This document shows, one piece after another, positions 1-64,000 of a stretch of DNA of 64,000 nucleotides. Every line of letters starts with the position of its first letter. Positions within the stretch are counted from its first letter, which is position 1. The notes beneath the pieces were generated by a model. That model ran no database searches, was not told where the DNA came from, and saw only the letters and a list, made by a program, of their open reading frames with translations. Origin of the DNA: Fundicoccus culcitae (lineage in GTDB: Bacteria > Bacillota > Bacilli > Lactobacillales > Aerococcaceae); NCBI RefSeq assembly GCF_024661895.1, contig NZ_CP102453.1:2480001-2544000 (forward strand). Reading direction: 5' to 3'. Position numbers and translations under genes: made by a program.

Positions 1-513
1 CAGACAAACGATGCTTATCGTGAGTCAATGGGGCATAAGCAGAGCTTAGAGACAGAGCAAATCAAGGGCTTTATCTCTTATTGTGGTCCGCTAGCCATGA
101 GTCGCTTGGCGACCCATCCCCATGAAAGTCGGATGGTGCGCTATATGTTGCATACCATATCGCGTTCCATTATTAAGAGTCGCGAATGGACACAGCAAGC
201 GGAATTGTTTGAAGCTTCAATAACCGATCATGTCAACAGCTGTTTTCCTCCATCTTATGTTACGGATGGGAATACACGGACATTTGATATGCAAGGGCAA
301 GCCTTTACCCAGCGGCTGAAAGAATTGAAGGTGCCTGTTGTGGAACGCTTTTTTGCCGATACCGATCGCAAGGTGATGCACGAATACCAGTTTGAGTATT
401 TAACGGATGATGCGCTAGTTTGTTTGGATGAAACGTGTGCGTTTATTGATGAGGTGTTGCAGGAAATGAAGGATGATAATGGCAGAAGTATGTATTTGAA
501 GGAGATTAAATGA
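1..513 (+). CDS. Alpha/beta-hydrolase (esterase-like), C-terminal part
   Basis: The reading frame is open from the first base of the window, so this is the 3' end of a gene starting outside it; the ATG at 28 is internal. The visible 170 residues look like the cap and C-terminal part of an alpha/beta-hydrolase of the small esterase type. A segment near the end (VERFFADTDRKVMHEYQFEY) resembles the strand and loop that carry the catalytic His in such enzymes, with the candidate His in MHEYQF. The nucleophile Ser and its GxSxG elbow would lie upstream and cannot be seen. The stop overlaps the next gene by four bases (ATGA), which suggests translational coupling. The substrate is unknown and the family call rests on overall resemblance. 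Confidence 0.55.
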   Translation, partial: QTNDAYRESMGHKQSLETEQIKGFISYCGPLAMSRLATHPHESRMVRYMLHTISRSIIKSREWTQQAELFEASITDHVNSCFPPSYVTDGNTRTFDMQGQAFTQRLKELKVPVVERFFADTDRKVMHEYQFEYLTDDALVCLDETCAFIDEVLQEMKDDNGRSMYLKEIK

Positions 514-1133
514 AAAATATAGTTGTTAGAGGGCTGTTTTTGGTGATGGGATCCCTTTTGTTAGGTGTGGGGGTCGGCTTGGGCATTGCCGGAGGCCAAG
601 AGGTTGACGCTTTGGGAACGATTTGGGAAGGCATGAGCCTGACGTTTGGTTGGTCCTTAGGGTCAGCGAATTTGATTTTCAACCTAATTTTGTTAGTTGT
701 TCTGCTTTTTGTCGATATTAAGCAGGTCCATGTGGGGACGTTATTGAGTCCGGTGATTGCGGGAGCGGCGACCAATTATACTTTGGCGCTAGTGGAGACG
801 CCGGAGTCTTTTGTCATGCAAATCATCCTTTCCGCGTTTGGCGTGCTAGTGATTTCAACGGGGGTCGGTGTTTACACTGCATCGGAATTGGGCAAAAGTG
901 CTTATGATGGCATCACCTTTGCCATGAGTGCCCGTTTAAAGGTTGAATTGTACAAAGTCCGTTTTGTTAATGACTTGATTCTGTTGGTTTTGGGCTATCT
1001 GATGGGCGGCACGATTGGCCTAGTGACTCTAGTGGCCATGTTGTACGTTGGCGTCGTCGTCCAGCGCGTCAATAGCTGGAGCACACGCACCATTGAACAA
1101 CTGAGTGAAAAACCGGCTTGGAAAGCCGATTAA
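510..1133 (+). CDS. YczE/YitT-like integral membrane protein
   Basis: A 207-residue hydrophobic protein with about five or six predicted membrane segments, the first at residues 5-28. Gly-rich helices and the segment around SELGKSAYDGITFAMS, with a conserved-looking Asp-Gly, match the YczE/YyaS/YitT group of small membrane proteins of Firmicutes. Members of that group are largely uncharacterised; some are thought to be transporters or accessory membrane proteins. Its start overlaps the hydrolase stop by four bases, so the two genes are probably co-transcribed. The dispersed AATAAATATCTCTGCT motif follows the stop codon within seven bases. Confidence 0.6.
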   Translation: MKNIVVRGLFLVMGSLLLGVGVGLGIAGGQEVDALGTIWEGMSLTFGWSLGSANLIFNLILLVVLLFVDIKQVHVGTLLSPVIAGAATNYTLALVETPESFVMQIILSAFGVLVISTGVGVYTASELGKSAYDGITFAMSARLKVELYKVRFVNDLILLVLGYLMGGTIGLVTLVAMLYVGVVVQRVNSWSTRTIEQLSEKPAWKAD

Positions 1134-1139
1134 TCTTTT

Positions 1140-1155
1140 AATAAATATCTCTGCT
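1140..1155 (+). repeat. Dispersed motif AATAAATATCTCTGCT, after a stop codon
   Basis: Copy of the window-wide motif AAATAAATATCNCTGCT. It starts six bases after the stop of the YczE-like gene, in the orientation seen after stop codons elsewhere. Confidence 0.7.
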
Positions 1156-1202
1156 CTTCGTATCTTTTCTTATGACTATATATTAGGTTTTTGATATTAT
1201 AG

Positions 1203-1217
1203 AGATAATCATTATCT
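1203..1217 (+). promoter_or_regulatory. Fur-type 7-1-7 palindrome
   Basis: AGATAATCATTATCT is a perfect 7-1-7 palindrome. It differs from the Bacillus Fur 7-1-7 consensus TGATAATNATTATCA only at the two outermost bases. It lies about 70 bases before the Ltp-type gene at 1289, so iron (or another Fur-family metal/peroxide signal) may control that gene. PerR or Zur cannot be excluded from the sequence alone. Confidence 0.55.
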
Positions 1218-1288
1218 ACTGAAGGTATCATTTTCAACGATAATGAGTAATGAAGGTTGATTCTACAACAATAGTTAAGGAGAGGCAT

Positions 1289-1927
1289 ATGAAGAAATTT
1301 GTATTGTTATTGGTGAGTTTATTTGTCTTTGTATCTGTTCCAACGGTTTCCGCGCAAGAAATTACTGAGTCTGAAAATGAAACATTAGTCATTTTAAATC
1401 AATCATTGTATCAACATTACTTTTTCAACTTTAATCCTGAAACGAAAACCTTCAATTTTGTCCCTAATGAATTGATTACCGAACAAATGAACAAAATGCT
1501 GGCTGGCGAAACGTCAGAAGAAGAGACCCAAACCGTGAACGAACTAAAAGATGTCTTTTACGAATTATATCAGGCTATTGTCGAAAAACATGGTCCAGGC
1601 TATACCTTTAAAATGCTAAGTGGTACAGATGTCAGTCACGTCCTGATTGAATTGAAGGATGACGATGTGATTACCGATGTCTTTGAAGAGATAGGGGGAG
1701 CTGTGGATTCGGGGGCTGCCGAAGTTCCTGAAGAATTTCAAGTAGCCCTTGATACGGCTGAGACTTCGCTAGATGCCTTGGCTTTTTCAAAAGAAGGCTT
1801 GTACAATCAATTGCTGTACAAAGAATTTTCTGAAGAAGCAGCCCAATATGCCGTAGATAACATTCAAGCCGACTGGAATGAACAAGCCGTCCTGGTCGCT
1901 CAGCGGTATTTGGATATCAAACCATAA
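1289..1927 (+). CDS. Secreted Ltp-repeat protein, cut by an in-frame stop
   Basis: Start chosen at the ATG behind AAGGAGAGGCAT, giving 212 residues; an upstream in-frame ATG has no ribosome site. Residues 1-24 are a signal peptide ending VSA-QE with no lipobox Cys. The middle part (residues 30-150) is homologous to the protein at 13247, sharing the pattern LNxxLYxxxxxNFNPxTKT. Residues 165-212 form one Ltp-type repeat (LYNQLLYKEFSEEAAQYAV then a YLDIKP end). The TAA at 1925 is followed in the same frame by 27 codons encoding most of a second Ltp repeat before a TAG at 2009, so the stop looks like a recent nonsense change. Function unknown; the Ltp family contains cell-envelope proteins, one of which blocks phage DNA entry. 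Confidence 0.7.
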   Translation: MKKFVLLLVSLFVFVSVPTVSAQEITESENETLVILNQSLYQHYFFNFNPETKTFNFVPNELITEQMNKMLAGETSEEETQTVNELKDVFYELYQAIVEKHGPGYTFKMLSGTDVSHVLIELKDDDVITDVFEEIGGAVDSGAAEVPEEFQVALDTAETSLDALAFSKEGLYNQLLYKEFSEEAAQYAVDNIQADWNEQAVLVAQRYLDIKP

Positions 1928-2011
1928 ACCGATGACGAACTGACTGCTCAATTGCTTTATGAAAAATTTACCGAAGCAGAAGCCCAATATGCGGTGGAGA
2001 ATGTGGAGTAG
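1928..2011 (+). pseudogene. In-frame second Ltp repeat beyond the premature stop
   Basis: The codons after the TAA at 1925 read TDDELTAQLLYEKFTEAEAQ and then YAVENVE before a TAG. This matches the C-terminal repeat of the paralogue at 13247 (DDLYDQLIFEGYTEAEVEYA), where the position of the stop is held by Tyr. The segment is translated only if the stop is read through, or if the TAA is a sequencing error. Confidence 0.75.
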
Positions 2012-2020
2012 GTAGAGAAA

Positions 2021-2065
2021 AACAGTTAGAAAAGGAGGATTAGCCTTTTCTAACTGTTTTTTTGT
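2021..2065 (+). terminator. Rho-independent terminator after the Ltp gene
   Basis: A 15-bp stem (AACAGTTAGAAAAGG with its complement) and a short loop are followed by a T run. It lies just after the distal stop at 2011, which supports the view that the original gene ended there. Confidence 0.85.
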
Positions 2066-2233
2066 TGTGTAAGGGTGATTAGTTTATATGATTTGACAAC
2101 GGAGAACGGTCCATAGCAGCAAATTCGATAGGTGGTATAGAAGTGGGGTGGTTTTGTCACTCATTTTCTAGCCCTGTGGTGTTATGTGGTAGTTGTGTTT
2201 TTCGGTAAGTCGGATTTTCTTGTAGCAAGGCAG

Positions 2234-2311
2234 AAGTGGAATATTCTAGCTAGGTTAGTTCCACTTAGTTAGTTAAAGTGGAATGTTCTAGCTTGGTTAG
2301 TTCCAGTTAAG
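2234..2311. repeat. Two tandem hairpin units (AGTGGAATATTCTAGC type)
   Basis: Two units of about 38 bases, each beginning AGTGGAATRTTCTAGC and ending GTTAGTTCCA, so each unit can fold on itself (GTGGAA with TTCCA). A relative of the unit lies inside the element at 7413-7527. The rest of the 2012-2318 gap holds only the terminator. Confidence 0.7.
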
Positions 2312-2318
2312 CTTACAA

Positions 2319-3458
2319 TTATAATATTCTAGCTGTGCCACCCATCTCCAACAAACTTTGCTCGCTCTCAGCATCAAACAAATGCCAGCGATTAGCCTTG
2401 GGTTTCAAGTAGACGGTATCGCCAACAGCCACGGCAGGACCAATGTCAATAGTCGCAGCCATCATCTCAGGGCGATCAGCAACGGTGAAAAACAAATTCA
2501 TCCCATGCCCTAAGTGCTCAACATTTTCAAGCACGACCGCGATACCTTCAGCATCATCGGCAGACACCAATACAAAATCTTCTGGACGAATGCCAGCATA
2601 CACAGGTCCCGACACAGTGCCGTCCTTCAAGCGTTCCACAACTTCTTGCCCTAAAACAACCTTCTGACCATGCATCGAAATCCGCCCATCACTCGTACCA
2701 CCCGCACCAACTACCAAGTCCGTTTTAAAAACATTCATTTGCGGGCTACCAATGAATTCGGCAACAAATTTCGTCGCAGGGAATTCATATAAATTAATCG
2801 GACTATCCATCTGCTCCAAATAGCCATCGCGCATCACCACAATGCGGTCACCCATGGTCATGGCTTCGATTTGATCGTGCGTGACATAAATAAAGGTCGT
2901 TTGCAATTCACGGTGCAAGCGCACAATCTCCGCCCGCATCTCAACCCGCAACTTGGCATCCAAATTCGATAAGGGCTCATCCAACAAGAAGACCTTCGGA
3001 TTCCGCACCATAGCCCGTCCTAAAGCCACCCGTTGCCGCTGCCCACCTGACAAAGCATCCGGTTTCCGCTTTAAAAAGGCTTCTAACTGCAAGATTTTAG
3101 CGACTTCTTCCACGCGACGATTAAGTTCTTTCTTCGGCATCTTTTGCATTTTCAATGGAAAACCAATATTCTCCGCAATCGTCATATAAGGATACAAAGC
3201 GTAATTTTGGAACACCATCGCGATATCCCGATCCTTAGATTCCACATAATTGACCAACTGGTCATCGATAAACAAACCTCCACTTGAAATAGATTCCAAG
3301 CCCGCAATCATCCGCAAGGTCGTCGACTTACCACAGCCCGACGGCCCCACAATCACCACAAACTCCTTATCCTGAATCGCAATCGAAAGCGGCTTAACCG
3401 CCAGGGTTTTGTTGTTATCATACGATTTGGTTACCTGCCGCAACTCAACACTTGCCAT
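2319..3458 (-). CDS. ugpC: Sugar/glycerol-3-phosphate ABC transporter ATPase (UgpC/MsmK family)
   Basis: A 379-residue ABC ATPase that powers CUT1-type importers. Walker A is GPSGCGKST near residue 38, the signature LSGGQRQR near 135, Walker B VFLLDEP near 155 and the switch His in VTHDQ near 190. The C-terminal third is the OB-fold regulatory domain typical of MalK/UgpC/MsmK. The start follows AAAGGAGG. The gene is the last of the minus-strand ugp cluster and is separated from ugpB by a hairpin and two copies of the dispersed motif. MsmK-type ATPases can serve several importers, and the sugar importer at 51998-55095 has no ATPase of its own, so this protein may also energise that one (inference). 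Confidence 0.9.
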   Translation of the reverse strand: MASVELRQVTKSYDNNKTLAVKPLSIAIQDKEFVVIVGPSGCGKSTTLRMIAGLESISSGGLFIDDQLVNYVESKDRDIAMVFQNYALYPYMTIAENIGFPLKMQKMPKKELNRRVEEVAKILQLEAFLKRKPDALSGGQRQRVALGRAMVRNPKVFLLDEPLSNLDAKLRVEMRAEIVRLHRELQTTFIYVTHDQIEAMTMGDRIVVMRDGYLEQMDSPINLYEFPATKFVAEFIGSPQMNVFKTDLVVGAGGTSDGRISMHGQKVVLGQEVVERLKDGTVSGPVYAGIRPEDFVLVSADDAEGIAVVLENVEHLGHGMNLFFTVADRPEMMAATIDIGPAVAVGDTVYLKPKANRWHLFDAESEQSLLEMGGTARIL

Positions 3459-3475
3459 TGTAAAACCTCCTTTTT

Positions 3476-3492
3476 AAATAAATATCCCTGCT
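3476..3492 (-). repeat. Dispersed motif, full copy upstream of the ugpC ribosome site
   Basis: Plus strand reads AAATAAATATCCCTGCT. In the direction of ugpC it reads AGCAGGGATATTTATTT, directly followed by AAAAAGGAGG. Confidence 0.8.
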
Positions 3493-3504
3493 AAACGATG
3501 AAAG

Positions 3505-3545
3505 AAAGCTTCTCACGAAATCAAATCGTAAGAAGCTCCTTTTAG
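3505..3545 (-). terminator. Hairpin between ugpB and ugpC
   Basis: On the minus strand GAGCTTCTTACGATT can pair with AATC...GTGAGAAGCTTTC. The T run is poor, so it may act as a partial terminator or an mRNA-stabilising stem that raises ugpB over ugpC. Confidence 0.5.
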
Positions 3546-3570
3546 TTTCGTTATGATGCATTTATATAGA

Positions 3571-3580
3571 GATATTTATT
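3571..3580 (+). repeat. Dispersed motif core at the ugpB stop
   Basis: GATATTTATT overlaps the ugpB stop codon by two bases. In the ugpB direction it reads TAATAAATATCTCTATA, a partial match that keeps the core and CTCT but loses the GCT end. Confidence 0.5.
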
Positions 3581-4907
3581 AGTAATTAACTAAATTGTAT
3601 TGTTCAATCGCTGTGTTGATTTGATCAGCCATAGCTTGAGCGGCTTCAGTAGGTGTAGAAGCACCATTTAACATGTTTTCAATTTCAGTTTCAACGATTT
3701 GACGGGCTTCAGGGAAAACAGAAAGTAAAGCACCTTGAGCTTCAGGTGTAGAAGCATGTAATTGATCGATTGCTGTTTGGAATTGTGGGAAGTTAGCGAC
3801 GTTTTCTTGGAAGACATCCACTTCATGAGCAGCAGTTGAAATTGGGAAGTAACCTGTTGCGGCAGCCCATTCAGCTTGAACTTCTGGTGAAACTAAGAAT
3901 TTAACAAATTCCCAAGTAGCTTGTGCTTTTTCAGGATCTTGGCTATCCAAAGCCCAAACAGAAGCACCACCGATAGAAACACCCCCATCAACGCCGTCAG
4001 CCGTAACTGCTGGGAAGAATGACGTACCTACTTCAAAGCTACCATCCACTTCAGCTAAAATACCAGCTAAAGAAGCGGTTGAACCTAACATCATAGCAGA
4101 AGAAGCAGAAACGAATTCAGGTTGTCCACCTTGACGGCCAACGTTTGGTGCAGCGCCTGCTTCAAACATGTCATACCAAGCCGTTAAAATTTCTTCCATC
4201 ACACCATTTTCAATAAAAGCAACTTCAGTGGCATAGTCTTCACGACCATTACCGTTGTTGACAAAGTGTTCGCCTTCTTTAGCGATGAATTGCTCAACGA
4301 ACCAACCGTAGATATTTAGTGAAATGGCCATTGAAGCGCCAGCTTCTTCTAAAGCAGGTTGTACTTCGATGATTTCAGCTAATGTCGTTGGAACATTTTC
4401 GATACCAGCAGCTTCAAACATATCCACATTATAGTAAAGGATTGGTGTAGATGAGTTGAAAGGCATAGAGATTAGTTGATCATCAATTGTGTAGTAAGCA
4501 GCGATATTTGGTTCGATTTGCGAAATATCATAACCTTCAGCATCAATAAATTGTCGCATAGGTAAAACTAATCCAGAGTCAATCATATAACGTGATCCGA
4601 TATCGTAGATTTGAACGATGTCAGCTTCTAAGTTACCTAATGAAGAGTTTCTTAATTTTGTGATGGTATCATCGTATGAACCTTGATATTCAGCTGTAAC
4701 TGTAATACCTAATTCATTGGTTGAATTGAATTGTTCAACGATTGCTTCTAATGCTGTACCAGCGCCACCGCCCATACCATGCCAGAAAACAATTTCTTGA
4801 TTTTCGCCTGTTTGAGCACTTACTTGTGTGACTGCACCTAAATTAACGAAACCAGTTAAAGCAACAGCCGCAGCTGTAATAGCTTTTAAAAATTTAAATT
4901 TTTTCAT
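3579..4907 (-). CDS. ugpB: Extracellular glycerol-3-phosphate-type solute-binding protein
   Basis: 442 residues with a signal peptide (residues 1-31, cleavage after VSA). The start of the mature protein, FWHGMGGGAGTALEAIVEQF, and YQGSYDDTITKL, IVQIYDIGSRYMIDSG and MPFNSSTPILYYN match the UgpB subfamily of family-1 binding proteins, which captures sn-glycerol-3-phosphate or glycerophosphodiesters. No lipobox Cys is present, which is unusual for a Gram-positive binding protein. It lies between the permease genes and ugpC in a phosphate-type operon, and an alkaline phosphatase gene with the same kind of promoter lies 10 kb away. UgpB is favoured over a general sugar-binding protein by the motif string and the Pho box; the ligand is not proven. 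Confidence 0.85.
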   Translation of the reverse strand: MKKFKFLKAITAAAVALTGFVNLGAVTQVSAQTGENQEIVFWHGMGGGAGTALEAIVEQFNSTNELGITVTAEYQGSYDDTITKLRNSSLGNLEADIVQIYDIGSRYMIDSGLVLPMRQFIDAEGYDISQIEPNIAAYYTIDDQLISMPFNSSTPILYYNVDMFEAAGIENVPTTLAEIIEVQPALEEAGASMAISLNIYGWFVEQFIAKEGEHFVNNGNGREDYATEVAFIENGVMEEILTAWYDMFEAGAAPNVGRQGGQPEFVSASSAMMLGSTASLAGILAEVDGSFEVGTSFFPAVTADGVDGGVSIGGASVWALDSQDPEKAQATWEFVKFLVSPEVQAEWAAATGYFPISTAAHEVDVFQENVANFPQFQTAIDQLHASTPEAQGALLSVFPEARQIVETEIENMLNGASTPTEAAQAMADQINTAIEQYNLVNY

Positions 4908-4958
4908 TATTTCTTATTGCTCCTTATTAATTGATTTATTTATTTGAATAAATAACGA

Positions 4959-5870
4959 CTAACCTTTGACTGAACCAGAAAAAAGTCCTTTAACAAGTGT
5001 TTTACGACCGATTAAGAAAATCAGTAGTGAAGGCAATAGACAAAAGACAACCCCGGCAAACATCATGACAATTGACTGACTATCCACACTTTGCATCATT
5101 GAAACCCCGATTTGAACCGTCCGATAATTATCTGAACCAGAGACCATCAATGGCCACATATACATGTTCCATGAATTGATGAAGGCATTAACGGCGGTAG
5201 CCCCCAAAGCTGGTTTGGATAATGGTAAGAGAATGGTAAAAATGAATCGCAGGTTACTACAACCATCCATTTTTGCCGCTTCATATAAGGTAAAAGGAAA
5301 ATTTTTATAAAATTGTCTAAATAAGAAAATGGTTGAAGCAGATGTTAAATAAGGAATAATTAAGACATGGTACGTATCTAACCAACCCCATTGCGCCACC
5401 TGTAAGTAATTAGATACAATCGTTGCCTCACCCGGTACCATCATGGTCGCTAACACAAGCGCAAACAAAACTTCTTTAAAGCGTGATTCTAAAAATTCGA
5501 ATGAAAAGGCCGCTAACGACCCTGAAATTAATTGTCCAATCGTAATCGATGTGGCGACAACAAAGGAGTTCCAAATATAACGCCCCAAGGGTGCCGTTCT
5601 AAACGCATCCGCATAATTAGAAAACTGGGGTGTTTCCGGGAGTAATTTAAATTCCGTATTATATATTTCTCCCGGCGTTTTTAAAGACATGGTTACCGCA
5701 TAAATTAAAGGGAAGAGGGTGACCAAGGCTAATAAAGTATTGATAATCAACAAGCCCGCTTTTGACAATCGTTCTTTGAGCAAGGCGCGTTTTCTGAGTT
5801 TCTCTTGCTCATCAATCATTGCTTGAGGAATAATCATTTCATCAGGCGTTATAGGAATTTCTTGATTCAT
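4959..5870 (-). CDS. ugpE: Glycerol-3-phosphate ABC transporter permease
   Basis: 303 residues of the CUT1 permease MalG/UgpE class with six membrane segments. The EAA loop is seen as LYEAAKMDGCSNLRFIFTIL near residues 190-215, which docks on the ATPase. An N-terminal extension of about 30 hydrophilic residues precedes the first membrane helix. The gene overlaps the preceding permease gene by four bases, so the two are translationally coupled. Confidence 0.9.
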   Translation of the reverse strand: MNQEIPITPDEMIIPQAMIDEQEKLRKRALLKERLSKAGLLIINTLLALVTLFPLIYAVTMSLKTPGEIYNTEFKLLPETPQFSNYADAFRTAPLGRYIWNSFVVATSITIGQLISGSLAAFSFEFLESRFKEVLFALVLATMMVPGEATIVSNYLQVAQWGWLDTYHVLIIPYLTSASTIFLFRQFYKNFPFTLYEAAKMDGCSNLRFIFTILLPLSKPALGATAVNAFINSWNMYMWPLMVSGSDNYRTVQIGVSMMQSVDSQSIVMMFAGVVFCLLPSLLIFLIGRKTLVKGLFSGSVKG

Positions 5871-6742
5871 GATTTAGACCTCCTATTTTGAATATAGAAC
5901 ATAATCGCCGTTAAAATAGCGATAATAACAAATAAAATAATCGATTCCGCCGATGCCAAACCATAACGGAAGTTTTGGAAAGCATTTCGGTAAATATCAT
6001 GAACAATCACGTTCGTCGATTCGCCTGGCCCCCCAGATGTCAAAATACGAATCTGCGCAAACGATTGGAAAGCCCCAATGATATTGATGACAAAAACATA
6101 AAAAGTGATATTTTGGATAGAAGGCAAGGTGACGTAGAGAAATTTATTCCAATTATTCGCCCCGTCGACCGAGGCACTTTCATACAAACTATCATCAACA
6201 TTGGCGAGCGCCGCACTAAAGTACAAAAAGTTCAACCCACTATTGAGCCAACCCGTAATAAATGCCAATGAAACCAAGGCGTATTTCGGATCAACCAGCC
6301 AATTGATATTCGTTCCCAAAATTTGATTAAGGGCACCCGTCTGCTGATTCAACATAATTTTAAAGACCATCGCAATCCCACTCGACGCAATCGCCATCGG
6401 CATCGCATAAACCGTTGAAAACATCTGCCAACCCGGAAAGGCCCGACTGGTAAGCAAAGCCGTCACAAAGCCAATCGACATGCCGACAATTAAAACCACA
6501 ATCACAAACTGTATCGTTACCCAAATACTATTCTGAAACGAACTCGAAGTGAACAGATCCGTGTAATTCTTAACCCCATAATAAACTTTCTCAACGCCCC
6601 GATTATCCGTGACGAAAAAACTCCGGTAAATCGTCCGAATGAAAGGCCAATAAGTAAATACCAACAAAATAATTGCCGCTGGCACCAAATATAGATAAGG
6701 CTCAATTAAGAACTTCTTTTTCGCGCGTACTTGTGCTGCCAT
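5867..6742 (-). CDS. ugpA: Glycerol-3-phosphate ABC transporter permease
   Basis: 291 residues of the MalF/UgpA permease class with six membrane helices and an EAA loop (LYESASVDGANNWNKFLYVT) near residues 185-205. First gene of the ugp operon, with the start behind GGAAGGAG. A copy of the dispersed motif lies immediately before the ribosome site and a multi-repeat Pho box lies about 90-155 bases upstream, so phosphate starvation probably induces the operon. Start and operon order (ugpA-E-B-C) are well supported. Confidence 0.9.
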   Translation of the reverse strand: MAAQVRAKKKFLIEPYLYLVPAAIILLVFTYWPFIRTIYRSFFVTDNRGVEKVYYGVKNYTDLFTSSSFQNSIWVTIQFVIVVLIVGMSIGFVTALLTSRAFPGWQMFSTVYAMPMAIASSGIAMVFKIMLNQQTGALNQILGTNINWLVDPKYALVSLAFITGWLNSGLNFLYFSAALANVDDSLYESASVDGANNWNKFLYVTLPSIQNITFYVFVINIIGAFQSFAQIRILTSGGPGESTNVIVHDIYRNAFQNFRYGLASAESIILFVIIAILTAIMFYIQNRRSKS

Positions 6743-6758
6743 AAAGTCTCCTTCCTAT

Positions 6759-6774
6759 AATAAATATCTCTGGT
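6759..6774 (-). repeat. Dispersed motif upstream of the ugpA ribosome site
   Basis: In the gene direction it reads ACCAGAGATATTTATT, followed by ATAGGAAGGAG. One base differs from AGCAGNGATATTTATT. Confidence 0.7.
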
Positions 6775-6813
6775 AAAGGACAAACCCAAGACAACAGTTT
6801 GACCAACAAGGCA

Positions 6814-6898
6814 AGTATACACATGCTCTGTTAATTTAAAGTAAATCTCAAGTAAAAATCACGTAAAGGGTGAATTCCAATTGTAAATATTAAGTAAA
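6814..6898 (-). promoter_or_regulatory. Pho box array and -10 of the ugp operon
   Basis: On the minus strand TTTAC (TTAAC in the last) recurs at plus-strand positions 6894, 6883, 6863, 6852, 6841 and 6830, a spacing of 11, 20, 11, 11 and 11 bases. This 11-base direct-repeat pattern is that of PhoP/PhoB sites. The last repeat is followed by TATACT (plus strand 6814-6819), a good -10 box. Nearly the same pattern lies before the alkaline phosphatase gene. Confidence 0.85.
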
Positions 6899-6901
6899 GA
6901 C

Positions 6902-6952
6902 ACCAAACAGCCCTAAATTCCTGTTGTTCGCAGGATTTTAGGGCTGTTTGGT
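6902..6952. other. Long hairpin upstream of the ugp promoter
   Basis: CCAAACAGCCCTAAA and its exact complement flank a smaller TCCTG/CAGGA stem. There is no clear T run, and no gene on the plus strand ends nearby. It may be a relict terminator or an insulator. Confidence 0.55.
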
Positions 6953-7014
6953 TTGAAAGAGGAGCTTTGTTGGGAGTGTTGGATGGGGCGCAATCGGATA
7001 GGGAGGCTAAGTGA

Positions 7015-7145
7015 TTTTCTTCGATGAATCATCACTATTTGATATGTTTGTAGGAATCACTAGTTTAAAATGCTTTGTCTGGACACTGCTAAGAGAGCAA
7101 TGACCCGAATCAGCATTTACCTAATAATTATTGTGAATTTCTTCT
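7015..7145 (+). repeat. Dispersed intergenic repeat, copy A
   Basis: Two blocks, TTCGATGAATCATC (about 7020-7033) and CACTGCTAAGAGAGCAATG to TAATTATTGTGAATTTCTTC (7083-7145), match the reverse complement of 21309-21386 with few changes. Copy A carries about 46 extra bases between the blocks. Confidence 0.75.
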
Positions 7146-7267
7146 ATAGTTGGACTATTATAGACTGGTGGGCACTTACTTCCCACTTACATCCAGATTA
7201 TTTCTCATGACAATCAACCCGCCCACTGTCATTCAAATTTTCCCCAATGACTAAAAATCGATAGGTT

Positions 7268-7391
7268 TGGTTATTCTGTCCAAAAATGAGTAGAAAAAGG
7301 ACAGAATAGAGCTATTCTGTCCAAAAATGAGTAAAAAAAGGACAGAATAGAGTTATTCTGTCCAAAATGAGTAGAAAAAAGGACAGAATAG
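7268..7391. repeat. Tandem GGACAGAATAG hairpin units
   Basis: Three units of about 53 bases. GGACAGAATAG and CTATTCTGTCC alternate, separated by AAAAATGAGTARAAAAA spacers, so neighbouring half-sites can fold into perfect stems. The same family recurs at 28269-28362, and the AGACAGAATA end recurs at 20822-20903. Confidence 0.8.
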
Positions 7392-7412
7392 CTTTAATCC
7401 TCATTTAGCAAT

Positions 7413-7527
7413 CAATCTTAGGCTGACGGTCCGTCATTTCCTGCTTATGTAAAGTGGAATATTCTGTGTGAGTTTGTTCCACTTAGTCAGCCAATATGAC
7501 AAGCGAGTGACCGTCAGCCTAAGATTG
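7413..7527. repeat. 115-bp element with perfect 19-bp terminal inverted repeats
   Basis: CAATCTTAGGCTGACGGTC at 7413-7431 is repeated exactly in inverse at 7509-7527. The interior holds another stem of the AGTGGAAT...GTTCCACT type seen at 2234-2311. There is no ORF and no clear target-site duplication. Size and structure suit a MITE or a cruciform element. The remainder of 7528-7714 holds a GGTGGCGA...TCGCCACC hairpin (7560-7589) and nothing else recognisable. Confidence 0.7.
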
Positions 7528-7714
7528 GTTCATCATCATCTAATTATAATTTTGATTGGTGGCGAGGGGGTAAATGGGCTTCGCCACCTAATAAAGAAAA
7601 CTTTGTTAAACACGATGTTGCATCCGAAATCAACCCGTTCCTATACTTCCCACTTACGATGATGGTGTCGATAACGAGACCACCATCCCTTTGCAACTCA
7701 TCTACCACCATCCC

Positions 7715-8797
7715 CTAAACAAACCTCTTCCTAACATACTCCGACGTCGAGGCATACAAAATCGCCTGATACTGCATCTTAAAAGTAACCAAATCCCCCA
7801 CCTGGTAATCCCGGTCACTCGCTTGAATATCCAAAATCGTGTGGTCACTACTGTCCCCATACACTTCCATCGCCGGGTCCAGCGGAATCAGCTGCTTACT
7901 GTCACCAATATCCTGATGCCCTAAAGCAATCAACGCCCTCCGACGAACACCCCGGTCCACATACTCAACTGTTTCACTAAAAGAATTCTTCACCCGCCGA
8001 CCAATCGGAAAAGTCGGCTTCGCATTCACTTCAATAATTTGCGCCGTAATCGTAAACACGTCATCATGCTGTCCCTTAAGCACGCAATCATAATTCTCGC
8101 GCAAATCATAACCCGTCGAAATCGCTTCGCCGACCCGCAAATGATTGACACGCTTAGGAATCGTCCCATCAACCACCAAGGGCAAAGTCGTCGTCGCACC
8201 GCCCGAAATCAGCGCCAACTCGCGCCCAATCAGCCCTTCGATTTCCTCGGCCAACGCGCACAGCACCGTCAAATTCGCCACCGTCGGCACCACCGAACCA
8301 TAACAGGTAAAATTGGATCCAACGCCCTCAAGCACCACCCAATCCAATTCCTTTTCAATAAATACCGCTGCTTCAACAAACTCGCGCTGATCGAAAATTC
8401 CTTCCCGCAAATCCCCGACATCATACATCAAAATTACCTTATACACCTTTTGACGTTTCCGTGCCTCTTTCTCCAAAGCTAGTAGAGTAGCTTTCTCAGT
8501 AATCAAGCACATATCCGAAAATGCGACGGTATCTTCAATTTCACTCATCATCGGACTTCTAAGCAATAAAGTAGGCACTTCAATATCACTCTGAGATATT
8601 CTTTTCAATTGCTCAATCCGCGAACTCGCTAATTGCGAACACCCACCCTTAACAAACTCCCGCGAACACTCAATCAAGCCACCAAAACCTTTAATCACAC
8701 CGGCAACTTGAATCCCATGCTCCGCGCACAAACCCGAAATCAATGCCGCATTTTCATATAACTTCTTCAAATCAATGTCTAACAATGGATATCTCAT
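7715..8797 (-). CDS. Ornithine/alanine-racemase-like PLP enzyme
   Basis: 360 residues from the ATG at 8797, chosen because AGAGG lies six bases before it; a TTG two codons upstream is the alternative. Fold-type III PLP barrel: the PLP lysine is in VAGVIKGFGG near residue 36, and LMYDVGDLREGIF near 128 and RVGEAISTGYD near 225 match the Orr (ornithine racemase)/YhfX group. It is clearly homologous to the Orr gene at 26110, but the two differ widely, so this is probably a paralogue with another amino acid as substrate. It stands alone between repeat-filled gaps. A partial copy of the dispersed motif (core 8874-8882) lies about 75 bases upstream. Confidence 0.75.
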   Translation of the reverse strand: MRYPLLDIDLKKLYENAALISGLCAEHGIQVAGVIKGFGGLIECSREFVKGGCSQLASSRIEQLKRISQSDIEVPTLLLRSPMMSEIEDTVAFSDMCLITEKATLLALEKEARKRQKVYKVILMYDVGDLREGIFDQREFVEAAVFIEKELDWVVLEGVGSNFTCYGSVVPTVANLTVLCALAEEIEGLIGRELALISGGATTTLPLVVDGTIPKRVNHLRVGEAISTGYDLRENYDCVLKGQHDDVFTITAQIIEVNAKPTFPIGRRVKNSFSETVEYVDRGVRRRALIALGHQDIGDSKQLIPLDPAMEVYGDSSDHTILDIQASDRDYQVGDLVTFKMQYQAILYASTSEYVRKRFV

Positions 8798-8873
8798 AAT
8801 CAACCTCTTCTATTCAACTAAAAATTAAACACATACCCAACTTTACACCAAGTTTTATGAGAATACAATTAAA

Positions 8874-8882
8874 ATAAATATC
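8874..8882 (+). repeat. Dispersed motif core
   Basis: AAATAAATATC followed by CCCAG, not CTGCT. It keeps only the 9-base core and part of the tail. The gap 8798-9077 holds nothing else clear. Confidence 0.45.
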
Positions 8883-9077
8883 CCCAGAAAAGAGAAAGCC
8901 AAAGCCCTAAGAAGTACGGATACTTCCCCATTTTGATAGTATGCTGTTAACACATTATAGTAAACCCCAAATACTATAACGCGAATCCCCAACCGCTACG
9001 CATTCTGCTTCCGAAAACACCGTGTCACCTATCCCAACTCAGCAAGCCGCCTCCGCACTCCCACTCCGACCAACCAA

Positions 9078-9105
9078 AAAAACCCCCACAAGGTGGGGGT
9101 TAGCT
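9078..9105 (-). terminator. Terminator after mmsA
   Basis: On the minus strand AACCCCCAC, a three-base loop and GTGGGGGTT are followed by a T run. It closes the alcohol/aldehyde dehydrogenase operon. Confidence 0.9.
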
Positions 9106-9110
9106 GGACT

Positions 9111-9127
9111 AGCAGCGATATTTATTA
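9111..9127 (+). repeat. Dispersed motif, full copy between mmsA stop and terminator
   Basis: Plus strand AGCAGCGATATTTATTA. In the mmsA direction it reads TAATAAATATCGCTGCT three bases after the stop. With the copy at 10616 it flanks the gene as an inverted pair. Confidence 0.8.
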
Positions 9128-9130
9128 GAC

Positions 9131-10591
9131 TTAAAAGGATTTGGTGTTGTATTGTGCAGTGACCACTTTGGTGTGGGTGTAGAAGTTCAAGCCGTCTTTG
9201 CCGTTGGTGTGTAAATCGCCATAGAAGGAATTTTTCCAACCAGAGAACGGGAACCAAGCAATCGGGGCAGGAACACCCAGGTTGATGCCCAACATGCCGG
9301 CATCGATATTTTCTCTAAAGTAACGGATGGAGCGCGCATCATTGCTAAACAAGCACGCACCATTCGCCAGTTCATGGGTATTCGCCACATCGACGGCCTC
9401 ACGCAAGTCTTTCACACGAATAACCGAAACGAACGGGGCGAAAATTTCATCTTTCCAAATATCCATCTCAACGGTCACGTTTTCAAGGATCGTCGGTCCT
9501 ACGAAGAAGCCATTTTCAGGGATATTTTCACGGCCATCCAAGGTGACGGTCGCACCCGCAGCAATACCTTTTTCGATATAATCGAACGTCCGTTGTTGAT
9601 TTTCTTTACGAATAACGGGACCTAAGAAAGTGGAATCATCCATGCCGTCACCAATGACGATGTTCTTAGCTTCTTCAACAAAGCGTGCCATAAACTCATC
9701 GTAAATACCATCTTCGACGGTTAAAACAGCGGCAGCCATACAACGTTGACCAGCCGAACCAAAAGCCCCACCCAAAATCTTAGGCATCGCATCATCAAGG
9801 TCGGCATCATTTAAAACAATCGTATGGTTTTTGGCACCGGTCAAAGCTTGCACGCGTTTCATATGTTTGGTACCTTCTTGGTAAACATAGCGGCCAACTG
9901 GTTCAGAACCCACGAAAGACACAGCCTTAACTAAAGGATTTTGTAAAATACCATTCACCACATCATGCGCACCATAAACCACGTTCAACAAGCCTTTAGG
10001 GAAGCCGGCTTGCTCGGTTAAGTCAACAATCTTTTCCATTAATAAAGGCGTTTTTTCAGAAGGCTTAATAACCACCGTGTTACCCGCCGCAATCGCCATC
10101 GGGAACATCCAGAACGGCACCATCATCGGGAAATTGAAGGGCGTAATACAACCCACCACCCCAATCGGGTAGCGATAGTTGGACACTTCCACGTCCGACG
10201 CCGCGTTAGCAATCGTGTCGCCCATATATAAATTCACGATGGACGCCGCATGCTCGGTGTTTTCAATACCCCGTTGCACTTCACCGCGCGCATCCGCCAA
10301 CGATTTACCATTTTCCAAGGTGATTAAACGCGCCAATTCTTCCGTGTTTTCTAACAAAACATTTTGCAATCTAAACAACAAGCGACCGCGTTTTGGCGTA
10401 CTTTCCTTGCCCCAAACTTTGAACGCTTCAGCCGCCACTGCCGCCGCCTCATCCAACTCAGCCCGCGTTGATAAAGGCACTTTGGCAATCACTTCGCCCG
10501 TCGCCGGGTTCACTACATCCTCGAATGTGTCTGTTTGACTGTCAACCCACTCACCGTTGATATAATTTTTTAATACTCTTACTCCAGTCAT
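9131..10591 (-). CDS. mmsA: CoA-acylating (methyl)malonate-semialdehyde dehydrogenase
   Basis: 486 residues of the aldehyde dehydrogenase superfamily. The family oxidises malonate or methylmalonate semialdehyde with NAD and CoA to acetyl- or propionyl-CoA plus CO2. The MmsA/IolA subfamily is indicated by [10 protein letters not shown] near residue 150, [10 protein letters not shown] with the catalytic Cys near 285, and the C-terminal block [15 protein letters not shown] with FYTHTKVVT. The start has AAGGAG nine bases upstream. It lies 43 bases after an iron alcohol dehydrogenase gene on the same strand; the two may handle a C3 semialdehyde. No inositol genes (iolBCDE) are nearby, so the in vivo substrate is open. 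Confidence 0.88.
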
Positions 10592-10615
10592 TTAATTAAA
10601 CTCCTTCTTTTTTCA

Positions 10616-10632
10616 AAATAAATATCCCTGCT
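10616..10632 (-). repeat. Dispersed motif, full copy upstream of the mmsA ribosome site
   Basis: Plus strand AAATAAATATCCCTGCT. In the mmsA direction it reads AGCAGGGATATTTATTT, then a short A-rich stretch and GAAGGAG. Confidence 0.8.
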
Positions 10633-10634
10633 AA

Positions 10635-11819
10635 CTAAACCGAAAAATCATAGTCATAACACGTGCGGTACAACTCAACCACTTCTTGATGCGATGGAAT
10701 CCGCGGATTGTAACCAGGACTACCTGAAGCAATCGCATCTGTTGCCATTTTATCTAAGGCCCCTTCAAATTCAGCGGCATCAATACCCCAATCTTTCAGA
10801 TTAGGAATATTCAAGTTCTGACTTAGTTTCTTAATGTAAGCAATCGTCTCATCGGCCAAGGCATCATTGGATTGGTCTTTAGCGTCATCCGTTGACAAGA
10901 ACAAGCGAGCAATATCAGCTAACTCATCCACAATCTCATCACGCGTAAACTCTAAAACAGCTGGTAATAACATAGAATTTGAAATGCCATGCGGAACATG
11001 GAAAAGGGCACCGACAGGACGCGACATACCGTGAACCAAAGTAACTGAAGCATTTGAAAAAGCAATCCCGGCTTCCATAGCCCCTAAAGCCATGTTTGTC
11101 CGAGCTTCGACATTATCGCCATGATCATAAGCCGTTTGAATATTGTTCAAAATCAATTCAATCGCTGCCATCGAAAAAGTTTTGGTCAAAGGGTGACTAA
11201 TTCGTGAAATATACGACTCAATCCCGTGACACAAAGCATCCATCCCCGTCGCAGCGGTCACACTTTGCGGTGAGGTCATCGTCATGTTCGGATCAATAAT
11301 CGCCGCTTTTGGTAGAAAAGCTAAATTTTTAATCATCATCTTAACTTGCGCTTGCGTATTCGTAATAACCGTCACATTGGTCACTTCCGACCCCGTCCCC
11401 GCCGTCGTCGGAATCGCAATCAAAGGCAGCGGCGCTTGAGTAATCGGCGTCTTATTTTGCAGGTAATCCCCAATATAACCCCCATTGGTTGCCACCACCG
11501 CAATCGCCTTAGCCGTATCAATCGGACTGCCCCCACCAATCGCCACCAAAACATTGGCCTCGTTGGCCTCTTGAATCGCCAGCCCTTCGCTAACATGTCC
11601 ATCATTTGGCTCAGAATTCACGCCCAAATAATGACTCACCGTCAAGCCTTCGGCTTCCAACAGTTCCGTCACCTTATCAATATGCCCCAGCTTGCCCATC
11701 ATCTCATCGCCAATAATTAACACCTTATCGCCAAACTTCTTCGCCAGCTCACCAACACTCGCCAAACAGCCGTCCCCATAAAAAATCTCCGTGGGAATCT
11801 CCACTTTGTGCATACTCAT
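10635..11819 (-). CDS. Iron-dependent alcohol dehydrogenase
   Basis: 394 residues of the group III (Fe-type) alcohol dehydrogenase family, which interconverts aldehydes and alcohols with NAD(P). The nucleotide loop GGGSPIDTAKA lies near residues 97-107 and TTAGTGSE near 138-145. Metal ligands are visible as Asp and His in GMDALCHGIESY near 195, and His in HGMSRPVGALFHVPHG near 262-277. The start sits behind AAGGAGG. It is the first gene of a two-gene operon with mmsA, with a cre-like site upstream and a divergent LysR gene. The substrate class (1,3-propanediol, butanol, 3-hydroxypropionate and similar) cannot be told apart by eye. Confidence 0.88.
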   Translation of the reverse strand: MSMHKVEIPTEIFYGDGCLASVGELAKKFGDKVLIIGDEMMGKLGHIDKVTELLEAEGLTVSHYLGVNSEPNDGHVSEGLAIQEANEANVLVAIGGGSPIDTAKAIAVVATNGGYIGDYLQNKTPITQAPLPLIAIPTTAGTGSEVTNVTVITNTQAQVKMMIKNLAFLPKAAIIDPNMTMTSPQSVTAATGMDALCHGIESYISRISHPLTKTFSMAAIELILNNIQTAYDHGDNVEARTNMALGAMEAGIAFSNASVTLVHGMSRPVGALFHVPHGISNSMLLPAVLEFTRDEIVDELADIARLFLSTDDAKDQSNDALADETIAYIKKLSQNLNIPNLKDWGIDAAEFEGALDKMATDAIASGSPGYNPRIPSHQEVVELYRTCYDYDFSV

Positions 11820-11850
11820 TTTTTTCCTCCTTTTTATAAAACCCTTTTAA

Positions 11851-11865
11851 CTAAATATCGCTGCT
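11851..11865 (-). repeat. Dispersed motif upstream of the alcohol dehydrogenase gene
   Basis: Plus strand CTAAATATCGCTGCT, one core mismatch. In the gene direction AGCAGCGATATTTAG precedes the ribosome site by about 15 bases. Confidence 0.65.
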
Positions 11866-11912
11866 CCTCTCCTAAAGGTAACTTGAGTGACTTCTATAAG
11901 TAAATCCTATAA

Positions 11913-11927
11913 TATCAAACGCTTACA
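11913..11927 (-). promoter_or_regulatory. cre-like site before the alcohol dehydrogenase operon
   Basis: Minus strand TGTAAGCGTTTGATA resembles the CcpA site TGWAANCGNTNWCA. It has the same form as the sites at 24482 and 50685. A bare copy of the motif core follows at 11936-11944 and another at 12059-12067. Confidence 0.45.
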
Positions 11928-12172
11928 GTCAAAGGGATATTTATTAGGTATAACCGTTAGGTATGGTTTGCACTACTATCGATTATTTTTGCTTTTTGTT
12001 TGTGAAAAAAGTTGTTGCGCAGGTTAGATTGTTTAATGGATTTAGGGGTTTGGATGTGGATATTTATTTAAAAAATTCACAAGAAAAGGTGTCCGAATAC
12101 GCATAATTTCCTTTGTAATTGCTTACATTTGCGGGTATGATAGAGGTAGATTAGGACAGGAGGGGACAGACT

Positions 12173-13114
12173 GTGGAAATTAACCAATTATATTATTTTG
12201 TGACAATTGTCAACGCAAATTATAATATTTCGGAAGCGGCGAAACGGATCCATATTTCGCAACCTGCGCTCAGTCGTGCAGTGGCTAAGCTGGAAGCGGA
12301 ACAAACGCATAAGCTGTTTGTGCGCCGAAGAGGGCGTTTAGTGGGCTTGACGCCTTCGGGGGACATCGTTTATGCGCACGCGATGTCGATTTTGGTGGAG
12401 CACGACACCATGTTAAGGGAGTTAAATGACATTGCCATGTATGATTTGGGCAATGTGAAGATTGGTGTGCCGCCAATCATTTTAAGTATTTTAATGACAC
12501 GGCCGTTGTCGCGTTTGATGGTCATTAACCCCGATATTAATATCATTTTATCTGAAAAAAGTTCCTTTGAAATTCAAACCGATTTGCGCAATCGCCGCTT
12601 GGATTTTGGTTTAATTATGTCCCCTAATGAAATAAATACCACCTACTTTAATGAAGATATAATTTTTGATGAAGAGTTAGTTTTGTATGTGAACGACCAG
12701 CATCCTTTAGCAAAGTCACGGCGGCCGGTGCGATGGGATGAATTAAATGACTACAAGTTATCGATATTAAATGATCAATTTATGATTCACCATTTGTTAA
12801 TCGCTAAGTTTAATCAGTACCGCTTGAAACCCAAAATTTTGCATAAAGTCGGCTCATGGGATTTCTTGTTAGAAACGGCTAAAAATTCTGACATCGTGAC
12901 GATTTTACCCGAAACCATTCACCGCGTAGGGGTTATGGACAACTTAGTGAAAGTATATGTCGAAGACCCGGTTAAATGGAAAATCGCCCTGATTAGTCAT
13001 AAAAAAAATGAGTACACGCAAATTGAAAAATATTTCCGTTATAGTTTTTTTAACTATTTTAGCCAAGGAGAAAATATCGACGCTTTGGTGCCTTTTACGG
13101 CTGAAAAGAACTAA
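12173..13114 (+). CDS. LysR-family transcriptional regulator
   Basis: 313 residues starting at GTG behind AGGAGGGGACAGACT. Residues 1-60 are the winged helix-turn-helix (EAAKRIHISQPALSRAVAKL); the rest is the two-lobed effector domain (GVPPIILSILMTRPLS, then LDFGLIMSP). It is transcribed away from the alcohol dehydrogenase operon, the classical arrangement for a LysR protein that controls its divergent neighbour. The effector is unknown. A -10-like TATGAT lies about 35 bases before the start. Confidence 0.9.
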   Translation: MEINQLYYFVTIVNANYNISEAAKRIHISQPALSRAVAKLEAEQTHKLFVRRRGRLVGLTPSGDIVYAHAMSILVEHDTMLRELNDIAMYDLGNVKIGVPPIILSILMTRPLSRLMVINPDINIILSEKSSFEIQTDLRNRRLDFGLIMSPNEINTTYFNEDIIFDEELVLYVNDQHPLAKSRRPVRWDELNDYKLSILNDQFMIHHLLIAKFNQYRLKPKILHKVGSWDFLLETAKNSDIVTILPETIHRVGVMDNLVKVYVEDPVKWKIALISHKKNEYTQIEKYFRYSFFNYFSQGENIDALVPFTAEKN

Positions 13115-13214
13115 GAATTGTCATTTAATCGTTAACAACTTTAATACATTTAGTGGTTATGGTTGCATATTCCGGTAATGATTCTGTTACACTAACTTTG
13201 TTGGTCGTTGTTGA

Positions 13215-13231
13215 TGCAGAGGTATTTATTA
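13215..13231 (+). repeat. Dispersed motif upstream of the second Ltp gene
   Basis: TGCAGAGGTATTTATTA lies directly before TAAAGGAG. Two bases differ from AGCAGNGATATTTATTA. Confidence 0.6.
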
Positions 13232-13246
13232 TAAAGGAGTATGTAA

Positions 13247-13945
13247 ATGAAAAAATGGTTGTTGTTGTTAGTGAGTTTGTTTGTCTTATCACCGGTTTCG
13301 GCGGTGAGTGCCCAAGAGATGTCCGACTTGGAAGGGGCAGCCTTGGTCATGCTCAATGAGACGTTGTATGACATGTTTTATTTAAATTTCAATCCTATAA
13401 CAAAGACTTATGGTTTTGTGGCAACGGGTGATGTAAGTGTCGAATATACGACGGTGTTAGATGGCGAAGCTTCGGATGACATGGTTGAAGGCATCGTAGC
13501 GTTGCGGGATGAATTCATTGGTTTACAAGACTTTTTCACCGAAATCTTTGGCACAGACTCTGGCTACACCCTTCAATTGATTAATGGGAAAGATGTGGAT
13601 CAAACCTTTTTGGAAATCAAAGATGGCGAGGTTTTGGTTGATTTGTTAGCCGATGCCTTGGAAGGAACCGATGAGGCTGCAGCCACCAACGCTGTCGACA
13701 CCGCTTTGGCCAATGCCAGCGATGCATTGAATAGCGCGGATAGCTTTTTGGAATCCATTCAAAATACAACCTCTGGTGACGAAGCGTTAGTCCCTATGAA
13801 TGCAGCCGAAGCAGCCCTTAAAAAAGCGCAGATTTATGTCGATTACATGGATTACAGCATCGATGATTTATATGACCAACTGATTTTCGAAGGCTACACT
13901 GAAGCCGAGGTTGAGTACGCGATTGAAAATGTGAAGGTTGATTAG
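13247..13945 (+). CDS. Secreted protein with a C-terminal Ltp repeat
   Basis: 232 residues with the ribosome site TAAAGGAG. A signal peptide (residues 1-23) ends VSA-QEM without a lipobox Cys. The middle (residues 30-130) matches the protein at 1289, including LNFNPITKTYGF. Residues about 130-190 are Ala/Asp-rich and probably helical. The last 30 residues form one Ltp-type repeat (YSIDDLYDQLIFEGYTEAEV). It has an intact stop, unlike its paralogue. A weak TAATGATT palindrome about 70 bases upstream recalls Zur/Fur sites. Probably a cell-envelope protein; role unknown. Confidence 0.7.
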   Translation: MKKWLLLLVSLFVLSPVSAVSAQEMSDLEGAALVMLNETLYDMFYLNFNPITKTYGFVATGDVSVEYTTVLDGEASDDMVEGIVALRDEFIGLQDFFTEIFGTDSGYTLQLINGKDVDQTFLEIKDGEVLVDLLADALEGTDEAAATNAVDTALANASDALNSADSFLESIQNTTSGDEALVPMNAAEAALKKAQIYVDYMDYSIDDLYDQLIFEGYTEAEVEYAIENVKVD

Positions 13946-14029
13946 TGAGTTGTAGAGTTGGCTGGTTGTGGCGTGGGTTGGGTGGTAATTTGTAAGCGGG
14001 AAGTGGGTATCGATAGGCGCTTTTTTTTT

Positions 14030-14235
14030 GAGCGCCAGACAAGATTGTTTGAATTTGTCGTGCGCTATTTGGGCGCCAGACAAGATTGTCTGAATTTGTC
14101 GCGCGCTATCTGGGCGCGAGACAAGATTGACTGAATTTATCGTGCGCTGACTGAGCGCGAGACAAGATTGGTTGGATTTGTCGTGCGCTATTTGGGCGCA
14201 AGACAAGATTGACTGAATTTGACGCGCGCTGTCGC
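14030..14235. repeat. Five tandem units, GCGCCAGACAAGATTG type
   Basis: Units of about 45 bases (GGGCGCCAGACAAGATTG, then CTGAATTTGTCGTGCGCTAT) with scattered substitutions. GCGC at both ends of each unit allows folding. ORFs crossing it are by-products of the repeat. Confidence 0.8.
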
Positions 14236-14249
14236 ATCTTACCTATTAG

Positions 14250-14365
14250 CCGCGTGCCTTCCCAAGATTCCGAAGTCCTGCGCTCTCCGACCGCGTGCCT
14301 TCCCAAGATTCCGAAGTCCTGCGCTCTTTGTCCGCGTGCCTTCCCAAAATTTCGAAGGCTCGCGC
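14250..14365. repeat. Three tandem units, CCGCGTGCCTTCCCAAGATT type
   Basis: About 45-base units (CCGCGTGCCTTCCCAAGATT, CCGAAGTCCTGCGCTCT) immediately following the previous array but unrelated in sequence. Confidence 0.8.
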
Positions 14366-14449
14366 TATCATAATGTGAATTCAAATGATTGCATTCGCAA
14401 AGAAGTGGCTACTAGCACATCTTTGCATGCAACTTCCCCACCTCAAATC

Positions 14450-14497
14450 AAAAAAAGCAGCTGAGAAGTTGATTAAATCAAGCTTCTTAGCTGCTTA
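14450..14497 (-). terminator. Terminator of the tRNA-Ala gene
   Basis: On the minus strand AGCAGCTAAGAAG pairs with CTTCTCAGCTGCT, with an inner TTGATTTAATCAA stem, and is followed by seven T. Confidence 0.9.
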
Positions 14498-14510
14498 TTT
14501 AAAAATTTAG

Positions 14511-14583
<73 letters not shown>

Positions 14584-14602
14584 AACAATTCATGTAATCA
14601 CT

Positions 14603-14631
14603 AGTATACCTTCTTTTTGCTTATATGACAA
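14603..14631 (-). promoter_or_regulatory. Promoter of the tRNA-Ala gene
   Basis: Minus strand TTGTCA (14626-14631) and TATACT (14603-14608), 17 bases apart, 20 bases before the tRNA 5' end. Confidence 0.85.
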
Positions 14632-14674
14632 GGGGAAATCTTCGCTTCTTGCTAAAGTAAATGTTATATTAGAA

Positions 14675-14690
14675 ACAGCGATATTTATTA
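14675..14690 (+). repeat. Dispersed motif upstream of the yghU-like gene
   Basis: ACAGCGATATTTATTA abuts the ribosome site AAGGAG. With the core at 15515 after the gene it flanks the gene as an inverted pair. Confidence 0.7.
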
Positions 14691-14703
14691 AAGGAGTGGT
14701 ACG

Positions 14704-15507
14704 ATGACGGAATACAAATTACCGGATGTTTGGCAATGGGAAGATGAAAATGATCATTTGAGCGGAAATCGGCCGACGGCGGGCAGCCGCATGGAGCAAA
14801 CGTTGCCGGTGGGGGATGCGCCGTTTCAGATTTACTCGCTAGGGACACCCAACGGCATCAAGGTGGCGATAATGATGGAGGAGTTGAAAGCCCTCGGGGT
14901 TGAGGGTGCCGATTATGATCTTTTCAAAATAAATATCGGCGCGGGCGACCAGTTTGGGTCGGACTTTGTTGCGATTAATCCCAATTCAAAAATTCCTGCG
15001 ATGGTTGATAAGAGCCAAACCCCTCAAATAAATATCTTTGAATCCGGCTCGATTTTGCTGTATTTAGCAGAGAAGTTTGGGCAACTTATTCCAGCCGATA
15101 TCCACGGTAGAACAGAAACGCTTAACTGGCTCTTTTGGCAAATTGGCGCTGGCCCTTATGTTGGCGGTGGCTTTGGGCACTTCTTTAGCTCTGCCCCTGA
15201 GAAAATGAAATACCCCATTGATCGCTTTACCATGGAAACCAAACGCCAACTGGACTTGTTAGATCAAACCTTGGCTAAGCGACCTTACATTGCTGGCGAT
15301 ACCTACACGATTGCCGACATTGCGATTTGGTCCTGGTATGGGCGGCTGGTTTTAGGCGAATCCTATGAAGGCTCAGCCGAGTTCCTTGATGTAGCAAGTT
15401 ACACCCACTTGATGGAATGGGCAGAACGCCTCAACGCTCGCCCCGGTGTTCAAAATGGTTTGAACGCCGAATATCGTCCAATTAAAGACGAAGCTGAAGA
15501 AGATTAA
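14704..15507 (+). CDS. yghU: YghU-like glutathione transferase / disulfide reductase
   Basis: 267 residues with an AAGGAG site seven bases before ATG. An N-terminal thioredoxin-like domain (residues 40-130, FQIYSLGTPNGIKVAIMMEE, NPNSKIPAM, FESGSILLYLAEKF) is followed by an all-helical domain (residues 140-260, YIAGDTYTIADIAIWSWYG). This is the Nu-class YghU/YfcG type, which reduces disulfides or peroxides using glutathione. The roughly 40-residue N-terminal extension with TAGSRMEQTLPVG is typical of YghU. The coding sequence contains two motif cores, at 14929 and 15028, both read as I-N-I. Confidence 0.88.
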   Translation: MTEYKLPDVWQWEDENDHLSGNRPTAGSRMEQTLPVGDAPFQIYSLGTPNGIKVAIMMEELKALGVEGADYDLFKINIGAGDQFGSDFVAINPNSKIPAMVDKSQTPQINIFESGSILLYLAEKFGQLIPADIHGRTETLNWLFWQIGAGPYVGGGFGHFFSSAPEKMKYPIDRFTMETKRQLDLLDQTLAKRPYIAGDTYTIADIAIWSWYGRLVLGESYEGSAEFLDVASYTHLMEWAERLNARPGVQNGLNAEYRPIKDEAEED

Positions 15508-15514
15508 CCCTCAA

Positions 15515-15560
15515 ATAAATATCACCTTATACCAGCTATGTTGGTGTAAGGTGTTTTTTT
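15515..15560 (+). terminator. Motif core plus terminator after yghU
   Basis: AAATAAATATC (core 15515-15523) runs straight into the stem CACCTTATACCA / TGGTGTAAGGTG, followed by seven T. The motif's tail and the terminator stem overlap. Confidence 0.85.
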
Positions 15561-15619
15561 GATGGCGTTAAGCTAAATACCAGTTATTTGGCAGCCAAGG
15601 TTGGGTGTAAAAGCTAATA

Positions 15620-15886
15620 AGTTAAGGTGACAGGCAAACAGTTGAACTTCTGAGGTGTTAGAAGTTAAAGTGACTGGCAAACACTTGAACTACTGAAGTG
15701 TTAGAAGTTAAAGTGATGGGCAAACGGTTGAACTTCTGAGGTGTTAGAAGTTAAAGTGACTGGCAAACACTTGTACTTCTGAAGCCTTAGAAGTTAAAGT
15801 GACAAGCAAACAGTTGAACTTCTGAGTCCTTAGAAGTTAAAGTGATGGGCAAACAGTTGAACTTCTGAAGCCTCAGAAGTAAAAGT
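15620..15886. repeat. Six tandem units, AAGTTAAAGTGACTGGCAAAC type
   Basis: Six units of about 45 bases (GAAGTTAAAGTGAC, GGCAAACAGTTGAACTTCTG, AGGTGTTA). GAAGTT and AACTTC in each unit can pair. No ORF spans the array. From 15887 to 16080 nothing further is recognised. Confidence 0.85.
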
Positions 15887-16110
15887 GTTGTAAAACTTGC
15901 TTGGACACCCACAGGTCAGGGTCCAAGCTTCGCAACTAACCATGATGTCAAAACCAGATCTCGACCACAACACCTCATGACCAGTATAAACAAGCTTAAT
16001 AAAGCAATATAATTACTTTAAGCGCTATTTAATTGGGACAATATTATTACAGTAACTAAAGTCCGCTCGAGAGACTTAAAGCCTAATCGTGATGATATTT
16101 AGTTATTGTT

Positions 16111-16131
16111 AAATCGTAATGATTGCCATTT
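16111..16131 (+). promoter_or_regulatory. Zur-like box upstream of the phosphatase operon
   Basis: AAATCGTAATGATTGCCATTT matches 18 of the 20 defined bases of the Bacillus Zur site AAATCGTAATNATTACGATTT by hand alignment. It lies about 190 bases before phoA and upstream of the Pho box. Alkaline phosphatase is a zinc enzyme and a His-rich secreted protein follows downstream, so zinc control is plausible. Confidence 0.5.
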
Positions 16132-16162
16132 ACTGCATTGTAACAACAATCACGTTATAAGC

Positions 16163-16171
16163 GATATTTAT
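16163..16171 (+). repeat. Dispersed motif core before the phoA Pho box
   Basis: AAGCGATATTTATTA, four of the five tail bases doubtful but the core intact, between the Zur-like and Pho boxes. Confidence 0.5.
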
Positions 16172-16187
16172 TATAAAAGGGTTTGGA

Positions 16188-16260
16188 TTTACATAATCGT
16201 TACATAAAATTTACAAAAATTCCTAGAAATTTACATAAAATTAAAACTCCTTTGTTAGAA
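16188..16260 (+). promoter_or_regulatory. phoA: Pho box array and likely -10 of phoA
   Basis: TTTAC/GTTAC starts at 16188, 16199, 16210 and 16230, a spacing of 11, 11 and 20 bases, each followed by A or AT. A TAGAAT hexamer at 16255-16260 is a candidate -10. The array strongly resembles the one before the ugp operon, including the 20-base gap. Confidence 0.85.
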
Positions 16261-16320
16261 TTACTATTGTAATATGTAGACCATATTATAATAAATATAA
16301 AGATGGGGAGTATCGAGTAA

Positions 16321-18093
16321 ATGAAAAAATCACTTATTCTATCACTGTGTGCTTCAGCTTTGTTATCAGTAGTTACGCCTACAGTTGCATTAGCTGTGCA
16401 AGAAGAAGGTCAATGGGCTGAGTTACCGGTTGTTACTTTGGAAGAAGGTCGCGCATTAACTGAAGACTTAAGTTTAGTTAATGAAAACCAAGCTAAATAT
16501 GTGTTCTTGTTCATTGGTGATGGTATGGGTAACATTCCTGTTTCTGCTGCTGAATACTACTTAGGACCAGATAATGGAGATGCTGGAAAGGGAACTGCTC
16601 AAGCACAACCTTTAAACTTTTCTCAATTCCCTGTTATTGGTTTACAAAATCCAACGGATGCTGACCACTATGTGCCCGATTCAGCTGCAACAGCAACTGC
16701 ATTTGGTAACGGAGTTAAAATTGATTCTAACGTGATTGGTTTAACACCAGGATTTACTGAACAAACGGAATCTGTGGCTGAAAAAGCTCAAACAGCTGGT
16801 AAATCAGTAGGTATCTTATCAACGGTTACGTTGAACCATGCAACGCCGGCTGCTTTCTACTCTAACGTAGAACACCGTAACAACTATTATGAAATCGGCG
16901 AACAAATGTCATTGTCTAACTTTGATTACTTTGCTGGTGGTTCATTAGGTGGACGTACAGGTGATGGCACGCAAACAGACTTATATGAATTAATGGAAGC
17001 AAATGGTTATACGGTTGCTGAAACTAGAGAAGAATTTGATGCGATTACTGCTGAATCAGGCAAAGTTTATGCGCCAGTTGAAGATGGTTTATCAGTTGAT
17101 GGCTCTTCAATGAAATATGCGGTTGACCGTGAAGAAGGCGATACGAGTTTAGCTGAAATGGTTGCTAAAGGAATTGAAGTGTTAAGTGCGAATGAAGAAG
17201 GTTTCTTCATGATGACTGAGTCTGGTAAAATTGACTGGTCACAACATGCTAACGATGCTACAGCAACTGTTTATGAAGTGATTGACTTCCAAAATGCGAT
17301 CCAAGAAGCGGTTAATTTCTACTATGAAAATCCTGATGAAACGTTAATCGTTGTGACGGCTGACCACCCAACAGGCGGTTTCACAATTGGTAACTCTGAA
17401 ACAGGTTATAACAGCTACTTCCATTTATTAGACAATCAAGTGGTTTCACAAGAAGTATTTGATTCAATTTTTGCTAGCGAATTAGAAGCAAATCCAGAAA
17501 TGACATTTGAAGATTTCGCTCCTATTTTAGAAGAAAACTTTGGATTCATCTTTGATTTTGAAGCGACTGAAGAAGTCTTAACGCATGCGCAAGCCAGTGA
17601 AGTTGAAGCTGAAGCGACGGACTTAATGTTAGTAACGCCTTATGAATTAGAAGAATTACGTTATGCGTTTGACCAATCTAAATTACCCGAAGAAGAACGT
17701 AATGCGGGTCAAGCTGATAAAGCTAAAGGTTACTTCTCTTACTTACCAATTTCAATCGCTGCTACCCGTTTAGTAGCTCGTAAAGCTGGTCTTGCATTTA
17801 CAACCGTTGACCACTCACCTGAACGTGTTCCTGTTTATGCGATTGGTTCTGGGGCTGCAATGTTTGAAGGTAACTTTGAAAACATCGACATCGCTTATAA
17901 ACTTTTAGCTGCAATGGGCTTATATGAAGGTGGCGACACAGCTGCTGATGTCATTGATGTAACAACTAAATTCACTGGTGAAGAAGCAGCCACTGAAGAA
18001 GAAGCTGCTACTGAAGAGGAAGCTACTACAGAAGAGGAAGCAACCACCGAAGAAGCCACTGAAGAAACTACCGAAGAAGAAAGCGCTGAGTAA
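16321..18093 (+). CDS. phoA: Secreted alkaline phosphatase with acidic repeat tail
   Basis: 590 residues behind a GGGGAG-type ribosome site. Signal peptide 1-25 (cleavage near ALA-VQEE). The core is the PhoA family, which hydrolyses phosphomonoesters outside the cell using two Zn and one Mg: FLFIGDGMGN near residue 62, PDSAATATAFGNG with the nucleophile Ser near 121, GKIDWSQHAND near 303, ADHPTGG near 347 and VDHSPERVPVYAIG near 497 supply the metal ligands. Residues about 553-590 are a low-complexity tail of repeated EEAATEE/EEATTEE units without an LPxTG sorting signal. A Pho box and a Zur-like box lie upstream. It probably feeds phosphate and alcohol products and complements the ugp importer. 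Confidence 0.93.
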   Translation: MKKSLILSLCASALLSVVTPTVALAVQEEGQWAELPVVTLEEGRALTEDLSLVNENQAKYVFLFIGDGMGNIPVSAAEYYLGPDNGDAGKGTAQAQPLNFSQFPVIGLQNPTDADHYVPDSAATATAFGNGVKIDSNVIGLTPGFTEQTESVAEKAQTAGKSVGILSTVTLNHATPAAFYSNVEHRNNYYEIGEQMSLSNFDYFAGGSLGGRTGDGTQTDLYELMEANGYTVAETREEFDAITAESGKVYAPVEDGLSVDGSSMKYAVDREEGDTSLAEMVAKGIEVLSANEEGFFMMTESGKIDWSQHANDATATVYEVIDFQNAIQEAVNFYYENPDETLIVVTADHPTGGFTIGNSETGYNSYFHLLDNQVVSQEVFDSIFASELEANPEMTFEDFAPILEENFGFIFDFEATEEVLTHAQASEVEAEATDLMLVTPYELEELRYAFDQSKLPEEERNAGQADKAKGYFSYLPISIAATRLVARKAGLAFTTVDHSPERVPVYAIGSGAAMFEGNFENIDIAYKLLAAMGLYEGGDTAADVIDVTTKFTGEEAATEEEAATEEEATTEEEATTEEATEETTEEESAE

Positions 18094-18130
18094 TCACTAC
18101 CCAAGCGATCGAAAATCAAGACCCCTTAAG

Positions 18131-18162
18131 TGCAGCGTTAGTCCCTTAACGCTGCCTTTTTT
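18131..18162 (+). terminator. Terminator after phoA
   Basis: GCAGCGTTA, a five-base loop and TAACGCTGC are followed by CTTTTTTC. The next gene starts 20 bases later and must rely on read-through or its own promoter. Confidence 0.85.
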
Positions 18163-18183
18163 CAATTTAATTAGGAGCATGTG

Positions 18184-18786
18184 ATGAAAAAAGCGATATT
18201 TATTTGTTTGATGATGGTTTTCAGTGTCTTTAGCACTCCCGTCGGCACTCAAGCGCAAACAGAGCGGCAATCGATTGACCGTCTGCCGTTTGAAGGCTAC
18301 TTTATGGGGCCGGACGACTATGCGATTGAAGGGCTGTTATTTAAGGAAAACCAGCTGATTATTTATGTGAATGACGACACAAGCCTGGAAGGCCACGACC
18401 GCGTGCATCATTTGGTTGAATTTCATGATTTTCCCCATCCGGACCTAATGAGCTATACGGAAAGTTTGCGTCAGGTGTACATGGAAAGTGGCGATTTGCC
18501 TTATGATTTGCAGGCGATTTATGAAGAAATCACGGCCAAGATTACCCCCGAAATGTCCCAAAACGACGTGCAAGATTTGATCAACAATCGCATTCCGGGT
18601 ATTTATTATACGGAAAAAAATGGTTATGATTATTTTACCATTGCGAGCCCAATCGTTTCGCAAACCGCCGATGCCTGGCAGATTCAACTCTTTGACGAAG
18701 TGATATTTATTTTGGAAGAGGTCGAGGGTACTTTGCAAGACCAAGATGGCGTCGTTTACCAATTTTCCGGCATTCAACCGAACTAG
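18184..18786 (+). CDS. Secreted protein of unknown function
   Basis: 200 residues from the ATG behind TTAGGAG; a GTG one codon earlier is less well placed. Signal peptide 1-24, cleavage near TQA-QTE, no lipobox. The mature part starts RQSIDRLPFEGYFMGPDDYA and is mixed alpha/beta without a motif I recognise. It lies between phoA and a His-rich secreted protein and may be read with them in low phosphate or zinc. Two motif cores lie inside the gene, at 18195 and 18702, both read I-F-I. Confidence 0.6.
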   Translation: MKKAIFICLMMVFSVFSTPVGTQAQTERQSIDRLPFEGYFMGPDDYAIEGLLFKENQLIIYVNDDTSLEGHDRVHHLVEFHDFPHPDLMSYTESLRQVYMESGDLPYDLQAIYEEITAKITPEMSQNDVQDLINNRIPGIYYTEKNGYDYFTIASPIVSQTADAWQIQLFDEVIFILEEVEGTLQDQDGVVYQFSGIQPN

Positions 18787-18794
18787 GAGGTCCC

Positions 18795-19871
18795 ATGAAA
18801 AAAACACTTTTATTGTTACTCAGTTTCTTTTTAATCACCCCAATAAATATCGCTGCTTCTGAGGCGGATGATCATAGCGACCACGAACATGAACATGAAA
18901 CGACGGATTCCTTTGAAGCCGATGACCATCATGCTCACGGCACGAACTATGCCAACTTTATCCCCGCACAGATTTTGAATCCGGACGACAGTGTCTATGT
19001 GGCCCCTGAGGCGACAGCGGATTATGTTGGTTTGTATACGGCGGAGGCGCGGGTAGAGCCGTTGAATGCGGATGTGAAAATCATCATGGATATAAGTGAA
19101 GATGGTTTGTTCAACTTGGCCTATTATTTTGTGAATGATCCAGAAGCGACGGGTGTACGCTTTTATGCGGATGCCGACGGTCAAGTACACGAACGTGAAG
19201 CCGTGTATCAAGACTTAGTGGTGATGACCGGGGCTTTGCGTGAAGGGGAGGGCGGTCTGGGAACCGGCTTGATTGGGCGTACCAATTCGCCTGTTGTATT
19301 GTTGGATGAACAGGGGGAAGCTGACCGCTTGTATCCCTATATGTCTTTGGCTTACGACTTACGCGAAACCTACACGAATGCGCGTGTTTACCAAGGTGTC
19401 GGCGTCTACCTAGCAGATGATGTGGTGGCCGTGGATGTGAATCACTTAATAGGTTTAGAAGATGAGGACGCAATTGTCGCCCGCTTTGCGTTAGTCGAGG
19501 GGGATTCTGCCGATGCCGATGCGTTTTTAGTTGCCGACCGTGTGTATGAAATGTTGCAATATAGCTTCGATAATGATTTAGTTGAGCACAATGACTTTAA
19601 AATGGCCTTTGATTCAGCCAATGATTTTGTGCAAACCGTCTTGGCGATGAACCTGGGGACGAACACCAGTTTTCCCCAAGGAACGACCGTTGAAGCATTG
19701 CCAGCTGACGCCGTTGAAGTCGGTGACGATGTCGTGGTCGAATACGCGGTGTTGATTAACGACGCATTGCTTTATGCCTATGATGCGGAAACAAGCGGTT
19801 TGTATATGGCCGATGCAGTGGAAGAAATCGCTGGCGTTTACTCGGCGGAATCTTGGGTGACGAATCAATAG
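18795..19871 (+). CDS. Secreted His-rich protein, possible zinc binder
   Basis: 358 residues, start behind AGGAGG. Signal peptide about 1-22 (INIAA-SEA). Residues 24-51 carry clustered Asp/Glu/His (DDHSDHEHEHETT, then DDHHAHG), a composition typical of zinc-binding proteins. The rest is acidic and contains no family I can name with certainty. The start lies eight bases after the previous stop, so the two genes are co-transcribed. A full copy of the dispersed motif lies inside the signal peptide coding region (18842-18857). A zinc-buffering role is inference from the His cluster and the Zur-like box upstream of phoA. Confidence 0.6.
   Translation: MKKTLLLLLSFFLITPINIAASEADDHSDHEHEHETTDSFEADDHHAHGTNYANFIPAQILNPDDSVYVAPEATADYVGLYTAEARVEPLNADVKIIMDISEDGLFNLAYYFVNDPEATGVRFYADADGQVHEREAVYQDLVVMTGALREGEGGLGTGLIGRTNSPVVLLDEQGEADRLYPYMSLAYDLRETYTNARVYQGVGVYLADDVVAVDVNHLIGLEDEDAIVARFALVEGDSADADAFLVADRVYEMLQYSFDNDLVEHNDFKMAFDSANDFVQTVLAMNLGTNTSFPQGTTVEALPADAVEVGDDVVVEYAVLINDALLYAYDAETSGLYMADAVEEIAGVYSAESWVTNQ
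18842..18857 (+). repeat. Dispersed motif, full copy inside a coding region
   Basis: AATAAATATCGCTGCT, read in frame as P-I-N-I-A-A within the signal peptide of the His-rich protein. This shows the motif is not confined to untranslated regions. Confidence 0.75.
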
Positions 19872-19890
19872 AGTTGCAGAGCATGCATTG

Positions 19891-19936
19891 AAAAAGCGGA
19901 GCGTAGGTTTTCTAACCTACCACTCCGCTTTTTTTA
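19891..19936. terminator. Bidirectional terminator
   Basis: AAAAAGCGGAG(C/T) and its complement flank an inner GTAGGTT/AACCTAC stem, with A and T runs outside. It serves the plus-strand gene ending at 19871 and the minus-strand gene ending at 19949. Confidence 0.9.
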
Positions 19937-19948
19937 TGTCCTACGTTA

Positions 19949-20185
19949 TTACGCCGCTTTCACACGCGACTTAATCACACGATAACCTAAATCTTCAATC
20001 GCTTTTTCAATTTCCTCGATGGAAATCACATCGCCATCAAAGTCAACTTTTACTTTGCTCGCATTGAACAAAACCTTCAAGCTGTCCTTGTCGATCCCCT
20101 TCAAGCCACTGACAGCCCCCTCAATTTTTTGTAAACAAGAGGGACACGTTAACGTTTCTAATTGGATATTGGCTGATTGCATCAT
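19949..20185 (-). CDS. Small HMA-domain metal-binding protein
   Basis: 78 residues from the ATG at 20185 behind AAAGGGGAA; a longer frame has no ribosome site and would run into the promoter. One heavy-metal-associated domain with the metal-binding pair in LETLTCPSCLQKIE near residues 10-23 (CxxC) and a ferredoxin-like fold pattern to ISIEEIEKAIEDLGY. CopZ-like chaperones bind Cu(I) or another soft metal and hand it to a P1B ATPase; such a gene lies 1.7 kb away on the same strand. An FNR-type box lies at the -41.5 position. About 75% identical to its neighbour at 20274, a local duplication. Confidence 0.85.
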   Translation of the reverse strand: MMQSANIQLETLTCPSCLQKIEGAVSGLKGIDKDSLKVLFNASKVKVDFDGDVISIEEIEKAIEDLGYRVIKSRVKAA

Positions 20186-20215
20186 ACATTCCCCTTTTCT
20201 AATCTTTATATGTCT

Positions 20216-20257
20216 ATTATAAACCCCTAAGGCTTTGAATAACTTGACCCCTGTCAA
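20216..20257 (-). promoter_or_regulatory. FNR-type box and -10 of the first HMA gene
   Basis: TTGACCCCTGTCAA at 20244-20257, flanked by AAC and GTT, is an FNR/Crp-type palindrome (TTGAC-N4-GTCAA). The -10 TATAAT (minus strand) is at 20216-20221. Box centre to -10 centre is 32 bases, which puts the box at about -41.5. Confidence 0.85.
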
Positions 20258-20265
20258 GTTTTTAA

Positions 20266-20274
20266 ATAAATATC
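20266..20274 (+). repeat. Dispersed motif core between the two HMA genes
   Basis: AAATAAATATC followed by TATGCC, partly inside the stop of the upstream HMA gene and directly beside the FNR-type box. Confidence 0.5.
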
Positions 20275-20507
20275 TATGCCACTTTTACGCGCGAATTAAC
20301 CACGGAGTAACCTAAATTTTGGATGGCTTCTTCAATTTCTTCAATTGAAATCACGCTCGGATCATATTCCACTCTCACGCGACTCGCATTAAATAACACT
20401 TTCAAGCTGTCTTTGTTAATGCCATCTAATTGGCGAACAGCCCCTTCAATTTTTTGAATACAAGAGGGACATGTCAACGTTTCTAATTGAATCATGGCTT
20501 TTTGCAT
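20274..20507 (-). CDS. Small HMA-domain metal-binding protein
   Basis: 77 residues from the ATG at 20507 behind AAAGGAGAA. Single HMA domain with LETLTCPSCIQKIE (CxxC) and a C-terminal ISIEEIEEAIQNLGY, almost colinear with the protein at 19949. It has its own FNR-type promoter, so the two copies are separate transcription units with the same control. A soft-metal chaperone or sensor role for the adjacent P1B ATPase is inferred from the family and the shared regulation; the metal is not known. Confidence 0.85.
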   Translation of the reverse strand: MQKAMIQLETLTCPSCIQKIEGAVRQLDGINKDSLKVLFNASRVRVEYDPSVISIEEIEEAIQNLGYSVVNSRVKVA

Positions 20508-20541
20508 CAGACATTCTCCTTTTCTCATTCTCTATGGTTAT

Positions 20542-20583
20542 AGTATACCTTGGATGGCGGGGATTTAACTTGATTACGATCAA
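20542..20583 (-). promoter_or_regulatory. FNR-type box and -10 of the second HMA gene
   Basis: TTGATTACGATCAA at 20570-20583 fits the classical FNR consensus TTGAT-N4-ATCAA exactly. The -10 TATACT (minus strand) is at 20542-20547, centre distance 32. Confidence 0.87.
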
Positions 20584-20611
20584 GTTTTGAACGTTTTTTC
20601 CGGGTTTTTAA

Positions 20612-20745
20612 AGTAGGTGGCGAGGAGGTAAGTGTGCATCGCCATCAAATTAGATAGGTGGCGAGGAGGAGGGCACACATCGCCAGCTAATTAGATAGGT
20701 GGCGAGGAGGAGCGTGCACATCGCCATCTAATTTAGATAGGTGAC
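20612..20745. repeat. Three tandem GGTGGCGAGGAGG units
   Basis: About 50-base units from GGTGGCGAGGAGG to CATCGCCA and TCTAATTAGATA. GGTGGCGA and TCGCCA can pair. Related single hairpins occur at 7560-7589, 21027-21058 and 21590-21662. Confidence 0.8.
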
Positions 20746-20821
20746 GGTAAGCCGGAAGTGAGCGGGCGTTAAGTAAAGCTAATCAGTCATCAAATAACTG
20801 AGTTCGTGACTGAATAAAGCT

Positions 20822-20903
20822 AATCTGTCATCTGCTCAAGTAGCAAAAGACAGAATAGCCTTAATCTGTCATCTGCTCAAGTAGCAAAAGACAGAATAAC
20901 CTG
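20822..20903. repeat. Two tandem 58-base units ending AAAGACAGAATA
   Basis: AATCTGTCATCTGCTCAAGT followed by AGCAAAAGACAGAATARCCT occurs twice; AGACAGAATA links it to the GGACAGAATAG family at 7268 and 28269. Confidence 0.7.
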
Positions 20904-21060
20904 ATTCGTTCCAAAATCTGGATAAAAAAGTAAGTGGTAAATGAGAAAACGTTATTGTCACTCAGATATTTCCATGTGTCAATAACTCAGATGAGCATTG
21001 AAAGACAGCCTATCACTTCTCTCTTACGGTGGCGAAGCTTATGTTCTTCCGCCACCTGGG

Positions 21061-21218
21061 TGAACGCCAAATGAGTCGCCGTTTGGCGGTGGAATCACGT
21101 GTGAACGCCAAATGAGTCGCTGTTTGGCGGTGGGAACACGAGCGAACGCCAAATGAGTCGCCGTTTGGCGGTGGAATCACGTGTGAACGCCAAATGAGTC
21201 GCCGTTTGACGGGGATGG
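21061..21218. repeat. Four tandem GAACGCCAAATGAGTCGCC units
   Basis: Units of about 42 bases. CGCCAAA and TTTGGCG in each unit form a seven-base stem around GTCGCC. The last unit is degenerate (TTTGACG). Confidence 0.85.
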
Positions 21219-21308
21219 GGCCTCGCCATTTCACTTTCAACTAGCGATAATCATTCGCCCTCCGAGAAAGTAGCGCCAACTAAATTCGCGCAGTTAGCCC
21301 ACTTATGG

Positions 21309-21386
21309 AAGAAAATCATAATAATTATTAGGCAAATGTATCGGGTCATTACTCTGTTAGCAGTGTCCCGATGATTCATCGAAAAG
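21309..21386 (-). repeat. Dispersed intergenic repeat, copy B
   Basis: Reverse complement of the two blocks at 7015-7145, here contiguous. The rest of 21387-21921 contains GGTGGCGA-type hairpins (21590-21662) and a CGTAAGTG...CACTTACG stem near 21688-21726, and no gene I can support. Confidence 0.75.
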
Positions 21387-21921
21387 CATCCGATTTTTAT
21401 CGCAAGGATATCTCGCAAACAACCGCTCTTTCACTTCCCGCATACGCTGATTGCTATATGAATCCACCCCTTATAGCAATAAAGCCACTTACTATCTATG
21501 ACTACAACAATCAAATTAACCAACGCTAATCACTCACATCCCATAAAAAACTCAGCGCCGTCACCCCCTCAAACCACAATTCTTAAAAAGCCGGCGAGGG
21601 AACTAGCCTCTCTCGCCAGCAAATCCAAAAGGTGGCGAGGAGATACACTCCCCCTCGCCACCAACCCTCTCACTCGCTCTCCTTGGCGTAAGTGGGAAGT
21701 GAAGAACCGTCATTTCTCACTTACGCTGCACCAGCGCACACATATTCGGGCAGTTGTTGTGAGCGCGAGCCCAGGCGCACGCAGGAAATGTCGCTTCTTG
21801 TGAGCGTGAACCTAAGCGGGAAATGTGTGACCATTAAATAAACTATAAATTAGGCTATTCGGTCATGAAATTAGGTATTTGGTGACCGATTAGCTTTATT
21901 TAACGTTCGCTCACTTCCTGC

Positions 21922-23817
21922 TTACTCCTGCTTACCCTTGGCCGCCACCAACGTCTTACTACCATCATCGCCCTTCAAACGGAACCGCAACAAGCGCATT
22001 CCGTTCAAGATAACCACTAAGATACTTGCCTCATGCACCAACATCCCAATCGACATATTCATCCAATCACTAAAGAACACACTCGCCAATAACACCAGCA
22101 CCACGCCGACAGCAATCACAATGTTTTGCTTCATATTCCGCGACGTCGCCTGAGCCAGACCCAAAGCGTGTGGTAAACGACTGAAATCCGAATTCATCAA
22201 AACAATATCCGACGTCTCAATCGCCACATCCGTCCCGCTACCCATCGCAATGCCAATGTCAGCCCGCGCCAACGAAGGACTATCATTCACACCATCACCC
22301 ACAAACGCTACAATTTGACCTTCACTTTGCAACTTCTCAATATAAGCCGACTTATCTTCCGGCAACATATTTCCATGGGCTTCCGTTAAACCTAACTCAC
22401 CAGCCACCAAATCAACCGTCCCTTGGTTATCCCCCGACAACACAATCAGATTCTTAACCCCAAGATCCTTTAATTTCTGCAAATCTTCTTTAATCCCTTT
22501 ACGCACTTGGTCTCGCACGCCTATCAAAGCCTTCAACTCGCCATCCACAGCCGTCAAGACCAATGAATTCCCGCGACGCTCAAACGCTTCAATATCACGC
22601 TGCGCTTCCTCATCCAAATAAATACCTTCTTGCTTCATCAAGCTTTCATTCCCAACAGCGACACGATGCCCGTCAACCTCGGCCACAATCCCGCCACCTT
22701 TAACCACATCCGTCGACTCAACCGCAAACAACTCAACATCATCTAAATAAGACACCACCGCTTTTGCCAAAGGATGATCCGACTCTTTTTCTACACTCGC
22801 TAAATAACTCAAGGCCAAATCAGACTCACCATACACCTTCGACTCAGCCACTTCTGGATTTCCCACCGTCAAAGTTCCCGTTTTATCAAAAACAATGGAA
22901 TCCACTTTGCTGAAATCCCCGATAACTTCACTACCTTTTAACAAGACACCATGACGCGCGCCATTTCCAATCCCAGCCACATTCGACACCGGCACACCAA
23001 TGACCAACGCACCCGGACAACCAAGCACCAAAATCGTAATCGCTAACTCAATATCGCGTGAGACAATCCACACCACAATCGCTAAAATCAAGACCGCCGG
23101 CGTATACCACTGTGAAAACCGATCAATAAATCGCTCTGCTTCAGACTTAGAATCCTGCGCCTCTTCAACTAACTCAATAATCTTACCAAACGTCGTATCT
23201 TCCCCAACACGATCGGTCACAATTTGAATCGTTCCATTTTCTAAAATGGTCCCAGCATAAACCTCAGAATCCTTCGATTTACCAACCGGCACCGCTTCAC
23301 CCGTAATCGATGCTTCGTTGATATGACCTTCACCCGAAAGCACCGTCCCATCAACCGGCACCTTCGCCCCCGTCTTCACTAACAGCACATCGCCCTCGTC
23401 AACGTCCCAAATATCAACCTCTTCAAACGCGCCGTCATCCATCTGCTTCAAAGCCACTTCGGGCGCCATCTCTGTCAACTCTTTAATGGCTGAACGCGTC
23501 TTGTTTAACGTCCGCGCTTCTAACCAACCCCCAAACAAGAACAGAAAGGTTACAATCGCCGACTCTTCATAATTTTGAATAAAGAAAGCCCCAATCACTG
23601 CAATTGTCACCAGCACATCAATACTAACCACCTTAACCTTCAACGCACCCCATGCCTGAATCGCAATCGGCGCCACCCCTAAAATCGACGCAATAATCAA
23701 CGCCCATTTAGCTATTACCTCATTATGAAATCCCAACTCCGCGATAAATGCAATGACAATCAAAATCCCACTAATTAAGGTAATCTGATTTTTCTTACTT
23801 AAAATATATTTTTGCAT
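21922..23817 (-). CDS. P1B-type metal-transporting ATPase with a CPG motif
   Basis: 631 residues from the ATG at 23817 behind AGGAGG; the upstream ATG lies over the ribosome site. Expected domains in order: membrane helices (residues 12-110), actuator loop with ITGEAVP near 178, the transport helix with LGCPGALVIG near 275, the phosphorylation site DKTGTLT near 318 and the hinge GDGVNDSPSLA near 515. There is no N-terminal HMA domain; two free-standing HMA proteins nearby may replace it. The transport motif is CPG where CPC is usual in Cu and Zn pumps, so the metal cannot be assigned. Two FNR-type boxes lie upstream. Confidence 0.9.
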   Translation of the reverse strand: MQKYILSKKNQITLISGILIVIAFIAELGFHNEVIAKWALIIASILGVAPIAIQAWGALKVKVVSIDVLVTIAVIGAFFIQNYEESAIVTFLFLFGGWLEARTLNKTRSAIKELTEMAPEVALKQMDDGAFEEVDIWDVDEGDVLLVKTGAKVPVDGTVLSGEGHINEASITGEAVPVGKSKDSEVYAGTILENGTIQIVTDRVGEDTTFGKIIELVEEAQDSKSEAERFIDRFSQWYTPAVLILAIVVWIVSRDIELAITILVLGCPGALVIGVPVSNVAGIGNGARHGVLLKGSEVIGDFSKVDSIVFDKTGTLTVGNPEVAESKVYGESDLALSYLASVEKESDHPLAKAVVSYLDDVELFAVESTDVVKGGGIVAEVDGHRVAVGNESLMKQEGIYLDEEAQRDIEAFERRGNSLVLTAVDGELKALIGVRDQVRKGIKEDLQKLKDLGVKNLIVLSGDNQGTVDLVAGELGLTEAHGNMLPEDKSAYIEKLQSEGQIVAFVGDGVNDSPSLARADIGIAMGSGTDVAIETSDIVLMNSDFSRLPHALGLAQATSRNMKQNIVIAVGVVLVLLASVFFSDWMNMSIGMLVHEASILVVILNGMRLLRFRLKGDDGSKTLVAAKGKQE

Positions 23818-23857
23818 CCTACTTCCTCCTCGTATCATTTGTTTTTAGCTTAGTTAT

Positions 23858-23899
23858 AGTATAGAACCTGCCGCCATCTTTAACGTTGATCCCCGTCAA
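23858..23899 (-). promoter_or_regulatory. FNR-type box and -10 of the ATPase gene (proximal)
   Basis: TTGATCCCCGTCAA at 23886-23899; -10 TATACT (minus strand) at 23858-23863, centre distance 32 bases. Confidence 0.85.
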
Positions 23900-23946
23900 G
23901 TTTTTCTAACTTTTGACTAACCGCGCTAGCCCTGACTGCTAAACCC

Positions 23947-23988
23947 ATTGTAACGCCAAAGCTGCCCACTTAAATTGACCCCCATCAA
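23947..23988 (-). promoter_or_regulatory. Second FNR-type box, distal ATPase promoter
   Basis: TTGACCCCCATCAA at 23975-23988 and a TACAAT hexamer (minus strand) at 23947-23952, again 32 bases between centres. Between it and the proximal promoter only a 22-codon frame is seen, so this is a tandem promoter or the relic of a lost small gene. Confidence 0.65.
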
Positions 23989-23991
23989 GAA

Positions 23992-24021
23992 ATAAAAAAA
24001 GCGGTCAGAAAAATTCTGACC
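23992..24021 (-). terminator. Terminator after the 99-residue gene
   Basis: On the minus strand GGTCAGAATTTTTCTGACC is followed by GC and a run of seven T. Confidence 0.88.
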
Positions 24022-24038
24022 AGCAGTGATATTTATTA
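24022..24038 (+). repeat. Dispersed motif, full copy between stop and terminator
   Basis: Plus strand AGCAGTGATATTTATTA. In the gene direction TAATAAATATCACTGCT lies directly before the terminator stem. The copy at 24431 on the other side of the gene completes an inverted pair. Confidence 0.8.
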
Positions 24039-24046
24039 AAAAGGTT

Positions 24047-24346
24047 TTACCCTTGATAGGCTGCATCGACAACTTCCAGCATATTGTAAACCGCTTCATA
24101 ACTCTCGCACACATCCCCAGGCACTGTGTAGTCCGACGTCACCGCGCGCAGCTGCGTAAATTCCGCATCCAAGTCGGGCGTCGCGTCACCAGCCGCCTCC
24201 GTTTTATCAGCAATTTGATCCCACAAAGCCTTCACCTCCGCAAACTCCGGATGATTTTTCCCGTGCACCCGCAACACAACCGGCGTGAACAGCGCCAACT
24301 TCTCAAAATTTTGCGCCTTTGCCTCATTAAACGTTAAATTAGCCAT
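24047..24346 (-). CDS. Small cytoplasmic protein, FNR-box controlled
   Basis: 99 residues from the ATG at 24346, behind AGAGGG; the longer frame would use TTG. No signal peptide or membrane segment. The block LFTPVVLRVHGKNHPEFAEV near residues 18-37, with two His, and a Tyr/Asp/Glu-rich C-terminal helix slightly recall hemerythrin-like or RIC (iron-sulfur repair) proteins, but the full HHE ligand set is absent. It shares the FNR-type promoter layout of the HMA and ATPase genes, so it belongs to the same regulon. I do not recognise its function. Confidence 0.55.
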   Translation of the reverse strand: MANLTFNEAKAQNFEKLALFTPVVLRVHGKNHPEFAEVKALWDQIADKTEAAGDATPDLDAEFTQLRAVTSDYTVPGDVCESYEAVYNMLEVVDAAYQG

Positions 24347-24380
24347 ACATAATTCCCTCTTTCTCAATTTGTGTCACTTA

Positions 24381-24422
24381 ATTATAGCCAAACACCCCCA
24401 GACAGAACTTGACGAGGGTCAA
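24381..24422 (-). promoter_or_regulatory. FNR-type box and -10 of the 99-residue gene
   Basis: TTGACGAGGGTCAA at 24409-24422, flanked by AAC and GTT; -10 TATAAT (minus strand) at 24381-24386, centre distance 32. Confidence 0.85.
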
Positions 24423-24430
24423 GTTTCCTC

Positions 24431-24447
24431 AAATAAATACCCCTGCT
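24431..24447 (-). repeat. Dispersed motif beside the FNR box
   Basis: Plus strand AAATAAATACCCCTGCT, one core change (ATAC for ATAT). It lies upstream of the FNR-type promoter of the minus-strand gene. Confidence 0.65.
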
Positions 24448-24481
24448 TCACGCCAAAGCAAGCATTATTTCACTCAACCAT

Positions 24482-24563
24482 TGTAAGCGCTTGACAAAAA
24501 ATAAAAGAATCGATATGTTCAAATTAGCAAAATAATCTCATTAAAATAGTGAAAACGCTATGC
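24482..24563 (+). promoter_or_regulatory. Two cre-like sites before the ornithine operon
   Basis: TGTAAGCGCTTGAC at 24482-24495 overlaps a -35-like TTGACA, with TATGTT 17 bases on. TGAAAACGCTATGC at 24550-24563 is a second match to TGWAANCGNTNWCA with two changes. CcpA repression of ornithine use while sugars are present would be expected. A stretch to 24660 holds further AT-rich promoter-like sequence. Confidence 0.5.
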
Positions 24564-24717
24564 TCAAATTGAATATCAACTATTCACAATATAAATATTT
24601 TTTATAGAATTGTCTGATATACTTTTATGTGAATGAAAGGGCTTTAATAGAATTAAGGAGGGTAGCGTGTATTCAAATCAAGCTTCAATTAACTATTTTA
24701 GGAGGATTTACCTATTT

Positions 24718-26070
24718 ATGAGTGAAACAACAGAAAACGTAACGATAAATACAGAAAGTACAAAATTTAATTTGCGTGAAGCCATCTTGTATGGAATTAA
24801 TGTCGTTTTGGGCGCAGGCATCCTGCTGTTGCCGAAAATTATCTATCGCGATTTAGGACCTGCCTCAATTTTAGCGATGATATTTAGTGCTTTTTTGGTC
24901 TTTCTACTTGCTTTGTGTTTTGCTGAAGTGGCTGGTTATGTGTCTGAAAACGGGGGAGCCTATACCTATGCCAAAGTTGCCTATGGAGAGAAAACGGCTT
25001 TTGTGATCGGGATTCTTTCGTGGTTTACCGTAACAGCGGTTTGGTCTGCGTCAGCTAGTGGTTTAGGTGAAATTTTAGGGGCTACATTTCCTATTTTTGC
25101 CGGCTACGAAATGATTATTGCCGCTTTAGTTATCATCTTTTTTATGTTTATGAACTTAGGTGGCTTAAAAGTTATTAAAGGATTTTCAAATGTTGTCACG
25201 ATTTCGAAAGTCGTTCCATTTATATTTGTAGGAATTATGGGATTATTCTTCATTAAAGGTGGAATAGATGCTGGAAATTGGACGCCTTTTATACAAATAT
25301 CCGAAGACACCACCTTTTCTTCAGCCTTGGCCTCGACGGCCATGACCGTATTTTATACCTTTGTTGGTTTTGAAACGTTGCCCATCATAGGTGGTGAAGT
25401 AGAAGATTCAAAACGCAACATGCCAAAGGCTGTTCTAATATCACTAACGATTGTCACTATTATGTATGTCTTGTTAATCGCAGCTGCCATCACCATGCTG
25501 GGTCCGGATATATTAGCGACGAACACACCTATCCAAGACGCTTTTGCTGCGATGGTGGGCTCTTGGGGCTTTTGGTTTGTCAGTATCGCTGCCATTATTT
25601 CTTTAATCGGGCTAAACGTGGGCGATTCAACGCATAGTCCCCGCTTACTCGAATCCATTGCTGAAGATGGTTTATTGCCTGAATCCGTTTCGAAAAGAAA
25701 TGAAAGTGGAACACCTGTTGCATCGATTATCCTTACATCAGTGGTAGCCTTAATACTGGTTTTATCAGGTTCATTTGAAACCTTAGTTGATTTAAGTGTT
25801 GTATTTAACTTCTTCGCCTTTATACCGACAGCTCTAGCCGTTATTGTGTTAAGAAGAAAAAGTGCTCGCGGTGAATTAGCCGAAAAATACTCGAATGAGG
25901 GGCAATTTAGAGTACCTGGTGGCTATACTATTCCAATATTAGCCATCATCGTGAGTTTTTGGATGATTTTATCCGATAGTTTACTCCATTTACGAACCGC
26001 TCTGATAGGGATTGTTATTTCACTCATCATTTATTACCTATTCAACATTAACAAAATGAAGAAAACGTAA
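24718..26070 (+). CDS. APC-family amino acid permease, probably ornithine
   Basis: 450 residues from the ATG at 24718, twelve membrane helices. The first helix contains YGINVVLGAGILLLPK, the unwound substrate-binding region of the amino acid-polyamine-organocation family. The ribosome site AGGAGG lies 12 bases before this ATG. An in-frame GTG at 24667 with a perfect AAGGAGG five bases before it would add 17 residues, so both starts could be used. First gene before orr and ord on the same strand, hence the guess that it imports ornithine or exchanges it; arginine or alanine are alternatives. Confidence 0.8.
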   Translation: MSETTENVTINTESTKFNLREAILYGINVVLGAGILLLPKIIYRDLGPASILAMIFSAFLVFLLALCFAEVAGYVSENGGAYTYAKVAYGEKTAFVIGILSWFTVTAVWSASASGLGEILGATFPIFAGYEMIIAALVIIFFMFMNLGGLKVIKGFSNVVTISKVVPFIFVGIMGLFFIKGGIDAGNWTPFIQISEDTTFSSALASTAMTVFYTFVGFETLPIIGGEVEDSKRNMPKAVLISLTIVTIMYVLLIAAAITMLGPDILATNTPIQDAFAAMVGSWGFWFVSIAAIISLIGLNVGDSTHSPRLLESIAEDGLLPESVSKRNESGTPVASIILTSVVALILVLSGSFETLVDLSVVFNFFAFIPTALAVIVLRRKSARGELAEKYSNEGQFRVPGGYTIPILAIIVSFWMILSDSLLHLRTALIGIVISLIIYYLFNINKMKKT

Positions 26071-26109
26071 TATCTTTTTACCCCAAACCAACAGAAAGGA
26101 CGTGATTAT

Positions 26110-27177
26110 ATGCAATATCCACGTGTGACCGTCGATAGGACAAAACTCAAACATAACTTGGACTATTTAAGCAACAAACTTAAGGCAAAAGGCATTCAGG
26201 TAGCGGCGGTGACCAAGGTATTTAGTGCCTATCCAGAACTAGTCGCCTTATACGCTGACACCAAAAATGTAGCTTTTTTAGCGGACTCAAGACTGGAAAA
26301 TTTTGCGAATTATCCTACCGATATCAAACAAGAAAAACTGCTGTTGCGCATTCCGATGCTGTCCCAAGTTCAAAAACTCGTTGAGACCGTCGATATCAGT
26401 TTGAACTCACAGCTTGAAACCATCCAAGCCATTAATCAAACCGCTCAAACCCAAAATAAATATCACAAAATCATCCTGATGATTGATTTAGGCGACCTTA
26501 GAGAGGGCATCTTTGAGCAAGCAGAAATCGACCAAACGGTCGAAGCCATTTTAAAACTGCCACACATCGAACTCATAGGTATCGGCGTTAATTTAACGTG
26601 TTACGGCGCGATTATTCCTAATTACGCCATCTTGCAACAATTAGTTGAACACAAACAACGCATTGAAGCAACTTTCAATATCCAACTCGACATCCTTTCA
26701 GGCGGAAACTCGTCTACTTTATATTTATTAGACGAAGCCATTCCTCCAGAAATTAACCAGCTGCGAATAGGGGAGGCCTTCGTCTTAGGCGTTGAAACAG
26801 CCTTTGGAAAGCCCATCCCTCAGATGCATCAAGACGTCTTTACCCTAGAAGCAGAAATCATCGAATACCGTGATAAGCCGTCTCTGCCGATTGGACAAGT
26901 GGGTCAAGACGCCTTTGGTCAAAAACCAACCTTCGTAGATAAAGGCACGATGCGCCGAGGCATTCTGGCGCTAGGTAAGCAGGATGTTGATCCAAGCAAT
27001 ATTAAACCTAGAGACAAGCGCCTTGAAATCATCGGAGCGAGTTCCGATCACCTGATTCTGGACTTTACCCAAGCCAAAGAAGACTATCAATTAGGGGATA
27101 CCGTTCAATTCGACTTGACCTACGGCTCCCTGCTTAATGTGTTTACTAGCAAATATGTCGCGAAGGTATTTATTTAG
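26110..27177 (+). CDS. orr: Ornithine racemase
   Basis: 355 residues, fold-type III PLP enzyme. The PLP lysine is in VAAVTKVFSAY near residue 37; LMIDLGDLREGIF near 126, LSGGNSSTLY near 198 and LRIGEAFVLG near 218 match the ornithine racemase group. It would convert L-ornithine to D-ornithine, the substrate of the aminomutase encoded 4 kb downstream. Context (permease before, ord after at 10 bases) makes this the pathway enzyme rather than the paralogue at 7715. The last codons carry a GGTATTTATTTAGGAG string in which the dispersed motif core, with one change, merges into the ribosome site of ord. Confidence 0.9.
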   Translation: MQYPRVTVDRTKLKHNLDYLSNKLKAKGIQVAAVTKVFSAYPELVALYADTKNVAFLADSRLENFANYPTDIKQEKLLLRIPMLSQVQKLVETVDISLNSQLETIQAINQTAQTQNKYHKIILMIDLGDLREGIFEQAEIDQTVEAILKLPHIELIGIGVNLTCYGAIIPNYAILQQLVEHKQRIEATFNIQLDILSGGNSSTLYLLDEAIPPEINQLRIGEAFVLGVETAFGKPIPQMHQDVFTLEAEIIEYRDKPSLPIGQVGQDAFGQKPTFVDKGTMRRGILALGKQDVDPSNIKPRDKRLEIIGASSDHLILDFTQAKEDYQLGDTVQFDLTYGSLLNVFTSKYVAKVFI

Positions 27178-27187
27178 GAGGTTTAAA

Positions 27188-28246
27188 ATGGAAAATATTA
27201 AAGTCATCATTTGGGGTTTAGGCGCCATGGGAAGTGGCGTGGCAAGAACTCTCTTGCAGAAAAAAGGAATCGATATAGTTGGTGCCATTGATATGGGTGA
27301 AAAAGTCGGAAAACCTCTTTTCGAGGTCATCAACCAAAGCCACCCCCATAAAATAAATATCCCTGTCGGCACAACTGACGATTACATCAAAGCTAACCAA
27401 GCCGATGTTGTGATTATTTGTACCGATTCATATGTCAAAGGGAATTTCGAAAAAATCAAACGCGTTCTTGAAAACAAAATGAATGTTATTTCAAGTGCCG
27501 AAGAAATGGCCTATCCCAAAGCACAAAATCCAGAATTAGCCGCTGAAATCGACCGACTGGCTAAGGAAAACGGCGTTTCGGTTTTAGGGACAGGTATTAA
27601 TCCTGGGCATATTATGGATTTATTAGTCTTAGTTATGACCGGAGCTTTGGTGGATGTTAAACAAATTACCTCAAAACGCATCAATTCTCTGTCGCCGTTT
27701 GGTAAAGCCGTCATGGAAGAGCAAGGGATTGGGTTGACGCCCGAAGCCTTTAACCAACGCAAAGCCGCTGGCGAAATGGCCGGGCATGTTGGTTTTGAAG
27801 AATCCGTTCATATGATGGCCGATGCCCTTGGGGTCCAACTTGACGCATTGACCACAGAGATGCAACCTATTATCACCGAGGTCGACCGCAAATCCCCTTA
27901 TGGTGAAGCCAAAGCTGGTCAAGTGGCAGGTGTCGATATGAGCGCTAAAGGGATGGTTGACGGCAAGGAGTTCTTTACCCTCCAACATCCGCAACAAATT
28001 GAACCTGAGCAAGTGGGCGTAGAAACAGGGGATTACGTGATTATCGACGGCAGTCCCAATGTCAATCTCGTTAACACGCCTGAAATTGAAGGGGGTCTCG
28101 GAACCATCGCTATGTTGGTGAATATGATTCCCAAAATTATCAACGCCGAGGCTGGTTTGAAAACCATGATTGATCTACCCATTCCACACGCCATTCTTGG
28201 CGACTTTAGAGATCAAGTGAATGAAGCTAAAAGACCCTTTAAATAA
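27188..28246 (+). CDS. ord: 2,4-diaminopentanoate dehydrogenase
   Basis: 352 residues from the ATG at 27188 behind TAGGAGG; the ORF extends upstream into orr but has no site there. An N-terminal Rossmann fold (VIIWGLGAMGSGVARTLL, residues 5-22) and a dihydrodipicolinate-reductase-like catalytic part with LGTGINPGHIMDL near residue 137 match Ord. It oxidatively deaminates (2R,4S)-2,4-diaminopentanoate to 2-amino-4-oxopentanoate with NAD(P). A near-full copy of the dispersed motif lies in the gene (27351-27367), read K-I-N-I-P-V, and another overlaps the stop codon. Confidence 0.92.
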   Translation: MENIKVIIWGLGAMGSGVARTLLQKKGIDIVGAIDMGEKVGKPLFEVINQSHPHKINIPVGTTDDYIKANQADVVIICTDSYVKGNFEKIKRVLENKMNVISSAEEMAYPKAQNPELAAEIDRLAKENGVSVLGTGINPGHIMDLLVLVMTGALVDVKQITSKRINSLSPFGKAVMEEQGIGLTPEAFNQRKAAGEMAGHVGFEESVHMMADALGVQLDALTTEMQPIITEVDRKSPYGEAKAGQVAGVDMSAKGMVDGKEFFTLQHPQQIEPEQVGVETGDYVIIDGSPNVNLVNTPEIEGGLGTIAMLVNMIPKIINAEAGLKTMIDLPIPHAILGDFRDQVNEAKRPFK

Positions 28247-28257
28247 ATACCCCTGCC
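28241..28257 (+). repeat. Dispersed motif overlapping the ord stop
   Basis: AAATAAATACCCCTGCC, the first TAA being the stop codon of ord. Two differences from the consensus. Confidence 0.65.
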
Positions 28258-28268
28258 CATAAGCAATT

Positions 28269-28362
28269 AGGACAGAATAGCATTATTCTGTCCAAAATCA
28301 GAAGGAAAAAGGACAGAATAGCGGTATTCTGTCCAAAATTGGAAGAAAAAAGGACAGAATAG
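28269..28362. repeat. GGACAGAATAG hairpin units inside the ornithine operon
   Basis: Two perfect or near-perfect stems (GGACAGAATAG with CTATTCTGTCC type arms) and a third half-unit, same family as 7268-7391. They separate ord from ortA by 163 bases and may modulate read-through. Confidence 0.8.
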
Positions 28363-28409
28363 CTTGAATTAGTAACGACCTAATGACACAAAGATAAGGA
28401 GCGATAGGA

Positions 28410-28721
28410 TTGGTTAAAAAAGGCGAATGGGTACAAATTTCAGCGGTTGTTTTAACGGCTGAACAACGAGCGGCGCAAGTTCCAGAAGATACAAAAGCGA
28501 CGCCGTTAATTATGTGGGTTAAGGGGTATTTATTAGAAGAAGAAGCGGAAGTAGGGCAAGAAGTGATGATTGAAACGGTCACGAAACGCAGAGTTGGCGG
28601 GACTTTAGTCCAAGTTAATCCGGTTTACACACATTCTTTTGGCCGTTACATCCCTGAAATTACCCAAATTCATCAACTATTAGCTGATGCTTTGGAAGGC
28701 GGTGCGGAAAATGACGGATAA
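28410..28721 (+). CDS. ortA: 2-amino-4-oxopentanoate thiolase, alpha subunit
   Basis: 103 residues starting at TTG with AAGGAG eight bases upstream; no ATG or GTG is better placed. OrtA is the small partner (about 100 residues) of the PLP thiolase that splits 2-amino-4-oxopentanoate with CoA to acetyl-CoA and D-alanine. The string WVKGYLLEEEAEVGQEVMIE and VNPVYTHSFGRYIPE near the end match the family as I know it. It overlaps ortB by 11 bases, the usual order for this enzyme. Confidence 0.85.
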   Translation: MVKKGEWVQISAVVLTAEQRAAQVPEDTKATPLIMWVKGYLLEEEAEVGQEVMIETVTKRRVGGTLVQVNPVYTHSFGRYIPEITQIHQLLADALEGGAENDG

Positions 28722-30129
28722 GGCTTATGAAACGGTGATGGCTCGAAAAAATCAAATTATGAGTGATTCGTTACAAATCAATTATGCTGATTTTGAGGGC
28801 GAGGGTATTAGCTTTGATTACGAACATATGATGAATTCTGTCGCTTATAGTATGGATGAGATGATTAGCATTCAAAGAGAGCTTGGGGTTGGAAATACAC
28901 CGATTGTTGAACTTAAGAATATGACGCAACTGGCACGGAAGTATGATCCTGCCGGTAAAGGGGCAAGGATATTTATTAAAGATGAAGCGGCTAATGCGTC
29001 GGGGAGTTTCAAGGACCGGCGGGCATCGATATCGTGTTATCATGCTAAAAAATTAGGCTATAAGGGTGTTGTGACGGCCACTTCGGGCAATTATGGGGCG
29101 GCGGTGGCAGCACATGCGGCTAAATTGGGGCTCAAATGTATCGTAGTTCAGGAATGCTTTGATTCTAAGGAAGTGGGGCAACCAGAAATTGTTGAAAAGG
29201 CACGTAAATGTGAGGCCTTAGGGGCTGAAGTCGTGCAATTAACGGTTGGACCTGAGTTGTTTTATCAATTTTTAAAAATCCTTGAAGAGACCGGCTATTT
29301 TAATGCGTCGCTATACACACCCTTTGGGATTGCGGGGGTCGAAACCTTAGGCTATGAAATTAAGCAACAATTTGACCGTCAAGTGGGTCAACAACCGGAT
29401 GTGGTAGTGGTTACCAATGCAGGTGGAGGCAACTTAACGGGGACGGTTCGTGGCTTGAGAAAAGCGGGCAATACTAGCTCACAAATCGTAGCGGCTAGTG
29501 TGGATTTGTCGGGTTTACATATGGCTTCGGATGAGGATTTTAATCGGAAGTCCTTCACGACGGGGCACACAGGTTTTGGAATTCCCTTTTCGACTAATCC
29601 CGATCGTTCAGACGTTCCCCGTTCAGCGGCTCGCCCGTTACGCTACATGGATCGTTATGTGCTTGTCAAACAGGGGGAAGTCTTTTTCATCACCGAAACG
29701 CTAGCCTGGATTGAAGGATTAGAGAAAGGTCCAGCAGGCAATACCTCTTTAGCGGCGGCATTTGCTTTAGCCCAAGATATGGATGAAGATCAAATCATTC
29801 TGGTGCAGGAAACGGAATATACGGGGGCAGGTAAGAGTGTCCAACCGCAATTAAGCTTTGCCCGCGATAATGGCATTGATATTTATTTTGGGGATCCGGA
29901 TGAGGAAGTTCCAGGGGAATCGATTGTTTTACCCAAGGATCCTGGCTTAATCAAGGCGCGTGATTTGGATTTAAATCAGCCTAAGCGGTCACGGATTAGA
30001 ACGGCGCTGGCTCAGTCACCGTCAAGCGCAAACTTTTCGCCAGCCGAGTGGCAGTTTTTAGCCGAGGAAATTAACGGAAGCATTGAAGACGTTGAAGCAT
30101 TTGTTCAAGAATTAACAGGAGGAGCGTAA
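28711..30129 (+). CDS. ortB: 2-amino-4-oxopentanoate thiolase, beta subunit
   Basis: 472 residues from the ATG at 28711, overlapping ortA. It has the threonine-synthase-like PLP fold type II: the PLP lysine is in ASGSFKDRRASI near residue 98, and the phosphate-binding loop in NAGGGNLTGTVRG near 240. Together with OrtA it carries out the thiolytic cleavage that yields acetyl-CoA and D-alanine, the energy-yielding end of the oxidative ornithine pathway. Two motif cores lie inside the gene at 28968 and 29878. Confidence 0.92.
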   Translation: MTDKAYETVMARKNQIMSDSLQINYADFEGEGISFDYEHMMNSVAYSMDEMISIQRELGVGNTPIVELKNMTQLARKYDPAGKGARIFIKDEAANASGSFKDRRASISCYHAKKLGYKGVVTATSGNYGAAVAAHAAKLGLKCIVVQECFDSKEVGQPEIVEKARKCEALGAEVVQLTVGPELFYQFLKILEETGYFNASLYTPFGIAGVETLGYEIKQQFDRQVGQQPDVVVVTNAGGGNLTGTVRGLRKAGNTSSQIVAASVDLSGLHMASDEDFNRKSFTTGHTGFGIPFSTNPDRSDVPRSAARPLRYMDRYVLVKQGEVFFITETLAWIEGLEKGPAGNTSLAAAFALAQDMDEDQIILVQETEYTGAGKSVQPQLSFARDNGIDIYFGDPDEEVPGESIVLPKDPGLIKARDLDLNQPKRSRIRTALAQSPSSANFSPAEWQFLAEEINGSIEDVEAFVQELTGGA

Positions 30130-30134
30130 ACATA

Positions 30135-30512
30135 ATGGAAGAAACGAAAAATTTTGAGGAAGCTAGACAGCCTTTAGCGCACTTATCCGATGAAGCCTTA
30201 AAAGATCACTTTTGGGAGTTAATTGATGAAATCATCGCACCGCTTTTAAAAATGGGACACGAATATACCTCGCCTTCCATTGAACGGTCTGTGATTATGC
30301 GGATGGGCTTTTCCTCGACTGAGGCAACAGCCATCGTCGATCAAGTCTTAAAATATGATTTTATGTCCAAAGGAGCCGGTCACTTGGTTTATCGCATCGC
30401 TAAGGAAAATGACTTATCCATTCGACAAGCAGGACTTGAGTTGGGTGAAGGTAAGCACTGGGATCAAGTGGAAGCCATTTTTAGAGGAGGGGATGTCAAT
30501 GACGGAATATAA
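30135..30512 (+). CDS. oraS: D-ornithine 4,5-aminomutase, small subunit
   Basis: 125 residues behind AGGAGG, close to the usual length of OraS (about 120). It is a mostly helical subunit that assembles with OraE. EYTSPSIERSVIMRMGFSS near residues 48-66 and GAGHLVYRIAKE near 88-99 are characteristic. Overlaps oraE by 14 bases, which suggests coupled synthesis of the two subunits. Confidence 0.9.
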   Translation: MEETKNFEEARQPLAHLSDEALKDHFWELIDEIIAPLLKMGHEYTSPSIERSVIMRMGFSSTEATAIVDQVLKYDFMSKGAGHLVYRIAKENDLSIRQAGLELGEGKHWDQVEAIFRGGDVNDGI

Positions 30513-32721
30513 ATTAAATATAAACGAAAAAATTGATATTAATAAAATTCTGGAAAACCTAGAAGATTACCGACCTAAGCGTCGGGGATGGACGTGGCGG
30601 ACGCCGGTACCACAATATCAAATGCATCAATTTAACTATAAAGATATGTCGCGCCCACTCAAAAATTATGTGGCTTTGCCGTCGGCTAAGTATTTTGATA
30701 ATATTGACCCACAAGGAACGCCGTCTATTACCACCGAAATAGCCTCTGGTCGTTTTGAAGATGACATTCGGCGGATGCGGATGGCGGCTTGGCATGGGGC
30801 GGACCATATTATGGTGATTCGTACAGCAGGGCAATCCCATTTTGAGGGTCTGATTGAAGGAACCCCGCAAGGTGTGGGGGGTGTGCCTATTACTAGAAAA
30901 CAAGTACGGGCGCAAAGAAAAGCCCTCGACTTAATTGAAGAAGAAGTCGGTCGTCCCATTAATTACCATTCCTATATTTCAGGAATTGCTGGACCGGAGA
31001 TTGCGGTCATGTTTGCCGAAGAAGGCGTAAATGGCGCCCACCAAGACCCGCAATACAATGTTTTATACCGCAATATCAATATGGTACGTTCCTTTGTTGA
31101 TGCTTGTGAGGCTAAAAGGGTGATGGCTTGGGCTGGGATTGCGCAAATTGATGGAGCGCATAATGCCAATGCGACGGCACGTGAAGCGTGGAAAGTGATG
31201 CCTGAATTAATGGTCCAACATGCTATTAACACCGGTGTTTCATCTAAAGTGGGGATTGAAGACGGCAATATTTGTTTATCAACCGTTCCACCGACGGCAC
31301 CACCCGCACCATCGATGACGATTGATTTGCCGTATGCTGTTGCCCTCAGAGAGTTCTTTGATAAATATCGCATGCGGGCACAACAAAACACCAAATATAT
31401 GGAAGCTTCAACCCGTGAAGCCACTGTCACCCATACACTCAATATCTTAATTTCTAAGTTGACGAGTGCCGATATTCAATCAACCATTACTCCTGATGAA
31501 GGCCGTAATGTCCCATGGCATATTTACAATGTGGAGGCGGTCGATACGGCTAAGCAAGTTTTCCAAGGGCTGGATGGTTTGAATGACTTATTAGAACTAA
31601 AAGAAGACGGCCAACTGAGAGATGATGCGCGTGAAATTAAAGAACGTGCTGTTTTGTTCCTAGAAGCCATTATTGCCCAAGGCGGTTATTTCCAAGCTGT
31701 TGAAAATGGCATGTTTGTTGACTCTGGCGAATTTCCAGACCGGAATGGCGATGGGATTAAACGTGAAATTAATGGGGGCATTGGCGCCAACTCCGTCTAC
31801 AAACGTGACGCAGATTATATGGCACCTGTGACCGCACACTATGGATACAATAATGTGGCCCAGTATGATGAAGCAGCGGTCCAAAACCCATCGAGTTTGA
31901 TAAACGGTTCAACCTTAGAAGATCCGGATAAAATCGTCTACATTGATGAGCTGGATGAGACCGATAATGTTAATATCCGCTTAGCCGAATCTAAACCTTA
32001 CCGTGAAGAAGGCAAAATCAAACCTGAAGCCGAGTGGGCAGGTGACGGCGTGATCTTGTTAACCTTTATGATTCCAGAATCCAAACGGATAGCCCATTAT
32101 ACGGCTTTAGAAATCGGTAAAAAGATGGGCTTGGAAGAGTGTGAAGTCATCAATACGGAAGTCTTACAAAATGCCGAAGGGACACGTATCGAAATGAAAG
32201 GGATCGTTCCGTTTGTGATTGATAAGGACAGCTTAGTCATTCCTGAAGAACCCACCGTTTTATCCGAAGATGAAATTCGCCAAGACATTGAACGCCAACC
32301 GATGCTCGTTGTCGCCGGAACGATTGGTGAGGATGAACATTCGGTCGGTCTACGCGAAATCATCGACATCAAACACGGGGGTATCGAAAAATACGGCATC
32401 AAAGTTGAGTATTTAGGCACATCCGTTCCGGTCGAAAAAATTGTGGATGCAGCCATTGAAATGGATGCCGATGCGATTATGGCTTCCACCATCATTTCAC
32501 ATGATGAAATTCATTACAAAAACATGAAACGGATTAATGATCTGTGTGTGGAAAAAGGTGTCCGTGACAAGCTAATCTTACTAGCTGGTGGGACCCAAGT
32601 GGTTCCAGAAATTGCCGTTAAAAATGGGATGGATGCCGGCTTCGGTCGCGGAACGAAAGGGGTTAGCGTCGCAACCGCTTTAGTTGAAGCCAGATGGGAA
32701 CGCGAAAACAGAGAGGAGTAA
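30499..32721 (+). CDS. oraE: D-ornithine 4,5-aminomutase, B12- and PLP-binding subunit
   Basis: 740 residues from the ATG at 30499 behind GAGGAGGGG; the frame is open further upstream but overlaps oraS. The long first part is a TIM barrel (MRMAAWHGADHIMVIRTAGQ near residue 92). The C-terminal Rossmann domain carries the cobalamin DxHxxG motif in GEDEHSVGL near 612, and the PLP lysine is expected nearby. It moves the terminal amino group of D-ornithine from C5 to C4, using adenosylcobalamin and PLP. Both cofactors are provided for in the neighbouring genes (pyridoxal kinase-like, riboswitch-controlled B12 uptake, adenosyltransferase). Confidence 0.95.
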   Translation: MTEYKLNINEKIDINKILENLEDYRPKRRGWTWRTPVPQYQMHQFNYKDMSRPLKNYVALPSAKYFDNIDPQGTPSITTEIASGRFEDDIRRMRMAAWHGADHIMVIRTAGQSHFEGLIEGTPQGVGGVPITRKQVRAQRKALDLIEEEVGRPINYHSYISGIAGPEIAVMFAEEGVNGAHQDPQYNVLYRNINMVRSFVDACEAKRVMAWAGIAQIDGAHNANATAREAWKVMPELMVQHAINTGVSSKVGIEDGNICLSTVPPTAPPAPSMTIDLPYAVALREFFDKYRMRAQQNTKYMEASTREATVTHTLNILISKLTSADIQSTITPDEGRNVPWHIYNVEAVDTAKQVFQGLDGLNDLLELKEDGQLRDDAREIKERAVLFLEAIIAQGGYFQAVENGMFVDSGEFPDRNGDGIKREINGGIGANSVYKRDADYMAPVTAHYGYNNVAQYDEAAVQNPSSLINGSTLEDPDKIVYIDELDETDNVNIRLAESKPYREEGKIKPEAEWAGDGVILLTFMIPESKRIAHYTALEIGKKMGLEECEVINTEVLQNAEGTRIEMKGIVPFVIDKDSLVIPEEPTVLSEDEIRQDIERQPMLVVAGTIGEDEHSVGLREIIDIKHGGIEKYGIKVEYLGTSVPVEKIVDAAIEMDADAIMASTIISHDEIHYKNMKRINDLCVEKGVRDKLILLAGGTQVVPEIAVKNGMDAGFGRGTKGVSVATALVEARWERENREE

Positions 32722-32727
32722 CACTCT

Positions 32728-34164
32728 ATGCGGATTGATGTGTTAGTCGCCGAAATTGGCTCAACGACGACAGTCGTTAGTGCCTTTAATGGCATTAGCG
32801 ATGCGTCTTCTGAGCCCGTCTTCCTCGGTCAAGGTCAGGCAACCACTACCGTTGAAGCCGGAGACGTCCGGATCGGCATCGAAGCCAGTATTGAAAACCT
32901 CAAAACCCAACTAAATATCTCTGAATTAACCTATAACGAATTATTTGCCAGTTCAAGTGCGGCTGGTGGTTTGAAAATGACGGTTCATGGGCTAGTCTTT
33001 GATATGACCGCCCGTGCAGCCAAAGAAGCTGCCCTTGGTGCGGGTGCGGTTATTCGTATGGTTACAGCTGGAAAGTTACGGCGAAGCGATTTACTTAAGA
33101 TCAAAGAAGAACAGCCTAATCTGATTTTAATTGCAGGTGGCGTAGATTATGGTGAACGCGATACGGCCATTGAAAATAGTGAAAAGATTGCGGATTTAGC
33201 TTTGTCAATTCCGGTAATTTACGCAGGTAATGTGGAAAATCAAGAAGAAATTAAACTGATCTTTGAAGGGGCAAAGCAGGAGATATTTATTGTGGAGAAT
33301 GTTTACCCTAAAATTGACCTGTTAAATATTGAACCGACGCGAGCCGTCATCCAAGATGCCTTTGAAAAACATATTGTGCATGCAGCGGGCATGGAGCACG
33401 TGTATGATTTGGTGAATGGAAATATTACGCCGACGCCGGGTGCAGTGATGGTAATGGCGAAATTGTTTTATAAATACATAGGGGATGTGGTGGTCGTTGA
33501 TGTCGGTGGGGCAACCACGGATATCCATTCGGTCACAGAAGGGTCGCCTAAATTTGACCGCATTTCCGTAGCACCAGAGCCGAAGGCTAAACGGACGGTG
33601 GAAGGCGACATTGGTTTGTATGTCAACTTGGAGCAGGTCATCCAATTATATGGTGAAGCACAACTGATAGACGAAGGCTTTGATTTAGATGAGCTGCGTC
33701 GAAGCTATGATGGCATTCCATGCAATGATCAAGAACGTAAATTCTTGGAAAAAATGGCAGAAGTAGCGACAACGACGGCTATCGATCGCCATGTCGGCTC
33801 AATTCGCTATGTCTATGGTCCTACAGGTCGGTCGACGCTGGCGCAAGGCAAGGATTTGAGTCGCGTTCAATACGTGATTGGCACAGGGGGAGCTTTGACA
33901 CGGTTGAGTAATGGCGAGGCCGTTTTAAAGAAGTTACAAAAAAAGAAAGACTCGCTCCAAATGTTGCCTAAACGTCCGCCAGTCGTTTTGTTGGATCATG
34001 ATTATATTATGTCTTCTTTGGGCGTCTTGTCGATGAAACATGAGCAAGCCGCTATGAAGTTATTAGCCAAATCCTTGCGGTTTGAGGCGTTGAATGAAGC
34101 GGTTAATAATTATACTGATGAAAATGAGCTTGAAGCGTATTATAATTCAGATAAGGATGGTTAA
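32728..34164 (+). CDS. GlmL/MutL-type chaperone, reactivase of the aminomutase
   Basis: 478 residues of the MutL/GlmL family (ASKHA-fold ATPases). The N-terminal phosphate loop is VAEIGSTTTVVSAF near residues 5-18, the second DVGGATTDIHS near 258. These proteins accompany glutamate mutase and ornithine aminomutase and are thought to reactivate the B12 enzyme. It starts six bases after oraE. A motif copy lies inside (AGCAG, two extra bases, then GATATTTATT, 33275-33292). Confidence 0.88.
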   Translation: MRIDVLVAEIGSTTTVVSAFNGISDASSEPVFLGQGQATTTVEAGDVRIGIEASIENLKTQLNISELTYNELFASSSAAGGLKMTVHGLVFDMTARAAKEAALGAGAVIRMVTAGKLRRSDLLKIKEEQPNLILIAGGVDYGERDTAIENSEKIADLALSIPVIYAGNVENQEEIKLIFEGAKQEIFIVENVYPKIDLLNIEPTRAVIQDAFEKHIVHAAGMEHVYDLVNGNITPTPGAVMVMAKLFYKYIGDVVVVDVGGATTDIHSVTEGSPKFDRISVAPEPKAKRTVEGDIGLYVNLEQVIQLYGEAQLIDEGFDLDELRRSYDGIPCNDQERKFLEKMAEVATTTAIDRHVGSIRYVYGPTGRSTLAQGKDLSRVQYVIGTGGALTRLSNGEAVLKKLQKKKDSLQMLPKRPPVVLLDHDYIMSSLGVLSMKHEQAAMKLLAKSLRFEALNEAVNNYTDENELEAYYNSDKDG

Positions 34165-34239
34165 TCCATTGCCGTAGTTATCTCCTAGTAGTATCCATAG
34201 ATAACTATAAACAACATGAAGGAGATTAGGTGACTAACA

Positions 34240-35124
34240 TTGGATATGAAAAGACTCCGAACATTTCAAGTAGTGGCCGAAGAACTTAACTTCTCAAGGG
34301 CAGCCATCAAACTAAATTACTCTCAACCCACTGTCAGCAAACATATTCAAATGCTGGAAGAAGAACTAAATGTGATCCTGTTTGATCGAAAAGAGGGTCA
34401 ATATCAATTAACCGAGGCGGGTTTCAAATTATATAATCATAGTCTCAATATTAACAAAGAACTCCATGCAATCGCGCAGTTATCGCTTTTAGGGAAAGAA
34501 TCCTTTCAACTGAAGTTACAAGGTCATGATTATTACTGTTACAAGTACTTTATTCCCACCATCACGAAAATGCGTTGGACTTATCCCGGTATAGGGTTTA
34601 AAGTAGATGCATCGAACAATCAGGAAACCGTCAACAAATTGTTGAAAAACAGGATTGATATTGGCATCGTTTCAGGCAGTGTTTTACCGAAATCCTTTGA
34701 GTCTGTGCAAATAGGACACGAAGCGATTGGGATTTGTGTAGGCGAAGATATCTTTAGTCCTGAATTAACGGCAGAGGACTATATTTACAAATATCCTTTG
34801 TTAATTGATGAAAGTGATTTTTATAAAACATCCCATACCTTCCCATATCTCAAGCAGCGGATAAATGTGATTGATACGACGAGTGATGAAGTGGTCCAGG
34901 AAGCTGTGTTAAATCATCAGTGTGTCGGCGTTTTACGATTAGGTCGGTTAGAAAATGAGATAGAAAATGGAGCGATTCGTGTGATTGAAACGGTCGTTAA
35001 CAAAGATCCAGTGTATCTCGTGACAAATAAAGAAAATGCAAATCAACCACATATCCAAGCTTTTTATGATATTTTACTAAATATCTTTAATCCAAGAAAT
35101 AAGCATAAATTCAGTTGGGTATAA
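34240..35124 (+). CDS. LysR-family transcriptional regulator
   Basis: 294 residues with TTG start (AGGTGA seven bases upstream); an ATG two codons later is the alternative. Residues 3-60 hold the helix-turn-helix (NFSRAAIKLNYSQPTVSKHI). The effector domain follows (KNRIDIGIVSG near 150). In line with and just after the ornithine genes, it is the best candidate for their local regulator, possibly sensing ornithine or a pathway intermediate; that is inference from position. Confidence 0.88.
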   Translation: MDMKRLRTFQVVAEELNFSRAAIKLNYSQPTVSKHIQMLEEELNVILFDRKEGQYQLTEAGFKLYNHSLNINKELHAIAQLSLLGKESFQLKLQGHDYYCYKYFIPTITKMRWTYPGIGFKVDASNNQETVNKLLKNRIDIGIVSGSVLPKSFESVQIGHEAIGICVGEDIFSPELTAEDYIYKYPLLIDESDFYKTSHTFPYLKQRINVIDTTSDEVVQEAVLNHQCVGVLRLGRLENEIENGAIRVIETVVNKDPVYLVTNKENANQPHIQAFYDILLNIFNPRNKHKFSWV

Positions 35125-35152
35125 GCTAAAATAGCTTTTTAAGGAGTTTTTA

Positions 35153-36037
35153 ATGATGAGTGAACAAGTGTTAGTGATTAATGATTTGCCTGGAGTGGCT
35201 AAAGTAGCTGGTATGTCAAATTTACCTTTATTAGAAGCCGCCCAGTTTGAAGTAGCCTTATTACCTACTTTGATTTTATCAACCCATACCTTAGGCTATT
35301 CTGGTTTGGTAAAACATTACTTAAATGAGTCCTTTGATAAAATTTTGAATCATTGGCAAGAATTAAATATCCAGTTTAAAGGGTGTATAACAGGGTATTT
35401 TGCAGATAGTCAACAAATTACATCGACTATCCGATATCTTGATACAATTCAATATAAAATGCCAGTTATTATTGATCCAATCATGGCTGACTTTGGTAAA
35501 TTATATGCTGGATTTAGCGAAGATTTTCCAAGCCAGTTTCGAAAATTAGTCAAGTATGGTGAAGTGATTGTACCCAATATTACTGAAGCGTGTCTGATTA
35601 CGGACTTTCCCTACTCAGAAGATATTGGACCAGAAGATTATCCCATTATAGCTCAAAAACTAATCGACTTAGGTGCAAAAAACGTTGTGTTAACGGGTGT
35701 TTTTCAAGCGTTTGAAAAGAAAGATAATGAAATCGGGTATTATATCTACACTAAAGATGCAGAACCTTATTTTCATATGCACAAAAAAGAGGATACTTGG
35801 TTTAAAGGTGTAGGAGATGTTTCAGTGAGCTTGATTACAGCCTATTATTTATTAGGCGTTCCAATAAAAGAAGCGGTTATTCGTAGTGCCCAATATGTTG
35901 AACAGTCCATTACACATAGTTTAACGGTCAATCGTGATCAAAAACTAGGTATATATTTTGAACCGATTATTCCAGCGTTTTCAAATGAAATAAATGAATT
36001 AAGACTTGTTAAGAATAATTTGATTAATTCAAATTAA
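35153..36037 (+). CDS. Pyridoxal kinase-like (ribokinase fold)
   Basis: 294 residues behind AAGGAG. Ribokinase-fold kinase of the PdxK/PdxY type: VINDLPGVAKVAG at the start, VIIDPIMADFGKLY near residue 104, VPNITEACLITDF near 140 and the anion hole/catalytic Asp in WFKGVGDVSVSL near 220 (GTGD in most members, GVGD here). It would phosphorylate pyridoxal to PLP, needed by Orr, OrtB and OraE encoded just upstream. The last 30 residues have no clear family counterpart. The gene is more AT-rich than oraE. Confidence 0.8.
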   Translation: MMSEQVLVINDLPGVAKVAGMSNLPLLEAAQFEVALLPTLILSTHTLGYSGLVKHYLNESFDKILNHWQELNIQFKGCITGYFADSQQITSTIRYLDTIQYKMPVIIDPIMADFGKLYAGFSEDFPSQFRKLVKYGEVIVPNITEACLITDFPYSEDIGPEDYPIIAQKLIDLGAKNVVLTGVFQAFEKKDNEIGYYIYTKDAEPYFHMHKKEDTWFKGVGDVSVSLITAYYLLGVPIKEAVIRSAQYVEQSITHSLTVNRDQKLGIYFEPIIPAFSNEINELRLVKNNLINSN

Positions 36038-36059
36038 ATCTCATTAAACATAAAAGCAA

Positions 36060-36205
36060 TACCAATCAAAGACAACTAAGGTATGGAAGTTTGGTTAGAT
36101 TCCAATACGGTCCCGCCACTGTAATCATGTACAATACATGTAGTCAGAACTTTACCTTAGTTTGCTAATACCACACACGGACTGTTTCGGGTTAAAGCAG
36201 TCTCA
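36060..36205 (+). ncRNA. Cobalamin riboswitch
   Basis: Contains the conserved core CGGTCCCGCCACTGTAA (from 36108) and the B12-box-like AGTCAGAACTTTACC (from 36142). The closing stem AACTAAGGTA (36074-36083) pairs with TACCTTAGTT (36153-36162). It precedes a transcobalamin-like lipoprotein and an ECF S-component, as expected for B12 uptake genes. Confidence 0.93.
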
Positions 36206-36210
36206 TGATG

Positions 36211-36240
36211 AGTCTATGTTTGGTGCATAGACTTTTTTTA
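36211..36240 (+). terminator. Terminator of the B12 riboswitch
   Basis: AGTCTATG, a seven-base loop and CATAGACT are followed by seven T. Together with the preceding GACTG/CAGTC stem it suggests control by premature transcription termination when B12 is present. Confidence 0.88.
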
Positions 36241-36283
36241 TTTATCAGATTAAAAAATTTTTTAAGAGGAGATAGTGTTTATT

Positions 36284-36748
36284 ATGAAAAAAAGATTGTT
36301 AGGGCAATGGATTGTTTTGTTATCAGCAGCGGCTTTGTTAGTTGGATGTACAACAAATAATCAAGAAGAAACAGAATCAACGGTAGTTGAAACGGAAAGT
36401 GTTGAAACTATCATTGAAAGTAGCGTGGAAGATAGTGAAACAACGGATGATAAGGAGGAAGTAACAGCGTCGATTGCTATCCTGATTGATGGTGAGGAAT
36501 TAACAGATTTAACGAAAGAAGTGGTCGTTCCAGAAGGGACGCTATTGATTGATGTGATGAATGAAGAATATGACGTTGTCGATGAAGGTGGCTTCTTATC
36601 AGCCATTGAAGGCAATGAACAAGATGTTGCTGCAGAGCGTTACTGGATGTACTATATCAATGATGAGATGGCAGCTGTTGGGGCTGGCGAATACGAACTT
36701 CAAGAAGGCGATGCTATTGAGTGGAGACTTGAAGACAGTGACTTCTAA
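36284..36748 (+). CDS. DUF4430 lipoprotein, surface cobalamin binder
   Basis: 154 residues from the ATG at 36284 (AGGAG 12 bases upstream); GTG at 36275 lies too close to the ribosome site. Lipoprotein signal with lipobox LLVGC at residues 19-23. A Glu/Thr/Ser-rich linker (24-60) leads to a DUF4430 domain (70-150), related to the C-terminal beta-domain of transcobalamin and intrinsic factor, with TLLIDVMNEEYDV and ERYWMYYINDEMAAVGAGEYEL. Riboswitch control supports binding of cobalamin at the cell surface for the ECF transporter that follows with an 11-base overlap. Confidence 0.85.
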   Translation: MKKRLLGQWIVLLSAAALLVGCTTNNQEETESTVVETESVETIIESSVEDSETTDDKEEVTASIAILIDGEELTDLTKEVVVPEGTLLIDVMNEEYDVVDEGGFLSAIEGNEQDVAAERYWMYYINDEMAAVGAGEYELQEGDAIEWRLEDSDF

Positions 36749-37283
36749 GTCCAGATACTTCACCGTTAATCGGATTACGCTAATTGCTGTCTTAACAGCC
36801 TTTGTTACAGTTGGACGTTTAATATTTGCTTTACCTATTTTACCCAATATTCAACCGATGACAGCGATGTTAATTATAATTACCCTTAATATCGGAGTGA
36901 TTGATGGAATTACCGTCTCTGTATTCTCAGTAATATTAACAAACATATTTTTAGGAATGGGTATCTGGTCAATCATGCAAATAATTTCTTTTGTCGTTAT
37001 TATGGTACTAACGGTAGTATTAAAGTATTTCTACAAGTATGGTGGTCTTAGAAACCGCATCATTTTTTCAATCTGGGCAGGGATTACTGGTTTTACCTAT
37101 GGTTTTACCATTTCCTTGATGTCATATTACACCTATGGTTTAAGTAATTTTACCGTGTATTATTTGAACGGTATTCCGTTTGATATCTTACACGCTGTCG
37201 GTAATCTTATATTTTTCTTTATCTTAGAACCTATCATTGTGCCGATTATTCAGAAGAAATTTAAACATCAGAATCAATCCTAA
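36738..37283 (+). CDS. ECF transporter S-component for cobalamin (CbrT-like)
   Basis: 181 residues from GTG at 36738, overlapping the lipoprotein gene; the frame is open further upstream but that part reads as a shadow of it. About five to six membrane helices. Family-typical parts are VTVGRLIFALPILPNIQPMT near residues 28-47 and ILTNIFLGMGIWSIMQI near 74-90. The S-component binds the vitamin and works with the shared ECF module (EcfA1, A2, T), encoded elsewhere. Cobalamin is assigned from the riboswitch and the neighbouring lipoprotein. Confidence 0.85.
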   Translation: MTSKSRYFTVNRITLIAVLTAFVTVGRLIFALPILPNIQPMTAMLIIITLNIGVIDGITVSVFSVILTNIFLGMGIWSIMQIISFVVIMVLTVVLKYFYKYGGLRNRIIFSIWAGITGFTYGFTISLMSYYTYGLSNFTVYYLNGIPFDILHAVGNLIFFFILEPIIVPIIQKKFKHQNQS

Positions 37284-37303
37284 AAAAAGACTGAATTAAT
37301 TAT

Positions 37304-37352
37304 TGTAACTATTATACGACCTTTATGCCGTTTATGTAGTATAATAGTTACA
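37304..37352. promoter_or_regulatory. 14-bp perfect inverted repeat before the adenosyltransferase gene
   Basis: TGTAACTATTATAC and GTATAATAGTTACA, 21 bases apart. The right arm contains TATAAT, a likely -10 for the downstream gene, so a repressor binding here would cover the promoter. Confidence 0.7.
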
Positions 37353-37372
37353 TTTCAAAGGAGCAACTACAC

Positions 37373-38008
37373 ATGCAAATCTACACACGCGTTGGCGATA
37401 AAGGCCAAACTAAAATCAATGGCAACTACACCGTCTCGAAAAACTCTATCCGTGTGGAAGCCTACGGCACCGTCGATGAATTGAACTCATTTGTTGGTTC
37501 GGCAGCTTCCTCGCCCGAAGCTTGGCCGGAGCTCACACAAGAACTCCAGCAAATCCAACAATTCCTATTTGATTGCGGCAACGACCTAGCAACCTCAAAC
37601 ACCAATAAATATCCCTATCGCACAAATGAAAAACCCACCGAATGGCTGGAGAATATCATTGACGCCTATTCAAAGGAACCTAAGCCACTTGAATCTTTTA
37701 TTTTGCCCGGTGGCAGTCGTTTAGCGGCGGAACTCCATGTTTGTCGAACGGTCACGCGTCGGACGGAACGAGCCATTGTCAGCTTTAACCACTATTTGGA
37801 CCAAAGCAAAGTCGACCAGACTTATGAAACCAACCGCAAAGAAGCAGATGCCAATCCACACGTCCTCAAATTCATCAATCGCTTATCCGACTACTTTTTT
37901 GCGGTCGCCCGTGTCGCCAACCACCGCCTCAACCAAGAAGATGTCCTCTACGAGCGCAGCGGCAAAGTCTTTCATTTGAATGTTAAGAAGGAAGATTTTG
38001 AGAAGTGA
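37373..38008 (+). CDS. pduO: ATP:cob(I)alamin adenosyltransferase, PduO type
   Basis: 211 residues behind AAAGGAG. Residues 1-30 contain the ATP-binding TRVGDKGQTKI and the pattern VEAYGTVDELNSFVG; the C-terminal half has FILPGGSRLAAELHVCRTVTRRTERAIV near 110-137, the other active-site block. It converts cobalamin to adenosylcobalamin, the form OraE needs. It has its own promoter after the B12 uptake genes. Residues 138-165 are longer than usual in the family, a small insertion. Confidence 0.92.
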   Translation: MQIYTRVGDKGQTKINGNYTVSKNSIRVEAYGTVDELNSFVGSAASSPEAWPELTQELQQIQQFLFDCGNDLATSNTNKYPYRTNEKPTEWLENIIDAYSKEPKPLESFILPGGSRLAAELHVCRTVTRRTERAIVSFNHYLDQSKVDQTYETNRKEADANPHVLKFINRLSDYFFAVARVANHRLNQEDVLYERSGKVFHLNVKKEDFEK

Positions 38009-38035
38009 TGGGAGAATAGTGGAGGTGCGAAAGAC

Positions 38036-38109
38036 TTAAGTGGCCTATCAGTAAATCGGTAGGCCACTTAACGTTTCAAGTGGCCTATCCCCACCTCGTT
38101 CAGGCCACC
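38036..38109. repeat. AAGTGGCCTAT palindromic units
   Basis: CTTAAGTGGCCTATC and GTAGGCCACTTAACG form a 13-base stem; a second, weaker unit follows. It lies between convergent genes and could also work as a terminator for pduO. Confidence 0.75.
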
Positions 38110-38117
38110 ACCCCACA

Positions 38118-38143
38118 CAAAAAAGCTGTCACCCCGTGACAGC
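38118..38143 (-). terminator. Terminator after the arsC-like gene
   Basis: On the minus strand GCTGTCAC, a short GGG loop and GTGACAGC are followed by TTTTTTGTG. Confidence 0.9.
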
Positions 38144-38158
38144 CCCCAACACCAATTC

Positions 38159-38833
38159 CTACCCCACAACATACAACCGATCCAACACCTCATCATAACT
38201 TTCCTTCATGACATCCGCAAAAGCATGAACAAAGTACTTCGAAGGCACAGCCTCGTCAGATTCCGCACGCTTCAAGAAATTAACATTGACACCAATTTTC
38301 TCCGCTGCATCCTCAAGTGACAAACCATTTTCCTCACGAATCTCACGCATCACAGCACCAAAATTGTCCCGTTGAGGATAAAAAGTATCTTCCCGATTAA
38401 TGAAATTAGTATCTTCAGTAATCCCATCCTTAACATATGCTTTAATCAACTCATGCAAACTATCCCGTGTCTTAACAAACGCCGCATGAATCTCTTCATC
38501 CGTCCCCACCACCTTCGCCGGATCCTCTAAGCCCCAATGAATATGCTTAGAACGCGGTGGCACATTCGGGCACCGTTCATAGGCATCTTTACACAAAGTC
38601 ACCACAATATCCGCCGATTGAAACAAACGCACATCAATCACTTTTGACGTTTGATCCGAAATATCAATCCCAATCTCATCCATAACCTGCACCGCATAAG
38701 GATTTACAACCCCCACTTCAATACCCGCACTATAGATGTCGTACTCATCGCCCAAATAATACTTGGCCAAACCCTCCGCAATCTGACTCCGCGCCGAATT
38801 ACTCGTACACAAAAAATACAAGACCTTTTTCAT
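38159..38833 (-). CDS. arsC: ArsC-type arsenate reductase fused to a helix-turn-helix domain
   Basis: 224 residues, against about 130-140 for a usual thioredoxin-linked ArsC. Residues 1-140 are the low-molecular-weight phosphatase fold: P-loop FLCTSNSARSQIAEG near 8-22 (CX5R), VTLCKDAYERCP near 78-89 supplies further Cys, HIHWGLEDPAK near 97-107. Residues about 158-215 (VMREIREENGLSLEDAAEKI, then FLKRAESDEAVP) read as an XRE-like helix-turn-helix. The fusion could make the protein a DNA-binding sensor as well as an enzyme. Last gene of a minus-strand pair with the rhodanese; the ArsR and aquaporin genes run in the opposite direction. Confidence 0.85.
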   Translation of the reverse strand: MKKVLYFLCTSNSARSQIAEGLAKYYLGDEYDIYSAGIEVGVVNPYAVQVMDEIGIDISDQTSKVIDVRLFQSADIVVTLCKDAYERCPNVPPRSKHIHWGLEDPAKVVGTDEEIHAAFVKTRDSLHELIKAYVKDGITEDTNFINREDTFYPQRDNFGAVMREIREENGLSLEDAAEKIGVNVNFLKRAESDEAVPSKYFVHAFADVMKESYDEVLDRLYVVG

Positions 38834-38861
38834 CTCAAAACCCCCTTAACAAATCCCTCTG

Positions 38862-39413
38862 CTACTCACCAACCGCCTGCACAGCCTTCATCCCACCTTC
38901 AATGACCTGCGCATCAAACCCTTGGGTCAACAAATAAGAAGCCGCTGCGGTACTACGATTTCCCGAACCACATAATGTATAAATCGTTTTAGTTTGATCT
39001 AAATCATTTAAACGCTTAGGTAAATCCTCAAAAGGAATATTCAACAAGTTTTTCTCAGGAGCAGGGCGTGTGATTTCATCCGGTGTCCGCACATCCAACA
39101 AAATATAATCCGTTTCTAAGCCCAAGAATTCTGACGCAGGAATGGTTTCAACACCAACCAAAGTATCCTCCGGAATTGAATCAGCCATCAAATAACCAAT
39201 CACAGAATCATGACTAATCTCATCTAAAACTGTCACATCATCAATGACCACAACTATCTTTTCATCATCACCGACAAAATAATCAAGGTATTTCTTAAAA
39301 TTACCAGGGTTTAAATTCAACGCATTTTTCAGGTGTCCTGCTTGAAAAGCCGTTTGAGTCCGCACATCAATCACTTTTTCATCAACAACATCAGCAAAAA
39401 TTAATTCTTTCAT
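38862..39413 (-). CDS. Double rhodanese-domain protein
   Basis: 183 residues from the ATG at 39413, with AGGAGG seven bases before; an ATG two codons earlier sits too close. Two rhodanese-like domains. The first (residues 5-80) lacks the catalytic Cys (VVVIDDVT at the loop). The second (85-180) has LCGSGNRSTAAASYLL with the active Cys. Such proteins handle sulfane sulfur. Lying between an arsenic-type promoter and arsC, it may support reduction of thiolated arsenic or supply sulfur; that is inference. Confidence 0.85.
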   Translation of the reverse strand: MKELIFADVVDEKVIDVRTQTAFQAGHLKNALNLNPGNFKKYLDYFVGDDEKIVVVIDDVTVLDEISHDSVIGYLMADSIPEDTLVGVETIPASEFLGLETDYILLDVRTPDEITRPAPEKNLLNIPFEDLPKRLNDLDQTKTIYTLCGSGNRSTAAASYLLTQGFDAQVIEGGMKAVQAVGE

Positions 39414-39459
39414 CGCCATTCCTCCTCATTGACTAATAGTCGCAAACAGTTTATTATAC

Positions 39460-39475
39460 ATAGACAAATATCTAT
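39460..39475. promoter_or_regulatory. Candidate ArsR operator between divergent ars genes
   Basis: ATAGACAAATATCTAT is a palindrome (ATAGA, six bases, TCTAT), with two further TCTAT repeats after it. It sits in the 139-base divergent promoter region between rhodanese and aquaporin genes. Confidence 0.6.
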
Positions 39476-39552
39476 CTATCTATCAAAAGTATACAATCTT
39501 TTAATACAAATAAATAGTCTTTTGACTCAAATAATTTTAGGAGCCCATCATC

Positions 39553-40209
39553 ATGAACAAAAAATTTATCGCAGAACTGACCGGTACCTACTTCCTCGTC
39601 CTAATAGGCACAGGAACCGCCGTCTTTTCCGACAACCTAATAGCCATTGCACTCGCCTTTGGCCTCGTCGTCACCGTCCTGATCTTCAGCTTCGGCAACA
39701 TTTCAGGCGCACATTTCAACCCATCGGTCACGCTTGCCATGTTTTTAAACCATCGAATACATACCGCTGATTTGATCCATTACCTGCTTGCTCAATTTAT
39801 TGGCGCCACCTTAGCGACAGCAACACTCGCGCTTATTTTAGCAAGCAATCAACTTGGAACGACCAGTCTTGGAGTGACCGTGCTTGGACCAGGTGTCAGC
39901 ATATTAGGTGGATTTCTCTTAGAGTTTATTATGACCTTCTTTTTTGTTATGATTATCTTAATTGCCTCAGGAAAAAATGGGCAACCACAATTTGCTGGTT
40001 TAATTATTGGATTAGCCTTAATCACATTAATTTTATTTGGAGCATCACTGACAGGCACTTCCTTAAACCCAGCACGCAGTTTTGGTCCAGCGATATGGAC
40101 AGGTGGACTTGCCTTGAATCAACTGTGGCTGTATATTCTAGCACCGATGTTGGGTGGGGCAGCGGCTGCGATTGTGTGTCGAAAGCTGTTTGATACGGAA
40201 AAAATTTAG
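39553..40209 (+). CDS. aqpS: Aquaporin of the AqpS/GlpF type
   Basis: 218 residues, six membrane helices and two pore loops. The first pore motif is GAHFNPSVT (NPS instead of NPA), the second GTSLNPARSFGP (NPA). Start nine bases after AGGAG. Next to arsR and opposite arsC, it probably lets arsenite leave the cell down its gradient, as described for AqpS of Sinorhizobium, since no ArsB or Acr3 pump is seen. Water or glycerol channel alone is the alternative. Confidence 0.85.
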   Translation: MNKKFIAELTGTYFLVLIGTGTAVFSDNLIAIALAFGLVVTVLIFSFGNISGAHFNPSVTLAMFLNHRIHTADLIHYLLAQFIGATLATATLALILASNQLGTTSLGVTVLGPGVSILGGFLLEFIMTFFFVMIILIASGKNGQPQFAGLIIGLALITLILFGASLTGTSLNPARSFGPAIWTGGLALNQLWLYILAPMLGGAAAAIVCRKLFDTEKI

Positions 40210-40219
40210 GAGAGATGAC

Positions 40220-40531
40220 ATGAATTACGAACGTTATGCAAAAGTCATGAAGGCTTTGTCCGACCCCAGTCGGGTTCAAATCATGGATATGTTATCGTGC
40301 GGGAAGATGTGTGCCTGCGATTTGTTGGAACACTTCGATTTTACCCAGCCGACCTTATCCCATCACATTAAAGTCTTGAAAGAAGCCGGCTTAGTTAATA
40401 CCGAAAAAAATGGTACCTGGCACCACTATTCCACCAACCTAGAAAACGTCGAAAAAGTCATTGCTTTTTCACAAGAAGTCTTTTCCAACAGCGAGCGCTG
40501 TATTTGCCATACAACGAAAGTCGAAGTATAG
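40220..40531 (+). CDS. arsR: ArsR-family metalloregulator
   Basis: 103 residues from the ATG at 40220 behind AGGAGAG; the longer frame overlaps aqpS. Winged-helix ArsR/SmtB fold with the DNA helix QPTLSHHIKVLKEAGLV near residues 44-60. Cys in MCACDLL near 31-35 are the classical As(III) ligands, and CICH near the end offers another thiol pair. Follows aqpS by 10 bases; presumably a repressor of both arms of the divergent cluster. Confidence 0.9.
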   Translation: MNYERYAKVMKALSDPSRVQIMDMLSCGKMCACDLLEHFDFTQPTLSHHIKVLKEAGLVNTEKNGTWHHYSTNLENVEKVIAFSQEVFSNSERCICHTTKVEV

Positions 40532-40542
40532 CTACATTGAAC

Positions 40543-40567
40543 GAAGCTGCTAGTCAGCTTCTTTTTG
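40543..40567 (+). terminator. Terminator after arsR
   Basis: GAAGCTG, a short loop, CAGCTTC and TTTTTG. Confidence 0.85.
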
Positions 40568-40574
40568 TTCTTCA

Positions 40575-40925
40575 AATGAGGGTAGTCGAATCAAGCTAAG
40601 TACCGTCATCGCCACATGGCGGTACTCCCGCTAAAATGACAACCTCCAACCCCAAACCTTCCCCCAGATTCCGGTAGTCAAATCAAGCTAAGTACCGCCA
40701 TCGCCACATGCCGGTACTCCCGCCAAAATGACAACCTCCAACCCTGAAACTTCCCCCAGATTCCGGTAGTCAAATCAAGCTAAGTACCGCCATCGCCACA
40801 TGCCGGTACTCCCGCCCAACCGACTACCTCCAACCCTGAAACTTCCCCCAGATTCCGGTAGACGAATCAAGCTAAGTACCGCCATCGCCACATGCCGGTA
40901 CTCCTACCCAACCGACTACCCCCAA
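40575..40925. repeat. Four tandem units of about 92 bases
   Basis: Each unit runs through GGTAGTCAAATCAAGCTAAG, TACCGCCATCGCCACATGCC, GGTACTCCCGC and an AC-rich spacer ending CCCCAGATTC. GTACCGCC and GGCGGTAC allow folding. Units 2-4 are nearly identical. The gap from 40926 to 41388 holds C-rich decay of the array, then an AT-rich promoter area with a cre-like GGCGTTTTCA near 41295. Confidence 0.85.
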
Positions 40926-41388
40926 CCACACTACCAGACCACACCCCCAACCTCACCCCCAGACCCCACCACGATTACCCATCTCCACTTTTCTTTTTAA
41001 TACCATCTTCCATCATATAATCATCCAAACCATCAACAAACACTCGTAGTAGATTCAAAAGTAATGTGCTTGATTCTTGCATCTAAGGCGCTTCAATCAA
41101 ACACCTCTCGAACATAACTATCGAACTAATATAAAATTGTCCGAAACATTTTTATAGCTAGAAAAGCCTTTTCACAAGCGATTTATAAAGAGAAGAATTT
41201 TTGCACTATATGAAAAAGTAAACGATTGCCTACCCAATATAGTTTTATCCTCCAACAAACACCCTAACAAACTCTAATCTTCCTCTAATATCAGAAGGCG
41301 TTTTCACTAAAAAAAATAAAAAAAGTCTATCTTTTCACAATTTTATATGTTAGCATAATTAGAAATTAGTGAGAAAGAAGGCGTGATT

Positions 41389-42966
41389 ATGAAAAAATTC
41401 AAATGGTTTACATTACTATCAACCTTAGTGTTGGGCTTTAGTATTTTTAGTTCTACCTTGCAAGTTTCTGCCGCTGAGTTTTCCGTTTCAAGTTTGTATC
41501 CCCAACCGGTAGGAACAATTGATCCAGCAAAAGCAGTCGATTATACGGAAATGGCGGCAGCTGTTAACTTATATGACCCACTGTTTTACCCTGAAGGTGG
41601 AGGTTCTATTACTCCTATGCCGCATTTAGCCAGTGATTACGAAGTATCTGAAGACGGAACAGTGTATACCATAAATTTACGCAATGACGTTACTTTCCAT
41701 AGTGGCAACCCATTAACAGCTAATGACGTGGTTTACTCATTAGAAAGAATGCTAGCCATTGGCCAAGGAAATTCTTGGTTATGGGAAGGCTTATTCGAGG
41801 AAAATGGCTACGTAGCCACCAATGACCACACAGTGGAATTCACATTAACACGTCCATTTGCACCATTTATTGCCTCATTAACACAGTTATTTATTGTGGA
41901 TTCTCAATTAGTACAAGCGAATGAACAAGATGGCGACTATGGTCAAGCTTTCCTAAACTCAAATGATGCTGGTTCTGGACCTTATACCTTAGGCGTATGG
42001 AACCGTGAAAGTGACTTTAACCTTGACTGGTTTGAAGATTACTTCTTAGGTTGGGAAGAAAACTCTGTACAACATGCGACCATCTTGAATGTTGGAGAAG
42101 AAGCGACCGCTAAATCACTCCTTATTTCAGGTCAAGTGGATCACGTTCATGGAAATATGAATCCAACGGCTTATGTTGAATTTGCTCAACAAGATAATTT
42201 AACCGTTTATGATGCGCCAAGTGCGACCCTTTTTGAAGCTGTTATGAATACACAAGCTGCACCAACGGATGACATTAATGTCAGAAAAGCCATTGCTCAC
42301 GCCGTGGATTACACCATTGTTCAACAACAAATTTTAGGTAATTCGGATGCGGCTAGAGGGCCTGTGCCAATCTCTTTAGAGAGCAATAGCGAAACGGCAA
42401 CCGTTTATGACTACGATCTTGAAAAAGCTCAAGCTTACATGGATCAATCCGCTTACGCTGGTCAAGAAGTCACCGTCACCATGATGTACATGGCTGATCA
42501 AACGGACCAGCGTCAATTAAGTCAATTGTTTACCCAAAACTTAGCTCAAATTGGAATTACGGTAGAGTTAATCCCAACGACATGGCCTCCATTTACTGAA
42601 GCCATGACAAGCCCTGAAACCACAGCAAATATCTCTGTCTTACTCGATTCTTTAGCCTATCCACACGTAGACAGTCATACCTTTGGTAAATATCACCCAT
42701 CTGCACATGGTAGTTACCGTTCAGCTGCCTGGTTAGATGATGCGGATGTGACAGCTAAACTAGAAGAAGCTAGAATGGCGATTGATTTTGAAGAACAAGA
42801 TACTTTATATAAAGAAGCACAAGATATGATTACAGAACTTTCGCCGTCACTTTATTTAGGAAATTTAACGGAAAAAGTAGCGCACTCTAATCGTATCACT
42901 CAATATGAACCAAGTATGTTATTAGGATACACCTTAGCCTTTTACCATATGCGTGTTGCAGATTAA
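41389..42966 (+). CDS. Peptide/nickel-type ABC solute-binding protein (family 5)
   Basis: 525 residues from the ATG at 41389 (GAAGG seven bases before); GTG two codons earlier is less likely. Signal peptide 1-29 (VSA-AEF), with no lipobox Cys. Family-5 binding fold: LASDYEVSEDGTVYTINLRNDVTFHSGNPLTANDVVYSLER near 73-115 is the signature region (given in part elsewhere in the family as DGxxYTFxLR). It is followed by the two permeases and two ATPases of the same system and by DUF917 and hydantoinase-like genes, so the ligand may be a cyclic amide, modified amino acid or peptide rather than a simple oligopeptide. Confidence 0.85.
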   Translation: MKKFKWFTLLSTLVLGFSIFSSTLQVSAAEFSVSSLYPQPVGTIDPAKAVDYTEMAAAVNLYDPLFYPEGGGSITPMPHLASDYEVSEDGTVYTINLRNDVTFHSGNPLTANDVVYSLERMLAIGQGNSWLWEGLFEENGYVATNDHTVEFTLTRPFAPFIASLTQLFIVDSQLVQANEQDGDYGQAFLNSNDAGSGPYTLGVWNRESDFNLDWFEDYFLGWEENSVQHATILNVGEEATAKSLLISGQVDHVHGNMNPTAYVEFAQQDNLTVYDAPSATLFEAVMNTQAAPTDDINVRKAIAHAVDYTIVQQQILGNSDAARGPVPISLESNSETATVYDYDLEKAQAYMDQSAYAGQEVTVTMMYMADQTDQRQLSQLFTQNLAQIGITVELIPTTWPPFTEAMTSPETTANISVLLDSLAYPHVDSHTFGKYHPSAHGSYRSAAWLDDADVTAKLEEARMAIDFEEQDTLYKEAQDMITELSPSLYLGNLTEKVAHSNRITQYEPSMLLGYTLAFYHMRVAD

Positions 42967-43030
42967 TTGTAAGATTTTTAAGAAAGAATCGAGGTGACAT
43001 TCGGTTCTTTCTTTGTTTATAGGAGGACTT

Positions 43031-44029
43031 ATGAGTAAATTTATTATTAAACGGTTTCTAGGTTTACTAGTAACCATTTTAGGCTTATCCATCCTAATGT
43101 TTATCTTATCTCGACTAATGCCAGGGGATGCGATTCGTTATGCCCTAGGACCTAATGCGACTGAGGCGCAAGTCTTACAGATGGAAGAACAACTTGGTTT
43201 AAACCTCTCTTATCCACAACAATATTGGAATTATTTAACCGGTTTTCTAACCGGTGATATGGGAATGTCACTAAGAACCAATCGAAATGTTGCTTTAGAT
43301 ATTATTGATACCTTCCCTGCAACTTTTGAGTTAGCCATTATTGCAACCATATTGTCAGTGGTTATCGGGATTCCTTTAGGAATCCTATCTGCCACACATT
43401 ATAATCAACTGCCTGATTTTCTTATTCGTATTTTCTCTATGACAGGAATTGCTATTCCGGAATTCTTCTTAGCTATTGTTTTGCAAATTATTTTTGGTTA
43501 TATGTTAGGTTGGTTGCCAATCATAGGACGTGGACCTGGTCCAGAGACCACTGTCACTGGATTATTTTTACTCGATAGCCTAATTACCTTAGATTGGGAA
43601 GCGCTGTGGATATCCTTTAAACACATTATCTTACCATCCATCACCTTAGCGATTGCGCCAATGGCGCAAATTATGCGGATGACACGGAATAATATGTTGT
43701 CGAGAAAAAACAAAGATTACATTCTAGCAGCTAGAGCGTATGGTCTACCTAAAGATATTGTGGAAAACAGATATTTATTAAAAAATTCAATTACGTCTTT
43801 ACTGACGATTATTGGGATGCAGTTTGGATCACTCATCGGGAATGCCTTTTTAGTTGAAACGGTCTTCTCGTGGCCGGGCATGGCGCAATACAGTATTAAT
43901 GGTTTGGTTGCTAATGACTATAATTCCATTATTAGTGTGACCTTGATTGTAGGGATTATGTTTGCTTTGGTTAACTTGATTGTCGATATAATGTACGGTT
44001 ACTTTGATCCAAGAATAAAAGTGGGGTAA
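43031..44029 (+). CDS. ABC transporter permease, DppB type
   Basis: 332 residues from the ATG at 43031 behind AGGAGG. Membrane helix at 8-30, then a large extracellular loop and five more helices; the EAA loop is AARAYGLPKDIVENRYLLKN near 232-250. Forms the channel with the next gene product. A motif core occurs at 43770 inside the gene. Confidence 0.9.
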   Translation: MSKFIIKRFLGLLVTILGLSILMFILSRLMPGDAIRYALGPNATEAQVLQMEEQLGLNLSYPQQYWNYLTGFLTGDMGMSLRTNRNVALDIIDTFPATFELAIIATILSVVIGIPLGILSATHYNQLPDFLIRIFSMTGIAIPEFFLAIVLQIIFGYMLGWLPIIGRGPGPETTVTGLFLLDSLITLDWEALWISFKHIILPSITLAIAPMAQIMRMTRNNMLSRKNKDYILAARAYGLPKDIVENRYLLKNSITSLLTIIGMQFGSLIGNAFLVETVFSWPGMAQYSINGLVANDYNSIISVTLIVGIMFALVNLIVDIMYGYFDPRIKVG

Positions 44030-44033
44030 TGAA

Positions 44034-44930
44034 ATGGAAATCGCAAATAGGACTAAAGAACTGAGTCCAACTAGAAAGAAAATTAAACGTTTATTCAAAA
44101 ACAAATTAACGATTGTCGGCTTTGTTATTATTGTGGTGATTGTAATAACTGCCATTTTAGCCCCTTATATCGCGCCACATCCAGAATCGATTACAGGTGA
44201 AATTAACTTTTTATCTATGTTATTGCCGCCGAGTAGTGAGTATTTCTTTGGGACAGATGATATTGGTCGTGATATCTTTAGTCGTGTCTTATACGGCGCG
44301 TGTTATTCCTTATTAATGGGGATTGTGGTTTTAACTGTCGCCATTTTAATCGGAGTGCCACTTGGTTTAATTGCCGGTTATTGGGGCGGTAGGGTCAACA
44401 GTGTCATCATGAGAATCACCGATATTTTCTTGGCGGTGCCTTCCATAGTGTTAGCCATGGTTGTTTCAGCGATTCTTGATCCGTCACTCCTTACTACTAT
44501 GGTAGCTATTTCTTTTAGCTGGTGGCCATGGTTTACGCGCTTGGTTCAAGCGGAAACTTTGAATATTAAAAACGAACAATATATTAAAGCCTCACAAGGG
44601 ATGGGTGCCAGTAAATTTCGGACGACCTTTAGGGAAGTCCTACCTAACGTTATTCCAACCATTATAGTTAAAGCAACAACCGATATGGGCTTTGTTATTT
44701 TAACAGGTGCGAGCCTTGGTTTCCTAGGGTTGGGACCTAAACCACCCGCACCAGAATGGGGAAACATGGTAGCAGAAGGGCGCGTCTTTTTGCCAACCCA
44801 GTGGTGGGTATCAGTCTTTCCAGGTTTAGCCATTGTTTTAACGGTTCTTGGCTTTAATTTATTCGGTGATGGCTTACGTGATTTGTTTGACGTCGAAATA
44901 GATTATGAGGTGCTAGAGTATGACAAATAA
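44034..44930 (+). CDS. ABC transporter permease, DppC type
   Basis: 298 residues, four bases after the previous stop. N-terminal OppC-like segment (residues 10-60, KNKLTIVGFVIIVVIVITAI) then FFGTDDIGRDIFSRVLYGA near 75-93, a hallmark of DppC/OppC permeases, and an EAA loop ASQGMGASKFRTTFREVLPN near 182-201. Pairs with the DppB-like protein. Confidence 0.9.
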   Translation: MEIANRTKELSPTRKKIKRLFKNKLTIVGFVIIVVIVITAILAPYIAPHPESITGEINFLSMLLPPSSEYFFGTDDIGRDIFSRVLYGACYSLLMGIVVLTVAILIGVPLGLIAGYWGGRVNSVIMRITDIFLAVPSIVLAMVVSAILDPSLLTTMVAISFSWWPWFTRLVQAETLNIKNEQYIKASQGMGASKFRTTFREVLPNVIPTIIVKATTDMGFVILTGASLGFLGLGPKPPAPEWGNMVAEGRVFLPTQWWVSVFPGLAIVLTVLGFNLFGDGLRDLFDVEIDYEVLEYDK

Positions 44931-45768
44931 GCATTTATTAAGTGTAAATGACCTTAGTGTAGGTTTTGCAAGCCATAATCATGTCATCAATACCATTCGT
45001 GATGTCAATATATACATTGATAAAGGAGAAAGTGTGTCGATTGTAGGCGAGTCAGGTTCTGGAAAAACCGTCACCTGTCGCTCAATGCTTGGGCTTGTTC
45101 CAACACCTCCAGCGGTTTATCAAAAAGGCAATATTATGTTCGATAACACCAATTTGCTAGACCTGAAAGAAAGTGATTGGCGCCATTATCGTGGCTCACG
45201 GATTTCCATGGTTTTCCAAGATCCGATGACCGCCTTAAACCCTGTCTACTCCATTGGGCAACAACTAGAAAATGTCTATATTTTTCAAGGCAAGAAAAGT
45301 GTGCATTCCAAATTAGACAAACCCTTAAGAGTCCTTAGAAGAGAAGCCAAGACGCGCTCACTCGAACTCTTAGAAAAAATGCAGCTGCCTGAACCTGAAA
45401 AGATGCTGACTCGTTACCCACATGAATTAAGTGGCGGTCAACGTCAACGGATTATTATTGCCTTGGCCTTAGTTCATCATCCGGAACTTTTAATTTGTGA
45501 TGAACCTGGGACGGCACTTGATGTGACAGTTCAAGCAAGCATTAACGAAGAATTAACGCGTTTAGTAAAAGATGAAGGTATTTCAATGTTTTACATTACC
45601 CATAATTTGGGTGTGGCTAAAAATGTCAGTGATCGCATTTATGTTATGCAATTAGGGGAAGTGGTGGAGGAAGGTTTAACGGATGATGTCTTCTTAAATC
45701 CGCAAAATGACTATACCAAATCCCTCATTAATGCCTTGCCGCGAATCATTGATCAAAAGGTGGTTTAA
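44920..45768 (+). CDS. ABC transporter ATPase, DppD type
   Basis: 282 residues, overlapping the previous gene by 11 bases. Walker A GESGSGKT near residue 43, signature LSGGQRQR near 165, Walker B LLICDEPGTALD near 183 and switch His in ITHNLG near 220. OppD/DppD family members normally extend past residue 320 with a Cys-rich iron-sulfur region; this one is shorter and lacks it. Confidence 0.9.
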   Translation: MTNKHLLSVNDLSVGFASHNHVINTIRDVNIYIDKGESVSIVGESGSGKTVTCRSMLGLVPTPPAVYQKGNIMFDNTNLLDLKESDWRHYRGSRISMVFQDPMTALNPVYSIGQQLENVYIFQGKKSVHSKLDKPLRVLRREAKTRSLELLEKMQLPEPEKMLTRYPHELSGGQRQRIIIALALVHHPELLICDEPGTALDVTVQASINEELTRLVKDEGISMFYITHNLGVAKNVSDRIYVMQLGEVVEEGLTDDVFLNPQNDYTKSLINALPRIIDQKVV

Positions 45769-45771
45769 GCG

Positions 45772-46599
45772 ATGACAGAAAATATTTTAGAACTAACCAA
45801 TGTCAGCAAATATTTTGAATTGAAGGAAGGCTTTTTTAACCGTAAAACGCAAACCGTCAAAGCCGTTGAAAATGTCTCTTTTGTGATTCCAAAGCGACAA
45901 ACCTTTGCGGTTGTAGGTGAGTCCGGCTCCGGTAAGTCAACCCTAGCCAACTTAATTATGAAATTTACCGATGTGACCCAAGGTGATATCCGCTTCAAAG
46001 GGGAATCCATTTTAACCCTTACTGACAACCAATTAAATACATATCGCCAACAAGTACAAATGGTTTTTCAAGACCCCTCGTCTTCTTTAAACCCATCAAA
46101 AACCCTGCGTCAAATCATCGAAGAACCCATGATTATTCATAAAGTGGGCGATGCAGTAAGCCGTAAGAAGCGGGTCGAGGAATTATTGGAAGTCATTCGC
46201 TTACCGAAGTCCTTTATCGACCGCTATCCTCATACTTTGAGCGGGGGACAAAAACAGCGGGTTGGGATTGCGCGAGCCATTGCCTTGGATTGTGACTTGT
46301 TGATCTTGGATGAACCGACATCGGCTTTAGATGTGTCCGTTCAAGCCACCATTATTCAGCTACTTGAAGAAATCCAAGCAGAATTTGGCATGACCTACTT
46401 TTTCATTACTCATGACCTAGCCTTAGTAAAGAATTTCTGTGATGAAGCGATTGTCATGAAAAGCGGAGAAATTATTGAGCGCGGGCCTGTTAAAGCGATA
46501 TTTAATCATCCGCAAGAAGATTATACGAAGAAATTAATTAAAGCCATTCCCGTTATTTCAAAGGAAGAGGAAGACTTTTTAGCGTCGATTGGAGTGTAA
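45772..46599 (+). CDS. ABC transporter ATPase, DppF type
   Basis: 275 residues, three bases after the previous gene. Walker A GESGSGKST near 48, QMVFQDPSSSLNPS near 97, signature LSGGQKQR near 156, Walker B LLILDEPTSALD near 175, switch His in ITHDLA near 210. Second nucleotide-binding subunit of the transporter. Confidence 0.92.
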   Translation: MTENILELTNVSKYFELKEGFFNRKTQTVKAVENVSFVIPKRQTFAVVGESGSGKSTLANLIMKFTDVTQGDIRFKGESILTLTDNQLNTYRQQVQMVFQDPSSSLNPSKTLRQIIEEPMIIHKVGDAVSRKKRVEELLEVIRLPKSFIDRYPHTLSGGQKQRVGIARAIALDCDLLILDEPTSALDVSVQATIIQLLEEIQAEFGMTYFFITHDLALVKNFCDEAIVMKSGEIIERGPVKAIFNHPQEDYTKKLIKAIPVISKEEEDFLASIGV

Positions 46600-46600
46600 T

Positions 46601-47698
46601 ATGAGGTATATCGGAGTAGAAGAAATTGAAAAAATTGCCCTAGGGGCGACGTTATTAGGAACAGGTGGCGGAGGGGATCCAACGATTGGGACACTCATTA
46701 GTAAACAAGCCATTGAACAATATGGTCCTGTCCAACTGTTATCAATCGATGAGGTGGACGACAAATTATTAGTCGCTTCTCCTTCAGGGATTGGGGCACC
46801 AACGGTCAGTGTTGAGAAAATCCCTGATATTGAATCGCATGAACGCGCCTTAGAAATAATCGAAGATTATTTAGATGTAAGAGTTGATGCTCTGTTTCCA
46901 ATTGAAGCTGGTGGGAGTAATAGTTTAGTGCCTTTTCCCATTGCAGCTAAAAGAGGGATTCCTGTCATCGATGCCGATGGCATGGGACGAGCTTTTCCTG
47001 AAGTGCAGATGGTGACGTTTTATCTGGATGGTTTACAAGGGATGCCGATGGGGATTGCTGATATGCAAGGCAACGTGGCCTTAATTAATGGGATGTCTGC
47101 CGTTGAAGGGGAGAAAATTGCCCGCAGTATCACCACCACCTTTGGTGGGACAGCTTCGGATGCTTCTTATGTTATGACGGCTGATAAATTAAAGCAGAGT
47201 GGTGTCATTGGAACCTTAACCTTGTCTGAACAGATTGGTGAGATTTTATTAACCGCTGATAAACCTATTCCTGCGTTACTAAAACTATTAAATGCCTTTT
47301 TATTATTTAAAGGGAAGGTCTTTGATGTTTCCCGTAAAACGGAAGGTGGCTTTGTTAGAGGCTTTACTCAATTAACCGGCTTAGATGAGTATGAAGATGA
47401 AACGGCTGAAATGTCCTTTCAAAATGAAAATCTTATTTTTAAACGTAACGAAGACGTTATTTGTATGACACCGGACCTCATTTGTGTCTTGGATTTAGAA
47501 ACAGGTATGCCGGTGACGACTGAACGGGTAAAATTTGGTATTAGGGTAGCGGTTATCGGTATTCCTTGTGACCCGAAATGGCGTGTTCCTAAAGGGATTG
47601 AAGTCGTTGGTCCAAGGTACTTTGGTTATGATATGGATTATGTAGAAGTAGAAAATTTAAACAAGGAGGATCTGCATGAGATTAATTGGGAAAGATGA
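46601..47698 (+). CDS. DUF917-family protein (first copy)
   Basis: 365 residues from the ATG at 46601 behind TTGGAG. DUF917 pattern: LGTGGGGDPTIG near 21-32, SPSGIGAPTVSVEK near 61-74, FPIEAGGSNSLVPFPIAA near 100-117 and DADGMGRAFPEVQMVTFYLDG near 125-146. Family members are found beside hydantoinase genes, and some have been linked to desulfuration of (methyl)thiohydantoins; the reaction here is unknown. The gene follows the transporter by a single base pair and overlaps the next DUF917 gene, so the proteins may form a heteromer. Confidence 0.85.
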   Translation: MRYIGVEEIEKIALGATLLGTGGGGDPTIGTLISKQAIEQYGPVQLLSIDEVDDKLLVASPSGIGAPTVSVEKIPDIESHERALEIIEDYLDVRVDALFPIEAGGSNSLVPFPIAAKRGIPVIDADGMGRAFPEVQMVTFYLDGLQGMPMGIADMQGNVALINGMSAVEGEKIARSITTTFGGTASDASYVMTADKLKQSGVIGTLTLSEQIGEILLTADKPIPALLKLLNAFLLFKGKVFDVSRKTEGGFVRGFTQLTGLDEYEDETAEMSFQNENLIFKRNEDVICMTPDLICVLDLETGMPVTTERVKFGIRVAVIGIPCDPKWRVPKGIEVVGPRYFGYDMDYVEVENLNKEDLHEINWER

Positions 47699-48752
47699 AA
47701 TTGAAAAAATTGCCATTGGTGCGGCTATTTTAGGTACCGGAGGTGGAGGTGATCCATTTATTGGTAAATTAATGGCGCTTCAAGCAGTAGAAAAATATGG
47801 TCCCATTAAATTGCTGAGCCCTGATGAATTAAATGATGATGATTTTATTGTCCCTTCTGCCATGATGGGAGCTCCTACCGTTATGGTTGAAAAAGTTCCA
47901 AGTGGTGAGGAATCCATTGAGGCTTTTCAAATTTTAGGTAATTACTTTGAAAAAGAAATTACGGCAACTATGCCAATTGAAGCAGGTGGTGTTAATTCGC
48001 TTATCCCATTTGCTTTAGCGGCCACCTTAGGGATTCCAGTAGTGGATGCTGATGGTATGGGACGAGCTTTTCCAGAGTTACAAATGGTTACCTTCTACTT
48101 AGATGGCATTAATGCTTCACCGATGGTTTTAGCGGATGAAAAAAGAAATACGACTTTAGTAAAAGCCATTGACGGTATGTGGACGGAAAAGATTGCTCGT
48201 CCGATTACTATGGCTGCGGGTGGATCGATTATGAATGCCATTTACCCAATGACCGGTAAACAAGTTAAAGATTCCTCCATTCATCACTCCTTAACTTTAG
48301 AAGAAAAACTTGGTGATATTATCTTAAATTCTAAGCATCCTATCGATGAATTAAAGGCAGAACTGCATGCTATTGAGTTATTTAATGGGAAATTAGTGGA
48401 CGTTTCAAGACACACCGATGGTGGTTTTGTTCGTGGGAAAGTTATCTTTGAAGGCATTAATGATTATGCCGGTTCAAAAAGTGAATTAGAATTTCAAAAT
48501 GAAAATCTAATCTGTTTGGTTGACGGAAAACCTAAATGTATCACTCCGGATTTAATCTCTGTTTTGGATGCAGAAACGGGCATGCCAATTACCACTGAAG
48601 GCTTGAAATTCGGTATGCGTTGTATCGTGATTGGGATGCCTGCCGATAACAAATGGCGAACCGAAGCAGGTATCAAAGCTGTCGGACCACGATATTTTGG
48701 TTATGATATGGATTTTGTACCACTTGAAGAACTAAACAAAGAGGAGGCATAA
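47676..48752 (+). CDS. DUF917-family protein (second copy)
   Basis: 358 residues behind AAGGAGG, overlapping the previous gene by 23 bases. Same blocks as its neighbour (LGTGGGGDPFIG, MMGAPTVMVEK, PIEAGGVNSLIPFALAA, DADGMGRAFPELQMVTFYLDG), roughly 45-50% identical by eye. Duplicates of this kind with retained motifs suggest either two substrates or two subunits. Part of the transporter-DUF917-hydantoinase operon. Confidence 0.85.
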   Translation: MRLIGKDEIEKIAIGAAILGTGGGGDPFIGKLMALQAVEKYGPIKLLSPDELNDDDFIVPSAMMGAPTVMVEKVPSGEESIEAFQILGNYFEKEITATMPIEAGGVNSLIPFALAATLGIPVVDADGMGRAFPELQMVTFYLDGINASPMVLADEKRNTTLVKAIDGMWTEKIARPITMAAGGSIMNAIYPMTGKQVKDSSIHHSLTLEEKLGDIILNSKHPIDELKAELHAIELFNGKLVDVSRHTDGGFVRGKVIFEGINDYAGSKSELEFQNENLICLVDGKPKCITPDLISVLDAETGMPITTEGLKFGMRCIVIGMPADNKWRTEAGIKAVGPRYFGYDMDFVPLEELNKEEA

Positions 48753-48753
48753 T

Positions 48754-50313
48754 ATGCAATACAAATTAGGAATTGATGTAGGTGGAACGAATACAGATGG
48801 GGTTTTGCTAGATGAAAACATGACAGTGATTGCCTCCTATAAGACACCTACAACCGAAGATATCCAATCAGGAATTGAAGCAACCATTGCGAAAGTTCTA
48901 GAAAATACTACTATCGATAAAAAAGATATTAAGTTTGCGATGTTAGGAACGACCCAATGTACCAATGCTATTGTGACCCGTAATGGATTGAATAAAGTCG
49001 GGGTTATCCGGATTGGGTTACCTGCTGGAGCAGCCATTGCACCGATGTACAGTATTCCTAGCGACTTAACAGAAACCATTAATGCGGGAGCTTACCAAGT
49101 GCATGGTGGCCATGAATTTAATGGTGACTTAATTTCACCCTTAGATGAAGATCGGATTCGTGAAATTGCCCATGAATTAAAAGGCAAAACGAATTCCATT
49201 GCGATTACGTCTATTTTCTCACCTGTGAATGATAGCCAAGAAATCCGTGCTCAAGAAATTTTAGAAGAAGAATTAGGCACTCAAGGGATGACTTACTCCT
49301 TATCATCCAGTATTGGAAGTATCGGTCTCTTAGAAAGAGAAAATACGACGATTTTAAATGCCTCCATTATTGATGTGGCTAAACGTACCACAGAAGGCTT
49401 TCAAAACGCCTTACAGTCACATGGTATCGACTCAGAAGTCTACTTCTGTCAAAATGATGGCACCTTAATGTCAAAAGAATATACTTTAAAATATCCTATT
49501 TTGACCGTCGCTTGTGGGCCAACCAACAGTTTAAGAGGAGCCAGCTTCCTAACCAACCAAAGTGATGCTATCATCGTTGATATTGGTGGCACAACTACCG
49601 ATATCGGTGTTTTACAAAATGGATTCCCAAGAGAATCTTCCTTGTCGGTTGAATTAGGCGGCGTCCAAACTAACTTTAGAATGCCAGATATCTATTCGAT
49701 TGGTTTAGGCGGGGGAACGATTGTCAGTGTCGATGGTGACCACTTTCTAGTCGGTCCAAAAAGTGTCGGTTATCAATTAACTGAAAAAGCCTTGATTTTT
49801 GGTGGTGATACCTTGACTGTGACCGATATTGCGGTAGCTAAAGGGGTTCTTGAACTTGGCGACAAAGAGAGAGTGGCTGATTTGGATACGGCTTTCGTTG
49901 ATAGTGTGTACACGGAATTACTTGAGATGATTTCTCAAGGGGTTGAACGGATGAAAACCAGCGCCAACGATGTGCCTGTCATCCTTTGTGGGGGCGGTAG
50001 TGCCTTGATTGAAGGGGACATTCGTGGTGCAAGCCAAGTTGACACACCTGAAAGTGGTGCGGTTGCTAATGCGATTGGTTCAGCCATTTCTGACATTAGT
50101 GGTGATTTAGATCGTATTTACGATATTTCACCAGACAACCGTATGGCTATGATTGAAGCCATTAAAGTAGAAGCCATTCAAAATGCGGTCGATGCAGGTG
50201 CGGACCCTGATAATACGACTATCATTTCATTTGAAGATGTGCCGTTGGCTTATCTGCCTGGCAACGCCACGCGCGTGAAAGTTAAAGCTGCAGGTGCTTT
50301 GAAGGCCAAGTAA
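48754..50313 (+). CDS. Hydantoinase A / oxoprolinase-like protein
   Basis: 519 residues behind GAGGAGG. ASKHA-fold ATPase of the hydantoinase A family: GIDVGGTNTDGVLLDE at 4-19, LGTTQCTNAIVTRNG near 67-81, IVDIGGTTTDIGVLQNG near 272-288 and GLGGGT near 315. The members use ATP to open cyclic amides such as hydantoins or 5-oxoproline, usually together with a B subunit, which is not seen. The two DUF917 proteins may take its place, or the protein may act alone. Last gene of the operon. Confidence 0.88.
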   Translation: MQYKLGIDVGGTNTDGVLLDENMTVIASYKTPTTEDIQSGIEATIAKVLENTTIDKKDIKFAMLGTTQCTNAIVTRNGLNKVGVIRIGLPAGAAIAPMYSIPSDLTETINAGAYQVHGGHEFNGDLISPLDEDRIREIAHELKGKTNSIAITSIFSPVNDSQEIRAQEILEEELGTQGMTYSLSSSIGSIGLLERENTTILNASIIDVAKRTTEGFQNALQSHGIDSEVYFCQNDGTLMSKEYTLKYPILTVACGPTNSLRGASFLTNQSDAIIVDIGGTTTDIGVLQNGFPRESSLSVELGGVQTNFRMPDIYSIGLGGGTIVSVDGDHFLVGPKSVGYQLTEKALIFGGDTLTVTDIAVAKGVLELGDKERVADLDTAFVDSVYTELLEMISQGVERMKTSANDVPVILCGGGSALIEGDIRGASQVDTPESGAVANAIGSAISDISGDLDRIYDISPDNRMAMIEAIKVEAIQNAVDAGADPDNTTIISFEDVPLAYLPGNATRVKVKAAGALKAK

Positions 50314-50321
50314 AACCTTTT

Positions 50322-50338
50322 AAATAAATATCACTGCT
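50322..50338 (+). repeat. Dispersed motif, full copy after the hydantoinase gene
   Basis: AAATAAATATCACTGCT, starting eight bases after the stop codon. It is the last full copy in the window; none occurs in the AT-rich island that follows. Confidence 0.8.
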
Positions 50339-50349
50339 AGTACAGCTCC

Positions 50350-50500
50350 AATAACCGAGTGTTTTTAAATAATTGTGGAACCGTCATGGGCCTAGGTCCC
50401 AGGACTCGCCTGGCTACTCATTCCCTAAGTCCTAAAGGCCTAAGGGAATGATGTGTGCCAGTGCGTTCTTGACACAATTATTAAAAAACACTCGGTTATT
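50350..50500. repeat. 151-bp element with long imperfect terminal inverted repeats
   Basis: AATAACCGAGTGTTTTTAAA at 50350-50369 continues to AATTGTG at 50377; its near-complement CACAATTATTAAAAAACACT to CGGTTATT lies at 50473-50500. An inner stem CATTCCCTAAGTCCT / AGGCCTAAGGGAATG lies around 50421-50452. There is no ORF. It may terminate transcription, be a MITE, or mark the left edge of the AT-rich island. The remaining sequence to 50680 shows nothing further. Confidence 0.75.
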
Positions 50501-50684
50501 TACGCTGTGGTGGGTGAGTGGATCTGGTTAAGTACGTTCAACGTAACTTGCCGGTACTTGAATCAAAACGATTACCTTAAACTTAATTATCAAATAAAAG
50601 ATCGAACTCTACTTCGAAGTAAAGAATAGTCTTTTTGTTATGGGAAATAAATTCTATTTAAAAAAAATATTTTTAGAAAAAATC

Positions 50685-50722
50685 TGAAAGCGCTTGACAA
50701 CACGAATTATTTTATGTATATT
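50685..50722 (+). promoter_or_regulatory. cre-like site overlapping a strong promoter
   Basis: TGAAAGCGCTTGAC at 50685-50698 overlaps the -35 TTGACA (50694-50699); the -10 TATATT is at 50717-50722, spacer 17 bases. CcpA binding would block this promoter. Confidence 0.8.
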
Positions 50723-50725
50723 AAT

Positions 50726-50756
50726 CTTAACTTAGTTAAGACTTAACAAAGTTAAG
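50726..50756 (+). promoter_or_regulatory. Tandem operators of the ROK repressor
   Basis: CTTAACTTAGTTAAG (7-1-7 palindrome, 50726-50740) and CTTAACAAAGTTAAG (6-3-6, 50742-50756), one base apart and directly after the -10 box. Well placed for repression of the promoter by the ROK protein encoded next. Confidence 0.85.
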
Positions 50757-50798
50757 TCATTAGTAAGTAAAGGGATATGCTATATAGGAGTGTTACTT

Positions 50799-51980
50799 AT
50801 GAACAAAGGCTTGAAACCATCAGATATTTCTTTGGGTAATAAAAATTTAATTGTTCGTTTAATAACAAATAATGAAATAATGTCCAGATCAGAAATTAGC
50901 AGGATTACGGGATTATCGGAAGCTGCAGTTTCAAAGATAGTCGCATCATTAATTGATAATAAAATACTTAAAGAGGGGGAATTTGTTAAAGGAATACGAG
51001 GTAGAAGAGCGATTGGAGTAACAATAGATAATGAAACTTATAGGATTTTATCAGTACATTTATCAAGAAGATATTTTAAAATTGGAAAATTTAATCTTTC
51101 AGGAGAATGCGAAGAATCAAAAGTAATTGAATTCGAAACAATTAATGCAAATGAAATGTTGAAGCAAGTTATCATTGAAGTAAAAAATGAACTTAGCAAA
51201 GATAATAGATATCTGTCATTAGGAGTAGCTGTTCCTGGACCTTTCGATATGCAAACGGGAGTTATTATGTTGATGACTGAAATAATTGGTTTCGATAATA
51301 TTAATATAAAAGACGTATTTGAGAACGAAATAGATATTCCAGTAATTATTACACATGATGCTAACGCGGGAGCTTTAGCATGTATAAATAATGAATCTGA
51401 AAGAATGACATCAAATCTAGCATATTATTTAGTTGGTGAAGGGGTCGGAGTAGGGGTGATTAATGAAGGTAATTTAGTATTGGGTAATAGAGGAGTTGCT
51501 GGTGAACTAGGACATGTAAGTATTGATCATCAAGGTAAAAAATGTAAATGTGGTAACCATGGGTGTTTAGAATTATATTGTTCTTCACTATCTATAATAA
51601 ATCAGGCAATTAGTTTGCGATGGGAATATACTGATTCAAAGATATTTTCTAAAGAAAAAATAACGATTCGACATATTGTTGAATGTGCAGATAATAATGA
51701 TTTATTAGCAATGAAAATTTTGAAAGAAGCAGGTTACTATATATCTTTGGGCGTACTAAACATAATAAATTCATATAATCCAGAAGAAATTATTATTGGG
51801 GATGAATTGTCAATTGCGTCTAAGTATATTCAAAGTGAGTTAGATGAAGTGTTAAATGAAAGAGGAATTTCTGACGTTATTAAAGAAACATCCATTATAT
51901 ATGCAGATCCTCAAGTTGATTATATATTAAAAGGTGCTGCTATAAATGCGATTGATGAAACAGTAGCGATTATTTATTAA
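50799..51980 (+). CDS. ROK-family transcriptional repressor
   Basis: 393 residues from the ATG at 50799 (TAGGAG eight bases before). Winged helix at 20-75 (SRSEISRITGLSEAAVSKIV) followed by a ROK sugar-kinase-like domain with the Cys-rich zinc site HQGKKCKCGNHGCLELYC near 245-262. XylR/NagC-type repressors release DNA when they bind a sugar or its phosphate. It heads the sugar operon, so it probably controls itself and the importer via the two palindromes just upstream. AT-rich codon use (AGA, ATA, AAA) marks the start of the island. Confidence 0.9.
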   Translation: MNKGLKPSDISLGNKNLIVRLITNNEIMSRSEISRITGLSEAAVSKIVASLIDNKILKEGEFVKGIRGRRAIGVTIDNETYRILSVHLSRRYFKIGKFNLSGECEESKVIEFETINANEMLKQVIIEVKNELSKDNRYLSLGVAVPGPFDMQTGVIMLMTEIIGFDNINIKDVFENEIDIPVIITHDANAGALACINNESERMTSNLAYYLVGEGVGVGVINEGNLVLGNRGVAGELGHVSIDHQGKKCKCGNHGCLELYCSSLSIINQAISLRWEYTDSKIFSKEKITIRHIVECADNNDLLAMKILKEAGYYISLGVLNIINSYNPEEIIIGDELSIASKYIQSELDEVLNERGISDVIKETSIIYADPQVDYILKGAAINAIDETVAIIY

Positions 51981-51997
51981 AAAAGGAGAGTTTTTAA

Positions 51998-53281
51998 ATG
52001 AAAAATTTCAAAAAAATTATTATGTTGTTATTAACCGTTGTGTTTTTTTCAGGTAATTTAAGTTTAGTTTCTGCACAAGAAGATAATGTTATTTCTTTAT
52101 GGGTACAATACTCTGAAGAATCTGCTGAAGGTCAGGTGATGGTAAATTCCGCAAATGAATTTAATGAAACAAATGAATTTGGATATATTGTCGAAGTAAA
52201 TTATGTTCCTAGAAGTGCATCAGGTGGAGGATATGAAGATGTAATAAATGCAGCTTTAACTACAAACACATTACCTGACGTATTTACATTGGATGGACCA
52301 AATGTAGCTGCTTATGCTAGTTCTGGAATGTTACAACCATTGGATGATTATATCACTAATCAAGAAGATATCTTACCAAGTATTATAGATCAAGGTACGT
52401 TCGATGGTAATCTTTATGCTGCGGGCTACTCTGAATCTGGCGTTGGTATTTACTATAACATTGACATGTTAGAAGAAGCAGGAATCGATATTACTACATT
52501 ACCAACTGTCGATGATCCTTGGGATTGGAATCAATTTAATGAATTATTGGAACAATTGTATGCACATTATAATAAACCAATATTAAATATGGGATTTGAT
52601 GATCATTCAGAATGGTTATTGTATGCATTTGCGCCTTATGTATGGTCAGCAGGTGGAGATATTGTAAGTGAAGATACTACTAAAGCTATAGGAGTATTTG
52701 ATTCAGATGCTAATGTTACTGCATTTGAGTTCATTCAATCACTAATCGAAAATAATTATAGTACCATTACTCCTATTGAATATGGATTCCATTCAGGTGA
52801 GTATGCATTATATATGAGTGGTTCTTGGACTATGCAACAATTAGATAGTGAATATCCAGACACTAACTATGGAATCATGCCGTATCCAGTATCACCAGAG
52901 ACTCAAGAATTAGTAAGTCCAACTGGTAGTTGGGCATATGGTATGTCTACAACCACTGATAACCCAGATGCTGCAGGAGCATTGATAGATTTTCTAATGT
53001 CAGAAGAACAATTGTATAATATGAGTATGGGAAATAGTGTATTACCAGCAAGACAATCAGTTGCTGATCGAATGATGGAAGAAGTAAGTGAACCAATGGC
53101 AATTCTTATTGAACAAAACACTAAGACAGGAAAAGCAAGACCTAAGATAGTTGATTATCCTCAAATTAGTCGTACATTCCAACAAACAGTTACTGAATCA
53201 ACATATTTTGAACAAAACTCAGATGTAAAAGCATTGTTAGAAATAAAAGCTCAAGAGATGGAATCTATTTTAGTACAATAG
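51998..53281 (+). CDS. Sugar ABC transporter solute-binding protein
   Basis: 427 residues behind AAAGGAG. Signal peptide 1-26 (VSA-QED), no lipobox Cys. Family-1 binding protein: ISLWVQYSEESAEGQ at the mature start and AGYSESGVGIYYNIDMLEEAGI near 145-166. First structural gene of a CUT1 sugar importer; the GH32 gene downstream suggests sucrose or short fructo-oligosaccharides as ligand. Confidence 0.9.
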   Translation: MKNFKKIIMLLLTVVFFSGNLSLVSAQEDNVISLWVQYSEESAEGQVMVNSANEFNETNEFGYIVEVNYVPRSASGGGYEDVINAALTTNTLPDVFTLDGPNVAAYASSGMLQPLDDYITNQEDILPSIIDQGTFDGNLYAAGYSESGVGIYYNIDMLEEAGIDITTLPTVDDPWDWNQFNELLEQLYAHYNKPILNMGFDDHSEWLLYAFAPYVWSAGGDIVSEDTTKAIGVFDSDANVTAFEFIQSLIENNYSTITPIEYGFHSGEYALYMSGSWTMQQLDSEYPDTNYGIMPYPVSPETQELVSPTGSWAYGMSTTTDNPDAAGALIDFLMSEEQLYNMSMGNSVLPARQSVADRMMEEVSEPMAILIEQNTKTGKARPKIVDYPQISRTFQQTVTESTYFEQNSDVKALLEIKAQEMESILVQ

Positions 53282-53294
53282 CAATAGATAAAAT

Positions 53295-53331
53295 GGGTGA
53301 TTTGTGATAGTAAATCATAATTCACCCTTTT
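53295..53331 (+). terminator. Hairpin between binding protein and permease genes
   Basis: GGGTGATTTGTGA and TCATAATTCACCC flank a short loop and are followed by TTTTATT. Typical partial terminator or 3' stabiliser giving more binding protein than permease. Confidence 0.7.
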
Positions 53332-53360
53332 ATTATAGGACTGTGAAAAGAGGTAAATTT

Positions 53361-54260
53361 ATGGAAATGAAATTATTCCAAAAAAATAAAAAAGTAAGAG
53401 AAAATATTTCAGGATACTTATTTCTTGCGCCAGCATTTATAATTTTAGGACTATTTTTGTTCATACCAACTTTAATGTCAATATATTATTCTTTTACAGA
53501 TTATTATATGTTGACTCCAGATAAAACAACAGTTATTGGTTTTGATAACTTTACTAGACTATTTAAAGACCCATTAATGAGAAAAAGTATAATTAACATT
53601 TTTCAGTTTGTAATTTTAATTATGCCGATTCAAGTTGGTGCAGCGTTAGGGTTGGCTTTATTAGTAAATAATAATAAAAAACACACAATTATTTATAAGA
53701 TTGCTTATTTTTCGCCAGTAGTTATGTCACTAGTTGTAGTTTCGATTTTATGGATGTATTTACTTAATCCATCTGCAGGCTTAATTAATGAAATATTAGT
53801 TAGAATTGGTTTGGATCGTCAACCTTTTTTATCAAGTCCAAACCAAGCTATGATAACAATAGTCTTTGTTTCAGCATGGCAAGGCGCAGGATATCAAATG
53901 TTAATTTTTCTAGCTGGATTACAAAATATACCTAATGAAGTTTATGAAGCTGCTACTATTGACGGAGCTAACCGTTGGCAACAGTTTACAAAAATTACGT
54001 TACCAATGTTAAAACCAACTTCAATTTTAATACTTACTACAACATTAATTGATGCATTTAAATTAATTATTCAACCAATGGTTATGACCCAAGGAGGACC
54101 GCTAAATTCTACATTAACCCCTGTATACTATATTTATAGAACTGGATTTACAGATAGATATGTTGGCTATGCAAGTGCCATGACGGTTATTTATGGTGCG
54201 ATAATTATTATATTTACTTTAATTCAAAGAAGACTAACAGGAGCGGATGAAAATGAATAA
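53361..54260 (+). CDS. Sugar ABC transporter permease, MalF type
   Basis: 299 residues from the ATG at 53361 (AGAGGT upstream); the longer frame covers the hairpin. Six membrane helices, EAA loop VYEAATIDGANRWQQFTKIT near 210-229. Forms the channel with the next protein. Confidence 0.9.
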   Translation: MEMKLFQKNKKVRENISGYLFLAPAFIILGLFLFIPTLMSIYYSFTDYYMLTPDKTTVIGFDNFTRLFKDPLMRKSIINIFQFVILIMPIQVGAALGLALLVNNNKKHTIIYKIAYFSPVVMSLVVVSILWMYLLNPSAGLINEILVRIGLDRQPFLSSPNQAMITIVFVSAWQGAGYQMLIFLAGLQNIPNEVYEAATIDGANRWQQFTKITLPMLKPTSILILTTTLIDAFKLIIQPMVMTQGGPLNSTLTPVYYIYRTGFTDRYVGYASAMTVIYGAIIIIFTLIQRRLTGADENE

Positions 54261-55095
54261 TAAAACAACTAAAATATTATTTAACATACTGAGCATAATA
54301 TTAGCATTATTATTTGTTTTCCCATTAGTATGGATGGTTGTTTCATCAATGAAACCAGAAGCAGCAATTTTTGATGATATGGGTACCTTGAAATCATTTC
54401 TTCCATCAAGCCATGTTAGTGAATGGTTCCAATCATATAGTACAATAGTTGATCGATTTGATATAGTCCGTTATTTAGGAAATAGTATATTCTATGCTTT
54501 AGCAGTAACAATTGGTTCGATAATTATTAACTCATTAGCTGGATTTGCATTTGCTACTATAGATTTTAAATATAAAAAAGTACTTTTTGGATTAATGATT
54601 GCACTATTAGTAATTCCAGCAGAAACTATTATTATTACAAAATTTGTTGTTGTTCAAAGACTTAACTTAATTAATACTCCATTAGCTGTTATTTTACCTC
54701 TTTTGGCAACACCTCTTTATATTTATATGTTTACAGTATTTTTTAGAGCAGTTTCTAAAGAAGTCCAAGAAGCAGCTATGATCGAAGGAGCTACAAAATT
54801 TGATATTTATTTAAGAGTTATGTTACCAATGTCTAAACCAGCAATCGCGACTGTTGGAACTTTATCATTCATAATGAGTTGGAATGATTATATTTGGCCA
54901 TTAATGGTAATTACAAATTCAGAGAGATATCCATTGCAAGTGGCGATAACGAATATCAATAATACTCAACCCGTTTATATAAGTCAAATAATGGCAATGT
55001 TAACAATATCAACAATACCGTTAGTAATTATATATGTATTTTTCCAAAAATATTTAGTACAAGGACTAGGCGCAACTGGAACTGGAGAGAAATAG
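54253..55095 (+). CDS. Sugar ABC transporter permease, MalG type
   Basis: 280 residues from the ATG at 54253, nine bases after AGGAG; another ATG two codons earlier is too close. Overlaps the previous gene by eight bases. Six helices with the EAA loop VQEAAMIEGATKFDIYLRVM near 174-193, whose codons include a bare motif core (54802). No ATPase gene accompanies the two permeases; a shared MsmK/UgpC-type ATPase, such as the one at 2319, must serve. Confidence 0.9.
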   Translation: MNNKTTKILFNILSIILALLFVFPLVWMVVSSMKPEAAIFDDMGTLKSFLPSSHVSEWFQSYSTIVDRFDIVRYLGNSIFYALAVTIGSIIINSLAGFAFATIDFKYKKVLFGLMIALLVIPAETIIITKFVVVQRLNLINTPLAVILPLLATPLYIYMFTVFFRAVSKEVQEAAMIEGATKFDIYLRVMLPMSKPAIATVGTLSFIMSWNDYIWPLMVITNSERYPLQVAITNINNTQPVYISQIMAMLTISTIPLVIIYVFFQKYLVQGLGATGTGEK

Positions 55096-55096
55096 T

Positions 55097-56551
55097 ATGA
55101 AATATACACTAGAAAAATCTAATGAATTTATTAAACAAAATTTAATCAATAAACAATTTTACCCTGTATTAAATTATAGTGCTCCTATCGGTTGGATTAA
55201 CGATCCAAATGGGGTATCAATATATAATAATCAATATCATTTGTTTTATCAGTATTATCCTTATGATTCTAAGTGGGGACCAATGCACTGGGGACATAGT
55301 GTAAGTGAGGACGGAATTAATTGGGAAGATCAACCAGTTGCATTAGCTCCTGACCAATGGTATGACAAAGATGGATGTTTCTCAGGTAGTGCTATTGAAA
55401 AAGATGGGAAACTATATTTGATGTATACAGGACATTTAAATAATGAAGATGAAGAATCTAAAAGAGAAAATCAAAATATTGCTATCTCAGAAGATGGTAT
55501 TCATTTTACTAAATATGAAAACAATCCAGTTCTTGATGAATCATCAATTCCAGCAGGAACTGCAGTTCAAGATTTTAGAGATCCAAAAATGTTTGAAAAA
55601 GATGGTGTTTTTTATTGTTTGATTGGTTCTAGAAGTTTAGAAGGAAGAGGGCAAGTTTTGTTGTATCGCTCGGACAACCTTTTGGAATGGGTCTTTGTAT
55701 CCGTAATTTTAGAAAAAAGTGAATATTTAGGGTCAATGGCAGAATGTCCTGATATTTTATTTCTGGATGAAAAAGATGTCTTAGTTGTTTCTGCTATGGA
55801 TTATTACCATAAAGATAAAGAAAAAAATTATCCTCATTGCACTTTAATGTTGGAAGGGAAGTTTAATTGGGAGACCTTTAAATTTGACATTTATTCAGTC
55901 AGAGAGATGGATGAAGGGCTTGATTTTTATGCACCTCAATCCGCATTAGATAAGGATGGAACTTACTTTGTTATCGCCTGGCATCAAGCTTGGAACCGAA
56001 CATATCCAACAGATGTCTTAAAACATAGTTGGACTGGTCAGATGACCATGCCTAGACAATTATACTTAGAAGATGGACTTATTAAGCAACGGTTTCATCC
56101 GAATATTGTTGGAAAGTTAGATAAATTATATGAAGTAGATGAAATTCTTGTTGAAGATTTAAACTTTGATGAGTATAGACAATTGCAATTTCTATCATTT
56201 GAAACAGAAGTGCCGCTGAGCCTAGAATTCAGTTCGATTAATAAAATATCGAAAGTTACATTAGAAATTACGAATCAGAAACTTAACTTTACACGTAAAG
56301 AATCAGATATCTTGATTTATGATAGTGAAAGTAATGATATAAATAAAGTTGGAATGAGTATTTATAATGGACAGGCTAGACATCATGTAGAGATTATCCT
56401 TGATCGTTCATCGATACAAGTAATTATTGATAATTATTATGCAATGTCTAATACATTTTATTTGGATGAACCAATTGATAAGATTAACCTTGTTACTGAT
56501 AATATTAAAAATAAAATTAATAATCTTCTAATTGGAACATTTATTAAATGA
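55097..56551 (+). CDS. GH32 beta-fructofuranosidase
   Basis: 484 residues, no signal peptide, so intracellular. Beta-propeller with the nucleophile Asp in GWINDPNG near residues 32-39, FSGSA near 95, the transition-state Asp in VQDFRDPKMF near 157-166 and the acid/base Glu in AECPDILF near 215; a C-terminal beta-sandwich follows. It splits sucrose or short fructans, or their 6-phosphates. With an ABC importer and a kinase gene next to it, unphosphorylated sugar is the more likely substrate. Start ATG follows GGAGAG. Confidence 0.92.
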   Translation: MKYTLEKSNEFIKQNLINKQFYPVLNYSAPIGWINDPNGVSIYNNQYHLFYQYYPYDSKWGPMHWGHSVSEDGINWEDQPVALAPDQWYDKDGCFSGSAIEKDGKLYLMYTGHLNNEDEESKRENQNIAISEDGIHFTKYENNPVLDESSIPAGTAVQDFRDPKMFEKDGVFYCLIGSRSLEGRGQVLLYRSDNLLEWVFVSVILEKSEYLGSMAECPDILFLDEKDVLVVSAMDYYHKDKEKNYPHCTLMLEGKFNWETFKFDIYSVREMDEGLDFYAPQSALDKDGTYFVIAWHQAWNRTYPTDVLKHSWTGQMTMPRQLYLEDGLIKQRFHPNIVGKLDKLYEVDEILVEDLNFDEYRQLQFLSFETEVPLSLEFSSINKISKVTLEITNQKLNFTRKESDILIYDSESNDINKVGMSIYNGQARHHVEIILDRSSIQVIIDNYYAMSNTFYLDEPIDKINLVTDNIKNKINNLLIGTFIK

Positions 56552-56561
56552 GGTGAAAGAA

Positions 56562-57431
56562 GTGTTAGGAGCAATTGAGGCAGGTGGGACAAAGTTTGTT
56601 TGTGCAGTTGGAGACCATGATTTTAAAATAATAGAAAAGGTGAGTTTTCCAACTACAAATCCTCAGGAAACTATGCAATATGTCTTTAATTTTTTTGATA
56701 AATACAAGAAAGCATTGGAAGGAATATCAATTGGTTCATTTGGACCAATTGATATAGATAAAAATTCTGAGACTTATGGTTTTATTACTAATACACCAAA
56801 AATCGGGTGGAAAAATTACAATTTTTTAGGCGAAATATTATTAAGATACAACCTTCCAACGTATTGGACTACTGACGTTAATGCATCAGTCTATGGTGAA
56901 TATGTTTTAGGATCAGGAAAGAATCTAAAAAATATCGTATATTATACTATTGGCACCGGAGTTGGTGGTGGGGTTATATATGATGGGAAACTAATTGAGG
57001 GATATTCACATTTAGAATTAGGTCACCAATTAGTTAATAGACACGCAAAGGATAAATATAGTGGAAATTGTATGTTCCATGAAAATTGTTTAGAAGGGAT
57101 GGCTTCAGGTCCTTCAATTGAAAATAGATTTGGTATAAAGGGAAATAACCTAGATGCAACTGATAATTTTTGGGACATCGAAGCATATTATATTGCCCAG
57201 AGTGCTTATAATTCTACTTTATTTTATGCTCCAGAAGCAATAATTTATGGTGGAGGAGTAATGAAACAAGACCACTTAATAAAAAAAGTTAAAAAAGAAT
57301 TTGTAAAATTATTGAATGGTTATCGACCAATTCCTTCAATTGATGATTATATCCTGTCGCCAAAATTAGGTGATGAAGCTGCAATTATTGGATGCTTAGC
57401 ATTAGCTAAAAAGTTAATAGTTCAAGAGTAA
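56562..57431 (+). CDS. ROK-family fructokinase
   Basis: 289 residues from GTG at 56562 behind AGGTGA; a TTG ten codons earlier would overlap the GH32 gene. GAIEAGGTKFVCAVG at the N-terminus is the ATP loop, TIGTGVGGGVIYDGK near 130-144, HLELGHQLV near 153 and the zinc-type Cys/His cluster further on (GNCMFHENCLEG near 172-183). It phosphorylates fructose released by the GH32 enzyme. Last gene of the operon. Confidence 0.9.
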   Translation: MLGAIEAGGTKFVCAVGDHDFKIIEKVSFPTTNPQETMQYVFNFFDKYKKALEGISIGSFGPIDIDKNSETYGFITNTPKIGWKNYNFLGEILLRYNLPTYWTTDVNASVYGEYVLGSGKNLKNIVYYTIGTGVGGGVIYDGKLIEGYSHLELGHQLVNRHAKDKYSGNCMFHENCLEGMASGPSIENRFGIKGNNLDATDNFWDIEAYYIAQSAYNSTLFYAPEAIIYGGGVMKQDHLIKKVKKEFVKLLNGYRPIPSIDDYILSPKLGDEAAIIGCLALAKKLIVQE

Positions 57432-57450
57432 ATTATAAGAAACAATATAG

Positions 57451-57495
57451 ATATAGCAAAAGGATGAATAAAAGACATTCTCTTGCTATATTTTT
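57451..57495 (+). terminator. Terminator of the sucrose/fructan operon
   Basis: ATATAGCAA and TTGCTATAT flank a loop of 23 bases and are followed by TTTTT. The stretch 57496-57767 is AT-rich and holds the promoter of the PRD regulator, not precisely placed. Confidence 0.8.
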
Positions 57496-57767
57496 ATGCA
57501 TAAAAGGTGTTGTATATTTCGATTAATGGTTTTGATAAAGTTTCTTAGTTTCATCTATTTTTTACTTCAACTTCATTCTAACTTTCACTGTCTTTCTAAC
57601 CTATAATAGGCGCCTTGTTAGCATTTTATTTGAAGTTCTTTATATTTGACTGAGGGTACTGATTTAAACAGTTTTTTCTAAGTACATATATTTTTTCAAA
57701 AAAGCTGTGAAATTATTTATACTTGTATTAGTTTATTTTATTTATTATCCTTAACTTAGGTGATAAT

Positions 57768-59849
57768 ATGAAAAGTCGATTATTTGAAATGCTTCAGATT
57801 TTAGTCAGCCAGCAAAATTATCCAATAACTATTAATGAAATTGCTCAAAAATTCTCTGTAACAGAACGGACCATTCGATCTGATATAAAGTCAATTAATG
57901 AATTTTTAACAGAGAATAATTTGAAAACGCTTCAAGTTAATAAAAATAGAATTATAATCAATTTATCAAATGAAGAAATCAGAAAGTTTGAAAATATTAA
58001 CAAACCAATTGATTACTACTCGAATAGTCAATTGAGATTACTAGATTTGATACTATCTTTTACTTTTGGAGAAGTTAAATTTATATATAGAAAACAAGAG
58101 GAATACAATATATCGAAGTCGACAATTGATAGTGATGTGAAGATCGTCAGAGAATTACTAGAAAAGTATCATCTTTCTTTAAACAACCAGACAACCAAAT
58201 TCATTGAGGTTATAGGTAATGAAAAAGCGATTAGAGTAATGGTTTTTAATGTTATAAATAAAATAATTGGTGTAGTTGATATTACGAATGATGCAAAAAA
58301 TCAAACACCAGAACGAAGGATTCTGTTTCAATATTTACCATTAAAATCTTTTCTAACAATCAGTGATTTATATAATAAATATATAGATAGTGATAATGAT
58401 GTGATGTATAAAAATCAGACAATCTTATATTTAATAATTTGGATACACCGATTAAAAAATGGATATAAGTTACAAGGTGAATATTTTAGTGAGGAAAAAT
58501 TAGATACTACCTTTGATAGTTTATTCAAAGAAATAATAGAACAATTTGATATCGCAATAAGTGTATCTGAAAAACATTATATTAAGTTGATTAATGAAAC
58601 GCTTGATTCGGAGTCATATAATGAATTCTCTGAATGGTCTAGAGGGCAAATTATTACGATAGACTTAATCGAATATGTTCAAGATAAATTAAATATTGAA
58701 TTTGAGCGAAAAGATGAACTTTTTTCTGGTTTATTTAAACATATTATCAAATTAATTAATAGAATTAAAAATAATATTCAAATTGTAAATCCACTTACTG
58801 ATGAAATTAAAAGTAATAATGAAAAATTATTCAATACTATTAAATCATTTAAATATCAAGAACAAGATTATTTTAATAATATGACTGATGATGAAATTGC
58901 TTATTTGGCAATATACTTTTTAGTTAGTTTAAGTAAGAATCGGCAAAACAATGTATATATATTTAATGCGGTAGTATTTTGTAATTATGGAAAAGCAACA
59001 AGTCAGTTAATTGCACATATGTTGGAAGAGAATTTTAACGTAAAAGTGATTGCAAATCTATCAACTGATGAAATAACTTTAATAAATAAACTAGATGTCG
59101 ATATTGCATTTTCTACAATAAATATACAGTTAGATACAATACCTCTATTAATAATTGACTCAATATTAATAAAAGAGAATTATGGGAAAATACAAAGGTT
59201 CTTAGATATTCACGATGATAATAAAAGACAAATAAAAAGTGAAATAATAAACAACAATGAGAATAGTCAGCTTTTTACGGATATTTTACAATTGATTAAT
59301 AAAAGTAAAGGGCAAGTAAACGAATCAATTTACCAGGAATTAATTAAAATATTTAAAAACAATAATTTATATTTAGATGCTGAAGCAACATTACCAAAAA
59401 TAAAAGATGTTCTTTTGGAAGGTAACATAATATTTAATTTAAAAGCATTTGATTGGCAAGATGCAATCACTAAAACAGCCACTCCACTTTTAGAAAAAGG
59501 AATAATTAATAGTAATTATTTGGAAGCAATGATTACAGCTGTTCGGTTACATGGACCGTATATTGCTATTGCTCCAAACATTGCATTAGCTCATTCCAGA
59601 CCTAATGATGGTGTTAATCAGTTAGGATTGAGTGTGTCTAAACTGATAACTCCTATAAATTTTGGCCATGATAGTTATGATCCTATTAAGATTGTGTTTT
59701 GTATCGCTCCAGTCGATTCATATACACATATTAATATTATGAAAAGTATTTTTAATTTAATCAATACTGAAAATAAGTTACAAATGCTTACAGAAAGCGA
59801 AGGTATAGATGATTTTAAACGTACACTGATTGAAGAGAGGGATGATTAA
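57768..59849 (+). CDS. PRD-domain transcriptional regulator with EIIB- and EIIA-like domains
   Basis: 693 residues behind AGGTGAT. Order: HTH_11 domain (residues 1-60, ITINEIAQKFSVTERTIRSD), a second helix-turn-helix (85-160), two PRDs (about 180-400), an EIIB-like part (about 405-490) and an EIIA domain (about 545-693) with the phospho-His in IALAHSRPNDGV. Such MtlR/LicR-type activators are switched by PTS phosphorylation. It precedes the Ula-type PTS genes and probably activates them. The EIIB Cys is present in AVVFCNYGKA near 403. Confidence 0.9.
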   Translation: MKSRLFEMLQILVSQQNYPITINEIAQKFSVTERTIRSDIKSINEFLTENNLKTLQVNKNRIIINLSNEEIRKFENINKPIDYYSNSQLRLLDLILSFTFGEVKFIYRKQEEYNISKSTIDSDVKIVRELLEKYHLSLNNQTTKFIEVIGNEKAIRVMVFNVINKIIGVVDITNDAKNQTPERRILFQYLPLKSFLTISDLYNKYIDSDNDVMYKNQTILYLIIWIHRLKNGYKLQGEYFSEEKLDTTFDSLFKEIIEQFDIAISVSEKHYIKLINETLDSESYNEFSEWSRGQIITIDLIEYVQDKLNIEFERKDELFSGLFKHIIKLINRIKNNIQIVNPLTDEIKSNNEKLFNTIKSFKYQEQDYFNNMTDDEIAYLAIYFLVSLSKNRQNNVYIFNAVVFCNYGKATSQLIAHMLEENFNVKVIANLSTDEITLINKLDVDIAFSTINIQLDTIPLLIIDSILIKENYGKIQRFLDIHDDNKRQIKSEIINNNENSQLFTDILQLINKSKGQVNESIYQELIKIFKNNNLYLDAEATLPKIKDVLLEGNIIFNLKAFDWQDAITKTATPLLEKGIINSNYLEAMITAVRLHGPYIAIAPNIALAHSRPNDGVNQLGLSVSKLITPINFGHDSYDPIKIVFCIAPVDSYTHINIMKSIFNLINTENKLQMLTESEGIDDFKRTLIEERDD

Positions 59850-60288
59850 AATTATAAGAGAATTATTGCCAAAAAGTAGAATGCAGCATAAGCAATCTGT
59901 TGCCAATTGGATGGAAGCTGTACAAATCGCAAGTGCCCCCTTACTTGATGAAGGATTTATTGAGGAAGAATATATAAATGCGATGATTGAAAGTGTGAAT
60001 ACTAATGGGCCATATATTGTACTAAAAGATTATTTTGCTCTACCGCATGCCCAAGCAGGAAAGGGCGTGCAAAAAAAAGGAATGTCACTTTTAACTTTAG
60101 AACAACCAGTAGATTTAAAAGGAAATCCAATAAAAAATTTTTTGGTCTTAGCAGCAATAGACTCAAATTCGCATTTAGAAGCATTATCAGATTTATCAAA
60201 TTTGCTAATGAATGATGATATTTATGAAGTTTTTATTGCTGGAGATATAAGCAAAATCGATACGATATTAGAAAGTATGGTGGATTAA
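59842..60288 (+). CDS. PTS EIIA component, ascorbate/galactitol (Ula) type
   Basis: 148 residues from ATG at 59842, overlapping the regulator by eight bases, so start and coupling are likely but the ribosome site AGAGGG is very close; TTG at 59830 is an alternative. EIIA fold with the phospho-His in YFALPHAQAGKGV near 62-74. Receives phosphate from HPr and passes it to the EIIB encoded next. Confidence 0.88.
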   Translation: MIKIIRELLPKSRMQHKQSVANWMEAVQIASAPLLDEGFIEEEYINAMIESVNTNGPYIVLKDYFALPHAQAGKGVQKKGMSLLTLEQPVDLKGNPIKNFLVLAAIDSNSHLEALSDLSNLLMNDDIYEVFIAGDISKIDTILESMVD

Positions 60289-60289
60289 A

Positions 60290-60577
60290 ATGTATAAATT
60301 TTTAGCAGTATGTGGTTTTGGTGTAGGATCTTCTATGGTTTTGAAAATGACTGTAGAGAAAGTGTGTAAAGAGAGAGGTGTGGAATGTAAAGTTGAAAAT
60401 ACTGATTTAAGTTCTGCTAAAGCGACTAAAGACATAGATGCAATTTTTACTAGTAAAGAATTAGGTGATGAATTAAAGAGGACAACAAATGTACCTGTTT
60501 TTCCTATTAAACGATACATGGATCAAGCAGAAGTAGGCGCAGCAATTGATGACTTTATTAATAGTAAAAGTAAATAA
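60290..60577 (+). CDS. PTS EIIB component, Ula type
   Basis: 95 residues. The phospho-Cys lies in LAVCGFGVGSSMVLKMTV near residues 4-21, the P-loop-like pattern of lactose/ascorbate-type EIIB proteins. One base after eiiA, GGTGG as ribosome site. Confidence 0.9.
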   Translation: MYKFLAVCGFGVGSSMVLKMTVEKVCKERGVECKVENTDLSSAKATKDIDAIFTSKELGDELKRTTNVPVFPIKRYMDQAEVGAAIDDFINSKSK

Positions 60578-60606
60578 CAAATTTATAGAAAGGACGATAT
60601 TGTATT

Positions 60607-61878
60607 ATGAATATACTAGGTTTTTTTACTGATAATATTTTACGCAACCCACCAATATTATTAGGATTAATTGCAGCGTTAGGGTTAATTCTTCAACGGA
60701 AAAGTATTTCTGAAATTCTTGAAGGTTCAATGAGTGCAGCGTTTGGAATGTTTATAATCGATGCAGGTGTAGGGATTATTGTTGGTTCAATTGCACCTAT
60801 AAATGGAGCTTTTCAGCAAGGATTGACTGAAGAAGCACAAGTTGGTTCTGTATTAACTGATGTAACCTTTACTGAAATTCATGGTGGTGAAGTTGGTTTA
60901 GCGATGTTCTTTGGTTTAATACTACACTTACTTATTGCACGATTTACCCCTGTTAAAACAATATTTCTAACAGGCCATATGTTGTGGTGGTTCCCATTCA
61001 TTTTTGTAGCTGCTGGAGTTGAAGCGGGGCTAACAGGGTGGATTCTAATCATATTTGGTGCTGTATTTTCTGCTTTATACTGGTCTTTCATGCCTTGGAT
61101 TATGCGGAAATTTATTTGGGATGTAACTGAAGATGAGTCGTTTTTAATTGGACATCCGACTGGAATGTTAAGTATTATTTCTGGTTTAGTTGCACGTAAA
61201 CTTGGGAATAAAGAGAAATCAACAGAAGATGTAAGGGTTCCAGAGAGTTTATCTTTCTTTAGAAATACTTCAGTTATGGGTGCTCTAGTTATTTTCTTAA
61301 TGTATTTAATTATTGCAATTTTCTTACCGATAGTTGTTCCAGAAGGTCAAAATACATTCTTTTATGCAGTAACACAAGGAATTACTTTTGGTTCAGGTTT
61401 GCTAGTAATGTTATATGGTGTACGCTTATTAATTAATCAAATTGTTCCAGCTTTCCAAGGTATATCAGAAAAACTTATTCCTGGAGCAATCCCTGCGTTT
61501 GATGTTCCTATTCTGTTTAATTATAAACCAAACGCTGTAATAATTGGGTTTGTAGTTGCAATGATTACATCAACGATTCTGATTGTTATAGCAAATACAT
61601 TTAATCTTTTCGGTGTATTGCTGATTCCATTAGTTGTTACTTCTTTCTTTGAAATAGGGGGAGCTGCAGTAGTTGGTGAAGGTCAAGGTGGACTTAAAGG
61701 CTCTATAATTGGGACAATAGTAGCTTCATTTGTTATGGTGCTTTTAATGGGAATATCCGTTATAGTGTTTAATGATACTATCAGAGATTGGTTATTAATT
61801 TTTGGTGGTAATGACTTTTCATTATTTGGACCGATTGCTAAATGGATAGGTGATTTACTTGCGGGGATTTTACAATGA
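60607..61878 (+). CDS. PTS EIIC component, UlaA/SgaT type
   Basis: 423 residues, about ten or eleven membrane segments. UlaA-type features include FTEIHGGEVGLAMFFGLILH near 93-112 and PAFDVPILFNYKPNAVIIGF near 297-316. Imports and phosphorylates a sugar or sugar acid. None of the ascorbate catabolic genes (ulaD, E, F, G) is present, so the substrate is probably another compound linked to the SIS protein encoded next. Confidence 0.88.
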   Translation: MNILGFFTDNILRNPPILLGLIAALGLILQRKSISEILEGSMSAAFGMFIIDAGVGIIVGSIAPINGAFQQGLTEEAQVGSVLTDVTFTEIHGGEVGLAMFFGLILHLLIARFTPVKTIFLTGHMLWWFPFIFVAAGVEAGLTGWILIIFGAVFSALYWSFMPWIMRKFIWDVTEDESFLIGHPTGMLSIISGLVARKLGNKEKSTEDVRVPESLSFFRNTSVMGALVIFLMYLIIAIFLPIVVPEGQNTFFYAVTQGITFGSGLLVMLYGVRLLINQIVPAFQGISEKLIPGAIPAFDVPILFNYKPNAVIIGFVVAMITSTILIVIANTFNLFGVLLIPLVVTSFFEIGGAAVVGEGQGGLKGSIIGTIVASFVMVLLMGISVIVFNDTIRDWLLIFGGNDFSLFGPIAKWIGDLLAGILQ

Positions 61879-62615
61879 CATTTGAATATTTTGATAAAGT
61901 AAGAGATATTTTGAAAACAGTTGAATTAGAAGAAAAAGATGTAATGAATAGAGTTAGTGATCTATTATCTAAAACAATTGAAGAAAAAAGATCTATTTTC
62001 ATATTCGGTGCAAGTCATGCAGGAATATTAACACAAGAATTATTTTATCGTGCTGGAGGACTTATGACCATTAATCCTATTTTTGGTGAATCTGTTATAG
62101 TTAATGTTAGTCCTATTACTCATACTTCTAAGATGGAACGATTAGAAGGATATGGAACTTTATTAGCAAATAAAACAAAATTTAAAAAAGAAGATGTATT
62201 GATTTTACATTCTGTTTCTGGGCGAAATCCAGTCACTATTGAATTAGCTATAGAAGCGAAAAAATTAGGAGTAAAAACAATTTGTCTAACTAGTATAGCA
62301 TACTCGAAGACCGTTAGTTCACGTCATTCTTCTGGAAAAAATCTTTATGAATATTGTGATTTTGTAATTGATAATCATGGAGAAATTGGTGATGGAACTT
62401 GTTCAATTCCAAATGTTGAACAAAAAGTGGGTCCTACTTCAACAGTTATTGGAGCTGCGATTTTAAATTCAATAGTTGTTGAAACAGTGAGAAAATTAAA
62501 GGAAAATGGAATGAAAACACCACCTATATTTTACAGTGCTAATTTAGATGATGGTGATGCCTTGAATCAACAATTATTTGAAGAATATCAAGACTCTATT
62601 CATTATGAGTATTAG
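61875..62615 (+). CDS. SIS-domain sugar-phosphate protein
   Basis: 246 residues, overlapping the EIIC gene by four bases. SIS fold: FIFGASHAGILTQELFYRAGG near 38-58, LHSVSGRNPVTIELA near 113-127 with the phosphosugar-binding Ser, and NVEQKVGPTSTVIGAAI near 181-197. Related to the UPF0309/YfhH and MurQ-like groups, which isomerise or cleave amino-sugar phosphates. Its place at the end of the PTS operon suggests it acts on the imported sugar phosphate, perhaps an amino sugar. Confidence 0.85.
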   Translation: MTFEYFDKVRDILKTVELEEKDVMNRVSDLLSKTIEEKRSIFIFGASHAGILTQELFYRAGGLMTINPIFGESVIVNVSPITHTSKMERLEGYGTLLANKTKFKKEDVLILHSVSGRNPVTIELAIEAKKLGVKTICLTSIAYSKTVSSRHSSGKNLYEYCDFVIDNHGEIGDGTCSIPNVEQKVGPTSTVIGAAILNSIVVETVRKLKENGMKTPPIFYSANLDDGDALNQQLFEEYQDSIHYEY

Positions 62616-62721
62616 CAACAATTGAACAGATAGAAATATATCTCAATTTCTAAAAGATTAAATGGAAAAATTCATATGATATATCCATCCTAAATTAATA
62701 GTATACGATGAGAATAATAAA

Positions 62722-62762
62722 AGTGAGTTGCTATGAAGATAAATAGCAACTCACTTTTTAGA
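62722..62762. terminator. Bidirectional terminator at the island's right end
   Basis: AAGTGAGTTGCTA and TAGCAACTCACTT flank a ten-base loop, with T and A runs. It serves the PTS operon and the converging helicase gene. Confidence 0.9.
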
Positions 62763-62772
62763 TAAAATAATA

Positions 62773-64000
62773 TTAAAACTCAGCCTTCTCCGGCTCAAAC
62801 TCCTGATACAAATCAATTGGCATCTTATTATGTAACGCTAACTGGATTTCAATCGGTTTCTCGTTTCGATGACTAATGGCATCAGCGGTTCCGATATAAG
62901 TATATCTTTGAGTTACATTATTAATAGTGCTGTATTTTCTGACAAATAAATGGAGAGTTACTCCATAATCGAGATTGTATATTAGTTTTTTTCCTAAAGG
63001 AGTTTCTGGTGATGCTGAATTAGGACTTTCCCATTGAAAGTGTTCTTGATTAATAAACTTATCTTTGTATTTTATTCTTTCGCTTATTTCTTCTTCTTTA
63101 TGTAGATTAATTATTAGACAATACGATTTCGAGTCTTTATCAAATAGAGTTACACCTTTTCCTGTAAGGGCTCTAAATGGTTTTCTGAAGTTCAATACAT
63201 ATGTTAAATCTTGTAAACTATATTCAGAATACAGTTTTAAAAATGGAGTACCGTAATTTGTTTTTCCTTGTTCTAATTGGTAGCGCAATAACCCATAGTG
63301 AATTAGGTCACTAAGGATAGTGTGATAAGTAGGATTCTTAATAATTTTTGTTAGTTGTTCATTAAATAAATATGTATCATCATTACCTTTAGTTAAAGTT
63401 ATAAAGTTATATTTTTTATTATGATTTGGATATCGTAATTCAAACATTTCTAATGCATGTAATGTAGAATCTAACTGATCGCCTTCAACGTATTTTTCCA
63501 CATTTTTAAGTGCAACTTCAAGTGTGAACGAATTTGTTGTTAATGCTAATTCTAGTATTGCTAAATCATGAGGTCTTTTCACTGGTAAAAAGCCTGAATA
63601 AGTTGAATAAATTGTCATAAAATCTTTATCAGAAATTATTTTTAAAATTTGACTATTATTTTTTTCTACTTTTGATAAAAATTGATAATAATTATCTGAT
63701 TTGTTAGCTGAAATTGATTCACTAAAAAAAAGTACTGGATCAGGTGCTCCTTCTAAAAGTAGATAATTTTGTAAATACCAAGGAATTCTTCCATTAAATG
63801 CACTTTTAAAAGTAGAATAATCCTCTTTTAAATATTTTAGAGAGTAAAAATTTTCATTTTCTAGTTGATTTAAGATTTGTTCTTTGGCTATTTTATCCAT
63901 TCGGATATTTGATGGACCAGGTATGCTTCTGAAATCATGTTTAACAGCATGCTTAATCTCTTTCTTATTTACAGAACGCGAACCATATAAGGCTATTGCG
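62773..64000 (-). CDS. DUF3427-type helicase, C-terminal part
   Basis: The frame stays open to the window edge, beyond the Met at 63900, so this is the last 408 codons of a longer gene. The visible part includes HDFRSIPGPSNIRMDKIAKE and a C-terminal DUF3427 domain (last 180 residues) with FQWESPNSASPETPLGKKLI, then VTLHLFVRK and YTYIGTADAI. Proteins ending this way are usually large DEAD/DEAH helicases, often with a PLD-type nuclease domain at the N-terminus, and are met in defence or DNA-repair contexts. The helicase motifs would lie outside the window. Confidence 0.75.
   Translation of the reverse strand, partial: AIALYGSRSVNKKEIKHAVKHDFRSIPGPSNIRMDKIAKEQILNQLENENFYSLKYLKEDYSTFKSAFNGRIPWYLQNYLLLEGAPDPVLFFSESISANKSDNYYQFLSKVEKNNSQILKIISDKDFMTIYSTYSGFLPVKRPHDLAILELALTTNSFTLEVALKNVEKYVEGDQLDSTLHALEMFELRYPNHNKKYNFITLTKGNDDTYLFNEQLTKIIKNPTYHTILSDLIHYGLLRYQLEQGKTNYGTPFLKLYSEYSLQDLTYVLNFRKPFRALTGKGVTLFDKDSKSYCLIINLHKEEEISERIKYKDKFINQEHFQWESPNSASPETPLGKKLIYNLDYGVTLHLFVRKYSTINNVTQRYTYIGTADAISHRNEKPIEIQLALHNKMPIDLYQEFEPEKAEF

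Follow-up and report, generated by a model that had tools for sequence, protein, structure and literature searches.

What does a helix-turn-helix domain do at the end of an arsenate reductase? The question is raised by a four-gene arsenic cluster in the window, as we call the whole 64-kb stretch of Fundicoccus culcitae DNA that was analysed. The cluster has two divergent arms, with a tandem rhodanese gene and arsC-XRE running leftward and an aquaporin gene and arsR running rightward. A recheck of the open reading frames confirmed every gene coordinate and frame that the original prediction had given for 38159-40531. The features, together with a second ars operon of the same genome, are as follows.

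38125..38143, minus strand: possible terminator after arsC-XRE, a hairpin followed by a T run (inverted repeat and T run as read; absent from the terminator scan list)
38159..38833, minus strand: arsC-XRE, arsenate reductase with a C-terminal XRE helix-turn-helix, 224 aa (open reading frame, profile matches, predicted model)
38189..38362, minus strand: XRE helix-turn-helix, residues 158-215, with helix 3 at 184-191 (Pfam profiles, predicted model, sequence relatives)
38363..38428, minus strand: linker, residues 136-157, with FYPQ common to both fusion copies (alignment of the two copies)
38429..38833, minus strand: reductase domain, residues 1-135, with catalytic C9 (CX5R), C81 and C88 (profile, alignment, superposition on 1jl3)
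38862..39419, minus strand: tandem rhodanese, N-domain without cysteine, C-domain with C150 in the loop CGSGNR, probable start at 39413 (profiles, alignment, fold match)
39429..39457, plus strand: promoter-like TTGACT-17-TATTAT for aquaporin/arsR (consensus match only)
39453..39482, minus strand: promoter-like TAGATA-18-TATAAT for rhodanese/arsC-XRE (consensus match only)
39456..39479, no strand: inverted repeat ATACATAG-N8-CTATCTAT, probable ArsR operator for both divergent promoters (repeat search; same motif at other ars loci)
39553..40209, plus strand: aquaporin (MIP), 218 aa, with motifs NPS and NPA and Ile at the AqpZ His174 position (profiles, alignment)
40220..40531, plus strand: arsR, ArsR/SmtB repressor with C31-x-C33, 103 aa (profiles, alignment)
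40543..40561, plus strand: terminator-like hairpin after arsR (terminator scan; 3 such sites in the region vs 2.1 expected)
Own genome C1:940760-947269 (L109:4761-11270): second ars operon, with two adjacent arsD, arsA, ACR3 and two tandem rhodaneses

A purine-rich stretch, read by eye as a potential ribosome-binding site, precedes each of the four start codons. For the rhodanese, both the ribosome-binding site and the two paralogues favoured Met at 39413 as the start. The promoter scan was near chance (7 found in the region vs 4.7 expected), with hexamers facing both directions. Between a cobalamin adenosyltransferase gene and arsC-XRE, at 38036-38087, AAGTGGCCTA or its complement also occurs three times and forms perfect inverted repeats, which may act as a terminator or represent a small repeat element.

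Reductase domain

By family assignment, residues 1-135 are a three-cysteine arsenate reductase of the pI258 type. They scored 65.5 bits against the LMWPc profile (cut-off 23.2) and passed, only just, the equivalog cut-off of TIGR02691 (arsC_pI258_fam; 174.6 bits vs 174.3), while the subfamily cut-off of PRK13530 was missed (162.9 vs 215). The CX5R motif reported for this domain is present and two further catalytic cysteines, C81 and C88, were also found; these, C9 and R15 are invariant in all 14 aligned ArsC sequences. Further, the predicted model superposed on ArsC of B. subtilis (1jl3) with an rmsd of 1.0 over 137 columns and a TM score of 0.97 by target length. The domain resembles the thioredoxin-coupled ArsC of B. 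subtilis and S. aureus pI258 (TIGR02691) in its CX5R, C81 and C88, and over 137 columns it is 53% identical to 1jl3. Unlike pI258 ArsC, however, arsC-XRE carries 89 extra residues with an XRE domain, and its loop reads CTSNSAR instead of CTGNSCR, without the second cysteine.

The organism's own chromosome encodes a second fusion, which shares 61% identity across residues 2-223, as well as a third, plain ArsC. The plain three-cysteine protein (L110:5684-6154) is adjoined, by eye, by an apparent SRPBCC gene and an ABC transporter pair, and no ars genes were recognised near it in the stretch listed.

XRE tail and probable operator

An XRE-like domain after the reductase was the central claim of the original prediction, and a C-terminus lacking a helix-turn-helix fold would have counted against it. 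Both the profile search and the predicted model placed a helix-turn-helix at residues 158-215. In the window copy this segment scored above gathering for HTH_31 (35.8 bits vs 27) and HTH_3 (32.3 vs 23); the second copy passed for HTH_3 (26.2 vs 23) and missed HTH_31 (25.5 vs 27). The AlphaFold model of arsC-XRE (mean pLDDT 86.4; block means of 78-94 for residues 151-220) has five predicted helices in the tail, at 158-168, 173-180, 184-191, 199-208 and 213-221, as in an XRE domain. The two fusion genes are saturated at synonymous sites (pS 0.81-0.84) whereas pN is 0.19 for the reductase and 0.31 for the tail (residues 158-224, where pS is 0.84). Selection has preserved the tail of each fusion.

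Is the intergenic region the target of this domain? The original prediction proposed 39414-39552 for DNA binding by the reductase, and one exact ATAG-N8-CTAT inverted repeat indeed lies there, at 39456-39479. Across the entire 64 kb of the window, the 8-base motif is not significant by count (3 found vs 0.99 expected; 7 of 100 shuffles reach 3), so that the single intergenic site rests on its position and on comparators. The promoter region of the second operon holds three exact copies (0.23 expected in the 12-kb stretch), and plasmid stretches of E. casseliflavus and Pediococcus hold five (0.19 expected) and, before arsR, two (0.18 expected); in each case none of 200 shuffles reached the observed number. 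All seven sites of the two plasmid stretches are 30-58 bp upstream of the start of arsR or arsB. The ArsR proteins of the Pediococcus and E. casseliflavus stretches are 54 and 60% identical to the window ArsR (NF033788, 96.1 bits vs a cut-off of 55; CxC motif present), and neither stretch contained an ArsC-XRE match. E. faecalis and L. innocua carry nearly the same operon, in which 4 of 5 and 5 of 5 sites, respectively, precede an annotated start, and are not independent evidence. A Priestia stretch whose ArsR is distant (35% identical) lacked the motif.

Because the motif and ArsR similarity go together where there is no fusion, ArsR is the likely and simplest ligand, and the repeat is best read, from its distribution, as a candidate ArsR operator. 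The XRE domain was rejected as its owner, since the repeat occurs where no fusion was found, and 39414-39552 as target of the reductase lost its support for the same reason: its repeat is common to ars promoters with a related ArsR and no fusion. Nor did a second motif for the XRE domain stand out beyond the ArsR-type repeat when the promoter regions of both fusion loci were searched; the few other 9-mers common to both, GTATACAAT and TATCTATCT, are taken as chance or promoter sequence. DNA binding by the tail is plausible and is not required to account for the promoter.

The account we think probable is that of an ArsR-controlled divergent arsenic detoxification cluster in which the XRE tail is a maintained, most likely DNA-binding module. 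The nearest solved sequence relatives of the tail are mostly transcription regulators, including SinR (E 5e-5 to 0.08). Between the copies, the helix-3 region (residues 181-192) is identical at 9 of 12 positions, V184, N185, F186, K188 and R189 among them, vs 20 of 46 elsewhere in the domain, a borderline excess (one-sided p 0.051). Both observations speak against the strongest alternative, in which the domain would be kept as an accessory part of the reductase for a purpose other than DNA binding, such as dimerisation, docking to the rhodanese or to thioredoxin, or stability. Such a purpose is a real possibility, held at about one chance in three. It would fit the acidic helix-turn-helix of both copies (net -6), a charge that does not favour DNA binding, and the lack of any convincingly shared promoter motif beyond the ArsR-type repeat; it would also fit the tandem rhodanese gene that directly precedes the fusion in both clusters.

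ArsR, the usual bacterial arsenic switch, senses arsenite. ArsC-XRE might act beside it as a substrate-sensing transcription factor, in which bound arsenate or the disulfide of the catalytic cycle alters DNA binding by the XRE domain, so that arsenate flux is read in parallel with the arsenite-reading ArsR. We put this forward tentatively and regard it as unlikely.

Tandem rhodanese

The upstream gene of the leftward arm was predicted to encode one dead and one active rhodanese domain, which holds at the motif level: the protein has a single cysteine, C150, in the loop LCGSGNR (CX4R, C150-R155). The sequence matched 3r2u and 3tp9 across both domains, and the fold matched 3tp9 with a TM score of 0.84 by query length, the best solved match being an MBL-rhodanese protein. 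In CstB-type persulfide dioxygenases an MBL-fold domain precedes the rhodaneses. The window protein shares the tandem rhodanese fold of CstB-type persulfide enzymes and of the MBL-fold/rhodanese proteins (3tp9, 3r2u) but, unlike them, consists of rhodanese domains only, without the MBL dioxygenase domain.

The genome has three copies of the tandem protein, one beside each fusion and one divergent at the second operon. Only two of the 397 other genomes of the class sample (G008 and G036) had the tandem, one each (E 1e-20), and no ars genes were recognised by eye near it in the stretch listed, which for one of them is a 9.7-kb contig with incomplete surroundings. With relatives in G008 and G036 that have no recognised ars gene nearby, the tandem rhodanese is not exclusive to ars loci and seems to have been recruited to arsenic clusters, not restricted to them. 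Two further observations were made by eye. A close tandem relative in a genome of another family (L189:7633-8730) lies beside an apparent integrase fragment, which hints at transfer. At L183:1638-3666, an apparent coenzyme A disulfide reductase with a rhodanese domain is followed by a single rhodanese gene, probably general sulfane-sulfur genes.

Could the tandem rhodanese act on arsenic directly, forming thioarsenate via sulfane transfer or reducing arsenate as Acr2 does? Three copies at the organism's own ars clusters and a tandem in just 2 of 397 other class genomes would agree with this. Acr2 and Cdc25 are rhodanese-fold proteins with an HCX5R loop, however, and the CX4R loop of the window protein differs in length, on which ground an Acr2-like rhodanese was rejected. 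The two other genomes with the family, including the one known from the 9.7-kb contig, showed no ars gene by eye, and among solved structures an MBL-rhodanese protein matches best. A direct action on arsenic is therefore doubtful. In the ArsR-controlled cluster that we favour, the rhodanese would probably supply or clear sulfane sulfur in arsenic-caused thiol stress.

Aquaporin and arsenite pump

The statement of the original prediction that there is no arsenite pump is correct for the window cluster and does not extend to the genome. From its promoter, the second operon encodes arsA, arsR, arsD, arsD, ACR3, rhodanese and arsC-XRE, with the third tandem rhodanese divergent; the order rhodanese then arsC-XRE is common to both clusters. 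ACR3 (TIGR00832, 375.1 vs 282.8) and ArsA (TIGR04291, 799.6 vs 650) passed their equivalog cut-offs and both ArsD proteins passed the Pfam cut-off. With ACR3 and ArsA encoded in the same chromosome, the cell is equipped with an arsenite pump and the matching ATPase, and passive exit without a pump finds no support at the level of the whole cell.

What, then, would the aquaporin add? The protein belongs to the MIP family by profile and is closest in sequence to AqpZ structures. It missed the AqpZ equivalog cut-off (NF003838, 157.3 vs 256) and has Ile in place of His174, a filter residue of AqpZ. At this position relatives have Ala (the aquaporin of a Priestia arsenic island) or His (Staphylococcus and Bacteroides relatives). 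Given the altered filter residue and the missed cut-off, plain AqpZ was rejected and the protein fits a putative channel for solutes other than water. It is best seen as a probable extra exit for arsenite beside the pump. The Priestia island is on a plasmid (L168:5546-18639), where the aquaporin gene stands beside genes for a radical SAM protein, a GTP-binding protein and a phosphate transporter.

Exit of arsenite by a reductase plus a channel is already described for AqpS of Sinorhizobium meliloti in the accessible text of a review (PMC6205960). The window cluster, with reductase, aquaporin and no pump gene of its own, resembles that system and the AqpS-ArsC fusion of Salinispora (PMC6205960, accessible text); unlike these, it has a pump encoded elsewhere in its own genome, and its sequence places the channel in the MIP family without establishing the name AqpS. 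The local gene set and this precedent (PMC6205960, accessible text) would suit a self-sufficient cluster, the scheme of the original prediction, in which passive exit is the sole arsenite route and a DNA-binding reductase controls 39414-39552. We consider this improbable: ACR3 and ArsA are in the same chromosome, and the repeat of that region matches ars promoters elsewhere that have no fusion.

Two fusion copies and occurrence elsewhere

The two fusion genes differ in G+C (0.44 vs 0.38), and in the vicinity of the second operon are a DUF2800 gene and a gene whose match to sigma-70 region 4 falls below threshold. On the strength of the base composition and these neighbours, we infer that the fusions look like relatives that moved independently and not like products of a recent duplication. 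The DUF2800 gene and the weakly sigma-like gene may point to a mobile element.

The fusion had been called an unfamiliar form, and within the sets searched it was not recognised outside its own genome. No full-length match was found in 59 other relatives, in 75 other genomes of the family, in 394 other genomes of the order sample (matches to E 1e-35), or, among the matches listed, in 397 other genomes of the class sample (E 1e-40 threshold; matches to about 3e-47). The same was true of 18 and 105 genomes of two further families and of 397 other genomes of the phylum sample (matches to E 1e-58 in all three); the same model and threshold recovered both own-genome copies in the phylum-sample search, a positive control that the two further families do not have. 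At thresholds of 1e-35, 1e-40 and 1e-58 a distant fusion could be missed, and the genome sets overlap. Other phyla were covered solely by a short-pattern search, which kept 80 of 229 relatives, and by plasmids and phages.

Among 72,556 plasmid records, 1022 matched the query, and one that covers at least 80% of it in one place may be a fusion. A linker plus helix-turn-helix query (E 0.01) found no fused plasmid record, its single match being a Streptomyces helix-turn-helix protein, which suggests that the high-coverage record is made of joined pieces. Phages gave 12 matches in 50,697, none covering 80% of the query, and viral contigs one relative, matched over residues 1-132 only. Long ArsC frames at the compared loci outside the organism's own genome had N-terminal extensions or other tails, none matching the XRE tail. 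One clostridial ArsC (L013:4950-5600) has a different, cysteine-rich C-terminal tail. That no third fusion was recognised might suggest an artefact in which a sequencing error or the loss of a stop codon ran arsC into an unrelated gene, but this reading is rejected and carries next to no weight, since both copies are full length and 61% identical, with linker and helix-turn-helix conserved across saturated synonymous sites.

Known fusions and proposed function

Fusions of ArsR with ArsC are reported from Leptospirillum ferriphilum, Microbacterium and Sinorhizobium in the accessible text of PMC6205960, a review that also covers an ACR3-ArsC fusion, AqpS clusters and an AqpS-ArsC fusion and in which ArsC is quoted as seemingly 'predestined' for fusions. 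Like the ArsR-ArsC fusions, arsC-XRE joins a regulator-type domain to ArsC in one polypeptide; unlike them, its partner is a C-terminal XRE domain and not ArsR, and a separate ArsR is retained. Three ArsR-ArsC frames at the compared loci (L010, L082 and L048) have an N-terminal HTH_5 above its gathering score, and the arsC-XRE chain gave no HTH_5 match up to E 1. ArsRM of Brevundimonas sp. M20, a tested fusion of enzyme and regulator that is reported to bind its own promoter and to methylate arsenite, also combines an enzyme with a DNA-binding-type domain in one arsenic protein, but from an ArsR-type domain and a methyltransferase instead of ArsC and XRE (PMC10190100, accessible text). The accessible open-licence literature yielded no description of an ArsC-XRE fusion or of a rhodanese in a cluster of this type; in that of PMC2701414, ArsC appears merely as a neighbour of ArsR. 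That the new element is an ArsC with a C-terminal XRE domain, as against the known ArsR-ArsC fusions, is well supported; the remaining parts of the cluster are of familiar kinds.

In the ArsR-controlled cluster proposed here, arsenite would free ArsR from the operator and induce both arms. ArsC would then reduce arsenate, and arsenite would leave the cell down its gradient via the aquaporin and via the ACR3/ArsA pump of the second operon. The XRE domain would most likely bind DNA at some other site and so tie the reductase to transcription or to a chromosomal place.

In the ATAG-N8-CTAT repeat, this set of Bacilli has a candidate ArsR operator that can be tested. The fusion, kept under selection in two diverged operons, lets one ask in concrete terms whether a detoxifying enzyme can report on its own substrate. 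Should the tail not bind DNA, it would still be a case of the XRE fold reused within an enzyme.
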